Below, in pieces: positions 1 to 64,000 of a stretch of 64,000 nucleotides of DNA. The position numbers and the translations under genes are program-made. The DNA lies in the NCBI GenBank assembly GCA_963922205.1, contig CAWUHX010000142.1:186001-250000 (forward strand), read 5' to 3'. The stretch's first letter is position 1, and every line of letters starts with the position of its first letter. This stretch comes from Romanomermis culicivorax (Eukaryota; Nematoda; Enoplea; Mermithida; Mermithidae). The notes beneath the pieces were generated by a model that ran no database searches, had not been told where the DNA came from, and was given only the letters and a program-made list of their open reading frames with translations.

Positions 1-581
1 TGAGAGTCACGCCCTACCGGAAAGTCTTTCTGTAGAAAAGCCGTAAACTCTTTGTAGCGGGTAGGTTGCGGAGTGCCGCTGCTAAAGTCCCGGTAGGAGG
101 CAAGAGCAGGACCCGTAAGGCATGACTCGAGAAAGGCGATTTTATACGCATGATCCGTTTTGCTTACACCCTGGAGTGTAAAGAAACGAGTAAGATGCGA
201 CATAAAATCGGTGATGGACTCACCAAAAGCACCCGAGAAGGTTGGAGGGGCCATAAAGCTGGACACGGGAGGGTGCCTCCGACCATTTATGGCCTCTAAC
301 TTTTGGTTGAGGGGTCCAAGAGCATTCTCAAATGCTGCCTGGACCTTGTTCTCGATCTGTGAAGGGAGATCAGTTTCCGACTTCATATCTGAGGATTTGT
401 CCTCCCGTAAGGTGGTTAGAACAGACGTTCTTGCCCGTGAAGCAATTAAGTCAAATTGAATAGAGAGCAGCTCACTGGTCTGTATAGGCTGGGTACTTAG
501 ACGGCAGGAACGACGAGGTGTCTCTATTGTGTAAAGTGAAAGTGAGTAATATTTTTCCGAATTCGCGGCGAAAGAGCGCAT
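1..581 (-). CDS. gag: Retrotransposon Gag, N-terminal part (runs off left edge)
   Basis: The minus strand is open without a stop from a TAG at about 659-661 to base 1. The first ATG in that frame is at 581-579, giving about 193 residues with no end in the window. The C-terminal half has the look of a Ty3/gypsy capsid: a PPTFSG-like entry, then DFMSHLTRFFTLQGV, then a helix-rich stretch with AFLESCLTGPAL and later FLQKDFPVGRD, which is the arrangement seen in the Retrotrans_gag family. The N-terminal third is not recognisable. The zinc knuckle and pol would lie to the left of the window. It differs in sequence from the gag at 17.8 kb, so it belongs to another family. The 5' leader and LTR should lie to the right, but I could not define them. 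Seen: the open frame and motifs. Inferred: family membership. Confidence 0.75.
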   Translation of the reverse strand, partial: MRSFAANSEKYYSLSLYTIETPRRSCRLSTQPIQTSELLSIQFDLIASRARTSVLTTLREDKSSDMKSETDLPSQIENKVQAAFENALGPLNQKLEAINGRRHPPVSSFMAPPTFSGAFGESITDFMSHLTRFFTLQGVSKTDHAYKIAFLESCLTGPALASYRDFSSGTPQPTRYKEFTAFLQKDFPVGRDS

Positions 582-659
582 GAATTCGAAAGACGCATGT
601 GCGATGGCGTTTGTGACGTGAACTTGGTTTAGTTTAAGACTAGCGACCACGAAATGGAG

Positions 660-2190
660 CTAGAATGGGAACAAGATTGTAGGATGCAAGGCCTAGCAGA
701 GTACATCAGGGTGACGCAGAAGGGAATTTATCTGGTCGCCCATGATGGGTATAGGCATGGAATGATATATGGGGGAATCGATCCCGACCGAAAGGGTGTA
801 GAGTTGGGGCCTGGATCCGGCAATTGGAATAGCCAAAGAGAGAGAAAGAGAGATAAGAAAGAGAGAAAAGGCGGTTTCCCTGCTGAAAAAATGAGGAGAT
901 GGATAAACTGGCTCAGGAGGGATTTTTCCTGGAGGTTCGACCGTTGGTACTAGTTTACAAACCTTGGGGCGAGGCGGACTCATGGCCGACAAGGTCCTAC
1001 TCACCAGGAGTAGCGCATAAAGTGGCATAAAGTGAAAAGGATGTGGGCAACTGAAAGTGAACTTAAAAGGGAGCAATAAATAGGGACAAAACTAATTTAC
1101 AAACCCAGTTACGCAAAGGGGTAGCGCAGTTACGCAACGGGCCTCACTCGCCAGGAGCGATTGCGATCTCTGTACAGTGTGACGGACTGTACAGGAGGTT
1201 CTGTGCTGGACGACATTCGCAAATAACTTACAGCCATGTTCGAAACGGGAGCCCGCATTCCGAACAGAACGGACACTCTCCAGGAGTATTATGTACAGCT
1301 GGTGGCTGGGTTGCCGATCACTGAGATGCAATGAGGCTCGCAGGTCACACAGTGGAAGAGAGAGAGCACAGGTACCAAGGGTGCTATTCTGACACACTCA
1401 GTCAGTTAAGATGAATTTACTCTGGATGTTTTGAGGGCGCACCTGAAAACATCTAAGGGATCACGGGTACAAGGTGTCCCTGGGTGAATTATTGAGTGTA
1501 AATAACTGAGGCGAACACAGTTATGCATTGAGGCGTACTCAACACCTTCGCTGAGGCAGACTCAACGGTGCCTATTATATTACATGACTAACAGGGGTGG
1601 ACCACGGAGGCGGACTCTGGGTCAGTGGCAACATTAGCGCGGGCATCGTTAAGCCAGTTAACGAAGGCGTTCAAGTGAACGAAATATGACAGGGGGTCCT
1701 ATACACTCTAGGCCCAACCGGAGGCTGTGCAGCGGTCTCTCAGGAACCACTACAGCGGGGACACTAAAGAAGATCTATGTATGACAGCTCGGTGAGATGA
1801 AAGAGATGGGTGAATTTAGATAGGGAATTTACAAGAAAGCTGCTGGACCCTTGCAGACGTCAGACACAGGCAGTACTGACTGGGAATGCCCGCCGTCTAC
1901 ACGAGTCAAGCAACCAACCCAGCTGAGGCCGAGTGTAACTCGTTCAAACCTGCAGTTAAAGCTTAAAGGCGGCCATGTGCTAATCAACAGTGCCGCTACC
2001 CGGGCGGACAACCTGATCAGTATCGCGGGCTAGAGAGCATCTCAGGTGGTGTATGTGTGTTGACTGATGTTTCCCAGGCATCAGTCCCATACACACACCA
2101 ACCCTTTGGCCAGAGCAGCAGGTGATAGGGCCATGCGCCAACAACCACCTACGACTCAAATGGGATACTCAAAGGACTGACAGTAACCTG
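660..2190. other. Probable upstream region of the minus-strand retrotransposon, no gene seen
   Basis: About 1.5 kb without convincing coding sequence. It holds a purine-rich GAGA tract at about 835-880. Given the gag orientation, this is where a 5' leader or LTR would be expected, but no LTR pair or primer-binding site could be placed. Confidence 0.3.
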
Positions 2191-2870
2191 GTGCTGATGT
2201 CAAAAAGGTAGGGGTATGAACCAACACATGACCTTGGTGCTGACTGCAGGTACCTGGGATAAGAGTACCCGAGTATCATGTCGCAGCTGCAGACGCCAGG
2301 AGTGAGTGCCTAAGGCCAGCAGACCCCTGCAGTAACACGTAATGTTGCCGTTGCGGATGTCAGAAATAGGATCGTGTAACCTCAATTCCTGCTGCGGGAA
2401 CATGATACATTGTCATTGCTGATGTCAGCAATAGGGCCCTGAAGCCAACTATCTGTATACAGTAACACATGGTGTTGTCATTGCTGACGTCAAAAGGTGG
2501 AACTGAGGGTCCGATACCCTAAGTCAATGACATGAGATGCGGTTGTTGCAGATGTCCAATGTGGGATCCATCAGACCCTCACATCTCTGAATAATGACAC
2601 GTTGCGTCACTATTGCTGACGTCACAGATGGGGTGCGGGAGACCAGCCAATCCTGCTGCAACAACATGAGCTTCAGCTGTTGCAGACATCAGGGGTCAGT
2701 ACTGCAGGAGGATCAACCCAAAACAACAACACGTAGTGTTGCCATTGCTGACGTCAGGAGTAGAACCCGGAGGGCTGTTGCAGACGTCAGTGCTTGCATC
2801 CGTGAGGCTGAACCACATAACAACAACACGTAACATTGTTGTTGCTGACGTCAAGGAGCATGACCCGTAA
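2190..2870. repeat. Degenerate tandem repeat, about 65-bp unit, carrying GACGTCA
   Basis: The core TTGCTGACGTCA or TTGCAGACGTCA recurs at intervals of about 60-70 bp, often preceded by ACAACACGTAGTGTTG-like palindromic sequence. Around ten diverged units are visible. GACGTCA resembles a CRE half-palindrome, but there is no evidence that it is used as one. Open frames across this block are by-products of the repeat. Confidence 0.65.
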
Positions 2871-3499
2871 AGTCGATGGTCCGGATGCAACAACCCGAAA
2901 ATAGAAGAGAATAGAGTTTTACAGTAAGTTAAAATGAAAAAAAGAGAGACTTATGTAAGGGTGTCATACTGTAGTGGTGGCGTAAGAAAACAGAATTTTT
3001 TTTTTTTTTTTAACCACTCACATGACAGAAGGAGAAAAGAGGAAAAAAATGGAGGAAAAATAACAAAAAGCAGAAAATACGAGATTTGTACATACGCGTG
3101 TTAAAGGTGTAAACAGTAGGTTTAAAATTTTTGGGGCTGGAGAAGTGAGGAACTCCGACAGTTTCCAGCGAAATAAGAGACTACTGTACACAATTAACAG
3201 ATCGCAGCCAAGTATGACGTCCAGAATCATACATGGAGGGTGTACTGTATCATGGGGTCATGGACCACCAACAGTCAGGAGAGGCCGTCAACCCCTAGAA
3301 CTGTAATACCAGTACCCGCGTATGGGTATACTGTAGTTAGAGTACGGGAATGGACACAGGCGTACTGTAACGGCACCCACCCGGAGGGGTACAGTATACC
3401 ACCCAAGAGGAGAGAGAAAAGAAGAAAATAAATGAGGAAATTTACAACATAGAGGAGATATGTAGGGGACAAAAGATTACTCAGAGGAAGAATACAGAA

Positions 3500-3668
3500 T
3501 ACTCGATATATAACTCGACTCTGGGGGCTCGACTCTGAGGGAAAAATGACTCTATGGGATAAATAACTCGACTCTGAGGGCAGATAACTCGACTCTGAGG
3601 GCATTTAACTCGACTCTGAGGTCATGGAACTCGACTCTGGGGACAAATAACTCGACTCTGGGGAATTT
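3500..3668. repeat. Tandem repeat, about 21-22 bp, AACTCGACTCTGAGGG
   Basis: About eight imperfect units of AACTCGACTCTG(A/G)GG plus a short spacer run head to tail. No coding function is apparent. Confidence 0.7.
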
Positions 3669-3729
3669 ATTACTCATAGGGGTGATACACACACATGAGA
3701 TAATTATTTACACATATAGATCACATTCA

Positions 3730-3885
3730 GATCACTCGTAAGGGCGATTTCCGTCTTACAGTAATAACACTCAGTTTCAAGGGAAAATTTCGGACTTACA
3801 GTAATAACACTTGATTCGAAGGGAAAATTTCCGACTTACAGTAAGAACACTTGATTCCACGGGAAAATTTCCGACTTACAGTGGC
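3730..3885. repeat. Tandem repeat, about 49-bp unit
   Basis: Three to four copies of a unit containing CTTACAGTAATAACACTTGA followed by GGGAAAATTTCCGA. The following 200 bp (to about 4080) keeps a looser GACTTAAGGG/CCCGA pattern. A 14-G run follows at about 4111-4124. Confidence 0.6.
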
Positions 3886-4214
3886 GGTAATCTGAAATAA
3901 GGGACATTCCCGACTCAATAGGCAGTATACCCGAATTGGGGGGTCTCGGACTTATTGGATGGCTAGTACCCGATTTTAAGGGGGCTTGTCCGACTTTAAG
4001 TGGGAATTGACCCGACCTGGGGGTGGATCAACCCAAGGGTGAAGTTTTGCACTTAAGGGTGAGTGCCAGACTTAAGGTCGATTTTCCAGCCTCGCCATGT
4101 CACGTTAAACGGGGGGGGGGGGGGTTGGGGAGGTTTGGGTATCGCATCAGGTAGAACCTTGTTTTACCAGTCACATTGATGGTGAACCATATCAGATTGA
4201 TCCTATTACAGCGA

Positions 4215-4640
4215 GTAATAGGCTATGACTCCTGATGGATACGGGCGATTTCCCCATGCTCCCTGTTTATTTGGGGCCCTAACTGGGCGAGTGGTGGCTA
4301 TAGGGAGGCCTATAGCTTTCTCTGGTGTTGTCCTGGGGTCTTGCTGTAGGGTAATGGACAACGCCGCCAGGTTAGGTGTGACAATCCCCGAGTCCTGCTC
4401 AGAGAGTGGGGACAGGGTCACCCGTAAAATGACCTGATTTGTGGGACCTGATTATGAACCAGACAGTCCCTTTTTAGCCCAAACCTGAGAGGTGAGAGCC
4501 CTACCTATCTGGGGAGACCTGGGAAACCAACTTAAGAAGGGTTCCCCAAAAATACCCCACAATAACAATAATCCCCTGAGAAGACTCACCTAGTCCTGTT
4601 CTTCAAAGGATTCGACGAAACGGGCGGCAGGTCCCTGGGA
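4215..4640. repeat. Dispersed repeat, copy 1 (related to 7860-8310)
   Basis: The two segments align by eye over about 400 bp. Shared landmarks are CCAGGTTAGG(T/G)GTGACAA, a GGTCA(C/T)C(C/T)GT.A.ATGACCT block, and a conserved ACTCACCTAGTCC end. On the minus strand this last block reads GGACTAGGTGAGT, which resembles a splice donor. The pair could be LTR fragments or parts of another mobile element. No target duplication was found. Confidence 0.5.
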
Positions 4641-4997
4641 ACTTTCAGTTTTCGGACAAGAAACGGGGATGCGATCCACACGGTTCTTGGGCAACGGGTG
4701 TTGGCGATCGGGAGGTGACTCTCGATTATTTTCTGTTAACCGGGGCGGTCGGAAACCTGGCACGGATGGGGGACGAGTACTGTATTTAGAATAGGCCGCG
4801 AATGCAGTAAGAGATGAAGAATATTCAAATTTATTCAAATTAGGCGAAAGGCGGCGGACGCTGACAACAATTCGGATGCAGGGATAAACCCAGAATGAGC
4901 CAAGGAATGAACCAAGAAAGAACGAAAAGTTAAAGAAACATGTCCTTTCAAGGACATGTTTGGCTACAGCTGCAGCTTGGGCCGAGTTTCTCGGCAT
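4590..4997 (-). CDS. Unrecognised ORF, 135 aa, ending at a donor-like site
   Basis: An ATG-started frame of 135 codons on the minus strand. It has a hydrophobic stretch near residues 20-45 and then a proline/arginine-rich half. Its stop codon overlaps the GGACTAGGTGAGT block that is conserved in the second dispersed repeat copy, so the 3' end could equally be an exon end. I recognise no domain. It may be part of the long leader of the minus-strand retrotransposon or simply chance. Confidence 0.2.
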   Translation of the reverse strand: MPRNSAQAAAVAKHVLERTCFFNFSFFLGSFLGSFWVYPCIRIVVSVRRLSPNLNKFEYSSSLTAFAAYSKYSTRPPSVPGFRPPRLTENNRESPPDRQHPLPKNRVDRIPVSCPKTESSQGPAARFVESFEEQD

Positions 4998-4999
4998 CC

Positions 5000-5480
5000 A
5001 AGCTAACTTCTGCAGCTAGACGCGATGCAGAAGATGCCTATGTGCACATAGACATTTTTTGCTCACATGCATTTAGCATTGGGGCCGACTGCAGTGCCTA
5101 TGCTAAGCATATGAGCATCTTTAGCTAAAACTTCTTAGCTAGTCGTTTTTGCATAACAAAAACGATGCTTGTTTTTGTGATAAGAGGTGCATGGAATGCA
5201 CCAAAAATAGCCATGTGCTCATGGAGCACGGTTGGCGGAAGTTTTATAGCTAAAGGGCCTACTGTAGCCAGCGTGCATGAAGAAATAAAATACAACGAAA
5301 ACGAAACATAGAAATGCATGAAAAATTTAAAGACGAACGCAAAATGCATGTGCAGAAACAAAACAAACGAAAAATGAATGAGTGATAAACAAAACATGGA
5401 AAAATAAAGTGTTGACATGATTTGGATCACGTGACGTTGGAGAAATTGAGGGGCACGTGACATGCTAAGCGGGTAGACCG
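5000..5480. other. Non-coding stretch, nothing recognised
   Basis: AT-rich sequence with a short palindrome around 4938-4960. No ORF, repeat family or element boundary could be supported. Confidence 0.3.
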
Positions 5481-5499
5481 TGGGCGGTGACGCGCATGA

Positions 5500-6175
5500 T
5501 GACCATACCTGTACTTGGGTGGCCCCTCCCTCCAACTTGGCCAACCATATACCCGACCTCCCCCAGTTTGGAAAAAATTAAAAAAATTTGCAAAAAAGTG
5601 TATGTTTTTTGGCTTTTTTTGGGAAAAATTTCGACTTTTTTCGACCACCTCCCCCCAAATTTTGGATTTACTCCCCCCCCCCCCCAACTGGTCGGACCTC
5701 TAACAGGTATGACAGCCTCCCCCAAAATTTCGGATTTCCCCCCCCCCCCCCCAAGTGGTCGGACCTCTTACAGGTATGGTGATGACCGAAATCCCACTAG
5801 CCATCCTACAGTGGTTTCCATGTGCCCGCTAGTTTAGAAATTTTTCTATCCAAGCGGGCACTGCTCGCACTAAAATATTAATTTTAAACCATTTTAATCG
5901 CGGTTTTTTGTAAAATTAGCGTTCATTCGGCGATTTAAATCGAATGTATTGTTGAAATGTATCTTTCCAATGAGTTTGAATTAGAAATTCGTAAAAAAGT
6001 GCCGAATTTTTGAAATTTCGAATTTTTTCGCAATTTTCAACCAATTTTTTGTGCAATCTTTGTGCTTGGCGGCGGTATAAATTTGAGATATTATTTCTTT
6101 CATACCTGTAAGAGGCTCGATCGGTTGAGAGGAGGGCTGTAAACCCAGAATTTTTTTGGGGGGGGGGGGTCCTGG
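5500..6175. repeat. Diverged repeat block with poly-C/poly-G tracts
   Basis: An approximately 75-bp motif combining C(12-16), AAGTGGTCGGACCTCT and TACAGGTATG occurs at about 5670-5780. A partial inverted counterpart lies at about 6100-6170 (CATACCTGTAAGAGG ... poly-G). The proline-rich frames here are produced by the C tracts. Long C/G runs could form G-quadruplex or i-motif structures. Confidence 0.45.
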
Positions 6176-6179
6176 AATT

Positions 6180-7440
6180 TTTCAAGATTTCGGGGAGGCC
6201 CCAATAATCCGAAAAAAGTTCAAAACCCCGAAAATTGCGAAAATTTTCTCAAAAAAAAAGTCAAAAAAGTTACCTTGGAGTTGGGCAGTCCCAACATTTG
6301 AGTATAGGGTTCCACCAAGTTAGGGGATTCAAGCCCCAATTACAGGTATGATTACTTTGCATTTCACTGTTGAAATAAAGCAGAGTCGACCTTCTAAGTT
6401 CCGCGCTGACCATATTATCTTCACAAAAATCAAGCCAAAAATCAAAAATATATGTAATTTTTGGACAAGAAATCGAAAATTTCTTAAAATAAAAACCTAG
6501 AACTATCATTATTCACTGAAAGAATGGATTAAACAAGTTTTTCTGGTTCAAATTATTTATTGCAACCATCAGAAAATTAAACTTCATGCAGCGAGCAACA
6601 CCGAAATTCAGATTGAAATTTCTACAATAAACTTTGAAAATTGGTAGCGGTGACTGCTTGCCCACTGGATCCTAAACTAACGCGCTAGCGGTCATCACGC
6701 GGATGTTGCCCGCCATGTGAAGTGACACTCCGCCTTAAGCCGTTCAAAAGATTACCACAATAGTCGTAACCATATTCAAAAAATGATTTTTTCAGGTTAC
6801 ACTGTGATGTAAATATAGTTCAAATTGTGTGAACACAACACGCATTGTTCGATAGCATTTCCAAATGGCTATCATGTATAAAAGAGTTATGTTGCAAAGC
6901 GCGCTAGAGGGGAAACTATGCATCAAAAAATCAGGGTACTTCATTTTTTTGAAAATTGATATTATTAAACTATTGACCCGAGCAAATTTTCGTGATTCTC
7001 AATTTTTATCATTGCACAACGATTTCTCCACAGACGGACAAATGTAAAAGCCATGCAAATTACGGAAAGGCGCTTTTCAGTGCCACCAATTCGGCGCACG
7101 CTTCGGCGCTGGCTGTTTCGGCGCCAGACTGTTTTCTTTCTGTTTTATTTTTTCTTCACTTTTCTCTCTTTCCTTTATTTCTTATCTTTTTCTTTTTTTA
7201 AATATTTTTTCTTTCGCCTTCTATGTCTTTGTTTATCTTGTGATTCATGTTAATGCTGTTCTTTTTTTGTCTTATACTTTTCTTCCTATTTCTTTTTTTC
7301 CATTTTCTATGTTTTGCTTAAGCGTTCGTTCAAGTTGTTATGTTTGTTGAAGTATCTAAGGGAAATTTTAGAAAATTCATACAGCATTGTTGAAGTAACG
7401 GGACAACACCCTTTTTTGCAAAAAAATTACATTATTTTGG
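6180..7440. other. Non-coding stretch, nothing recognised
   Basis: AT-rich, with pyrimidine-rich sequence at about 7130-7320 that creates Phe/Leu-rich frames. No conserved coding or repeat signal was seen. Confidence 0.3.
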
Positions 7441-7535
7441 AACGAAGTGATTTATAGCATTACTTGGAGTAACGGGACACTTGATGTAATGGGACACTAG
7501 ACGCAACGGGACACTCGAGTTGACGGGACACAATC
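7440..7535. repeat. Short minisatellite, ACGGGACACT-type
   Basis: Four to five units of roughly 18 bp built on (A/T)(A/C)(A/C)GGGACAC. It resembles the arms of the foldback elements elsewhere in the window, but no inverted partner was found within several kb, so it may be a lone arm. Confidence 0.45.
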
Positions 7536-7859
7536 GAAAAGCGAGGTACTAATTTCATATTCTCTGCTGCTAATGAACCCCATGATGAGTAAAACTCGAA
7601 ATTTTCGTGAGAAGAGCTATAACCATTCCACGGATTTTATGTCAAGAATTCTAGTGAATCTGTATGACATAGTTATCATTAGAACTACTTGTTTTTTTTG
7701 ATTTTGATGAGCATCGCGGAAAAAACCAACTACAATTAGGAAGATTTTGTCACATTAAGTGAAAAGTTGTGTCCTTAACTGACAGTTTGTCATATAAATG
7801 GAGGGTAGGCCGACTAAGCCACTGTGAGTAAGCTGTAGCCCCCAAATCACAGTAAGAGA

Positions 7860-8310
7860 GATGGGCCACCAGAGTAGGAGAGCTGTAGGCCCACTACTGT
7901 AATGAGGGCTGAACTTTTCTATTTGGGAACCTAACCCGGCTAGTACTGGCTATAGAAGAAACTATAGGTACTGTGGTGCTGCTCTAGGGTTACTACTGTA
8001 GACTAAGAATAATGCAACCAGGTTAGGGGTGACAAACCCTGGTCCTGTCCAGTATGAATGAGGGACGAGGTCATCTGTGAGATGACCTAGAAACTGGGAC
8101 CCGATTGTCAACCAAGAGATCCCCTTGAACCCGATCCCAAGGGGAGGGAGACCTTATTAGCTGAAGAGAGCTTAGGGAGGAAGACCGACATAATAAGGGT
8201 TACTCCTGATTATCCCCAATAATAATACACTCTGAAACTCACCTAGTCCAGCTACAAAAACGATTTGGACAAAGCGAAGGGTCCCTGAGGGGGGTGGATG
8301 ATGGAGGGGG
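7860..8310. repeat. Dispersed repeat, copy 2 (related to 4215-4640)
   Basis: This is the second diverged copy of the element described at 4215. It shares order and spacing of several blocks, including AACTCACCTAGTCC at the right end. It is in the same orientation as copy 1, about 3.65 kb away, as a pair of LTR remnants could be, but the sequence between them shows no recognisable gag or pol. Confidence 0.5.
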
Positions 8311-9285
8311 TAATCCGACCCGGGTAACTAAACGTTGGATGAAAGGCCCTAAGAAATGAAATAATATTTAATAAATGAATATCACATAATGTACACTATA
8401 TATTTACAGTACTGCGTTAGCATGTACGTTACAAAGGGAAATAAAGAGTCAGCAGACCCACTAAAGATGGGTGAACTAGTTTATTTTAGAAAATGCCTCG
8501 ATGGGGAAGGGAAGAAGGAGAAAATACTTGATGAAAGTGTTCAATTCTGAAAAAGGCTGTAAAAGGGGTGGACAAGGTTGTAAAAAGGGTGGACAAGAAG
8601 TTTCCACTCAAAATATTACAAAACAACACATTCTCCACGAAAAAAATTAATTCTTCACCCAAAAAAGCGGTTAATGGACATTTTGCCTAGTGCTGTGATT
8701 GGCATGTCAATACTTATATCAAGATCAATATTTGATTGATATATGTATTTTATATGAATATCAAAAATTAGTTTTTTGATACCGGTCAGATTTTGTGAAT
8801 TAACTGTGAAAATTGCATATTGAGCACTTCAACTAAAAAAAAGTTTAATTTGATGAAGTTGAAGTTGAAAATTCATATTTTTAACTCAGTTCAACTGGTT
8901 GGCTTCTTGCATGTTGATTTTGAGAAAATACTACTCTCATGTTGATCTTGAGAAAATCTTTAAATTTTTCAACATAGTATTTTTATTTCCTGCCTAGCTT
9001 CCAAGCACAGCACACCACAACTAATCTCTCGATGAAACTTTTGCATTTTTAGAATTTCTGTAAGACAGATTCATGATACATTTCTCAAATAATTTTCTGC
9101 TTGAAAAATTTAGAAAACATGTTTTTCAGTTTGGTGTGCTGAATAATGTTTGCCATTAATTTTCAAGAGAGGAAAGATATTGCGCATGACAAAAAATTTT
9201 TAAATCAAATAGAATATGGAAATCAAAAAGCCAAAGAATTAAGAAAGTACCAAAATCAATGTGAAATTTCGGCGTCTTTTTGTCA
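8310..9285. other. Non-coding stretch, nothing recognised
   Basis: AT-rich, no supported ORF, no element boundary seen. Confidence 0.3.
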
Positions 9286-9289
9286 GTAA

Positions 9290-9515
9290 AGCAAATCTGT
9301 CAAATCGGCAGTTGAATATACACATGTGTCAAATACAGATTTAAGTGCGCATGTGTCAAGAGCAGGCATATAGAAACACCCCTGTGTTAAATCCACAGTT
9401 AAAACTAAAATGAGTGTCAGTCACAAGATTAAGCATTTGAACACACTTGTGTCAAATGTATGTTAAAGCATCAACATGTGTAAAATCGACAGATAAGTAT
9501 AGACGTGTAGTAAGT
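9290..9515. repeat. Degenerate tandem repeat with ACATGTGTCAAAT motif
   Basis: The motif (C/G)(A/C)CATGTGT(C/A)AAAT recurs four to five times at about 40-60 bp spacing. Confidence 0.4.
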
Positions 9516-9635
9516 GTAAGTTTTGGCTATCCTTAGGATAACCAAAAGTCTGAAATACCATGTACCAGGCAGGAAATTTTGGGAGCCCTATGCATATTAA
9601 AAGGAATTATTAATCCAGAGACTAGCGTGTATGTA

Positions 9636-9840
9636 AATAGTAAAAGTATAGTAAAGTAATAAAGTAAAAGTATAGTAAAGTAATAAAGTAAAAGTATAGT
9701 AAAGTAATAAAGTAAAAGTATAGTAAAGTAATAAAGTAAAAGTATAGTAAAGTCATAAAGTAAAAGTATAATAAAGTAAAAGTATAATAAAGTAAAGTAA
9801 TAGTAAAAATAGTAAAAATAGTAAAAATAGTAAAAATGCA
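9636..9840. repeat. Tandem repeat, about 24-bp unit GTAAAAGTATAGTAAAGTAA
   Basis: Five near-identical 24-bp units followed by shorter derivatives (ATAGTAAAA). The Tyr/Leu-rich minus-strand frame through this block (9533-9913) is an artefact of the repeat. Confidence 0.85.
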
Positions 9841-9929
9841 GATTCAGTGGGTAAAGAAACAGTTTAATAGAAATTAAGCAATGCACATTGGCATATATTG
9901 TACACTTCAGCACCCAGTTCTTTAGTCAT

Positions 9930-10245
9930 GTAAATTTTATGGGATAAAGGTTTTAGGGGTAAATTACCCCTACAGGAGTATAATTTGTCATACATTCTGT
10001 AGTTACGGGGATAAGTTACCACCTAATAATTAATCGATTGTAATTTCTGATCTAAAATTTGTCATTTAATGGGTCTGAACATTCTATTGAATAGTTAGCA
10101 CCAACCCATATTTGCTTTGCCCTTGCATCCTGGGGGTAAGTTACTTCCATTACGGGTTGACTAAATAATGTGCATAAGCTACCCCTGCTGGGGTAAGTTA
10201 TCCCATAGTATGTACCCCATGGCAGGAATAAATTACCCTGTGTCC
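9930..10245. repeat. Dispersed GGGGTAAATTACCCC-like motifs
   Basis: Short imperfect palindromes built on GGGGTAA(A/G)TTA(C/T)CCC appear about six times. They could be relics of a foldback arm. No clear boundaries are visible. Confidence 0.35.
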
Positions 10246-10249
10246 AAGA

Positions 10250-11460
10250 TGACCAGGCCCAAAAATAGAAAAATCATTATTAATCTTTCAGACGTTTTGA
10301 AACTTTATTTGCTGTCTCATTTTTCATAAATTTATGACTCAATTACCTGCACCGGGTACCCCGCACAAATTCTGAAGAACAGGATATGCTTAAATTTGGC
10401 CCTAGGAGATTTGTTGCTGCGCGTTGCACATTTTTCCAACAAATTGATGATGGTGGTGTTTCAATATCTTCCGCATGATTCGATAAAAGCCGACATGGTC
10501 GAATTGATGGCATTCCCATTTTATTGATTCTTCATGGAATACCAGGCGTAAATTTATTCCAAACGTTTAGCAATAGCCCAGAAGTGGAGGAGTCACAAGC
10601 GATGAGCATGTACCATATAGTGAGGCAGGAAATGTATGAACACAGAAGTTTGGGATTTTACTTGACTTAAATTCCTTCATTATGAGACCAATCCTGGAAG
10701 GGAAGAGACGTAAAAATGCAAAGACGTATTTATGTGGATTATGCAACGAAAAGATAAGAAGGTGGATGGTTATGCGACGCAGAGTGAAGGCAAAGATTTC
10801 GAGGATGCTCTTTCAGAAAAGCAGTATTGAAATCAGTTAATGGAGAGGATAAATCACTGAGAGTTGTAATGTACTTTTAAAATTATTTTCATTTTAATCA
10901 CCAATTCACACTTTTTCGGACTTTACAATCACGGATACGGTGTTCCGACGAAATTACTGTAGCAATTTGACGAAATTACTGTAGTAATTCCGTGGTGCGC
11001 ACGGAGGGCGTATCAGTAATTATTCTTCTTACGTTTTATAAATTGGTGATTTTTCTCTACAGCCTCCCACCCAATAAAATTAGACTACTATTTACGCGTC
11101 CACCGCCATTAATATTTCGGATCGATAAATCTAAGATTTCGCGATTTGGAATATTCATTCATAATTTTATTTCGATTTCGTTTTTGTGCCATCGCATAAC
11201 ACAGGTGAGTATCTATTTGTTAAGGCTCTGAACCCTTTGGAAAATAAGATCCACTTTCCCATTCTTGATTTCAAAAATTAATATTTTTGGTGGGATCACC
11301 AATCATCCAAAAGTCAATCCCTCAATCTCATATTTATCATATATAACATGAGGACCGAATGATGATAGGTGGGTTAGGGGAAAATAGTGGGCTAAAGAGT
11401 TTAAAAAAATGGCGGGCAAAATTTTTTTGAGTTCAAAACATACAAGCACATAGGGGGTAA
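10250..11460. other. Non-coding stretch, nothing recognised
   Basis: No coding or repeat signal that I can support. The short plus frame at 10992-11231 shows no domain. Confidence 0.3.
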
Positions 11461-11743
11461 GGGGTAAAGGCCGATGTATAGTAATCCGTAATCCTGATCC
11501 TTAATCCTGAGTTCCTGACCCGATAAGGATCAGGAAAGGATAGGACCAGGTAAAGTCGTCCTTAACATCCCTAAATTTAAGGATCGGGACGACTACATGA
11601 CAAATATTTTACAGTAAGATAAGATATTGAGATGCGTAAGTTGTATAAATAAAGACGACCAGACAGTAGATTTTATACATTTTATTGATCTTGTGCACTA
11701 TTCTGATTATTTTTTTGTTTTCGTTCACGTTGCACATGTTTAC

Positions 11744-12297
11744 GGTATAACTGTAGTATGTCTCCACATTTCAATTTTTTCGTTTCTAAGATGAAACATA
11801 TACTGATATTTAGTGGTATAGGTCATTTTTTTGCGCTGATCACGAAAATGAGATCCATTTTTAGTTTTGACGAAAATTTCTGATGCAAACACGGTGTTCT
11901 TTTTGTAATTGCTATGCTGCTTTTACTCACAAATTTGGTGTCTGCTGCTTGTTTTACAAATGTGGTTCCTAAGCACAAGATTTTTAATATTGCACGTTTA
12001 TATTCCATATACATTATAAATTTTTAGCTAACTGAATTTTTACCACTTCACTTACTTGTTTGAAAAATGGCATTGCAAGATCCAAATGTATTTGAACATC
12101 GTAAAACATAAGGAACACCCTGTTTGCATCAGAATTTTTTGTCAAAACTAAAAATGGATCTCATTTTCGTGATCAGCGCAAAAAATGACCTATATAACAA
12201 AAAAATCCAGTTGAAATGTGGACGCGCAGAAATAATAAAACACGCAGAAATTATAAAACGTAAAAATTGAAATGTGGAGACATACTACAGTTATACC
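11744..12297. mobile_element. Palindromic element with long TIRs and 9-bp target duplication
   Basis: The left arm starts GGTATAACTGTAGTATGTCT and its inverted copy ends the element. The inverted similarity continues inward for about 170 bp, including GCGCTGATCACGAAAATGAG. The element is flanked by the perfect 9-bp direct repeat CATGTTTAC (11735-11743 and 12298-12306). A 9-bp duplication and long arms suggest a Mutator-like or Merlin-type non-autonomous element. There is no coding sequence. Confidence 0.85.
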
Positions 12298-12369
12298 CAT
12301 GTTTACATACGTGCGTTTACATCAATTTTTACGGTGTTTTTTGTTTATTTGTCATATTTTAATTCCTCC

Positions 12370-12790
12370 TCAATTAATTTTTAATTTTTTAATTTAAAAT
12401 TTTAAAATTTTTAGTTTTGAATTTTTAATTTTTTTAAAATTTGTTTATTTGAAATTTTAAAATTTTTTAGTTTTAAATTTCTAAACTTTAAATTTTTAAA
12501 TTTTAAATTTTTCAATTTTAAATTTTTCAATTTTAAATTTTTAATTTTAAATTTTTTAATTTAAAATTTTTCAATTTTAAATTTTTCAATTTTAAATTTT
12601 TTAATTTTAAATTTTTCAATTTTAAATTTTTCAATTTTAGATTTTTCAATTTTAAATTTTTTAATTTAAAATTTTTCAATTTTAAATTTTTCAATTTTAA
12701 ATTTTTTAATTTTAAATTTTTCAATTTTAAATTTTTCAATTTTAGATTTTTTAATTTTAAATATTTCTATTTTAAATTTTTTTAAATTAA
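12370..12790. repeat. A/T-only minisatellite, AATTTTAAATTTTTC, about 15-bp unit
   Basis: More than 25 units of 14-16 bp in register. The KNLKL-repeat minus-strand frame over it (12533-12739) is an artefact. Confidence 0.85.
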
Positions 12791-13584
12791 TAAAGTTTGA
12801 CATAAATTAATTAATTTTTTAGAAAGTTAATTTTTTAAAAAATAAAAACGCTGGAATCAATCAACAAAAGCCGCAATTCTGCCGTTTTGCTGTAAACAAA
12901 CATGGCTACAGTATTACAATGCGCTGTAGTTGCAAAGTATTGCACTTGCGTAAAGTGCGCATATTTCACCGAAAAAACTTGAAAAATCTATTTCTTAGCT
13001 GACTACTCTATCTTATCTGGTAGCAAATTCTTAGTTTTTGCTAATTTCACTTCATTTTACATCCCAATTACCGAAAAATTTAACTAGGATTATGCGCAGG
13101 CTAAAGCCGTTTCGCATTTGATGAGTATTTACTGTAGCGTGTAGCTTTCCCGATCCTTAAAAAGTACGGAAGGCTTGTACTTTGTTCCCCACGTCAGGAA
13201 AGCTGATCCTTTCCCGATCAGGAAGACATCGGGAACACCTTTCCTTATCAGGTCGGGAACGCTATCCCGATCTTGATTTCAGGATTATGGATTGCGTCAG
13301 GATCGAAAATTTAGGGCACGAGCTTTCCTGACTCAGGAAAGGCCATTTTTTAAAGGATCGGGACGACTATACATCGGCCTTAAGCCTCCTTACCTGAAAC
13401 CTTGACAACCCCCCTGGTCCGAAAAGAATCGTCACACACCCGCTGAACTTTTTCCAAGATCAAAACCGAAAAGATGAATCTTGGTGAACTCTAAAAGGTC
13501 AAAATCACAAAATTTTCCAACGTTTTGCGCCAGTCATGGGTATGATAATAATTATTTTCTGTCAGGCGTGGCCGTTAGCATATT

Positions 13585-14192
13585 TATAGTCTGGTTTTCA
13601 TAAAACGCTTCCAAATAGAAAAGTGGCACAAATCAGCACTGTCGTCAAGATCGTTTAAATACATAGAGCTTTTAAGGCCCTGGTATACTTCGCCGGCCGG
13701 CGACGGCCGTCACCGGTTGCAAATTTTTGCTGCTATACTTCATCCGATGCCGGCCGTGAGATACCTACTGCAAACCTACGAAAAAACGATAAAACACCAA
13801 GAGGCATTTTTCGCACATAATTCATATGTTATAACATATGCGCCGGCTAGCGCCGGTTCAGAAATTTCGATTGAATCGAAATTGACAACCAGCGCTGGCT
13901 GGCGCCGGCCGTCATCAAAAAGACGAAGTATAGCAGCTCGAAAACGGCGCCGGCCGGCGCCGGCTATGAGCTGCTATACTTCTAACAGTGACGGTCGGCG
14001 CCGGCCTTGGAAGCATAGCAGGGCCTTTACCGTAAAATTTTTTACTCGAAAAATTATTAAAGGTGAGCTCAGTATACTCCGAAATTTCTAGACCTATATG
14101 ACATATGGTTCATTAGAAAATTGTGAAACTATGAAATACTACTTGCTTTCCACTTTTATTATTTAGAAGCATTTCAAGATAAACAGACTATA
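13585..14192. mobile_element. Tc1/mariner-type MITE, TATAGTCTG family, split by a nested insertion
   Basis: The left part (13585-13674) and right part (14027-14192) match the two halves of the family seen intact at 15083, 30409 and 30640. The TIR is TATAGTCTGTTTTTTATAAA, next to GCTTC(C/T)AAATA. Continuity is interrupted by the 352-bp element at 13675-14026 with a TTA duplication. The outer flank is TA, consistent with Tc1/mariner insertion. Confidence 0.8.
13675..14026. mobile_element. Harbinger-like MITE, GC-rich GCCGGC type, nested in another MITE
   Basis: The termini are AGGCCCTGGTATACTTC and its imperfect inverted copy. Flanks are TTA (13672-13674) and TTA (14027-14029). The interior is dominated by self-complementary GCGCCGGC runs and could fold into a long hairpin. 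It belongs to the same terminal family as 39429-39762 and 45326-45389. Confidence 0.8.
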
Positions 14193-14213
14193 CTTCCACC
14201 TTTAACAGTACAG

Positions 14214-14460
14214 TCTCATTTTGGCGCCCGTCTCACTTTAGCGCCGATTGTTTAGTAATGTCATTTCTTGGTTGTCTTATTTGGTTGGGGTTCATGAGCG
14301 CAAACGGCTCATAACAGCGAATGAGCCCATTAGCACGAACGGCTCATAAGCGCGAAAACAGTATATGCTGTAGTGTGTCCTATCTTTTCTACTGTGAAAG
14401 GCTCATAAGCACGAAAGGCTCATAAGCGCGATATTCTTATAAGCGCGAAGCACATTATTG
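14214..14460. repeat. Minisatellite with GGCTCATAAGCGCGAAA unit, plus GGCGCC(A/C) motifs
   Basis: Two GTCTCACTTT.GCGCC units at 14214-14250 match the arm repeat of the foldback elements at 27.2 and 55.2 kb. They are followed by six to seven diverged copies of a 17-bp GGCTCATAAGCGCGAAA unit. No inverted partner was found, so it could be a truncated foldback element. Confidence 0.6.
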
Positions 14461-15082
14461 TAAGAGCTAATAGTTTTCATGCTAATTTGTCTTATTTAAT
14501 TTGAAGGAACTTAATGTACACTGTTTTTTCAGCACAAGTCCCATTAGCATTCGTACTAATGAAGAAATATTTCATTAGTACAGTTAGCGCGGTTGAAAAA
14601 TGTTACTTTGTTGGTGTCAAACTACTGTGTGGGTTTGTCAGTTCTAATAAATCAACTCATGAAATCATGCTTTATGTTGGTACCTTCAAAAGGAATGAAG
14701 CACTCATCTGATTCTAATTAAATTAGCTCATTCTTACTATGCATTGGGTTAAGGCCCAAACATACTTCCCTGTACGTAGCAAAAGTACTACCCGTACGTA
14801 GTACTTGTGTATTTACGTCCAGCTGTTCACGTACTTAAGTCGTAGCATGCATACGTAAGTATTTTTACGTACTTCTACTTCAAAAAGTACGAAAAGTACA
14901 AGTAGAAAAATTCCTTCTTTTACTTGATACTTTACAGTAAACGCACGCAAAACATCAATATCTATACATGAAAAATGTTTATATGTACTAGCCTGATTGT
15001 CAATTATAAATAATTTCACTAGGGTGCCAGAATTTTTTGCAGTTTCAATTGAACCGCTAACTTATTGAGATTTTTGGGGTAC

Positions 15083-15331
15083 TATAATCTGCTTTTTATG
15101 AAATGCTTCCAAATAGAAAAGTGACACAAATCAGTAATGTATTCAAAATCGTTTACACACAGCTCTTACTGTAAAATTTTCAACATGAAAAATTATTAAG
15201 GGTTAGGTCAGTATGCTCACAAATTTCCAGTCCTATATGATGTATTGTTTATCCGTAAATCGTGAACATCTAAAACACTACTTGCTTTCCACTTTCATTA
15301 CTTAGAAGCATTACAAGAAAAACAGACTATA
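15083..15331. mobile_element. Tc1/mariner-type MITE, TATAGTCTG family
   Basis: Intact copy of about 249 bp with TATA(A/G)TCTG...CAGACTATA termini and the internal block ACTTGCTTTCCACTTTCATT. It is inserted in the long Harbinger-like element. Confidence 0.85.
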
Positions 15332-16140
15332 GGGTTTTCGATCATGGGGAATTCAATGGACGCAGTCACTGCATGAAAAATTATCCTGCGTGTAACACAA
15401 AGGTATTTCCGTGGTCTTTCTGGGGAAGGGTTTTCGACTATTGGGAATTCAACGGATGCGGTCATTTTACACAAAAAATTATTCCTGGTGTAAACAAACG
15501 TATTTTCCTGATTGTTTCGTGGAAGGGGTTCTCGACCGTGCGGATTCCAATGGATGTGATCACTTTACACAAAAAAGTTATTCTGAGCGTAAACAAGCGT
15601 ATTTCCGCGAATGCGGAAGGGTTTTTGACTATTGGGAATTTAATGGATGCGATCACTTTACACAAAAAATGATCCCGAGTGTAAACAGACGAATGGCCCC
15701 GATTTTTTAGTGGACGGGGTTTTCAATCACAGAGAATTCAAAAGACGCAATCATTTTACATAAAAAGTTAACATGAGTGTAAACAAACGAATCCCCCCCC
15801 CCGCTTTCTTGGAGGAAGGGGTTTTCGACCCCAGGGAATTCAATGGACGCGGTCACTTCACACAAAAAAAATTATCCCGAGTGTAAGCAAGCGTATTTTT
15901 TCGTGGAAGAAGTTTTCGACAATGGGGAATCTAATGAATGCAATCATTTTACACAACAAAAATTATCCCAAGTGTAAACAAGTGTATTCTGCAATTTTTG
16001 AGGAAAGGACTTTCTGACCATGGGAAATTTAAGGGACGCAATCACTAGCACAAAAAATTTTCGGGTGCATAAACGAAGGCATTTCCGCGATATTTTGGGT
16101 TGAGTGGTTCTTGACCATGAGGAATTCAATCGATATGGTC
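15332..16140. repeat. Tandem repeat, about 95-bp unit, 8-9 diverged copies
   Basis: Each unit starts near GGGTTTTCGA, has GGGAATTCAATGGACGC, then TCA.TTTACACAAAAAATTAT, GAGTGTAAACAA(A/G)CG and a spacer. Overlapping frames at 15373-15710 read through the repeat because unit lengths vary; they are not genes. Confidence 0.85.
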
Positions 16141-16213
16141 ACTCTAAACTCTCTTTACAACGTGTTCTGAGTATGATTAATTTTTTACTTATCACAACCT
16201 TGGTCGAACCTAG

Positions 16214-16459
16214 GAGAAGTGTCTTAAATACTTCCTTGCCCAAGAGACTTCGGAGGGCCACATCAGCTTCATCTATGGCTGCATTAGCTGCAGCTCACAA
16301 CGATTTACTTGCTTATTAAGTGGACATCTTCCATACTCAGTATTTTGGAATCGACCAAAAAATGAACAACTTGAGAATGAAATATCCAGTTCAGTGAACC
16401 TTTCTCTTATCATAATAGGATCAGGATTGGCAATAAGATCCTGTACATTAGGATGGAAT
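16214..16459 (+). CDS. Possible exon, 81 codons, unknown protein
   Basis: Following an acceptor-like CCTAG, one frame stays open for 81 codons to TAG at about 16457-16459. Its composition is protein-like (Cys-rich centre, then Asn/Glu/Ser-rich, then a hydrophobic stretch) and it lacks the low-complexity look of nearby repeats. It has no in-frame ATG near its start, so it would have to be a downstream exon or a decayed coding fragment of the surrounding Harbinger-like element. A second overlapping frame ends at about 16319 and is less convincing. I recognise no domain. Confidence 0.3.
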
Positions 16460-16638
16460 GACTAGCTATGCTGATGTGCCGCAGAAACTAGATTCTAGAA
16501 GCAAGTCTATTTTTTGACCGAAATTTTTTTCATTATTGTAGTCATTACTGTACAGTTAAATCGTGACCTGATGGTCCATTCGTAACTCGCTCTTGCACTA
16601 CAACTTGATGATGAAAAACAATACAAATCTGTTGAACT

Positions 16639-17544
16639 TGTAACGTACCTGCTAAAGCAGTACTGTAAATATATAGCATACTGTATGTGATAAACATTTA
16701 TTAAATATTATTCATTTTCGTATTTTATCGTCTCAAGGGTGTCTGGGATTCACACCCAAACATTCCTACAAAATTATGTGAAGTACTTTATTTTGATCCA
16801 TTCACACCCCGGTAGCCCAATTAAGATGCCCTAATTAATTTGCACAAACGGCTGCTGTTCCCCTAGAACCCACACTAAACTACACATTCCACAGCTACCG
16901 TAATCCCCCATAAAAATCGTAAACAACACCTGCACACAGTAAAATATGTAGAAGCCCCGCCAGACAGTAGTCTCAAGTGTAACGGTAGCGGGGGCCCCAC
17001 AAAACATGTGTATACAGAGAAACCGATACAGGAAGCATGCACAGAAGCACAGAGGCGTGGCCAAGCCCACCGTAGAAAGCAAGCGAAGCATGAAAAGCAT
17101 ACAGTACCAGGAAAGCATTAGAAAGGCTTAACTAAGAAAGCATAAAAAGCGTAGCAGGAAGCGACGATTGGTGGAAGAAGATGGACAGAAGCACGACCTC
17201 CCGCGACGCCCAGGGAGTGGCCAAAAACGTCGTATAAAAGAAGAAGCAAAGCGTGATTTTAGTAGTTGTTGGTTAGAATTTTCAGATATCGAATTCGTCT
17301 TTTTTAAACTGCCCTCGCCCCGTCCTTTTTATATTTGCAAGCGGCCAATTTGTACGAAAGCAACTTAAACCGAGGCCCCGTTCGTATTGTAAATCGAGAC
17401 GCGTTTTGTTATTGTATCAACGTCGCAAGCAGCCGTCGATCAGTGTAACCATATCGCCCGTATTGTACCGCCCGGGCCCCTTTGTTCCCGCCGTAGCGAC
17501 CGTTGGTTAGAAGTAAAGTACCTCACACAAATCTGGTCGTTACA
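16639..17544 (+). repeat. 5' LTR
   Basis: Direct repeat of 25041-25948. It starts TGTAACG and ends GTTACA. Short minus- and plus-strand frames inside it occur in both LTRs and are shadows. The gag frame stays open back to 17503 within the LTR end, but there is no ATG there. Confidence 0.93.
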
Positions 17545-17787
17545 TATTTTGGTGACTGTACCATACCGTTAACCACTGGAACTCCCTGCCCCCAATCAGG
17601 TGTACTCTTATCCGGGCATTTAGAAGCATTAGATAATACAGTAGTAATCATTTCCTACAGTAAGACAGTATTCGTAGAAAGCAAACTAGAAATCCCCTCC
17701 AATGAAACATTAAGCGATAAATTTAAACAAATACAGCGTGAAGCAAAAATTGAAGCATTTAAGCAGAAATCCCAGCGTAAACCAAAA
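17545..17787 (+). other. Leader between 5' LTR and gag ATG; possible primer-binding site
   Basis: A TGGTGACTGTACC sequence begins a few bases after the LTR end, where a tRNA primer-binding site is expected. I cannot assign the tRNA. The frame through this leader is open and continuous with gag, so a non-ATG or upstream start cannot be excluded. Confidence 0.4.
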
Positions 17788-19536
17788 ATGACCCACCAAA
17801 CGCAAGATCATTTAGGAGAAATCCTTAGAGAACAGATAAATGATTTATTTTCGGAACATTTTCGTACCCTATGCACACAATTGAATCAGAATACAGTAAA
17901 CCCTACCCTAATAGACGATCTAGGAACAGCAAACATTCATAATAACATGGCAAATAATTTCTACGCGAAACCTACAGTATTCACGGGCGGCGTGACCCAA
18001 CATTTTGGTGAATGGAATAAAAGATTAGAACAATTCATGGCACTCCAAGGCATGAAAGATACAGACGTACAGTTAAAGTTGGCATGTTTAGAGATTCATT
18101 TAGGAGGAGCTGCATTAGCAAAATTCAAAAGTTTAGCCAATTCCGAAAATCCTCCCCACTCATACGAGCAGTATAAAGTAGCATTACAGGCATTTTTCCC
18201 AAACAATAGAGATAATGAGCTACATCAACAATTTTTACGCGAGAGAAAGCAAAAGCGATCAGAAACAGTAACTGAATTCTTGTTTGATCTAGAACACCTC
18301 GCAACCCTCGCCTACCCTAACTTTAACACAGATGCACGAGAAATGTTCAAAAAACCCCTCTTTGTAGAAGGCACGCAAAACGAAATCAGGGAAGCAATTA
18401 AGCATAGACGGTTCGCAACTTTAAAAGAAATGTCAGACGAAGCAGCTTACATCGAACAGCAAATTCTTAGAAATGAGTTAAAATCTAACACCCTTTCCTT
18501 CATACCCCCAAAACCCGAACCCATCTTTTCCCTAACCAAAAATACAAACCAACAGGATCTTTTGCATCAGTTAGAACAACAAGTAAAAGATTTACAGTTG
18601 CAGATCAAACAAAAACCTCAACCCCCACAACAGTGTAACTACAACAATTTCAGTAACAATACTTTCAGCAGGAATAATGCTTACAGAAACAATACCACCC
18701 CTAGGCAACCCACATGCTTCCAGTGTGGGCAAATTGGACACGTAGCTCGTAACTGTAAGTCAGCAGGCACCCGGAAATCATGTGAAATTTGTTTTCGTAA
18801 TAATCACAATACACGTGATTGTAAAAGTCGATGCATCCACTGCTCCCAAACAGGACATAGATCTGATAACTGCCTTTCGAAACCCTACTTAAATTTTCAA
18901 TGTTTTATATGCAAGCAGAGAGGTTATACAAGTAGGTATTGTCCAAATCAGCAGAGTCGTAATATTCAAAATTGCATTGAGTACAGGCAACCCCAACCCC
19001 TCATGGACATTGATGACCCCCCATTTTACTCAACATTACCCGCCATAACTAACGGCCCTCAGACTACTTTAGGAACAATTATGCCCACTACCCACCGCCG
19101 TAGTGAGGAATACGTCCTCCACCTGGACGTACCCGATTGGTGCGCCATGTCACCACCCCCCATGCCTGAAGCCGCAAAAACTGAAAAATCACCACCCACC
19201 ATCCCCGTAGGCTACAAGATCCCCTGCAAGCAAGACACCACGCCGCCCACCACCCCCGAAACCCCATCGAAAGCAGGCCGCAACTTATTGTCCCTTTTAC
19301 ACAGCCTGACCCCCGAACCCTACGAATTCCGCCCCCGTCAAACACTGCTACCGACCCCCGCAAGTAAGCAAGTCCAAACCCCATCCCATGACTCAACTTC
19401 TAAAATTTTACAGACCATTCAGATTGCAAACCGGCCACCCCCTCAGCCCAAAACTGAACAACACCAAAAGCGGCCACGCCAAACCGGCCAGAACGAAAAC
19501 ATACAGTGCCCCGCCGCCTCCACTAAAACATTCTAG
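17788..19536 (+). CDS. gag: Gag polyprotein with four zinc knuckles
   Basis: Structural protein of the retrotransposon particle. I choose the ATG at 17788 (582 codons); the frame is open further upstream to 17503 without an ATG. Order of parts: an N-terminal region, a capsid-like domain from about residue 55 to 190 (F.G...HFGEWNKRLEQF, later ALQAFFPNN and FLRERKQKRSETVTEF), a Gln/Asn-rich linker, then four CCHC-type knuckles at about residues 310-400. The first three keep the CX2CX4HX4C pattern; the fourth has Tyr in place of His. A long Pro-rich C-terminal tail follows. The frame ends in TAG at 19534-19536, and the envelope-like ORF continues in the same frame only two codons later. Confidence 0.92.
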   Translation: MTHQTQDHLGEILREQINDLFSEHFRTLCTQLNQNTVNPTLIDDLGTANIHNNMANNFYAKPTVFTGGVTQHFGEWNKRLEQFMALQGMKDTDVQLKLACLEIHLGGAALAKFKSLANSENPPHSYEQYKVALQAFFPNNRDNELHQQFLRERKQKRSETVTEFLFDLEHLATLAYPNFNTDAREMFKKPLFVEGTQNEIREAIKHRRFATLKEMSDEAAYIEQQILRNELKSNTLSFIPPKPEPIFSLTKNTNQQDLLHQLEQQVKDLQLQIKQKPQPPQQCNYNNFSNNTFSRNNAYRNNTTPRQPTCFQCGQIGHVARNCKSAGTRKSCEICFRNNHNTRDCKSRCIHCSQTGHRSDNCLSKPYLNFQCFICKQRGYTSRYCPNQQSRNIQNCIEYRQPQPLMDIDDPPFYSTLPAITNGPQTTLGTIMPTTHRRSEEYVLHLDVPDWCAMSPPPMPEAAKTEKSPPTIPVGYKIPCKQDTTPPTTPETPSKAGRNLLSLLHSLTPEPYEFRPRQTLLPTPASKQVQTPSHDSTSKILQTIQIANRPPPQPKTEQHQKRPRQTGQNENIQCPAASTKTF

Positions 19537-19542
19537 TGGCGG

Positions 19543-20775
19543 ATGTTTTGTATTTTTCTTTGTATAATAATCCCCACATCGTGTAGTGCCCAATTTCAGA
19601 TGTGTGGAACTTCATTGAGCGGTCACTCAGTCAGCATACCAAAACTTGTATCATGCATGCCCCCTTCCACAGTAGACAAACCCGTACAGACATTCGGAAA
19701 AATCTATATCCCCTCCACTAAGCCTCACATAACAGATGCATACAAATGCAGTGTTCGCAAACGCAAAATTTGTACTAATACAGGATTTTCTGGCTCAAAA
19801 GGTATTGTCTTCGACCAAACCGAAATGCAAAATCTAACCCCACATGTTTGTAAGGCAATCATTATAGACAAAGAACACAACAGTCAAAAATTATACGAAA
19901 CCCAACCAGGATTTTGGTCAACAAATAACTCCCTAAGCATAGAATACACATGGTGTTGTACAGACCACTGTACCTTGGTCACTAACGTCATCATAGAAAT
20001 AGGACAAATAGCATCTTGGAATGGGAAATCTATGACAGGTACATTAGGTGACCTGGGGTCATGCAAACCGACATCAGGTCATTGTGTAACAAGTGACGGA
20101 TCCATTATCTGGAATGAAACAGCATTTGAAAACTTATGCCCCTTCCAATACAAAAATACACATCCCATAAAACTCACGCAAACCCACATGATAATAGAAG
20201 AGCTACAAGGTGCATTCTCGGTTAAAAACACACTCTTTTCGAACCCCAATTGCCCAGAAATCCAAGATAGCATTCTAACTGAACAAGGCATTATTGTACA
20301 ATTAGACAAAAGCACACCACATCGTAACGCATTTTTAACCCCAAAAACCAACGAAACTCATACTACACTCTACGATTTTGATGATTTTGAACCCATTAAC
20401 GCGAAACTAAATTATCTAGCGGACAAAATCCAGGAATTCGAAATTCAAAATTTCAAAAATGTATGGAGTGAATTATGCAGACAGGCACAGCGTCGCCTTG
20501 ATCTCGTATGGCAAATTTTATGCCTTGATGCAACCCTCGGAGCGCGTGCATTTCTACAGAGAACCGACATAATAGCAGAATTCACAGGAGAAGCCCTCAC
20601 CGTCTGGCCCTGTAAACAAGTAAATGCATCTAAAATCTTTTACAACCACAAAATCAACCAAACATGCTACAAACTTTTACCCATTCTCGTAGGAACTGAA
20701 CTCATGTTTTCAAATCCAGGAGGCAACGATTTGACCCTTTTTCACAAACCGTTGACTGCCATCACATGCATGTAG
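19543..20775 (+). CDS. env: Envelope-like glycoprotein, ectodomain part (lies between gag and pol)
   Basis: A 410-codon frame starting with a short, strongly hydrophobic segment ending in small residues (residues 1-16), as expected for a signal peptide. The rest is rich in cysteines (including a CC pair and CXXC-spaced residues) and has several N-X-S/T sites, typical of a secreted or surface ectodomain. There is no membrane anchor in this frame. The anchor-like segment lies at the start of the overlapping downstream ORF, 10 bases of overlap away (20766-20775). I could not match it to a named fusion-protein class. The reading frame equals that of gag, separated by one TAG. An acceptor-like TTCTAG just before the ATG would fit expression from a spliced RNA. 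The function in membrane fusion is inferred from architecture only. Confidence 0.7.
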   Translation: MFCIFLCIIIPTSCSAQFQMCGTSLSGHSVSIPKLVSCMPPSTVDKPVQTFGKIYIPSTKPHITDAYKCSVRKRKICTNTGFSGSKGIVFDQTEMQNLTPHVCKAIIIDKEHNSQKLYETQPGFWSTNNSLSIEYTWCCTDHCTLVTNVIIEIGQIASWNGKSMTGTLGDLGSCKPTSGHCVTSDGSIIWNETAFENLCPFQYKNTHPIKLTQTHMIIEELQGAFSVKNTLFSNPNCPEIQDSILTEQGIIVQLDKSTPHRNAFLTPKTNETHTTLYDFDDFEPINAKLNYLADKIQEFEIQNFKNVWSELCRQAQRRLDLVWQILCLDATLGARAFLQRTDIIAEFTGEALTVWPCKQVNASKIFYNHKINQTCYKLLPILVGTELMFSNPGGNDLTLFHKPLTAITCM

Positions 20776-23627
20776 CCCTCTACAAACAGAACAATACATG
20801 GGTCAGTGAAACAGGATCCCCGCATGTCACAAATTTACCCTTAGAAATTGTCTGGAACCAAAATTTTTCCCTTTTCCATTTTAATACACCCGCCATTTTT
20901 CATGATCAACTTGCAACAATTTCGACAAACTTACTCTTTTTGAAACAATACATTTACAAAGCTCATATACTCGAAAACGTTGTTGAAAAACTTGTCAATT
21001 ACACTGCCCAAATGTCCCTTAACTCAGATACAGTTTACAATATGATCTCAGGCACTGGCCAAGCACTCGGAAATACCCTCTCTGGTGCCGGTCAAGGCAT
21101 AGAACATGTAATAACCGGTACCACCCAAAGTCTCACGGACGGATTAAACAATTTACTCAAAGGACCCCTGCAAATCATTATCAATCTAGCCATTATTACT
21201 GTAGTTATTGCAGGTGTCTTTTATTCTTTTCTCGTTCTTCGAAAATATTTCCCCTCTCCAAAGCATCATGCCACAAATGAACATGCGTATGAAATACCAT
21301 CAAACAACAGACGTTTACATGAGACCATTCCCCCATCATTCAGCCATGCTCTCTTAGAATTAGCTAATCGTCGTGGATCACAAACGCAGCAGAAATACGT
21401 CCTTGTCCATATTGACACCCCCCGAACTCCTGCAATCGAACTCATTAATCAAATTCAGCAATCTGCATCAAACAAGCCACCCCAAAATGTCCCTGAGAAA
21501 CATACCCCTCATATCCCAATCACACTTAATGGAAAATTAATCACGAAAGGCATGATTGACACTGGTGCAGTCTACTCACTCATTGATTCACGGATCGCCC
21601 AACTTTTACAATTAGACATGAAACCCTGGCTAGTCCAAGCAAAAGCAGCAAATAATCTCCCAATTCACTATGTAGGGACTACCTTTGTCACAGTGACAGC
21701 CCAAACAATCCAGGAAACAATAATGGTCCATGTCCAAAAAGATTGCACAGCAGACATCCTTCTAGGCAAAAACTTTCTCTGTCAATTTTCGGAATACACT
21801 ATCAACAATCAAAAATCTCAGGTCAAATTTGGCAATGTCATACTACCCTGTGATGGCCTAGAATATAGCCCTCTTTCGACCCGTAGTGGAACTTATTTAG
21901 ACGAAAAATTAGAATTACCACCCTGTACAGTAACCGAATTTACTGTCCCCTTGCCCAAATCGTACTTACAGGTCAAACAGCTTGAATTCACCCCGAAACC
22001 CAAACAGAATCCTAAAGTACATTTTGCAGCCTGTATCTCTGAAAACCAAAACAGTCGCATACGCATATCCATCCTAAACACACAAGAAACAGCCCAAATT
22101 CTTTACCCTGGAACATGCATTGGTACAGTCTCCTGTTACATCCTGAAACAAAATGCCCCCGCTATTCTAACCCCTTCAATGCAAAACCAGCCCAACCGTT
22201 TTGATACATTCACATGGTTAAAAGAAAATGTTAATTTAACCTCCAGTGACCTGACAGAAGCAGAAAAAACGCAACTCCTACGCGCCCTATCGAAATATCC
22301 TACATTATATGCTAAATCCAAAATGGACGTAGGTCGAACCACTCTTGTTTCACATACAATTGACACCAATGGCTCCCAACCCGTACGTAGACAACTTTAT
22401 CGGACTTCCCCAAAAGAAAAGCAAATCATACAAGCAGAAGTTGAACAACTCGCAGCAGCAGGTGTCATAAGCCAAAGCGATTCTCCATGGTGTACCAACA
22501 CAGTTTTAGTCCCCAAAAAAGATGGAGGCCATCGTTTATGCATTGATTTCAGAGGTCTCAATAAAGTAACCAAAAAAGATACATACCCCTTGCCCCGCAT
22601 AGACGAAATTCTAGACACCCTCCGTGGAATGAAATATTTTACGTCCCTTGACCACTCCAATGCATATTATTCCATTCCCATAGCACAGGCAGACAGAGAA
22701 AAAACGGCCTTTAATTGCTCAGCCGGCCAGTTTCTATTCAATTACCTCCCCTTTGGCCTTACCAATGCCCCAGCCACATTCCAAAGGTTAATGGATGTTA
22801 TCCTTTCGGGACTGCAATGGAACACATGCCTTGTATATCTCGACGATGTTTTAGTTTTCGCAGACTCCCATGCCCAAATGCTGGAACGTTTAGACACTAT
22901 TCTTGCCCGATTCTCACAAGCAGGCCTTAAACTAAACATACAAAAATGCAAATTCTGCCAGCCCCAAGTCCAATACTTAGGCCACGTCATTTCTCAGCAA
23001 GGCATTTCACCAGATCCCCATAAGGTACAGGCCATCTATGACATACCCACACCCAAAAGCTCAAAAGAAGTTAAGTCATTCCTTGGCCTACCCTCTTATT
23101 ATCGAAGATTCATCCCAAATTGCTCTCAAGTTTCTAGCCCACTCACATCGTTACTCAAAAAGAATTCGGAATTTTCCTGGGGACCTGAACAGCAAAATGC
23201 ATTCACTAAGCTAAAAGAATTACTCATTCATGCCCCAATACTGCAGCATCCTGATTTCACAAAACCGTTTATTCTGCAAACTGACGCCTCAAAACTCGGA
23301 ATCCGCGCCATTCTTAGTCAGCTAGATAGTAAAGGTCAGGATCCCCCCATTGCCTTTGGGAGCCGCACACTAAAACCCGCAGAACGCAACTACCCAATAA
23401 CTGAGTTGGAAACCCTTGCAGTAGTAGAGTTTGTCAAGTATTTCCGCCCCTACCTTTTCCAGCAACATGTTATTGTACACACTGACCATACAGCAGTTCA
23501 GGCAGTCTTACAAAAGGAAAACCCTTCCCCTCGCATTGCCCGTTGGGGATTAGCCCTCTCTGGTATTCAGCTAGACATTCGACCTAAGAAAGGCACTGCT
23601 AACCGCAACGCAGATGCAGTTTCTTGA
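20766..23627 (+). CDS. pol: Env membrane-anchor segment fused in frame to protease, reverse transcriptase and RNase H
   Basis: 953 codons in a different frame from ORF 2. Residues 1-130 look like the end of an envelope ectodomain with a Gly/Thr-rich amphipathic stretch. Residues about 138-160 form a clear transmembrane helix followed by basic residues, then a cytoplasmic-tail-like region. From about residue 255 an aspartic protease follows (active-site DTGA). RT spans about 500-720 with LPFGLTNAP and YLDD. RNase H spans about 800-950 with TDAS, an ELE-type acidic site and HTDH. It ends at TGA 23625-23627 just after the NADA motif that usually closes RNase H in gypsy elements. The fusion of an envelope anchor upstream of protease in one frame is highly unusual. 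Whether the ORF2/ORF3 frame change is programmed or a mutation cannot be told from one copy. Confidence 0.88.
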   Translation: MHVALYKQNNTWVSETGSPHVTNLPLEIVWNQNFSLFHFNTPAIFHDQLATISTNLLFLKQYIYKAHILENVVEKLVNYTAQMSLNSDTVYNMISGTGQALGNTLSGAGQGIEHVITGTTQSLTDGLNNLLKGPLQIIINLAIITVVIAGVFYSFLVLRKYFPSPKHHATNEHAYEIPSNNRRLHETIPPSFSHALLELANRRGSQTQQKYVLVHIDTPRTPAIELINQIQQSASNKPPQNVPEKHTPHIPITLNGKLITKGMIDTGAVYSLIDSRIAQLLQLDMKPWLVQAKAANNLPIHYVGTTFVTVTAQTIQETIMVHVQKDCTADILLGKNFLCQFSEYTINNQKSQVKFGNVILPCDGLEYSPLSTRSGTYLDEKLELPPCTVTEFTVPLPKSYLQVKQLEFTPKPKQNPKVHFAACISENQNSRIRISILNTQETAQILYPGTCIGTVSCYILKQNAPAILTPSMQNQPNRFDTFTWLKENVNLTSSDLTEAEKTQLLRALSKYPTLYAKSKMDVGRTTLVSHTIDTNGSQPVRRQLYRTSPKEKQIIQAEVEQLAAAGVISQSDSPWCTNTVLVPKKDGGHRLCIDFRGLNKVTKKDTYPLPRIDEILDTLRGMKYFTSLDHSNAYYSIPIAQADREKTAFNCSAGQFLFNYLPFGLTNAPATFQRLMDVILSGLQWNTCLVYLDDVLVFADSHAQMLERLDTILARFSQAGLKLNIQKCKFCQPQVQYLGHVISQQGISPDPHKVQAIYDIPTPKSSKEVKSFLGLPSYYRRFIPNCSQVSSPLTSLLKKNSEFSWGPEQQNAFTKLKELLIHAPILQHPDFTKPFILQTDASKLGIRAILSQLDSKGQDPPIAFGSRTLKPAERNYPITELETLAVVEFVKYFRPYLFQQHVIVHTDHTAVQAVLQKENPSPRIARWGLALSGIQLDIRPKKGTANRNADAVS

Positions 23628-23734
23628 TTCCCCTCACAGACAGTGAAGCAATCCTTTGACATTGAGCAACTCAAACCCGCCCCCAAATATCAACAATCAA
23701 TTCTGTTCTTGAGGCCGAAGCAACTGAACAATAA
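23628..23734 (+). pseudogene. Disrupted pol linker between RNase H and integrase
   Basis: The RNase H frame ends at 23627 and the integrase frame (a different one) is open only from about 23735, after a TAA at 23732-23734. At least two lesions are therefore present: a frame change and a stop. Similar linker-like coding sequence is visible in both frames here, which points to recent decay of this copy and not to a programmed design. Confidence 0.7.
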
Positions 23735-25009
23735 GAGCAACAGAAAAATTTCGCCGAACTCCAACGCACTGATCCAACTGTCAAAAGTATTTTAGCAAAA
23801 ATCGCCCAAAAACACCCCCTCACTCTGATCAAATTCGCAGTGCATCAAAACATCCTTTTCCGATTAGTCGACAAACAAGCAAAACTATACATCCCTAAGT
23901 CACAAGTCCAGCATCTCATTGCCTCTCATCATGACAGCAAATTCACAGGTCATTTTGCAGCCCGAAAAACTCTACACTTGCTCAGACAAAGATATTTTTG
24001 GCCTCAAATGAGCCGTGATATCAAACGTTACTGCAAAACTTGCCACCCATGCCAGACACAGAAAGCCCTCCGGCACAAAGTGCATGCAAATCTGGTACCA
24101 ATTCAGCCGACTGGCCCATTTGATAGAGTTGGTGTTGATTGCATGGGACCGTTACCCCTCACTGAAGATGGCAACCGATTTATTGTCGTTTTCATTGACT
24201 ATTCCACAAAGTATGTAGAGGCATTTCCAACCCCTGATATCACTGCAGCCACTATCGCCAAATTATTTGTAACCAAAATTGTTTGCCGTCATGGGTCCCC
24301 AAAAATCATCCATTGTGATCGTGGCTCCGATTTTGTATCCGATCTCTTCTCACGGATCACTAGCTTATGCAACACTCAGAAAATTCATACCACCCCATAC
24401 CATCCCATTGCCAATGGGGAAGTTGAGCGTTACAATCAGACCCTAGCCACCCGTATCCGCATGTACATCAATTCAAATCACACGGATTGGGATACTTATC
24501 TACCATATGCCGTTTTTTCGATCAACATTCATAAAAATGATAGCACGTCGTATCCCCCATTTGAATTACTCCATGGTAGGCAAGCTAATCTGCCATCAGA
24601 CGCAGCCTTAAATTTGTTCCCCACGTCCTACATGGTTGATTTAGACGATTACGCCCTTCATGTAAAATCGCATTTTACAGAAGCACTCTCAACCGTGCAG
24701 AAAAGCTTACAAAAAGCCCAAGAACACTATACCCGTCAGTATAACAAGCATGCTCAGAACATACATTACAAGGCAGGTGATCTTATTCTTTACAAGAATC
24801 ATTCATGTAAACAAGGGCTGACTCCCAAATTCCTCCCTCGCCAAAATGGGCCCTATACAGTTATAAATTTCATGTACCCCAATGTTACACTTAAACACCC
24901 CCATAAGAATATTACATTTACAGTACATGTAAACGAGACAACCCCTTTCTGCCCTCGGAAAGCAACTATCGAATCTACCCCGACCCCTCCCCACCCTCGA
25001 AAGCCTTGA
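23735..25009 (+). CDS. pol: Integrase domain of the retrotransposon
   Basis: Open frame of about 424 codons without an ATG at its start. It is the C-terminal part of pol. The N-terminal HHCC zinc finger is present (H...H then C-X2-C in CKTCHPC). The catalytic core follows with D (VDCMGPLP), D (HCDRGSDF) and E in the PYHPIANGEVERYNQ block, with the usual DD35E spacing. The C-terminal region carries a YKAGDLI-like motif, matching the GPY/F-type integrase tail. The stop lies about 20 bases before the purine tract and 3' LTR, so there is no space for a conventional 3' env. The core looks intact, but it is separated from RT by the lesions just upstream. Confidence 0.9.
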   Translation, partial: EQQKNFAELQRTDPTVKSILAKIAQKHPLTLIKFAVHQNILFRLVDKQAKLYIPKSQVQHLIASHHDSKFTGHFAARKTLHLLRQRYFWPQMSRDIKRYCKTCHPCQTQKALRHKVHANLVPIQPTGPFDRVGVDCMGPLPLTEDGNRFIVVFIDYSTKYVEAFPTPDITAATIAKLFVTKIVCRHGSPKIIHCDRGSDFVSDLFSRITSLCNTQKIHTTPYHPIANGEVERYNQTLATRIRMYINSNHTDWDTYLPYAVFSINIHKNDSTSYPPFELLHGRQANLPSDAALNLFPTSYMVDLDDYALHVKSHFTEALSTVQKSLQKAQEHYTRQYNKHAQNIHYKAGDLILYKNHSCKQGLTPKFLPRQNGPYTVINFMYPNVTLKHPHKNITFTVHVNETTPFCPRKATIESTPTPPHPRKP

Positions 25010-25027
25010 ACGAGGACGTTCAACTCC

Positions 25028-25040
25028 GGAAGGAGGGAAA
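25028..25040 (+). other. Polypurine tract
   Basis: GGAAGGAGGGAAA lies directly before the 3' LTR, the expected site of plus-strand priming. Confidence 0.85.
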
Positions 25041-25948
25041 TCTAACGTACCTGCTAAAGCAGCACTGTAAATATATAGCATACTGTATGTGATAAACATT
25101 TATTAAATATTATTCATTTTCGTATTTTATTGTCTCAAGGGTGTCTGGGATTCACACCCAAACATTCCTACAAAATTATGTGAAGTACTTTATTTTGATC
25201 CGTTCACACCCCGGTAGCCCAATTAAGATGCCCTAATTAATTTGCACAAACGGCAGCTGTTCCCCTAGAACCCACACTAAACTACACATTCCACAGCTAC
25301 CGTAATCCCCCGTAAAAATCGTAAACAACACCTGCACACAGTAAAAGATGTAGAAGCCCTGCCAGACAGTAGTCTCAAGTGTAACAGTAGCGGCGGCCCC
25401 ACAAAACATGTGTATACAGAGAAACTGATACAGGAAGCATGCACAGAAGCACAGAGGTGTGGCCAAGCCCACCGTAGAAAGCAAGCGAAGCACGAAAAGC
25501 ATACAGTACCAGGAAAGCATTAGAAAGGCGTAAGTAAGAAAGCATAAAAAGCGTAGCAGGAAGCGACGATTGGTGGAAGAAGATGGACAGAAGCACGACC
25601 TCCCGCGACGCCCAGGGAGTGGCCAAAAACGTCGTATAAAAGAAGAAGCAAAGCGTGATTTTAGTAGTTGTTGGTTAGAATTTTCGGATATCGAATTCGT
25701 CTTTTTTAAACTGTGCTCGCCCTGTCCTTTTTATATTTGCAAGCGGCCAATTTGTACGAAAGCAACTTAAACCGAGGCCCATTCGAATTGTAAATCGAGA
25801 CGCGTTTTGATATTATTGTATCGATGTCGCAAGCAGCTGTCGATCAGTGTAACCATATCGCCCATATTGTACCGCCCGCGCCCCTTTGTTCCCGCCGTAG
25901 CGACCGTTGGTTAGAAGTAAAGTACCTCACACAAATCTGGTCGTTACA
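25041..25948 (+). repeat. 3' LTR
   Basis: Near-identical to 16639-17544. Its first bases read TCTAACG where the 5' LTR has TGTAACG. It ends GTTACA before the AACT duplication. Confidence 0.93.
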
Positions 25949-26354
25949 AACTTGCTTTCTCGATACTTTTACCTGTACTTATAAGTAAATGATGAAAGCC
26001 ATGAATGTGCGTAAGTACTACTTGCATTCAGTTGTACTTGCGTCTGTCTCAGACGTGACGTACATAGCACTTTGTGGAGGTACGTAAGTACTACTTATGT
26101 ATGCTACATACAGGGAAGTATGTTTGGGCCTTTAGTTCAGCGGTTAGTTTGACAGCAAAACTTTAAGGGATCGCTAGTCATATTCTGTTAGAATAAAGGT
26201 TCACATGTTCTTATTGTATCTTGAACTGCGCTCCAACTTCAATATTGGTTCTCGATTGTTTTTTACAGAAAACGTACAATTAGAGTTCTTTCTCACCATT
26301 ACCGATTTGTGTAAACTTAGCATATGTCAAAACAGCTGTTTTTGAATTATTCAG

Positions 26355-26500
26355 GAAGTGTTCAAGTGGTTAGAGCCGAAGACGATTCTGATTTGAGCCA
26401 CAATCGTTTACTAAGCAAAAGCGATGAAGAGAGTGAGGATATTGACGAAATTGTTATTTGTGAAAATGACAATTTTGAATTCTTTACCAAAATTTTGTGA
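26355..26500 (+). CDS. Possible terminal exon, acidic protein of unknown function
   Basis: After an acceptor-like GAATTATTCAG, a frame of 47 codons runs to TGA. The residues are strongly acidic and Ser-rich (SDEESEDIDE), with no low-complexity DNA behind them. Upstream exons were not found; the long nested element lies just to the left and may have displaced or destroyed them. No domain recognised. Confidence 0.35.
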
Positions 26501-27230
26501 TATGTTCAAATTTCTTGTTGAACTTTTTTTTAAATTCATCCCTTTAGCAACATGCTAAAAAACCCTGTTAATGTATGCTAAAGTTCAAACTCTGCAGTCT
26601 CCAATTTAATCTGTTCTGAAGTTCAAGATTTTATTTACTCTAAAAAATTAACAAAAATCATTTTCATTCAATTATCGGCCATAACCACCTGTGACTTTTT
26701 ACCAACAAGATGTCGAACATGATGCAGATATCTGTGACACAGACACCAAAATCCATGATTTCTATCACTGATCTGTCGAAACTACGATAGAACCAAATTT
26801 TTGAATGCATTGTTGTCTTGTTGAACTTCTTAGTTGCAGTTTTTGTTTCTATTTTTAACTCAAAAAGTCAAGACTTCGTTAGCATGGTGCACGTGCATAT
26901 ACTTTTTGGGCATGCAAATTAAGCCCACGTTTTTGTGTATTATTTTTCACCCACCAGGGGCTATGTAAATTTATGCGCATCGTATTTCATGTATAAATAC
27001 TCTTTTCGCCTTTCTTTTGGTCTTTGTTTACCCTTGTTATACTTATGAATAAATTATGCAAATCAGCCAGCATAACCAGCGTAACCGATACCTCCATGAC
27101 TACATTGTGTGCATGGGCTGCCAGTAGAGGATAAACCTACTGACCCACACAACATGAACCCTTCTGGGTTTTCGAGCTTATGGGCCTTTTGCACTTGTGG
27201 GCCCAGGGCCATTCAGGCTTATGGGCCATT
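26501..27230. other. Non-coding stretch, nothing recognised
   Basis: AT-rich. No exon, element end or repeat could be supported. A TATAAATAC string at about 26992 is the only promoter-like sequence and stands alone. Confidence 0.3.
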
Positions 27231-27232
27231 CC

Positions 27233-28097
27233 TGTCTTATTTGGTGCCCATCACACACTGGCGCCCATCTCACTTTGAAGCCTGTCTCCCTTTGGCGACC
27301 ATTTCAAATTGGCGCCCTATCCTAGTCTGCTTTTCGGAATTCATGCTGATCATTTATTTGGGTGAATCCCCAATCCCTGAAGGTCCTGTTTCCCCAAAAT
27401 TCAAAGTTTTTTCTGGAAAGTCCCTATTCCTCAAAATTATCAAATCTCTTTTCCCCCACAAAAATACAAAGGCTATTTTTGTATTGCATTTTGTAAATTG
27501 AAAATTTTCCCTGAGAACATAGTAAATTGTAGGATTTCGCACAAAGTTTGATGGCAATAAAAATTAGTGAAAAATTGGAAAAAAACATTTCACGTTTGAT
27601 ATGCTTATCTTCAATTTAAGATCGGATAAGGCGCACAAAGTGGATTTTGACTGTGATACGGATTTGACACGAACTGTGGCAGAACCTGTGGGATTCCCAT
27701 GACTGTAGCAAGAAATGCATTCGACGTACATGACTTCACTATGGATGGCTAATCGTTTAACTTCTTTCTTTCTGAACAAATGAAAGTGATTTGGATTAAC
27801 TCTACTTTCACAAACCAACATTGACATTTGACCATACAAAGACAGGATAAAACGGGCTTCCCCGAAATCAGTCATTTTAGTTTCATGAAAAGTATTTTTA
27901 TCGAGTGAAGTTTAGCAGGATAACTGAATATTTTTATGGTAAAGTAAAACTGCACGCAAAATTTGCATACATACAATGTGCCAAAGTAGGACGGGCGCCA
28001 AAGTGAGATGGGCGCCAAAGTGAGACGGGCGCCAAAATGAGATGGGCACCAAAGTGAGACGGGCGCCAAAGTTAGACACGGGCGCCAAGTTGCGACA
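27233..28097. mobile_element. Foldback element with minisatellite arms (GGCGCCAAAGTGAGAC unit)
   Basis: The left arm (27233-27330) carries about five units reading GGCGCCCATCTCACTTT. The right arm (27978-28097) carries about seven in inverted orientation. The internal 650 bp has no gene. The same repeat forms the arms of the element at 55246-55857. No clean target duplication was found. Confidence 0.7.
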
Positions 28098-28099
28098 CA

Positions 28100-29200
28100 C
28101 CCTTCAACAGTTTTTATCAATGGAAATTCCTCGTCTCATTTTGTAATCGTTAACAGTCGGTATTTCGCCGGAAAGTGAGATTTTTCATCAACTCTCCCGG
28201 TTTTTTCTATCGGGATTTGAAAATTTTCAAACATTTACAAGATAAATCTTTGTATTTATGGACGATTAAGATTGAAGTCATCATTCTAAAGTGTAATATT
28301 AGAGCTTCTATTCAAGAATATTTGTGACCGAGACCGAGATTTGTTTTCCAGCGTTTTAGAACATAAAAACTTGAAAGCAAGGAGGAACAAATTATGTTTG
28401 TTTGATTTTAATGTTTTTCTCAACGTTCTTTCTTTTTTCTCAACGTTCTAGCGTTTTAGAAAGTGAAAATCCTAAAAAATTTTCCGGCCCTCTGCGCCGC
28501 ACTAACAAATAAGTACAATTCTCTAATCGGAATCACAGAAATGTCAATAGCTGATAAATTCATAAGAACTCTATGGTTAATATGCTTTCAGATCCTGCAG
28601 TACTAGCTTTCAGATCCTGTGTACTAGAATTTTCTCAATTTTTTGCCCATTTTTGCACGCTACTGATTTCGAAAAGGTCAGAATGTTTGGGCATAGTCCT
28701 GAAATGGAGAGAAAAATCATCCGTGGAACTTCATAAACGTTTAGAAAAATATGGAAAATTTATGGAACATGAGGAAAGACTTTGGGTCCGGTTCTCACGT
28801 GGAAAAAATTTCTGAGGAAAAGACGGTGGTTCCACCTGTGCTGTTTAGAATTCTCACAAGAGAAACTAAATTTTGTCGATTCACAAACTACAGTTTACTT
28901 TCATAGGTAAAAAAATATTTTCCTCAAAAAAACATGACTTGCATTCTACTTTTCCATACTCTAAAAAGTGGAAAAAATGGGAATTGATTTGCATAAAGCA
29001 AAAAATATAAAATGACGTTTGTTGATAAAACTCCACCCAATTGCTAAAAAATTTACAGAATATGAAATGAGCAGAAAATGATGTCTTTGGAGAATCCTAT
29101 ATCTGCTGTTGCTACTCTATGAACACAAAGTTGGACAGACATTGTGTAGACTTGGCGACACCTGTCACACAACAGTAAAGCTTGGTGTAAACAGTTTCGA
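28100..29200. other. Non-coding stretch, nothing recognised
   Basis: AT-rich. The 80-codon plus frame at 28573 shows no domain or splice context that I would defend. Confidence 0.3.
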
Positions 29201-29205
29201 AGACT

Positions 29206-29262
29206 ACACTATTTCTTGTCATTTTTTATTTAGAGGCATGTTATTAAAAAACAGACTTCCAT
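29206..29262. mobile_element. Fragment of the TATAGTCTG MITE family
   Basis: The TTATTTAGAGGCATGTTATT...AAAACAGACTT end matches the right terminus of the family; the left part is missing or unrecognisable. Confidence 0.5.
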
Positions 29263-29297
29263 TTTAAGGATATTTCTCCAATCAACTAAAATTGATT

Positions 29298-30298
29298 GTG
29301 TAGCGGGTGGCCGACTGTGCCGTCTGACCGACTGTAGCGGCTGGCCGACTGTAGCACATGGCCGACTGTACCGGGTGGCCGAATTCAATTTGGAATAGTT
29401 TATATGTAATTCAAACCTTATGTAAAACGTTTTCGCACAAAATGTGAATAAAATGTTGCTAAATATAGGTTTCAATGCACAAGACATCAAAGAATTCAAG
29501 CGCAACGCAAAAATATGCTAATTAAGTGCAGAAATATGATTCATAATTTTTTAATTCATTATAAAAGCCTAGATTAATTGATTCTATTGACATTTTCTAA
29601 TATTTTTGTAGCAAAAAACTATGAATAAAATATGTTGGAACTTGACAAAAATAGAATTTTCAAGAAAGATAGAACAAAAACAACGGAATTTTGTTTTTAC
29701 TTGAGTAAATTATCTAAGGGTCGTACTCTGGAATGTCTCTGGCTCATTACTTTTTTCGATATATGGGTTTAGCTGTGGTAAAAGCCATGGAGCCTTCTCA
29801 TTTGTGGAATATCAGCATCGTGCTTTTATTTGAAAAGAATATTGGTGAATTTTTTGCATTTTCTGTGCATTAAAATTGAAAATAAGTACTCCAAAATTAA
29901 GATTTTCATGTATATAAATGCCAAGTACGATACTGAATCAAAATAGTTTCTATAAAACGTTTTAAATTCAAATATTACAGTGCTCAAAACTACAAACCAG
30001 CTCCCAACAAGTGGGCCACGTAAGCTAGAAACTGTTGGATTTCAACTAGTATAGCTGAAAACCACTTAATTAGCATATTTTTGCGTTGCTCTTGCATTTT
30101 TTCATTATATCTTGTACATTGAAACTCATATTTAGCAACATTTTATTCGCATTTCGTGCAAAAACATTTTACACGAGGTTCGACTTATACATATAAACTA
30201 TTTCAAATTGAATTCGGCCACCCGGTACGGTCGGCCATGTGCTACAGTCGGCCACCCGATACAGTCGGCCAGACGGTACAGTCGGCCACCCGGTCTAC
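29298..30298. mobile_element. Foldback element with minisatellite arms (GGCCGACTGTA unit)
   Basis: The left arm has about five GGCCGACTGTA(C/G)CGGGT units followed by about 140 bp of unique sequence. The right arm is the inverted copy of both parts (arms 29298-29530 and 30056-30298, roughly 85-90% by eye). The core of about 520 bp is AT-rich and non-coding. Confidence 0.85.
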
Positions 30299-30408
30299 AA
30301 CGGTAAAATTCGGGTACGCCAGAAGTAAACACACTGAATTCTTTTTCTGTTTCGTCTGTTACAAAATGCTTTGCAGAGGAAAAATAAGACATGATGAAAA
30401 ATGATTTC

Positions 30409-30633
30409 TATAGTCGGTTTTTTATAAAATGCTTCCAAATAGAAAAGTATCACAAATCAGTATTCTCGTCAAAATCTTTTCTTTCACTCGAAAAATTGCT
30501 TAGGGTTATGTCAATATGCTCACAAATTTCCATTCCTCTATGATAAACTGTTTTTTAGAAGATCGTGAAAATCTGAAATACTATTTGTTTTCCACATTCA
30601 TTATTTAGAAGCATTTCAAAAAAACAGACTATA
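30409..30633. mobile_element. Tc1/mariner-type MITE, TATAGTCTG family
   Basis: Intact termini TATAGTCGGTTTTTTATAAA and AAAACAGACTATA. Confidence 0.85.
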
Positions 30634-30639
30634 GAAAAC

Positions 30640-30889
30640 TATAGCCTGTTTTTTTATAAAATGCTTCCAAATAGAAAAGTGACACAAATCAGTACTGTCG
30701 TCAAAATCGCTTACATTGGGCTCTTGCTATAAAATTTTTCGCTCTAAAAATTGTTAAAGGTTTGATAAGTATGCCCACAAATCTCCAGTCCTACATGATA
30801 TATTGTTTACCAGAAAATCGTGGAAATCTGAAATAATACTTGCTTTCCGTTTTCATTATTTAGAAGCTTTTCACAAAAAACAGACTATA
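30640..30889. mobile_element. Tc1/mariner-type MITE, TATAGTCTG family
   Basis: A second copy only six bases after the previous one and in the same orientation, bounded by TA on both sides. Confidence 0.87.
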
Positions 30890-30976
30890 AATGATAAGCT
30901 TCCATATTTCGAAATCCTTACAATGCGTCAAAAACTAATAGTCGAGCTACAGTAAATCCCTATACGGATACTTTAC

Positions 30977-31192
30977 TTGATCATTTACAAAAAGTCCAAC
31001 ACGAAAAAGATTCGAGTGCATAAGCATAAAGTTGTGCTTCGGGCAGAGACGTATTACAGGTATAAACAACAGCACAATTTTTTGATTATTTATGGAACTA
31101 TGACAAGTACAACATTTCCACGTACAGTAACCAACAAGCATTTTTGCTTGCTTCAAGAAACAAGTCGTGAATTTCATATGCTGATAAACTGA
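30977..31192 (+). CDS. Unrecognised ORF, 71 aa
   Basis: Continuous frame with a Lys/His-rich N-terminal part and a mixed C-terminal part. A donor-like ACAG/GTATAA lies inside it at about 31059, so it may instead be part of an exon. No domain recognised; could be chance. Confidence 0.2.
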   Translation: MIIYKKSNTKKIRVHKHKVVLRAETYYRYKQQHNFLIIYGTMTSTTFPRTVTNKHFCLLQETSREFHMLIN

Positions 31193-31254
31193 CTTTTTTT
31201 CATTCTCAATTTTTATACCACACTATTCAATTTAATTTTTTGTCTATTTTTCAG

Positions 31255-31440
31255 ATAAATTGTTGTTCTCAAAACTCGCTTGATAACCAAACGCACGAAA
31301 TATTATATTTGCACTATGGTCTGTCTAGTACTGATGATTACTTTGATCATTTTCCAAATTCTATACCCGTGGATTATTTTTCAATCTTTTATTTCACCTT
31401 TAAAACGTTGAAAAACATTGAACTTACAAAAAGTCATTGA
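31255..31440 (+). CDS. Possible terminal exon, unknown protein
   Basis: Follows a strong TATTTTTCAG acceptor and stays open for about 61 codons to TGA. Composition is Asp/Tyr/Phe-rich and protein-like. Its phase does not match the donor seen at 31059, so I cannot join them. Confidence 0.3.
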   Translation: MNCCSQNSLDNQTHEILYLHYGLSSTDDYFDHFPNSIPVDYFSIFYFTFKTLKNIELTKSH

Positions 31441-31565
31441 ATTTTAATAACGACTTTCCTTTCTAAATTGGTGCATAAATGAACTATTTTGTCCTTGCTA
31501 TTTATTCAATAACGAAAAAAGTCGTGGCAAATTTATTTCAACTATTTGTTAATGGCAAGGGTCGG

Positions 31566-31752
31566 TTAAATTAACGATCTCGCTTTACTGGAAATGATTG
31601 AATTTCGTTTCATCTGGTTACTCTCGACGCTGATTTTGGGTAAGACTTGGGTGCTCATTATTGAGTAATTCGTCCAATCAAAAGAATCTTCGGCATGTAG
31701 GTTATTTCGACAATTCGAATACACAAACAATTGCATGGGAGGAAGCACGCTT
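31566..31752 (-). CDS. Possible terminal exon, unknown protein (minus strand)
   Basis: Follows a TTTTTTTTCAAG acceptor on the minus strand and runs about 61 codons to TAA. It contains DSFDWTNYS and a basic C-terminus. No domain recognised and no upstream exon found. Confidence 0.3.
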
Positions 31753-32306
31753 GAAAAAAAATAATTGTTTTTATATTACATTAGTCTCATTTGCGAACCG
31801 AGTATCATGAAAATAATTTCATAGTCAAGTCAGTTGTAGTCGACCACATATTTCGAAACACCGCCCAATTTAAAGATGCATCAAAACAATTCTTGCAAAG
31901 AGACTAGACCTCCTCTGGCGTGCTCAGTGTTCAAAATGGAAAAGTAAAAATGTATGAGAATTTTTGTAATCCCGAACTTTTAGAGTACAAAGGCAACCCA
32001 CTGTGAAAATGCAGTGTATGCAAACCTCGCAAAGGGGCAAGACTATCGTACCCTGAGCTCAGTGTCAAAAATGGGAGGGTGATAAAGACGAAAAAAAATT
32101 CAAGTTCAGAAATCGGCAAAATTCCTCATCTTTGGACTTTTTTGCAAAAGTTATTTCTATGTTTTTTGTCACGTTACCTTCATTCCCTTGCAGCATCTTT
32201 AATAACATGTCTTGGAATCTCTTTAGTAAAAAAAACATTAATTTGGCGAAAAAGTACTGAATATGTACGTAAGTATGGTTAACTACAATTTCATCGTTCT
32301 TTTCAG

Positions 32307-32599
32307 TAATCTGCAGCCAAAATCCAAAATTTGCTAACTTCACCAGTTCAACCGCATCTGCAAACATCACGGTTAGAGGTGATAATGGTGCCGTCGAAAA
32401 TTCCACGTCCTCGGGCCCACAACAGTGGTCGACGGAGAAGCAACCGTTCATTAGCAATTCCACGACAGATGGTAGACAATCGTCGACGTTATCGTTGTCG
32501 TCGTTTTCGGAAAAGGCCGGCAAGATTAAATCTTTGCGCCAATACTTCAAAAAAGTCCCCAGAGTAAAATATCAGGATAAGGCGGAAAATAGCGCATAA
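32307..32599 (+). CDS. Probable terminal exon, Ser/Thr-rich protein tail
   Basis: A TTCTTTTCAG acceptor ends at 32306. With two leading bases completing a codon, the frame from 32309 is open for 96 codons to TAA at 32597-32599. It is rich in Ser, Thr, Asn and Gln and ends in a basic segment (KIKSLRQYFKKVPRVKYQDK), resembling a cytoplasmic tail. No domain recognised. A competing minus-strand frame across the same bases lacks an ATG and is less convincing. Upstream exons were not identified. Confidence 0.42.
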
Positions 32600-33747
32600 T
32601 ATTCGTGTTTTTTTGCTGTTATTAATAATCTGGTATTTCATTCATGAATGCGGTATTTATTCTATTAAAACACGCCCTCCAATAGAATCAGCATTTACCC
32701 TCTGATAGAATTCACGGGTTTTGTAGGAGTTCTAATGAAACAGAAGTTTATTATCAGAACAGATTGCATCAAATCTGACGCTGGTAACATCAATTGAAAA
32801 GAAGAATGAATGGAATAATGATATTTTTGTTCGAATTCAGTAGTGCCAACCATACATTCACAGCATTTAAATTTTGTGGATACAGTCAGGAAAGAAATGT
32901 TTTTCTTTCTTGGTCTGCTAACGTTCAAACAGCATATTCAATCTATACTAGTCAAATATATGAAATTATTTGCTTGTTGCCATTTCCAAAGTTTTAATGT
33001 TACTTCTTTGGAATCAAGTATGCTTCGTTAAGAAAAATCATTAAACTACAGCAAGCTGTAGGGTGGAATGTGCTGGGCGTCAGCAAGAATATGCTAAATG
33101 TTAATCAAAATGTATTGGGTCCCGAACCCCTCCACGTGTGTGTATGATGCTAACTGAGAATAGAATGATCGCTTCCATCCTCAGTTGAATAATAGAAATA
33201 TAGAATGGTACTTGCTTTCCAGACTTCATTTTCAGGCACTTTAAGAAAATCGCACATACGCGTAAAATGATGAGTAATGAAAATTGCACTCAATCACGAC
33301 TTTTACAAACTAGCATTGATTGGACATGGAACGGAGTTGCTGCAGAAGCTGCTTATCAAGCGACAATCAGAACAATAATAAAATCTGTTTCGCAGTAAAA
33401 TTGACATTATTTTGTAATGTTTGAAAATTATGTTGCTCATGATGAAGTGTATTTTCAATTAAATATAAACTGAAAGAGTAAAGAAGTGTAAAATTTCATT
33501 ACCTTCACCTTGAAGGAATAGTTATACTTACGAGTTATAACAAATGAATGGGAGATCTTGATTGATTTCATCAACAACTAGTTACTTTGTTTGTTGAATC
33601 AAATTTTATGACATTAACAAAAATTTTTAGTTCAATTTGATCCACAGAGAAAATCATTTGCATTATCCAGCCCACTAATATTGAATGTGTCATCTCTGAA
33701 TGAACTCCATAGTTTTCATCATCATTTTTCCCGAGTCATCTTGTGTT

Positions 33748-34130
33748 TCAATTTAAAACAACGTGCCTAGATGTGGCCTTCTTGACAAGTTGCATTGGTA
33801 TTTGAGAAGAATTGATAACTTCATATCTTGGAGATCGTATAGTAGATTTCATCATGGTGAATTCAGTTGATTTTTGTTGAGGGAACTTTAAATGGGCTAC
33901 ACTATTGAATACAATGAAACCGTTTTCTTCTCCGGATTTGTGCTTTCTTGCCTCCACCTGATGCAGATAAATTCTTCAGTCTGGACTCCGCGGCCATTGT
34001 GCTTGCTGCGTGAAATTGAGACAATTCACGAGGACTTGGAAAATCTAACATAATTCTGTTTATCATCTACAATAATATTCTTGCCTATCGTTAGATTACT
34101 TGCTTTTTTGAAAGTTTGTGGTGAGGCAAT
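33748..34130 (-). CDS. Possible last two exons of an unknown gene (minus strand)
   Basis: The downstream exon (33959-33748, 70 codons) follows a TCTGCATCAG acceptor and ends in TGA. It contains EENGFIVFNSVAHLKFPQ and looks coding. An upstream frame at about 34130-34054 (ASPQTFKKASNLTIGKN...) could join it in phase through a GTTAGA donor with an intron of about 94 nt; an alternative donor gives another frame. A further short exon-like frame lies at about 34416-34340. Function unknown; the model is tentative. Confidence 0.3.
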
Positions 34131-34908
34131 CTTCGTTCGTAAAGAGGAAATCAATATAGAAAAGAAAATCAAAGAGGATAAAAAATGTGGAAGTTTCAAA
34201 GAGGCGAGGATCTCTCTCACAGAGTAAAATACTTTTCACAGAAACTTGTATCTTATTGTTTAGTGTCAAAATGCTACTGAAAAAAACATCATTGGAAACG
34301 TTATCTATAAATAGACAATTGATAGAACATGGACATTATACTAAAAATAAAAAAATACCGGTGGTTAGATGTCTTTCATCAATATTCGGAGTAACAGTAG
34401 CTGCTCTTAAATGCTAGTTGATACTGGGTGATGTAAACACCCAGTACCAACTACACTCAGTACCAACTTGAGCAAGAAATTTTATGAGTGACAAATGAAT
34501 GTTCAATCAAAGCGAATTAGGAAACTGGAGTCGCAATATTTTTAGAGAAGAAACCTGAGCGCGATTTGATCAAAGAGACTGCGTCTGTATGTCAGACCCG
34601 TAGAGCTATAACCAATTTAATTTAAAATGACAGACGCCGCGAAAACTAAAAAGTAAGTTCAATTTGATGCGCAGTTTTCACTTAGTGAACAATTTTATAC
34701 AGTAGAAAAACACATGAGGATGGGCAAGGCCAACATCATTGAAAAACATCATGTATATCCGCCGTTGATCTGACAGAGCTATGTCGATACATGAGTGTTA
34801 CTTAATAGATTTTGACCACTAACCAGGTTACCGAAGAAAATTTTCAGCTGTTCTATTTGCCGCTCGTTGACGAAAATTTTTTTGACTGATTACGGTAATA
34901 ATCTTACT

Positions 34909-35140
34909 ACACTTCATTTATTTTGAAATGGTCGATGCAGCGGTCGGATTTCCAGCAAACACAGCCTTACTAGACATCACGAACTCAATTTCGATAATCT
35001 TGAAATGGTAGGAAAGAGTGATCATCAATGAGTCTGTATCATCAACGAAAAATTTATTGAATAGAGTTTTCATAATTCTGATTAAAGTTTTGGCTGCGAC
35101 CTCTCTACATCGATCATTTCAAAATGAACGGAGTATAGTT
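34909..35140. mobile_element. MITE with TATTTTGAAATGGTCGATGC inverted ends
   Basis: The left end CATTTATTTTGAAATGGTCG and the right end CGATCATTTCAAAATGAACG are inverted copies. A related copy lies at 42806-43018 in a GMC-gene intron, and a partial end follows at about 35160-35200. Confidence 0.6.
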
Positions 35141-35199
35141 TTCCTTATTAAACTTAGTTTCATTTGATAGCTGCATCGATCATTTTAAAAAAGGAGTAT

Positions 35200-36215
35200 A
35201 GATACAGCAACCATATAATCCAGACGTTTTCAAATGAGCATCGGAATACAAAAATATCTTATGAAATCCATGAACACGAGATGACCATGCAATACAAAAA
35301 GTGTTTAAAAAGATAAAATATATTTAATATTAATAAGAAGAGTTTATTTCCAATAAAACCATTAAAAATCAATTAAATTGCGTAATTAATCACAACTAGA
35401 AAACTGAATAAAGAAACCTTTGCGAGGAAAGTTCGCTGCTGCCATCTCTGTGCTAAGCTAAATTGAAGAATAATAGATTTGATTTTAATCGTCCTTCCTT
35501 CCTGGGCGAAGCACCGAAAAATTTTTTGGATAATCATACACTAGAATGCTCAAAAATGAATCTTTTCAACACTTGTTTAACTCTTTCGGCCTAAAATGAC
35601 GTTCAGGCTTGAGCAATCAGTTGATGTTTTCAATCAGCTAACGAGGTGGAAAATCAGGTCGAAGTCAACGACGTTTTGTAACTTTTTTCATAATTTTCGA
35701 TTATAGATACTTTAACAGTTAGATTTGTCATTTAGTTCAAGGTTATTATGCTCCTGGATAATATTCTGGAAAATTTGTTCCACTGTGCTCCCAAATAAGA
35801 CTTCAAAGTCGAAAATTGCAGTCACTTCCTTAGTAGAATTGACGGCTCTAAATACATCAGAATGATCGAAAAAGTGCAAAAATATTCAAATAAAGCATCT
35901 ATGAGCCTTTTTAAGTGAAAAAACGAATCGGGAATAACCGTGACAAAAATTGGCAGTTATGGAGTTAAATATGCACGGAGTTTTTTTTACAAGATTTTCC
36001 AAAATTTACGAATATGTGTGTTGCATAAAATCGAGTATTTTGACTGGAAACCGGGTGTCCTATTACAAATTTTTTTTCGTAATTTGCGTATTTGTGATCA
36101 TCTTATGGGTAAATCAGTGATACTAATTACGAATATACCACTAGTATTTCATACAATATATTGAATATAAAAGATTAAGTGTGTATTATTTGGTTGCTCT
36201 TCTAGTTCTATTTTC
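35200..36215. other. Non-coding stretch, nothing recognised
   Basis: AT-rich; no coding, repeat or element signal supported. Confidence 0.3.
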
Positions 36216-36218
36216 AAT

Positions 36219-36326
36219 ATGGCCAATATTATTCATGCATTTTCCGATCATATTTGGTCATGGCCTCGTGAAGCTATTAGGTGGACACAAGACTTCGGTC
36301 TTCTGAAACGTGTTATGGCACTGTAG
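36219..36326 (+). CDS. Small ORF, 35 aa, Trp-rich
   Basis: ATG to TAG, 35 codons. It begins MANIIHAFSDHIWSW and has three tryptophans and a mixed amphipathic composition that stands out from the AT-rich surroundings. It may be a short gene, an exon piece, or chance. It matches no family I can name. Confidence 0.2.
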   Translation: MANIIHAFSDHIWSWPREAIRWTQDFGLLKRVMAL

Positions 36327-36805
36327 TCGCTTTTTGTTAATGTTTTTACGTTTCAGATCTTTATTAGAATGACAATATATGTTTTGCATCATATAGGTTT
36401 TCATTTTTCTGCCTCTTTTTGACAAGCTTTTCACATTATTGTAATCAACATCTACGATTTACCAAAAGGATCTATTTTGCCATAATTCGTAAAAATGTAA
36501 ATTTTGCAAGCTCTTTTATAAAATAAACATTCTTATCATTTTGGGCAAGGTGGACGATGTCAAAAAGATCAAGATAAAGATAGAGATGAACCTTTTGAAA
36601 ACAAAAAGATGAAGATAAAGATAATAAAATAGCGAAAAAGATACAAAAAGATTCCTTTTTAAACACTAATCACAAGCCAGCATTTTCGTTTCTCGATTTA
36701 TAGTCCTAACTGCTACAGTCAATCTGAGAAAAAATGTGATCGCGATCATTGATTTTTTATTATTTGCATGAAAATATTTTTTCTTTTCGGGATTTATTTG
36801 GAAAA

Positions 36806-36973
36806 ATGAATTATAGGACACAAGACATATCTGGTGATAATCTGCACCTTAAGCTAGTGATCGACCCGAGCTCCGGCTCTGGCTCCATCGAGTTCGGCCT
36901 ATTTTTCGACCTCTGGTCTCTGAGCCGGAGGTACTCTCAAAAGTGGCTGAAGGCCGGAGATTCCGTCAATTAA
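36806..36973 (+). CDS. Small ORF, 55 aa, in a locally GC-rich patch
   Basis: ATG to TAA, 55 codons, with the GC-rich part (about 36860-36960) encoding Ser/Gly then aromatic and basic residues. Inverted CCGGAG/CTCCGG words nearby suggest it may instead be a hairpin-bearing repeat. No family recognised. Confidence 0.2.
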   Translation: MNYRTQDISGDNLHLKLVIDPSSGSGSIEFGLFFDLWSLSRRYSQKWLKAGDSVN

Positions 36974-36979
36974 GACTTA

Positions 36980-38990
36980 TTTTGGAACAAGAAACACGCT
37001 GGTTGAGTACTACGTTCGAACGGTTTTCATCCTAGAAGGCAGCATCATTTATTTGTGTGCATCATTTATTTGGGAATTGACAAATTTTCGGAAAGTAAAA
37101 ATTTGGAAATTTATTGAATTGTGCAGTGAGGCACACTTATTGCAAATTATCATTTGAATAAATAAATAAGCTAATTTTTAGGGTTGCTGTGCTATATTTC
37201 TTGGCATTTGTTAACTCAGTGGCCAGCCGGAGAGAATTCAAAAAAGCTAGAAATGACGCAAATAGAGATTTCACGAGCATTTTATAAAAAACAGACTATG
37301 AGTCTGATGGCTAAAATCGATCCAGATGCTGAAAAGCTCGAGTAGATTGCTTTTCAATGTCGCTGAATCGACTTGTCTACCACATCATACTTTTAAATAG
37401 ATGTATTGAACAGAGTGACGGTGCAAACAATGACCTTAAAAAACGAAAAAATAATATTGACGTTCTTAGAAATTTCGTAGCGTATTGTGAAACATTCTTT
37501 ACAATATCTTCTTGAATTCAAATTCGAAGATCTTCAGGTAGAGTATGGTAACATCCGAGGAAAAAAAGAATAACTGACATAATACGATAGATTTTAAAAG
37601 AATTTTCATTAGTTTAACCGAGGATAGTTAAATCGACTTAGGTGCTGAAAACCTCCAGTAGCTAAATCGAGAACTTCATCTGGAAATGTCGTAGGTGAAT
37701 CGACTTGGATAGCTATTCAATACACACTGAAATTAACTATTACTATTGACCTCAAAATATATAAAAATATCTTGTCCGTATGTCTTATGTACAGTATATA
37801 ACAGTGATCAAAGAAGATATCATATTCCTGTTTTTTGTATCCTATCGAAATCACTTAGATATTTAGTGCCAAAGTAGCATGTGCGTTTGCGCACTTATAG
37901 TCTGTTTTTTTCAAATGCTTGTAACGCAAAAATGCTGAAAGTAAGTTACGCATGCAGAATTTCGTGCCGAGATAATATCGTTGTTGATGTTGACTGTATG
38001 TTAGGAATCGATTAACTGGTGGCTTTAAACAGTGATTAAACTCTCAGCTTAACTCGATAATTCTTTTGAAAATTACTCCCGTTCTATCAGACATGCACGG
38101 CAAGAATTTTCCAGGGGTGAGGGTCTTCGGACTTTTCATCGATGAGGGATGGGGGTGGGTGAGCAACAAAAACAAAAAAGTTCCAAAAGCATGCTTTTCT
38201 TACAAAATATGCATCAAAAATATCAAAAAAACTGTGTCCGAAAAAGTTCAGGGAGGGGCGTTTGACGATTTTTTCCAGACCAGGGAGGGGTGTTCAGGCT
38301 CTCTGGTAGGAGGGTTTACCTTACCCTGACCCCCACGTGCATGTATGCGTTCGATGCGAAAAATGTTCAAAAAAAACTTTGCACGGCTAAAAAAATACTC
38401 GCTATGCGAGAAAAAGCTAAGTAAATGACCGGCGCTGAGGCGCCATGCGCCGGATTTTGAGATTTCAACATTTCAAAGCACACCAATTGTATCACGATCT
38501 TAAGTCCCAAATATTTTCGTTAAATGAGAACCATGTGCGAAAATTTTTTCTCCTCTTCAACCAACTTTTTTCCTAACAAATAGCCTTCAATTTTGTCAAT
38601 AACTTCAATTAACGGGTTTTGTCCCGTAATACAGTATAGTGTGCGCACGCGCGGTAATTGAACAACCAATGTATACTTCATTTCATCTTCTTTTCGATTA
38701 CAAGCAATTGAAAAAAACAGGCTATAGATTGATATAGAGAGTTTGACGTCAAACCACTGCACTTTTTAATTTTGCACCAGATAGGAACACATCATCGCAA
38801 AAGAAGTACACTTTTGGGATTAAACGCTAAAAAACGTAATGATTTCTAATTAGCTGCAATTGAATACGGTCGAATCTGAGAAATCGCAAAAATTTTGAAA
38901 ATTGGAGGATTTACAAATTTTTAAATGCACCGTTCGGAATTTTACTAGTGAAACTCACTAAGATTCACAGTACAGAGATAATTGAATCTT
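36980..38990. other. Non-coding stretch with scattered MITE ends
   Basis: TATAGTCTG-type ends occur at about 37272-37300, 37898-37945 and 38707-38729, but complete elements could not be delimited. The rest is AT-rich intergenic sequence downstream of the GMC gene. Confidence 0.35.
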
Positions 38991-38997
38991 GACTATA

Positions 38998-41900
38998 TTA
39001 ATCATCACATTCGGCATCGACGTCTTCCTGAATAATCTGTGCACATCTATTCGCCAAGGTCAGCATTGTTGCGGCATAGCCGCCGGACGGTGGTTCGGGG
39101 AAAATGGATTCATCACATACTTTTAGCCCGTTCAGATTCTTGATGCTTTCAACGAAAATTTAAGTTTGAACATGCATAGCTTCATCGCGAATTTTTATCT
39201 TTCCAGAACACTTATTTTTCAAATTTATGATCACAGTGAGTACATATACTGCCTCTTCAGATCAAAAACCTATGACTCAAGATTTCGTTTTTGGCATCAC
39301 TCACTTCAGTCTAGGCGTGACAACTTCACCGAAAGGTACGGTGGAAGTGAGCATGCGTCCACTGGTTACCGCATGGTAGAAAACACATCGCCAATAGTTT
39401 TCACTGGCCGCGAATACCTGCTGGTTAAAGGCCCTGTCATACTTCACCGCGTGGCGCCGCGCGGTACCGGCCGGCGCCGCGCGGCGCCGGTTGTCCCATT
39501 CATACTAAAAAGCGGCACCGCGCGGCGCCGCGCGGTACCGCCTTTGAAGTATGAATAGGTTTTTGTAATTTTTGCGGCGCCGCGCGGCGCCCCATTAGGT
39601 TTCAACTAAACCAATACACATTTTTTGAGAAGAGCAAAATCCAAAAGTAAAAAAGCGGCGCCGCGCGATACCGCGCGGCGAAGTATGACAAGCCACCGCG
39701 CGGCGCCGCCTGTTAGTATGAATAGGACAACCGGCGCCGCGCGGTGAAATATGACAGGGCCTTAAGAGATACTCTGTTGGATCGCACCGCTTCGTCTGTG
39801 CAGTTGGGAAAGGAAGGAAAAATTAGGCGAGCTCCTAAATCTCGCATGAACTCGGTTCTTATCAATCTTTCGACGAATCGAACGCCTGAAGATAGGAATT
39901 ATGCATAGTGCTATGGGCAGAATCAGACCTACAGTAAATATTTATTTACCAGCCAGCATGGCGTTAGAATCGCGTTTATCAGACAAGTAACCCGGATTAG
40001 CTCTGGCAGCGAAAGTATCGTTGCTCATCCTCCACAGCCACATCGTCCCTTGTGAAAAGGTTTTTACTAAAGTAATAGTCACTTCCAAACCGATTTGTGT
40101 ATTCGATACTACATCTTCATCCACGTGTTTTCGCTTCTGAAACTGTTTCGTGAGATGAGAAAAAACTATGAGAGCTACAATTTATACTTCTGCGGCCAAA
40201 TTCGTGTATGCTGTTCCATGTTGTGGACCCATAAAGCCTGCAGGTCTGATTTCAATCATTGTGTCTGCCGGACCTGAACCACTCGATCTAGATTTAATGA
40301 GTGCTACTCCGATGACACTGGTGTTGGCCAAAATTCCTAACAGAACAAAAAATATGCCATTATTAACATGTAGCAGTCAGTGGTGTTCGAAACCATAACC
40401 TGCTCTCGCTTCCAAATATCGGTAAAATTGCATTGGATCATTTATCTCAGCTTTGATCAGCTCTGTTGCAACTGAATCAACGTTGATGAACAGATTCAAT
40501 TTGATCCTGTCGTTCAAGTGCACGCCAATTGGAAGATCACGAACCACTGGTATCTGTTCAAAATATATTCTGACCTAAAAAACATCAAACTCTCAATCGT
40601 GCTTACCCTCTCTTTCTTGAGCACATCAGATGGTCCAACACCAGACTGTAACAAAAGTTGAGCAGTGCCGATGGCGCCTGACGTCAAAATAACTTGCTTT
40701 CGGGCCGATATGAACACAGTATAGCCAGTGTTTTCGTCTTTTAATTCCACACCCAAAATATTCCTTCCGCTGCTGTCGAAGATGATCTTTAGAAAATTTG
40801 TGTAAATTCACTGCTGAAATCATTTAGCGAAATAGCACATTATACTCTATGCGCGTTGACGTGGCAGAGAATAGTGACGTCGTCTTCCATGGTCTGTAGA
40901 TATAGCAGAGCCGGATTGATTTTTGATCCGTTCCGCGCTAAGGCTACAGACGAAAAATTACAAAATGAAAAATAGGAACGGAAATCGAAAAAGCAAGAAC
41001 TGAGAAGTGCGAGCACATGTTACTACTTCACTATCGCAGACGTATTTCTTCCCCGTTCCACACAGGATGTTACCTTCACCTGATTTACCGCGTATTCATC
41101 ATTTTAAGCAAAATAGCCAATTCAGTGGATGTTGAGACCCACAAACCTTGAACTTGGCTACTAACTGAAGATTCGATATTGGGAATTCCTGATTGTTAAT
41201 GACATGTAAGACATGTAACTCGTGTCATGTTTTTCAAAGACGTATCCTTCAGACAAAATTTTCATTTTTCTCTGTCCTCTTATCAGTATATAATATTTGA
41301 AGGTATATGTAACAGTGAGAGGATAAGCCAACCTCTAACGCACTAAGAACGGTCCAGCAAACTCCCGATACCCTTTTTTCTATCATGAAAACTGCATCAA
41401 AATCGTTGTACTATCCATTCAAACAATAAAAACATAAAATTATACGTGAAAATTTGATAAACGCGCATATAAGATTGTCCCATCGTCTGTTTTTCTTGAA
41501 ATGCTTCTAAACATAATGAAAGTGGAAAGCAAGTGGTATTTAAGATTTTCACGATTTTCTGATGAACAATATTTCATATAAAACTGGAAGTTTGTGAGCA
41601 TACTGATCTGACTTTTAACAATTTTTTGAGTGGAAAATCTTACAGAAAGAGTAAACGATTTTGACGACAGTATAAACGATTTTAACGACAGTATTGATTC
41701 TTGTCTTTTTTCTTTTTGGAAGGACTTCATACAAAACAGACTTGAATCGCATGCAATTCATTAAATTTTCATAGTTCTGTCAAGCCAAAATGGTCATCGG
41801 AATGCCGGAAATTTGCGCAAAATAAAAAAAACAGAAAATCCTTGAAATAACATTGTAACGGAGAATTGGACGCGATAAAAAGCATTCTGATGGGAAATGG

Positions 41901-44308
41901 ATAAATTTTCTGACTGAATTGGTCAGAAAATCTTAGCCCTATCGACCCAGGGCGTGAAAAATAAAGAAGTACAAAAAAACAAAAAATCGGCGCTGCGACG
42001 GAAAATTCAGCGCCAAGACGTTGTCAGTATTTTATTTTGAAGCGCAAATGTTTTATGGCGATGTTCTCTCACCTCACTATCCTCACTATCCATTGTCTAC
42101 TCACAAACAAGAATAAAAGTGAACATTTTTGTTTTCTTCTGCTAACTCATATTTATATTGGTCTTGAAGTTTATAAGTCATTCACAGGGCAATTAAATTA
42201 ATTTTCTGTGTATAAAGTTCTATAAAAACTGAACAAAATTTCAGACACTGCTTGGTTCATTTATATTTTGAAAACACTTTCAGAATCAGAGTTTGCAGAA
42301 TCTTAGACGCTAAACAAACTTTTTGGCACAAAAAATCCGCCTTGACTGAAAATTTCTTGCTCTTCGCCGTATCGCACGGATTGGTCCATAATTTTCGCCG
42401 TTTTCAGCCACCCAAACTTCAACGGTTCTAGGACATCGTCGCGGAAACCGTCGGCCACTTTATCGTTGAAAAAAGTTTTGTCGTCCTGTAGATTTTCATC
42501 GCTACTTTTGTCAGCGTTTTTGAAATTTCCGTTTTTATTCAGAAAAAGTTTTTGAAACTTGGGTTTTGAAAGGGGCGTTGACGACGAAACTGTGAAGGCG
42601 TATTTTTTCATGTCGTTGTAAGACCAGCCGTCCAGATGGTAGGCTTGGGACCAACGTTGGAAATCGCTGAGGTCAGCAGGGATGTAGATGCTGCTGTCGG
42701 AGTTGTCCATCTGGCCCAGATTTTTCGGTAAAGAGATCAATATTTTCTGCGAAGAAAAAAATTTTTTTTAATTCTGATACACAACAATTAATTTTGATAC
42801 TTTTATACTCTATTTTGAAATGATCAATGCGGAGTGGAGCGATTTCTATTCAAAATTACATAAGGCTCGTTGACTCTATTCAAAATATTGTTTCTTCATA
42901 ATGCAGATTCTTTGATGATCGTGTTTGTCTACCGCAATTGATTTCATGATATCTAGTGAGGCTGCATTTATTGAAGCTTCGACCGCTGCATCTACCATTT
43001 CAAAATAAATGGAGTCATGCACCGAAGGAAAGATTATTTACGATTTACACCAAAAAATAAATGTATTGGCTGGCAGTCGTTTTTCTCATGTGCAAATTAA
43101 TCCTCAATTACTGCAGTAGAACTCCTGAGGTCGGTTGAAATAAACAGGATGCTACCGAGCTCAAGATAATTGCGAACTTTTTTGTACACAAAGCATATAG
43201 AAAAGATTGCGATTATCTCGTTTATTGCAACCGGCTCCTGTAGAGTAAATCTACAACAGGTTAATAAAATAAATGATGTCTTGTAAATATCAATCACTGT
43301 TGTCGATTCTGTGTACCTTTTTCATGTTGACGTTATAATTGATTTGGCCAAGATAAAACTTCAGAATTGAGCTTTTTTCCAAAAATGTGGATCCTTAACC
43401 AAAAATTTACGAAGATCAAGCTGAGTTCAACACGAAAAGTGAATTATACTTGTTTAAGAGACGTACAAATGTACATTTCATTTCATTGCTTTTATGTCCA
43501 ACAAAGAAGATAAACAATGTGGTCAAGGGCATCAATACAAATCAAAAAGTGGAGCTGTCAACAATTTGATATACATACAGTTCAAACAATAGATTCCGGA
43601 GTGTGTGAATTCAAAAGTTATGAAATAAATACTGCAAGAATGACTGAAATAATTGTGTACTGAATAAAAAATCACTGTATTAATGCACTAACAGTCATAC
43701 TGAAAATTCAAAGCTCCATCTACTCACTTCGTCATTCATAGCTTTAGCAGCGTATTTCTGTGGCACGGTATAAAAATTTGTCTGATCGCTGTTTTTATCA
43801 CTCATGCTCATGAACGGAATCGTTGAATCATAATTAGGCATTCCGCCACTTTCCACAACTAGCACTTTGTTGCAACCGCCAACGCCCAATCTGCGAGCCA
43901 AAAAACTACCGGTATATCCACTACCGACTAAAAAAGTTATATTGTCGAAATCTTTCACGGGCTTTTTAGATAACCTTTGACATTTTCAAGAAGTATGAGG
44001 TCTAGAGATTCCCAGATATGAAAATGTTCAATCTTCACAAACATAAGTGTATCAAAATTAGTGCTTGAAATCTGGTATTAAATCAAAAGATCAACAATCT
44101 GGAAACTGCTTTTATGGAATCCGTTCAAAGGCTTGGAATTTAAGCTACATCAAGCATTACCTATTATAAAGTCGAATTTATTCTGGAAATCTTTGTCCAA
44201 TGGTGGTTTCAAACCGTCGACAACCTTTGGCATTTCTTTGCTATGAGGATATTCAAGAAATTTATTAGTATACATATTCATCAATGTTAATAACGTTGGT
44301 AAATGCAT
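38998..44308 (-). CDS. GMC oxidoreductase-like protein, 11 exons
   Basis: Exons (high to low): 44308-44161, 43927-43728, 42746-42320, 40943-40846, 40786-40607, 40553-40400, 40336-40188, 40136-39950, 39885-39773, 39420-39305, 39145-38998; about 635 residues, normal for the glucose/choline dehydrogenase family. All joins keep phase and use GT-AG. The start ATG follows an in-frame stop. The FAD-binding βαβ unit is clear (FDFIIVGSGYTGSFLARRL, then VLVVESGG). The second GMC signature is present as LTSGAIGTAQLLLQSGVG, followed by IPVVRDLPIGVHLNDR. The C-terminal domain is recognisable (GVRFVERLIRTEFMRDLGAR, ENYWRCVFYHA, GLKVCDESIFPEPPSGG). The first GMC signature has lost its GGSS-like core, the YHxxGTxxMG active-site block is not recognisable, and SGNT is SGGY, so ordinary dehydrogenase chemistry is doubtful. 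Exon 10 could instead start at 39417. Confidence 0.85.
39429..39762. mobile_element. Harbinger-like MITE forming nearly all of GMC intron 9
   Basis: 334 bp, starting AGGCCCTGTCATACTTCAC and ending in the inverted copy. It is flanked by TAA at 39426-39428 and 39763-39765. The interior is made of GCGCGGCGCCG-type self-complementary runs. The predicted intron (39421-39772) holds only about 10 extra bases on the donor side and about 8 on the acceptor side, including the TAA copies. Confidence 0.9.
41483..41743. mobile_element. TATAGTCTG-family MITE, inverted orientation, in GMC intron 3
   Basis: It reads GTCTGTTTTTCTTGAAATGC at the left and ACAAAACAGAC at the right, with the internal AAAGTGGAAAGCAAGTGGTA block in reverse orientation relative to the copies at 15 and 30 kb. 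Confidence 0.75.
42806..43018. mobile_element. MITE with TATTTTGAAATGATC ends, in GMC intron 2
   Basis: Inverted ends CTATTTTGAAATGATCAATG and ACCATTTCAAAATAAATGGA match the element at 34909-35140. Confidence 0.55.
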
Positions 44309-45147
44309 ATTGGATTAGTGGATTGATTATATTGGATTACTGACTTTTTAACCCGCAATAAACAAACAAGATTTGAAATAATGACATACTCCAGAATCGT
44401 GTCAAATTTTGCCGTTTCTGATAGTAACCTCAATTTATGAGGCAAAATTTTGAAGCACTAAAACATAAACTTCTTTTGAACTTTTTCGACATGACATTCG
44501 GTTAAACGCAAATTACGAACTTTTGACCCAAAAACACATAATCAAATTGTTTCCCCTTGGCAGCAGTTTCGCGACTCGTTGCACTTTGATCGAGTTTTTA
44601 GCCCTCAACATAAACATGAGGACGAAGGGAAATTATAAGTACGGCCGTGAATAGGTAAATCTAAAAATAGAATTCCCACTATACCAACCGTCTCATTGAA
44701 CCAACCACCCCACTATACCGACTGTCCCACTATACCAACCAATGTAATAAAATAAAAAACTAAAAAAACAAATAAGAATGTCACGTGAATAAAAATTTGC
44801 GTAACTTACGTTCCCATTGTTGAGTAATGCAAACTAGCATTGATGTAAAAAAACTATGAAAATTCAATTTACCGTTTTGATCTTTTTGGCCAGTGTTTTA
44901 TTAATAATGACCTTTTGATGCTGGCTCAGCTAATTCAGTCTTGCCAGTGAAAGGACATAATTTGCTATTAAAATGTGGAAACCGTGCTTTGCCGAATAAT
45001 TTTTGAATTTTTTCAAAGACCCTTAGCAATCGACTTGTAGACGGAACAAAGTTAACTTGTTGCAAATGCGTTAATGTTACCAAATCAGGAGAAAAAAGGC
45101 AGAATGACAGAAATAATCGAATCCTAAAGGATCCCAAAGCGTGACTG

Positions 45148-46271
45148 GACATTAGAGCAGCGGACAACAGAGCGCAGATATTAGGGCGCGAATATTAGAG
45201 CGCAGGGGCATTAGAGCCCCAGGACATTAGAGCGCAGTGACATTAGAGCGCAGTTACATTAGAACGCATGACAATGGAGCGCAAGGGCGTTAGAGCGCCC
45301 GAACATTAGAGCGCAGGGACACTAAAGGCCCTGTCATACTTCACCGCGCGGTATCGCGCAGTACCTCGCGGTGAAGTATGACAGGGCCTTAAGAGTGAAC
45401 AACTGATTTTTCTGAACCGACACTCCCTGATCTGCATGAACGCAAATTTTAAATTGTTTTTGAACGTAAAAAAGAATAAAACAATCAGTTTTATTTCAAA
45501 AGCTGCGTATATTATTCCATTTTGTTATTTTCGAATTCATGTTGAATTCGAAAATAACAAAATAACACAATTTGATTCAAAAGCTCAAAAGTCAAACATT
45601 TAAAAAATTTTTGTCTCTTTCGCAAATTTGGCGTGAAAAATGTGCATTCCCCATCTTCGTAATAGCTTCTGGAACAAGCATTGCCGATTATCAATTCACA
45701 AAGTGTTTTTACGAACGGAGACAAAAAGAATTGTGGTGGCAGCTGAATATGAAATGCAAAAAGAAACAATACGATTAATGAGCGAGGGAACTAACAATGA
45801 GATATAAAAAGAATAAAAGAGAAAAACGGGGGAAAATGAAAACAAAGAGAAACAGGATTATTGCACAAGGCATAGGAGACGAAAAAATAAGATTGGCGAA
45901 ATAAGAAAAGAAAGAAAAAGAACATAAGATGGGAAAAAATACACCGTGGTGGAAAAATTTATTGACATGAACTTCTTCAGAGTCATGAAAAAATGTGAAG
46001 AATAAGCATTTTTTAGTTGAAAGTTATTTTTCAAATTATTTCATTGTCGTTTTTTTTTATTTTGCCCTGATCTGATGTTTCTGTGCTCTAATATCCTCCG
46101 CTCTAATATCTATGCGCTGTATTGTCTGCGCTCTACTGCCCTTGCGCTCTATTGTGCCTGCGCTTTATTGTCCTGCGCTTTGTTGTCCTGCGCTCTATGC
46201 ACTCTACTGTCCTGCGCTCTAATGTTCCTATGCTCTAATGTTCGCGCTCTATTGTCCCGCGCTCTAATGTC
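45148..46271. mobile_element. Foldback element with minisatellite arms (GACATTAGAGCGCAG unit), nested
   Basis: The left arm (45148-45325) has about twelve units of roughly 15 bp and is itself interrupted by a 64-bp MITE at 45326. The right arm (46074-46271) has about thirteen inverted units (CTGCGCTCTAATGTC). The core contains an inverted pair around 45518-45570. Frames inside (for example 45512-45778) show no domain. Confidence 0.8.
45326..45389. mobile_element. Minimal 64-bp Harbinger-like MITE
   Basis: It is essentially two inverted ends, AGGCCCTGTCATACTTCACC and its complement, joined by a few bases. It is flanked by TAA (45323-45325 and 45390-45392) and inserted at the inner end of a foldback arm. 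Confidence 0.85.
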
Positions 46272-46680
46272 TTGATACCATTTCAAACTTGAATCGGATA
46301 ATTTGTCTGCCCCAAATGATTTTGCAACATGAAAGTTTGCAAGTCACGCATCGAACGGCAAAGCTTCCAAAAATGGGGAAAAGCTGCTAAGAGCTTACGA
46401 GGCAGGCCTTACTCAAATTCAGCGTTCGTCTTGAGATACCGAAATAAAAAATCAAATGGAATTAGCTATGCCATCAAACAACTCTGTTCACTCATCACTT
46501 CTCTATTCACTATTTACAGTGTATTCTACCTATATAACGGTTGGTAAAGTTGGACAGTTGATATAGTAGGACAGTTGGTATAGTAGGATGGTTGAAATTG
46601 TGGGACAGTTGGCATATTGGAACGGTCGGTATAGTGGGATGGTTGGTAAAGTGGGGCACAATTACATGTCCGTTACTGTC

Positions 46681-47891
46681 TATTCCCAAGTGGGCAGTTC
46701 CCAAGTGAGCGATTCACAAGTGAGCGAATCCCAAGTGAACGATTCCCAAGTGAGTGAATTCCCAATTGATTAATTCCCTTGTGAGCGATTCCCAATTGAG
46801 CTAATTCCCAGGTGACCGAATTTCCAATTGAGCGATTCCCAAACGAGCGATTGATATGTAATATTGTAATTGTAAATTGTAAATTGTAAATTGTAAATTG
46901 TAAATTGTAAATTGTAAATTGTAAATTGTAAATTGTAATTGTTAATGTAATAACACTTTCTTCATATTTTCCTTCTTTATCTTATATTTTACTAAATTTC
47001 GTTTTTCTTTCATTCTACGTGTTGCTTATGTTTTCGTTTATAAATGTTTTTACGTTTCCATCCTTTGTCTCTGCTTTCTTTCATTTTCTTTTTTCTTGTC
47101 TTTTTCTCTTGATACACGACATTATAAGTTTTGATTTTAAATAATCAAATTCTCCAATAAAATAACCATACAATGCGGCACGCTCTATTTCCTATTTAAT
47201 TTTATCCTTTGTGATTTATTCTTCATTCTTACTTACTTATCATCTTAGTTTTTCTTTTTACTTCTTCATCTCTTTCTTTTTCTATTATCCTGATTCTTTT
47301 TTTTTTGTTCTTTTTTTACATTATTTTTTCTTTCTTCCTTGCAACTTTCTCTATCTGTCACTTTTTTCATGTTTTTTTTGTCTTTTTCTATTGCTTTTCC
47401 ACCTATTTTCACTTATTTTCAGTGTTTTCATTTTTGTTGATGTTTCCTTTCTCTTGATGTTTTGTTTCTTCCAGCATTCTTTTGTTTATGTTTTTATGAA
47501 GATTTTCACACTTACAACGATGAAAGACAACTGTACAAGAATTATACGGGAGACTACGGTTATTTAAAATGACGCCTTGTAATGCACTGTATTCTGAGCA
47601 AAGAAAGAAAAAATTAGATGACAAGGAAGAAAATGAAAGAAAACAGAGACAAAAGATGAAAGCGTAGAAACATACATCAATGACAACATAAGCAATACAC
47701 GCAGAAACGAAAGAAACAAGAAATAAATACAAAAAATATAAGGTAAAGAAGGAAAATATGAAGAAAGCGTTGTTACGTTCTCGATCGCTCGTTTAGAATC
47801 GCCCAATAGGGAATTCGCTCAATTGGGAATCACTCATTTGTGAATCGCACACTTGAGAATCGCTCACTTGGGAATCGTTCACATGAGAATA
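46681..47891. mobile_element. Foldback element with minisatellite arms (ATTCCCAAGTGAGCG unit)
   Basis: The left arm (46681-46858) has about twelve 15-bp units. The right arm (47780-47891) has about seven inverted units (CGCTCACTTGGGAAT). The core holds a (GTAAATT)n array and a long pyrimidine-rich stretch; the Phe/Leu-rich frames there are not genes. It begins 25 bases after the end of the previous foldback element. Confidence 0.8.
46868..46941. repeat. Microsatellite (GTAAATT)n
   Basis: About ten perfect 7-bp units inside the foldback element. Confidence 0.9.
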
Positions 47892-47894
47892 CAC

Positions 47895-50800
47895 CCATGG
47901 CAACGAGTAGTCCAATTTTTTCAAGTTAGCCTCGGAGCGCAGAAGGATGTTTAAGAAAATAATAAGCGGCCTGTGTACCGGAACCGACTCCTTTTCTTCC
48001 ATAGTTAGGAGTACAACTTGAAAAAAAGATTCGTGCATAACATTCAGTTTTATTATCTGCTCACAGATTTTTATGAATTATTTGGCATTATGATGCTCAT
48101 GTAGACAAATGAACTATAAATTCCATTTGACCAGGCTCTTGAGCATTTAATACAACAGACTCAACTTTCCAGACCTATATAGTATAGAATTTTCATTGGA
48201 TATGATCGTGACGATCAAGTGTAAGCAAATGAGACAGAGATTGCTAGTTTACATGTAGCACGTCTCAACAGCCAGCATAGCACAGGAGGCGAAAAAAGCA
48301 TGCGCTCGATATATCCTAATGGAACTACAATACTGTCGTGCAACTAATCATATCATAAGCTCCTAACATTACACAACCCTGAATTTTGTCTAAGCGCAAG
48401 ATTATTCAGCCATTACATGGAATAACTTTTCCATTGGAGTAATTGTGCATGCAGTTAATCCAGTCTTCGTCCAAGTTTGATTGTTTCGCACATGTTGTTT
48501 TCAGTGTAAAAGGAAGGATCAAGGATAAAAATGCTTCACTCATGTCATAAAGGGATGTTACTATGCCATAATGTATACGTTAATTATTTTTTGTAAGTTG
48601 ACTGAACGAGTCTACAGTCAAACGCTACATCGCAGAGCACCTCATGATATCTTAGCGTTCACAGTCTCGCCTTCGGTGTTACCACTGCTGCGTGTGCCCC
48701 TGAATATCCATTTTGACTGCAAACATGTCAATTCATTTGCTCTCTCATGTTAATGAGCTTTTCATCAACACGTAAGTCCGATTTTAACAATTTATTTACT
48801 TTACCAAAATCACTTATGTAACTACAAATGCCTCCGAACAAGCACAATATACAATTCAAAATTTAAATATTTACTCTTCGTTTTGACCTAAAATGTACTC
48901 TGGTTCACATCGCAGTACACACATTGCCGTGCGGCTTACCCCATTTCACGATACGGCAAGTGTTTGTGCGCCAAATTAAGGGTCAGCAATAGTAGATGGT
49001 CTTACGCAACACTTCATACATTTTCCAGAACAAAAAAGCTTTATCTCTGCCATTCAGCTAAAGGATATCCTCACGAAACTAGTTTACTTTTTGTTGTAAG
49101 TAACCAAAACTTGGCAAAGGCACTATTTATATAACGGTTACCATCATCACTGTACTTCTGCCCGCTTACTAGTACACTGTGAGTAAAATTTTGTGTGGAG
49201 TCGAATCTTTTGTCATCTTGTAATTTGTCATGTAAATTCCTGTTAATTACCACAGTACTATTTTTAGAGAAATTTATTTTTGACGTATGAAATTCAAAGA
49301 ATAGTGCGAAGACCAATAGGGCGCCTGATACGAGATTTTGGATGGCGCAGAATCAACCCGTCACCAGGTAAACGCTTATATATCTCTGACTTGGCTTGAT
49401 CAATAGTTAGAAAACTGACACTTCGTATTATTCTCCTGAACCTGATCGTTGAGTGAATGCATTAACCTTGAAGGTAATGAAAAAAAGTTTCGTCTCTCTC
49501 ACTACAACAGATCAATTTTAAATCATCAAATTCTTTCAGAAACTCATTTTTTATTGGATAAATTTATTGAACAATGTTAGTACTTTTCGTATCTCTTCTT
49601 TCTATTCAAGATTTTTCAGGAGTCTAATTTTTTGCTGAGTTGCAACTGTACTGTGTCTACAGATTGATGCTGAATGGACCGTGCTCTGAATTTTACTTTG
49701 GCTCATCATCATTCATGACATTGTTTCATCATTGTGGATAATACTGTACTTATCGATTATGTTAATGAAACTATCCAGCTCTAAATTCCCAAATTAAATT
49801 TGTTACACATACGTGTAATAAGATCACGTTCTCTTCCCGAATTTCATGTGTCACGTACACATTTAACAGAAGTATCTGTCCATTGTATTTTGTTCCATTG
49901 TATGCGGCTTAACAAATCAACAGTGGATAATCAAGATCACATGCTACCCTTTTTCAGTTACCCGTATCTGTATTCTGATTGAGAATGAAAGTATGCTTCG
50001 CAACAATTATTCAGTTTTCACATCCTGAATCTGTCTTTGAAATTTGGAGTTTGGTAAAACCTACTTTGTCGTACAATTTTTTTCAAATCTGTCAAAATTC
50101 TTCTGCGTTATTAGTTCTTTAACCTATAGCATTGTAAAAATATCCTGAAGATTACTGTTTCGAAAATACTCCTTCGACAGTGGTAGAAAATAAATACATC
50201 CACTTTTCGGAACAATGTTAGTAAGTTTCCGAATCGAAATTAATATCGATTTTTATACATGATGCTCATTCAACCGATGTCTCCAGTATTGCGCGATCGC
50301 GTTAATTAGTGGCATCGTCACTAAATATGCAAATAAGCGCCTTTGGATGGTCAATTTACTTTACTTTTCTTCTTCCTCCAGTTTCCCTCTCTCACTCTTC
50401 TAAAGCCATCTTTCTCTCTTTTTCTCTTTTATTTGCTTTCTCTGCGCCTTTCCAAATGAAACGTACGTTGTACGCGTATTTCTTTTTCGAGAAGATGGGA
50501 CCACCTTACCGTACCAGTCGTCCCAAGGCACCTCCGTGTTGTCCACACATTTCTAAAACGTTATGTAATCGGGTTTAAAAATAAAATAAAATCGGCCTGG
50601 ATAAGTGGTCCATCCATCCGGATGTGGGTACGACAACAGTACCGGCAATTGGGACTTGGTTACTCATGATCAATTTAAAGGTCTGTGGATTTATTGACCA
50701 TATAACAGTGGAGGTACGCGTTTATTAGCACTTGTAAGCAAAGGATCAGATTACGCATTGCATGTACGGAAAAATAAACAGTATGATTTCATAGGTATCT

Positions 50801-52600
50801 AATCCCAACATTTATATTCTCCTCGAACTCTTCTCATCAACATTACTTAACGGACATCAAAATTGAAGAACGAGCGTGATTAAATTTTTGTAAGCCTGGA
50901 ACAGTGACAATTTTTTTGCTTGTTAAACAGTCGGAAAATCTGAACAACGAACGTTCTAATGAACTGTGAAAATTGCTTTATCCTGGCCGTCCGGCTCTAT
51001 TAATATTGCTTTTTTGTTGCTTTTTGGACTTCTACGCGCTATAACATGTAAAAATTCTCGCAAAGCACATCGAGCTTAAGTAGAGGTGTACAAATTCTGA
51101 AAACATGCATTCAATGACTTAGATTAATTTTCATAAATACGCCGAGTAGTCTGACCTTGGGCGGCAATTGAATGTCACAAAAATTTAAAATATTATAAAA
51201 TTCACCATCTACCGGAAAACTGAAAAGCGAAAACTAACGTGCTATCACTTAGAGAATTGATGGAGAGCTACGATAGTGGACTGCATCTTCGCAAATTACG
51301 GTGTGAATATGATAAAAAAAGGAAAATGTAGTGTGGGTATAGTTTTGCCCTTGAACATGTTACTTTTCAGATTTGATTATCTGCTCTTGTCAGTCAGTTA
51401 CTAACACCTAAATAATGCATGCAGTCCTCGAATTCAAGGATCACAAATGACTGCCCGTGTAAAGTTCAATTCAAATAGTTCAATAAAATGATACTGGAGT
51501 AAAAGAGTAAACGTTTTTTCATTATTGATTCGTTTGGTGATTTTCTACTTTTCTGGTAGTCAGTTTCACAGTCACATAAATTTCATAGTAAATTCAGCGC
51601 ATGAATGTATGAGAGAACAATGGGCTGTTCAAACATTGCATTTGTGTGAATCAGCAAGAATTCGACTACAGGATGTTCACCATTGTCGACAAAATTACCT
51701 AACTTCCCGCAATAATTAGGTCATATCACGATTCCAGATGTTATTCTATGTACAAAACTTTTCTGCGCCCACGTGTCTACTCCTCTTATATAACAGGCAA
51801 AATAAACAAAAAATACTTTTTCTCTTGATGTGTACCGTACTTATGCTACTTTTTCGATGGAAAAATATACAAAATAACTTCGAATTCTTTTTTTATGGTA
51901 CAATATGCTTGAAAATAAAACGTCTACTAGCCCGCGAAATAACAATAATAATAATAATAATAATAAGCTTCGTGTACACATAAATTACGAAGAATTTGAA
52001 AAGTTTTCGAGTACATGGCCAAAAAAATAGAATGTTCAAAGCAAAAAGATTTTCAACATCTTGATCACGAATTCAAAATTCCTGAACACAAAAACTGTTA
52101 CTTTTGGAAAGATTCGACTGTAATAGAATTTTACACATTTTTTGTAGCGTTGCGAAAAGGTGGGATGTTTCTAAAATATCACGTTCCAATTAGAATTATA
52201 AAAGCTGAAGAAGGTATGCTTGCATGCATGCAAAAGTTACATGCCAAAAATTGCTTTCTATGAACACATCTTCAAATTTCCTTTTTCTTTTTCGTTATTA
52301 TGTTAATTTTTTCTTTCATTCTTGATGGCTTTGTTGGATGATTATTCACTGGATAATTTTCAGATTTTTTGTTGCTTCTTGATTCTCAACAGCTTCTTTT
52401 TTTATTTCTTCGTATGTTTCTCCATCAGTGTGGTTTTCATGCATATTTTACTTCTATATTTTCTCTTCTTTCTGTTCCAGTAACTTATATTTTACATTAT
52501 TGTCAAATTTTGTTATTTTGCTTCTTTCTGTGATTCATATTTCGTCTCTCATTGAATTTTTTTGTTCATTGGTTTCTTACATTTCTCAACTTTAGTCGTT
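47895..52600. other. Upstream region of the cky-1 homologue, nothing else recognised
   Basis: About 4.7 kb without a defensible gene or element. It should contain the promoter and the first exon(s) of the bHLH-PAS gene, but I could not identify the start exon. An (AAT)n microsatellite lies at about 51943-51965 and a pyrimidine-rich tract at 52270-52600. Confidence 0.35.
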
Positions 52601-52613
52601 TTTTTCATACCAG

Positions 52614-55600
52614 TAGGTCAACAAGAGGAGCTTCAAAACATAGACGGGATTTGATAAATACGGAAATCGAAAAGCTCAAAGACCTGCTGCCTTTATCCGA
52701 AACAATCAGACAGAGGTTGTTTCAACTGCAAGTTATGTCGTTGGTTTGTATATTTGTCCGAAAAGAAAGATATTTACCTCGGCGTAAGCGACTTGATTCT
52801 TTGTCAGCCTACTTTTTAAACCAGGCTGACTATCTTACTGTATTCAAAAATTATATGTGATTTTTGGAAACAATGGGAGTTGCAACAGCGAGAGTTAAAT
52901 ATTTCTCATCTAGTTCGTAATTCAATTCAGTGATTTTCCTTGTCAATATTTTGTTTTATGTTTTCAGTTTTAACTCCTCCCTATGGCAATAATTTCAAAG
53001 TAAATTCCAACAATGATTTCGATTATGACGTCTGCAAAGTAAGGATAAAGTTCATATTGTTCATTATTGTTCCACTGTTGTTCTAGTGTTTTTCTACTGT
53101 TCTCATGCTTAGCATCCTGAATTTGAATTCCCAATGTAGATCAAAAATATTTGAAGAATACCATAATTTCAATCATTGTGCCAAATTTTTGATGAAGTTT
53201 TTGTAGTCTTTATACCAATTAAGATAATGAAATCAGAGTTGTGTTTAGCAGCCTGGGGCCGGTTTCATCAATGAGACTTAAGCTCCAGCTGAGCTGCAGC
53301 TTAAGCTGTAGCTTAACTCTATATGTTATATCATTGTCGTTAAGCTGCGGCCCAACTGTAGCTTAACTCATACACACAAAACATATCGAGAAAGTTGAGC
53401 TGCAGCTGAGCTGCACATTAACGGCAATGTAATAACATACGGAGTTAAGCCACAGCTCAGCTGCAGCAGCTTAACTTTCTCGATATGTTTTGTGTGCATG
53501 AGCTAAGCTACAGTTGAGCTACAGCTTGACGGCAATGTTATAACATATAAAGTTAAGCTACAGCTTAAGCTGCAGCTCAGCTGGAGCTTAAGTCACTTTG
53601 ATGAAAACGGCCCCTGATCTTTACGCCACTTTCATTCAACGAACAAACCAGAATTTGCAGTGAGACCAAAGTTGAGGATCATTTGCATCTGAATCATACG
53701 ATAATCATAATGCTTGATATAGTTTACAGCAACGTGAGTAATGCACAACAATTATTTTTTTCCGAGATGTCCTATTTATACGAAAATTTGCATAAATATA
53801 AAAAATAATCATGCATTGGATAAATCCTTGTAAATACAGAGACCAAAAGCTCACTTCCCTGATTTCGTTTAAATTTGAGAGCTTTAAAACATGGAGGTGA
53901 TAGAATATCTGATTTCCGTAATGTAAAAATTGTTCCTGGCGCCGTTTTTACTAAAGTGGTTTAAGCTCGAGATTATCTCGACTACAAAAAAGAAAACTTC
54001 GGTTTTAGTGGTTTCACTAACGTCGCGATCATCCCGAGCTCGAGATTATCTCGACGTCGCGATTATCTCGAGCTCAGGTTTAAGTCAGAGTTCGAGTTGT
54101 TGGGTTTTACTAACATTTTTCATTTAATCCTGATCCTCACGTCGGTTTCGGCTACACACAGAAGTTAATCTTAGTAGCGAGCAGGTCTAAGTCCGAACAT
54201 TTTCGTTTTTTTCCGCCAATTGTTAGAAAATAATAATATAAAATAGGATGTAAAAAAGATAGAGAAAGAAAAGGAAAAAGAGGAGAGAGAGAGAGAGAAA
54301 TAAGTAAATCATAACGAAGAATTCAAATCAACTTCCAATTTTTTAATCTCCAAAATTTAGCAACACGAAACTGCAGCCCTCACTTCATGGCGTGGTACAC
54401 TGGTAATTCAATGTTAAATTTACGGCATTGTCATAAGTAATACCGCGTTTTGGGTTCCCACAGATTACTTTTGGCCACAAATTTTTGTTTTTCAAACGCA
54501 ATTCTTTTTTTCTCCAGGACAAGCTTCTCCTTCTCCATGGCGATTTTTTCACGTTAAAGGATCCACACTTTTAACCCATTCTGTTGCGTCCTGTCTAGCT
54601 GTTACTTTTTCATATAGTAAAGGCATGTGCAGCCATGTTTTACATTTCTCCCATAATGGTTTCCAAACAAACATATCTTTTTGGTTTTTTTAGTTTTTGC
54701 AGTTTTTCTAACACGTGTCTTACAAACCACCCACTTTTTCCGTTTTCATATTTTTTATAAGGACGCGCCACATGTGTTTTTATTGCCGCATGGTCGAGAT
54801 CATCTCGAAGTCGGACTTAAACCTCAGGTTCAGCTAATCCCGAGCTCGAACTTTTTAGTGAAACCCAAAAAAGATGAAACCGACGTCGCACGTCGCGCTC
54901 AGCTGCAACTCAGTTTCAAGCACTCAATACCGATGTAGTGATGATCATCAGTTTCAGTTAGTGAAACCGGCTCCTGGTGTTTTACATGCCAATCTATTAT
55001 GGTTGAAAAGTTGTAAACTATAGACTATTTTCCAAATGAGCCTCGTGCACACCAAGATGTTCATGCAAATAATAAACAACCAGCATACACTTTTTTCTCG
55101 AATTGACCAGTTTACGATGCATGTTTACTGTCTGCTCGCTGATTTCTACGGATTATTTTGCTTTTCGTGGCTCATTTGAAACTTGATAGACTACATTTCT
55201 AGAAATTTCAATGTAAAGAAGGCCTCTGCGAAAAAAAGAACAGTCGACGCTCGTCTCACTTTGGCGCCCCATCTTACTCTGCCATTTTAACACTGTTTCC
55301 GATCATTTATTCAACCAAAATCTTAGGCTTAGGCTTAGGCTTAGGCTTAAGCTTAGGCTTAGGCTTAGGCTTAGGATTAGGCTTAGGCTTAGGCTTAAGC
55401 TTAGGCTTAGGCTTAGGCTTAGGCTTAGGCTTAGGCTTAGGCTTAGGCTTAGGCTTAGGCTTAGGCTTAGGCTTAGGCTTAGGCTTAGGCTTAGGCTTAG
55501 GCTTAGGCTTAGGCTTAGGCTTAGGCTTAGGCTTAGGCTTAGGCTTAGGCTTAGGCTTAGGCTTAGGCTTAGGCTTAGGCTTAGGCTTAGGCTTAGGCTT

Positions 55601-58600
55601 AGGCTTAGGCTTAGGCTTGAGCTTAGGCTTAGGCTTAGGCTTAGGCTTAGGCTTAAACTTTGGCTTAGGCTTCGAAACTGAGCACAAAATTTTCATAGGT
55701 ATCGGTTGTACACCAGGACATACTAGGCGCCAAGGTAAGGTGGGCACCAAAGCGAGACAGGCGCCAAAGCGAGACATGCGCCAAAGCGAACAGGCGCCAA
55801 AGTAAGACACAACTACTGCGGCAAAGTGAGACAGGACGCCAAAGTAAGACGAGCGTCAAATTGTGAAACAACCGAGAAAAATTACTAGTGTAACATTACT
55901 GAGGTTACTAAAGACTATCGAACTTCATTATGACATAAAAGGATTTTATACAAGTAAGTTACAGTTAACTATAGTCAAAAAAAACGTCAGGATGTTTTTA
56001 TTGGGGGTTGAGTTGACTTTGTCATCTAATCTTACAGGCTTTACGTGGATTTTTACTGATGGTCACAAGGCAGGGCAAATTGCTCTACTTATCCGAAAAC
56101 GCTGCCGACTACTTAGCCCATTCAGTGGTATGCATCGAACACATTTGTTTCACAAAGCTACTTGATCGTCCACATTTTCAAGGAAGAAATCATGTCACAA
56201 GGTGACAGTTTTTACGATCTAGTCGACCAAAGAGATCACGTGACCGTACAATCGGAACTATTGTCCGGTCCACCAACGTTCGCTGTATACCCAGATCGAC
56301 GAGTTTTCATGTGTCGAATGAACGTTTGCCGGACGGCTAGACGACATCCTCAATATCACAAGGTTTTTTATACATACGCCAACTCAATCAGAAATTACGT
56401 GCGTCATTAGCAAATTACGCAAAAATGGAACATTTCTAAAATAGATTTATCAGAAAACTTTATAGCCTGTAGTAGCTTCCGTTTCCAAATTTCTTCGAGA
56501 TTTTTGAACTTCTTCCACGATTGAGGACTTGCACTTTGTGAACCGTGAGAGATTTATGAAATTCATTCACCAGCATATGGAACTGGTTTGTACGTTTATA
56601 TCATCAGGAAAAAAGTCAATTTAGAATGGCACATATATTATATCGCATTAGAAAGTCTGTAGCAATTTGAGAATGTTAAATTAACAGTTATTTCTCTTGG
56701 GCCTTACCTTCGCTTAACTTTACTTGAATGCGTTAAGCAATGACAAATTTGCTGACCCGTGAAAAAATGCATTTCGCAGAGCATGCTTTGTCCACGTTTT
56801 TCAATCAGATAATCTTAACTGTTTTTGAAATTGAAGCCCTAAACTACAAAGCTTCAAAGCCTTTGCATTCATTTCAAGAAACCATAAATTCTACTGTAGC
56901 TTTTTCAACGAGGTGGCTGCTTTATCTGCACTTAATATAGGAAAGATAGTTCGTATAGAATCACTCAGGTTGCTTTGAAACAAATAATGTAGCTCACTAT
57001 TTCCTTTTTTGTCAACAAATAAACTTTGCTTGAAGTATCGCATGTACCTGATGTCCACATACACTGTGAGTCGTTTGATAAATATTCCTGTAAATTTAGT
57101 AAATAGTCATGTGACTGATCTATGATATATCTTCATTTTCCACTTTGAAAGCTTATAAATCAAAAAAGTCCAAATGCAGTCTGTCAGGACACGGAAGCTT
57201 ATTTTGCGCATTTATACAAATCTTAGTACGAAAAATGCACTGTAAGATTTCAGATTTCACATTTTTAAACCTTTCCTGTGTGTGTGGAAGTTGTATTACA
57301 AGTGCACTCATACATATAACGCAGCTCCGAGGTCAGGGGAGTCAAAAGAATTTTTTGCACACAAGTTTAGGGGGATATTTGGAGAAAAAAATTCTGATTT
57401 TTTGCCAAGAAAGTCCAAAAAATGGTTCAAAGAATGCTAATTCTTGTCTATAAAACAGTAAAAGATGTATTATAAGAAAATTGACATTTTGACCGTTTTT
57501 TTGAACGAAAATGACCATTTTTCGTTTTTACGTCCCTGTGGCTACCATATAGGCAGCCATATGAATAACGATTTCTTCTGGCTTCTTAGGGCTCTTTGAC
57601 CCCAACATACGTATGAGTGGACGCAAAACTTCCCTCCGATAACATACTATTTGAAATTTTTCAGTTTGTCTTCATCCATGGTCACTACCTGCATCCTATC
57701 GAATACTGTAACTTGGTCATCACGCAGAACAACATAGTCAATCCGGTGTTCGCGGCTTACTGTTGCCCACTGATTACGCCAGAAAATGCTGAGATTTTAG
57801 CACCTGGTAACACGAACGTTTTTTGTTCGTGGCATTCGTTGGATTTGAAATTTTTAGACGCCGATGAATTGTATATCGGACAGCTATGCCTATATTCTCA
57901 TTTTGTGAAAGTAATTTTTTCAGGGCTTCATTTCACCTAGCCTACGAAATAGAGGATTTATTGGAAAAATCGCTCTATGCTTTGTTGCACCCATCAGATT
58001 TGTCTAAGCTATCCACAAAGCACAAGCTGCGTGAGAAACATTTTTTTTTGAAAGCTTCATCCATAATATATTTGTAGCACTATTTCACAGTTAGTGAAGA
58101 TAAAGAAAGCGGCTGTATGCAATTATTGAGATTGAAAACCGGGCTCAATGAATTCACGTGGGTTCATTTGACTATGAAATTGAAAGACATCGCCCGTGAA
58201 GATCAATCAGTCCAAATGATAGCTGTAACTTATCAAATACTGAGGTGACTACTATTTTTTGACTACCAGGGTTTTTTCACACAGCAACCAAATTTTTCTG
58301 ACAAGTTGCACATTGCGACCAAGCGTTCTAAAACCGAAAATACCGGAAATTTTTCGGCGCTCTTTAATTCTTAGTGTTATTTCTAGCGCGTGGTTAGAAA
58401 ACCACGTCATAGCTTATGTTTATAGCCTTAAAACATTAACATATTATGGATAAATATTTGATCTTGTATGGTTTTTAACGTATTCGACGAAAATCGAGAT
58501 TTTCTCGATTATTTTTAGAGAATCATTTTGCGTTGGGGTCCTTGAAAATGTTCGACTTTCGTGTTTCAAGTTTCAAAAGGCTGCCAAATGACTTTGCAGG

Positions 58601-61600
58601 CCCAACTATGAATTCCTACTACGTTGTCAAAGGATGTTTAACATTAGCAGTTTTCGGGAATATGGTGTTTAGGGAACTTAAGGTATTAAGACAATGTGAT
58701 GTGGGTAAGAAAGGGAAGATATGGAATTCAAGGACTTTTGGTTTTAAGGAATGAATGGGTTTTAGGGAATTTAGAAACTCAAGGAATCTATGCATATTAA
58801 GGGAATTTAGAGAATTCAGGGAATTGAAGGAATTTAGGGAATCAAGTGAAGTAAGACATTAAGGGAATTTAGGGTATTTAGGTATTTAGGGAGTTTATGG
58901 ATTTTAGAGAATTCAGGGAATTAAAGGAATTCAGGGAATTAAGGAAATAAGAAATTAAGGGAATTTAGGGAATTAAAGGAATTTAGGGAATTAAGGAAGT
59001 AAGAAATTAAGGGAATTTAGGGAATTAAAGGGATTTAGGGAATTTAGGGAATTAAGGGAGCAAAAATCGAATATTCATGGTATTGGCTATATTAATGAAC
59101 ATCTGTATAAGTTTTAATTGATACCTGATGACTTGATTTTTGATTCTATGCCAGAAGGATAGAAAAATAGTACATATGTGCAGAATTTAAACCTATCTGC
59201 TTCTCTATGGATCACTGCAACTGTTTAATCATCAAATACATCAATCATTTCGCCACCAACAATCATACATTTTTGAAAATTCAATCCAAGATTCCCATAT
59301 CATTCCATCAGTATTCTTATAGTTTTGTCGAAATGAGAACTCATCAATATGTGCAGCTAGCCTATCCGGGCTTTTGATACCATGCATATTTGCGAATCTT
59401 TGTCGAGCTAGTCCCCATAATCCTTCGATCGTATTTGTATGTATGCCTTCCGGTGTCACAAATTGTTTGTTATGGAAAACGACATCATGAGAATATCCCA
59501 AATCGTGTAGTTTACTGTAAGTTGCTAATCCGTCATGATAAATTGTCGTTGTTTGTGGTACGTGCTTTTGAATCAATGGCAGTAATGATTCCTTACTGGC
59601 AGAGTCGACCAGGTAAAGAACACACTTAGTGCCAGATCGTTCTACAATTCCGAAAACTAGATGATCCTGACGTGATGTACCCCGTTCATTTTTGGCTTTT
59701 TTCCCCATAAAGCACTCGTCTATCTCTACAGTAAAATTGTCATTTTTAAGGAAAACAGCTTCATTGAAGATGAGCGGGTTTTTCAATAAGGCGAGTGAGC
59801 ACAATTTTCTGAATTTTTCATACCATTCAAGTATAGTTATGTAGCTTACAACTGATGATCCAAGAAGTCGTTGGGCCAAGTATGCAGGCGTGTCGCAGCA
59901 GAAGAAATACAGCAGCATAATAGACGTCTCCAATTTTAATTTTGTTGCTTCAAATATCGAATTGCTCCTAATTGATGTTTGAGTTTTGCAGGTTGAGCAT
60001 TGCCATACCACTCCATCGCTGAGTTGACCTTTTTTATTCATGGTCATGAATTTGTTGCACTTGGTACAGTTCATTTCATTTCGAATTAAACCATGGTCTC
60101 GCAAAAACCCTATTGTTTTTTCTCTTGATTGACAGATTGCAGCTATGTCAAAAATCATTCTAAAAAAACTAAGATATTAAGACACTTACGAGTAAGTACT
60201 GTAAAATCAACTGTTACACAATATTGTATATTTATTGTGCTTCTGATATTCTGCTCTTTGCTGAACTGTTTTGTCAGTCATTTTTCATTTTACAATCACT
60301 GCTGTTATCATATCTCTACATTTTTATTTATTTTACCATTTTTTTATAATTTCGTTTTGTAGATTTTCTCATATTGTACCCCTATCCTTAATTAGTTATT
60401 AACTATAAAAATTATCAATTCAATATATATTTAGCACTGTTATACATTTTGCATTAAAAACGTGTAATACAAAACACTTTATTCTATCTACTGCAACTCT
60501 AAAATACTCCTATATTAGCACTGTTTTAAATTTTGTATAATATGTAACACAAAACACATTCGTTATTCGTCCACAATGTTGAAACAAGTTTTATATTGAT
60601 CAATTAATTCTCGATAAAAGGCCTCCCATGATTGACTCAATTTCGCCAATTTAGCTGGAGGTTCATCACTAATATCTCGATTCAAAAATTGCTCATACGT
60701 GTAACCATCAAAGTCGAGTTCATCAAAAAGTTCTGGTTTTATTTCATTCCTTGGAGCTTTAAAAAAACATTGGGAACAGCGGTTATGAAGAACGCCTACT
60801 TCTTTGTAAATTCCCATATAATTTAGATCGCCAACTTTATATGTGCCCAAGTGTTTGAAATGTGTAATTATTTCTTGAGCTGTAAGCTTTCTGTTGATCC
60901 GACAAAGGAAACTTGACGTCACAACTGGTCCAGGAAAATTCATTATTAGTTTTCTTATGTCAACCTGAACTTTTCTTGTTTTCACAAAACGGATTCTTGC
61001 TCATTAATTTTGTATGCCAACAAACACGACCTTCGACAAGGGGGTCATAATGTGTTCACGTATGATCGACAAATAAACACAAATGGTTAACTTATTATTG
61101 CTTTAGCGCTTACTGCTTCTTCAAAAAAAAACCTCTAGTCCGAGGTCATATTATTGCAAACGTCACCAAAAGCAAAAACAACTGGCAATTATATTCAAAC
61201 AATGATACAATGCATATACGAGTATATGAAATAGGAGCTGTCTTAAATTTCCCTTAATCCCCAAATTCCCAAAATCTCCGTAATTCCGAAATTTTCCTAA
61301 ATTCCCTTAATTTCTTAATTCCCTAAATCCCCCTAATTCCCTATTTCGTAAATTCTCTTAATTCCCTAAATTCGTTTAATTCCCTTAATTCCCTAAATCC
61401 CGCTGCAGAAATTGGTTTCTAAACTCCACACCTGCGAAAATGTGTAGTAGGAATTCTGAGTTGGCCCACTTTGCATGGAACAAAAACCCAAAAAGCATTT
61501 TTCATATCTTTCAAACGAATATAGTTGGCCATGCTAGGGCGTCGCGGATAGAATGACCCACGACTAAAACTTTACATATCACTTCGTACCCCCCAATTAT

Positions 61601-64000
61601 ATGTTGATTTTCATTACTGGCATGGCAGTGCTACCATCGCCGAAGTACGAGAGGGACCTCATATTGACCGTCTTCTTTTACTAACTGAATGTCATACAAG
61701 TTTTCAAGTTCCATCAAAAGTAACTACAGTACGCGTGATGTTGGTTTATTATAGTGATATAGAAAGAGCCACCCTACAAGCCAACCAATGGATCTACAGT
61801 ACGGCCCACCGCCTTCAAACAGTCGACCAACCAGATTTGAGTCTTTACAACGGCACGAAAACGGCCGACGTCGTCAATTGCCAAAGTTACGTTATCGATC
61901 CTACTTCGAATTTTTCTTGTGTTTCGGTTTCGGTGCCTTTATTCGACCCTGCGGATGCGCATCTGTTGGCAGCGGCGATTTCTGATACGACAGCAACGCC
62001 CGCCAAACCAAGGCGAAAATACGCCACTTACAAAGCGAAAAAAGCTGTCCAGAAGAAAGTCAATGACCCTGACACGAAACGTGAAATTGATAGAAAATCC
62101 AATGATTATAAACAAAAGTCGTCAAAAATTGTTCAAAGTAGTCAAACAAAGTTAAATAACAGCAAGAAACGATTTTCCTTAACGTCAGGTGAGAATTCGG
62201 TCTATCAAAGATATAGTAATGTAGATAGTACTTATGCTGATTTTATCTTGCTGACTTCAAAATTTTTCCATCCGTGTTATTATATATTGGAAAACTATAT
62301 ACTGATATGAGTAGCGTACTTTATGGGTTCACAAATTTCCGTTTCCATATGACGTGTGATTTGGCAGAAAATAAAATATGAAATACTACTTGATATCCAG
62401 TTTCATAATTTAGATGCACTTTGGCAGAAAATAAAATTTGAAATACTACTTGCTTTCCAGTTTCATAATTTAGAAGCACTAGAACAGATTAGTTTTCGAT
62501 TTTTCTACTGTGGATTAAATAAGTAACAATATCTATAGTCGGTTCTTCCTGAAATATTTATGAATAATAAAACTGGAAAGAAAGTACCTGAGATTAATTA
62601 TTTTTAAGGTTTTTCTGTTAAACCACATGTCACATAGGACTGGATATTCGTAGATGCACTCAACTGTTATTTAGTCATTCTATGGGTGAAAATTTCTAGA
62701 ATACGGATGGAAGGATTGCGAAAACGATTATGACGATAGTACTCATTTTTATAGTTTTTCAATTTAGAAGCATTTTATAAAAAATTGACCATAAGCACAC
62801 TCGCGTCTTGAAGACAGATTTGCTCTACAACTGAACAAAGTAACAGTTGGTTAAGATTGAATCTAATGAATTTTTCTTGGAAACGATACTCATATTTCTG
62901 CCTTCAATATAATTGATATTTTTACACATATTTTTTCAACTTCCGATGTTTTTCATATTCTTCTAAGCTTTGATTAATGTCGAATAACCAAAGGCTTATC
63001 ATCGAAATTGATGCTCGTGAGATTGTGGATGTAAAAATCAGATTTACAAGCAATATTCCTAACGAATTCTGTTGGTTTTATATACTCTCCAAGATTGTCA
63101 TTTTAAAAAATCCTATGGACATGTACGAATTTGTGTTACATGAAATTGTTACAGTAACCAATGTAATATCAGATTGCGGTTTTGGAAGTCACAACCATGA
63201 TTCTCAGTGTGCTTTATTCCTAATCAAATTCCTCTGAATAGTAAAGGAAGCTTGACTTGATTTTTTGATCGTTACCAATAAATTTTTGTAAAATTTTTAT
63301 AAGTTCCTGTTACAATATAGTTCTAAAGTCAAAACAGAAGCTCTGAACAAATAAACATATTCACGATCTTTAGTATAATTGCAGACAACTTGAGAAAACC
63401 GTAATTTAAAGCAAAAAAAGGAATTTCTTCTTTAGACAATGTTTTGAGCTAAAAATTTTTAAAATCAACTCTACAGTGATATTTGCATTGAAACGGTCAA
63501 TCAGTTTTCGGACATCCTATTATGTATGATGCTGATAAGTGTGGTACCAAAAGTCGTATTTCTCTGCCAATTCTATTGCGTATAAATGAAAATTTCAACG
63601 TGTGAAATTAGTTGAATGGATAAGCGAAATGAAACCAAATAGTTATATCCAAATTTTTGCAGTCAATTCTGCAATCTGTCGTCTTCCTCTTACTCTGATT
63701 TTTGCTCCGGCTGAATGATGAATGTGTAACACGCAGGACTTGTGTGGTCGAAGTGACCATTTTCGTCACTTTAATTTTTTTCTCCCCCCACCCTCCAAAA
63801 AATGAACTGCTGATTTTCTAAATCAATAAACCCTTTCCCTAGGATTATCTCCACCAACATCCGCCGATTCTACCGAAGAAGATCATCGTTCGTTATCAAA
63901 AATCAAATCAATTTCGGTTCACATACCGCAATGTCATTTGCCATTGCCGTGTTCGTTGCCAAACGCCTCTTTGGTTTTAACACCCGAAGTTTCACCATAC
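52614..64000 (+). CDS. cky-1: bHLH-PAS transcription factor, NPAS4/dysfusion homologue (partial both ends)
   Basis: Nine exons: 52614-52783, 52968-53038, 56038-56127, 56183-56362, 57665-57870, 57924-58030, 58091-58244, 61755-62188, 63843 to the edge; all joins keep phase with GT-AG introns of 53 to 3510 nt. Exon 1 encodes the basic helix-loop-helix ([20 protein letters not shown], then [19 protein letters not shown]), the GASK-type basic region specific to NPAS4/dysfusion. Exons 3-4 encode PAS-A ([45 protein letters not shown]). Exons 5-7 encode the inter-PAS link and PAS-B ([49 protein letters not shown]). Exon 8 begins with the post-PAS helix ([12 protein letters not shown]) and continues into a Lys/Ser-rich tail. 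Such proteins act in the nucleus as heterodimers with an ARNT-type partner. The ATG exon was not found, and the 3' end is outside. Confidence 0.9.
53255..53614. mobile_element. Palindromic MITE of AGCTGCAGCTTAAGCT repeats, in cky-1 intron 2
   Basis: About 360 bp with ends GGGGCCGGTTTCATCAA and inverted copy, followed by AGACTTAAGCTCCAGCTGAG. A second inverted pair lies inside (AAACATATCGAGAAAGTTGA and its complement), so it can fold into a four-armed structure. No target duplication was identified. Confidence 0.7.
53934..54977. mobile_element. TIR element with TCGAGATTATCTCGA palindromes, in cky-1 intron 2
   Basis: The left end CCTGGCGCCGTTTTTACTAA and the right end (inverted) CCAGGAGCCGGTTTCACTAA are similar to each other and to the ends of the preceding MITE. 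GAGCTCGAGATTATCTCGA motifs recur near both ends. About 1 kb, no recognised gene. Confidence 0.5.
55246..55857. mobile_element. Foldback element with GGCGCCAAAGTGAGAC arms enclosing a telomeric repeat array
   Basis: The left arm (about 55246-55285) has two units. The right arm (about 55722-55857) has about seven inverted units, with matching GACGCTCGTCT outer ends. The core is almost entirely TTAGGC repeat. It sits in cky-1 intron 2. Confidence 0.7.
55323..55672. repeat. Interstitial telomere-type repeat (TTAGGC)n
   Basis: About 350 bp, roughly 58 units, nearly perfect with a few variants (GCTTAAGC, GGATTA). TTAGGC is the canonical nematode telomere repeat. The Lys-Pro repeat ORF on the minus strand (55307-55810) is an artefact. 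Confidence 0.95.
59241..60158 (-). CDS. IS1595/ISXO2-like (Merlin-type) DDE transposase
   Basis: 305 codons, ATG to TAA, uninterrupted. N-terminal zinc ribbon with CTKC and CSTC pairs (about residues 32-58), followed by a helical segment common to ISXO2-like transposases. The catalytic acidic triad is recognisable: D in [13 protein letters not shown] (about residue 144), D in [13 protein letters not shown] (about 205) and E in [18 protein letters not shown] (about 244); conserved HNKQFV lies between the last two. Length is typical. The family catalyses cut-and-paste transposition; Merlin elements make 8-9 bp duplications. It lies between minisatellite arms in a host intron, antisense to the host gene. 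The absence of frame damage suggests recent activity. Confidence 0.92.
   Translation of the reverse strand: MIFDIAAICQSREKTIGFLRDHGLIRNEMNCTKCNKFMTMNKKGQLSDGVVWQCSTCKTQTSIRSNSIFEATKLKLETSIMLLYFFCCDTPAYLAQRLLGSSVVSYITILEWYEKFRKLCSLALLKNPLIFNEAVFLKNDNFTVEIDECFMGKKAKNERGTSRQDHLVFGIVERSGTKCVLYLVDSASKESLLPLIQKHVPQTTTIYHDGLATYSKLHDLGYSHDVVFHNKQFVTPEGIHTNTIEGLWGLARQRFANMHGIKSPDRLAAHIDEFSFRQNYKNTDGMIWESWIEFSKMYDCWWRND
60563..60985 (-). CDS. Second ORF of the transposase-bearing foldback element, unknown function
   Basis: 140 codons if begun at a GTG at 60985; the first in-frame ATG is at 60943 (126 codons). It lies about 400 bp upstream of the transposase on the same strand. It contains [11 protein letters not shown]-like and C-X2-C (NRCSQCFF) features and an acidic-aromatic segment ([16 protein letters not shown]). 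I recognise no domain. It could be an accessory transposition protein or a captured host exon. An upstream exon ending near 61003 is possible. Confidence 0.55.
   Translation of the reverse strand: MKTRKVQVDIRKLIMNFPGPVVTSSFLCRINRKLTAQEIITHFKHLGTYKVGDLNYMGIYKEVGVLHNRCSQCFFKAPRNEIKPELFDELDFDGYTYEQFLNRDISDEPPAKLAKLSQSWEAFYRELIDQYKTCFNIVDE
62370..62490. mobile_element. Fragments of the TATAGTCTG MITE family
   Basis: Two tandem copies of the AAATACTACTTG(A/C)T(A/T)TCCAGTTTCAT end block, incomplete, in cky-1 intron 8. Confidence 0.5.
62534..62793. mobile_element. TATAGTCTG-family MITE, inverted, diverged, in cky-1 intron 8
   Basis: Ends TATAGTCGGTTCTTCCTGAA and TTTATAAAAAATTGACCATA, with the internal order reversed relative to the 15- and 30-kb copies. 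Confidence 0.65.

What the first reader, a model, noticed from the sequence alone, without database searches (positions are those of the whole stretch)
16639..25948. LTR retrotransposon with Gag-Env-Pol gene order
Known env-bearing Ty3/gypsy and BEL elements and retroviruses carry env after pol. Here the envelope-like ORF (signal peptide, Cys-rich, N-glycosylation sites) directly follows gag, its membrane-anchor region is in frame with protease, and integrase ends about 20 bases before the purine tract, leaving no room for a 3' env. This implies an envelope domain inserted between Gag and Pol of a polyprotein, a layout I do not know from described elements.
Basis: partly seen in the sequence, partly recalled or inferred. 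Interest (0 to 1): 0.88.

Follow-up and report, generated by a model that had tools for sequence, protein, structure and literature searches.

The report
Retrotransposon with envelope inside its polyprotein
A family of virus-like jumping genes, in a genome that is probably a roundworm's, carries its cell-entry (envelope) protein in the middle of one giant protein, between the shell and copying enzymes, rather than as a separate gene at the end as retroviruses do; one planarian precedent is in print.

Summary
Window 16639-25948 is a Ty3/gypsy-type LTR element with a 4-bp target duplication and order Gag, envelope (Env), protease, RT, RNase H, integrase; no room is left for a 3' env. Env is a class III fusion glycoprotein (Pfam PF24664; its predicted fold matches herpesvirus gB and rhabdo-, xinmo- and chu-like glycoproteins). 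The layout is not an accident of this copy. At least four further families in the genome (Env 37-55% identical) and four long database proteins have Env between Gag and RT. Env is under purifying selection. Its signal peptide is internal and its start Met is not conserved, which favours a polyprotein threaded through the ER membrane, as in flaviviruses. One precedent is in print: the giant planarian Burro elements. This is therefore a compact, apparently widespread variant of a barely described kind. Processing, splicing and virion formation are untested; the host (probably a nematode) was not identified.

The parts
16635..16638 (.). target-site duplication AACT (5' copy; 3' copy 25949-25952)
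   Evidence: read; printed
16639..17544 (+). 5' LTR, TG...CA
17788..19536 (+). Gag: CA region and zinc knuckles (open frame from 17503; first in-frame ATG 17788); ends in a stop that none of the 40 other copies has at this place
19543..20775 (+). Env part 1: signal peptide and most of the class III ectodomain (PF24664 at aa 269-396)
20766..21335 (+). Env part 2: rest of ectodomain and membrane anchor, in frame with protease
21450..21800 (+). aspartyl protease (ORF3 about aa 229-345)
22356..22985 (+). reverse transcriptase
23178..23561 (+). RNase H (ORF3 aa 805-932); the frame ends in a stop at 23627 in this copy
23840..25009 (+). integrase (H2C2, rve; GPY motif read by eye)
25028..25040 (+). 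polypurine tract
25041..25948 (+). 3' LTR

Best explanation
A Ty3/gypsy-type retroelement lineage that encodes Gag, a class III membrane-fusion glycoprotein and Pol as one polyprotein, in the order Gag-Env-Pol. Shown: the order, a single open frame in many copies, conservation across families and records, purifying selection on Env, and the match to the class III fold. Inferred: the ribosome makes Gag in the cytosol; an internal signal peptide then directs the chain into the ER and is cut by signal peptidase; the Env ectodomain is luminal and the anchor stops transfer; PR-RT-RH-IN is made on the cytosolic side, as a tail of Env, until the element's protease frees it. This is the topology of flavivirus and togavirus structural polyproteins (recalled) applied to a retroelement. 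Gag, Env and Pol would be made in equal amounts, with Pol perhaps brought into particles through Env.
For: 40 of 40 RT-picked copies of the family have Env between Gag NC and PR-RT; 17 of 40 have zinc knuckle, Env start and RT YxDD in one open frame; 60 of 102 scored Env matches (window included) lie in frames of at least 2400 codons, 27 in exactly 2486. Of 68 PF24664 matches 8 divergent ones were fetched: 8 of 8 have Env downstream of Gag (L054's gag found only with a P0012 piece) and 7 of 8 have RT downstream. L057, RT-picked from a further family, has Env then PR in one open frame, and 24 of 47 RT matches of that group pair with an Env match upstream on the same strand, 19 of them at exactly 3603 nt. 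Database proteins P0006, P0007, P0010 and P0012 (2327-2597 aa) map as gagCA - env - RT - RH - IN in one chain. Selection: variants shared by 3 or more copies have (N/Nsites)/(S/Ssites) 0.08 in Env, 0.04 gagCA, 0.05 PR, 0.19 Gag tail. Class III: PF24664 68-72 bits against a cut-off of 27 in four families; all 50 PDB rows shown by Foldseek are gB, best E 2.1e-14; the viral library gives rhabdo-, xinmo-, nyami- and chu-like glycoproteins and gB. Signal peptide: read in 40 of 40 copies, first residue Met in 19, Leu in 20, Ile in 1 (counted); no Met in the 60 aa before Env in P0002, P0007 and P0008.
Against: No RNA or protein data. A spliced mRNA that supplies its own start codon is not excluded: TTTCAG lies in the Gag tail of two families (about 100 and 160 nt before the signal peptide) and looser pyrimidine-YAG sites lie upstream in all four families looked at, though in the window family TTTYAG is absent for about 350 nt upstream of the signal peptide in 39 of 40 copies. 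About half of the window-family copies do have a Met at the signal peptide (19 of 40). Database proteins P0003 and P0011 begin with Met at the signal peptide, and P0004 and P0008 end after Env, so some relatives may split the polyprotein, or are broken. The AlphaFold model is of middling confidence (pLDDT 63, pTM 0.42), with TM-scores to gB of 0.39-0.46 and rmsd 16-20 A over all domains; the longer model is poor (48.6). In the Env and RT trees the distance correlation is weak (Mantel r 0.41, p 0.069) and several nodes have low support, although 5 of 8 splits are shared.
Confidence: 0.7

Rival explanations
1. Same layout, but Env(-Pol) is made from a spliced or SL trans-spliced mRNA; the shared frame is incidental or used only for Gag-Env-Pol read-through.
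For: Retroviruses express env by splicing, and Cer1 of C. elegans has a spliced mRNA (passages of PMC10309623). TTTCAG occurs in the Gag tail of two families and looser YAG sites in all four looked at. P0003 and P0011 start with Met at the signal peptide, as do 19 of 40 window-family copies.
Against: In the window family no TTTYAG lies within about 350 nt upstream of the signal peptide in 39 of 40 copies, and the only conserved one lies after the signal peptide. A Met at the Env start is not conserved.
Confidence: 0.22
2. The segment is an extended Gag or protease domain, not a glycoprotein.
For: It is in frame with both neighbours in many copies.
Against: PF24664 above the curated cut-off in all four families scanned, gB matches by profile and by fold, signal peptide, membrane anchor, 5-10 N-glycosylation sequons in the nine Env pieces measured, some of them partial or broken, 16 Cys invariant in five families.
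Confidence: 0.02
3. A chance insertion of a viral glycoprotein gene into one element, spread passively (an EVE carried by a retrotransposon).
For: Many copies are near identical.
Against: Purifying selection on Env; the same position at 37-55% Env identity in other families and at 32-42% in database proteins; Env and RT trees share 5 of 8 splits, reached in 0 of 5000 permutations.
Confidence: 0.04

Closest known systems
Burro (GYPSM1) elements of planarians (PMC6431247, section 7 read)
   Same: gypsy-like; env in frame between gag and pol in one polyprotein; env with hits to mononegavirus fusion glycoproteins.
   Different: Burro exceeds 30 kb with a 4873-5140-aa ORF and BCL2, BIR, ankyrin, MATH and accessory ORFs; ours is 9.3 kb with about 2486 codons and none of these domains reported by Pfam at E up to 1 in the four window ORFs. 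Phylogenetic relation not testable here (no Burro sequence held).
Dingle, Ty3/gypsy of the annelid Dimorphilus (PMC7854359, passages)
   Same: Ty3/gypsy-like with a gB-like (class III) env.
   Different: Its env lies downstream of the integrase.
Anakin, BEL/Pao of mosquitoes with a chuvirus glycoprotein (PMC7642597, passages)
   Same: LTR element that captured a Monjiviricetes glycoprotein.
   Different: BEL/Pao; no in-frame position between gag and pol is stated in the passages seen. A later survey (PMC10084718, passages) found no clear evidence of such capture by Gypsy and Copia.
Cer1 of C. elegans (PMC10309623, passages)
   Different: No env between them is mentioned in the passages seen; it has a spliced cerv mRNA instead.

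Membership tests
Ty3/gypsy (Metaviridae) | domain order PR-RT-RH-IN | tested here: met
   on consecutive ORFs; (RT-RH-IN in single-chain relatives, PR by this query only in P0007 of the four full-length ones)
Ty3/gypsy (Metaviridae) | LTRs TG...CA and 4-6 bp TSD | tested here: met
   AACT twice; the 3' LTR of this copy begins TC
Ty3/gypsy (Metaviridae) | GPY/F motif in integrase | tested here: met
   NGPYTV read in ORF4; motif named in PMC12440569 passages
Ty3/gypsy (Metaviridae) | RT phylogeny inside the clade | not tested
   no reference RT set was held
Class III fusion glycoproteins | profile and fold match to gB / Monjiviricetes | tested here: met
Class III fusion glycoproteins | fusion loops, fusion activity | not testable with these tools
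Burro elements | env in frame between gag and pol | tested here: met
Burro elements | giant size (>30 kb) with BCL2/BIR/ankyrin domains | tested here: not met
   element 9310 bp; no such Pfam match
Dingle-type Ty3 with gB-like env | env downstream of integrase | tested here: not met
   integrase ends 31 nt before the 3' LTR in the window
Retroviridae | separate 3' env gene | tested here: not met
   window; in the six database relatives with integrase, Env lies before RT
Anakin (BEL/Pao with chuvirus env) | BEL/Pao pol | tested here: inconclusive
   GPY motif points to gypsy; no BEL reference compared

The most novel reading that the evidence does not exclude
A distinct, widespread retroelement lineage makes Gag, a class III entry glycoprotein and Pol as one chain threaded through the ER membrane; Pol is born as the cytoplasmic tail of Env and reaches particles through Env, not through Gag-Pol read-through. 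That would be a route of retroviral assembly and of Env expression not known from retroviruses, and a route by which a Ty3 element became an enveloped virus by internal rather than 3' gene capture.
Probability: 0.4. Interest if true: 0.88.

Novelty: new variant of a known kind. Interest (0 to 1): 0.72.

Why it matters
In retroviruses and, as a rule, in other env-bearing LTR elements env is a separate 3' gene. A compact lineage with Env inside the polyprotein, kept under selection and found in several families and in separate database records, shows that the planarian case is not a freak of giant elements. It raises direct questions: how Gag, Env and Pol amounts are set with no stop, frameshift or separate env gene, how one chain is split between cytosol and ER, and whether these elements make infectious particles.

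Tried and rejected
Stand-alone Env proteins of 225-717 aa in the 5.8-billion-protein set: 627 candidates, none at E up to 1; that length window excludes polyproteins, so I searched again with a longer unbroken piece and then with P0002. IMG/VR scans with ORF2 and with alignment A3: no relative. Rfam on the window: nothing. The host was sought through the SL1 spliced leader but the search machine did not answer; 'nematode' rests only on the TTAGGC array and recalled knowledge that this is the nematode telomere unit. A Met-count regex found nothing, so I counted from the list. Splice acceptors near Env: no TTTYAG position shared between families. The structure of the longer relative P0003 is too poor to use. 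Papers: ten answered searches; 'gag-env-pol' had no paper; 'between gag and pol' led to the Burro paper. No preprints and few subscription papers are held, so an earlier report may have been missed.
Full report
What is there. Window 16639-25948 is an LTR element 9310 bp long: LTRs of 906 and 908 bp, 97.1% identical (879/905), flanked by the duplication AACT. Between them lie Gag, an envelope-like reading frame, a frame holding the rest of the envelope with its membrane anchor followed by protease, RT and RNase H, and integrase. The integrase stop is 31 nt before the 3' LTR, with the purine tract between. No 3' env can fit. Integrase has a GPY motif (read by eye), and the domain order is that of Ty3/gypsy.

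The layout belongs to the family, not to the copy. The genome (359 Mb, unnamed) was searched with separate pieces. RT gave 150 scored matches of 7285 candidates, all 97-100% identical to the window's RT. I took 40 of these by hand down the list, with open frames from short to long, and fetched 5.6 kb of each. All 40 have the Env ectodomain and anchor between the Gag zinc knuckles and PR-RT (20 of 20, 20 of 20); gagCA was seen in 38. Zinc knuckle, Env start and RT YxDD share one open frame in 17 of 40. Among 102 scored Env matches (of 3690 candidates, the window included), 60 lie in a frame of at least 2400 codons and 27 in one of exactly 2486. The window's stop between Gag and Env is in none of the 40 (one has a different stop nearby). 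The stop and the frame break in Env of the window are therefore lesions of this copy. No list of intact copies is offered.

Other families in the same genome. PF24664 gave 68 scored matches of 2320 candidates, all above the curated cut-off, and none in 14 control genomes. Eight divergent ones were fetched. All eight have Env downstream of Gag, counting L054 whose gag needed a P0012 piece; RT follows in seven (L056 lacks it within the stretch) and PR was found in seven (not in L054 with the window query). Some of the eight belong to one family, and several are frame-broken. RT of the most divergent (L054) found yet more families; one of these (L057), picked by RT and not by Env, also has Env then PR in one frame. 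By coordinates alone, 24 of the 47 RT matches of that group pair with an Env match upstream on the same strand, 19 of them at exactly 3603 nt. Env of the families L053, L050, L054 and L057 is 55, 44, 37 and 43% identical to that of a copy of the window's family, with 16 invariant cysteines in the five.

Outside this genome. A stand-alone-length search found nothing. A search with an unbroken piece reaching from Env to RT found five proteins, 32-42% identical in Env, and a search from one of them (P0002) found ten, itself and P0003 included. Mapped by pieces: P0006, P0007, P0010 and P0012 run gagCA, env, RT, RH, IN in one chain of 2327-2597 aa, with a zinc knuckle each (a PR match was reached only in P0007 by this query; Pfam lists a protease in P0006, P0007 and P0010 but none in P0012). 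P0002 runs Gag-Env-PR-RT start. P0013 has env-RT-RH-IN with no Gag match. P0001, P0005 and P0009 begin at or inside Env. P0004 and P0008 end after Env. P0003 and P0011 begin at the signal peptide with Met. In the six with integrase (P0006, P0007, P0010-P0013) Env lies before RT, not after integrase; the search design (length windows, Env as query) limits what could be seen. Hosts are not named.

What the segment is. PF24664 (Monjiviricetes fusion glycoprotein) matches with 68-72 bits, cut-off 27, in four families. A profile of the Env pieces has five PDB matches at E up to 10: four gB (best E 0.0015) and a ribosomal protein at E 1; with L057 in place of the window piece, three gB rows stay on top but weaker, E 0.04-0.05. 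AlphaFold of ORF2 with database relatives reached pLDDT 63, pTM 0.42. Foldseek gives herpesvirus gB for all 50 rows shown (of 815), E down to 2.1e-14, 9-14% identity, over some 520 columns. In the viral library the rows shown are mainly glycoproteins of rhabdo-, xinmo-, nyami- and chu-like viruses and gB, with two entomopoxvirus proteins and one from a virus named after Ascaridia galli (virus groups by name or recalled). TM-scores are modest (at most 0.46) and rmsd large, because domains are oriented differently or poorly placed; the match is to the class, not to a close relative.

Is Env maintained? In 40 copies, variants shared by three or more copies have (N/Nsites)/(S/Ssites) of 0.08 in Env, 0.04 in gagCA, 0.05 in PR and 0.19 in the Gag tail, and singletons 0.31 in Env. 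RT values are not comparable, because copies were ranked by RT identity; copies with a broken domain were left out of that domain's count (Env used 27 of 40). Env and RT trees of 11 elements share 5 of 8 splits, never reached in 5000 label permutations, but the distance correlation is weak (r 0.41, p 0.069) and several nodes have low support.

How it probably works. The signal peptide is present in 40 of 40 copies but its first residue is Met in 19, Leu in 20 and Ile in one (counted); P0002, P0007 and P0008 also have no Met in the 60 aa before Env, only a strongly hydrophobic stretch after 460-490 residues. Env is thus most simply made as part of Gag-Env-Pol, entering the ER through an internal signal, with the anchor placing PR-RT-RH-IN back in the cytosol. 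This is inference; topology, cleavage and particles are untested. A splicing route is the main rival: two families have a TTTCAG in the Gag tail and all four looked at have looser YAG sites upstream, while the window family has no TTTYAG for about 350 nt upstream of the signal peptide in 39 of 40 copies. A conserved TTTCAG followed by ATG lies just after the signal peptide in 40 of 40 window-family copies; use of it would remove the signal peptide.

What is known. In-frame env between gag and pol was reported as a first case in giant Burro elements of planarians (PMC6431247, section 7 read). Dingle of an annelid is a Ty3/gypsy element with gB-like env after integrase (PMC7854359, passages). 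Anakin is a BEL/Pao element with a chuvirus glycoprotein (PMC7642597, passages), and a survey reports no clear capture of such glycoproteins by gypsy (PMC10084718, passages). The present lineage combines the Burro position with a compact genome. Whether it is related to Burro by descent could not be tested.

Noticed in passing
55322-55672: Internal array of about 58 TTAGGC units (41 exact triple-unit matches, none in 100 shuffles), the telomere unit of nematodes (recalled); the only support here for a nematode host.
   Followed up: partly
59241-60158 (-): 305-aa ORF with DDE_Tnp_IS1595 (ISXO2-like, E 2.4e-24): a transposase with an open frame, of the Merlin/IS1016 kind (name recalled).
   Followed up: partly
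15332-16059: Tandem array of 7.5 units of 98 bp, about 580 bp 5' of the element.
   Followed up: no
19594-19602 and the same place in 40 of 40 copies: A conserved TTTCAG followed by ATG right after the Env signal peptide, resembling a nematode splice acceptor (consensus recalled); it may only reflect the coded FQM residues.
   Followed up: partly
L057 about 1714-2774: The family with 3018-codon frames has about 1 kb between the end of the Env match and protease, in the same open frame; Pfam names no domain there at E up to 0.01.
   Followed up: partly
window about 21800-22300 (between PR and RT): The corresponding part of the relatives' profile has a weak dUTPase match (E 0.72); Burro is reported to have a dUTPase-like domain in this place.
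   Followed up: no
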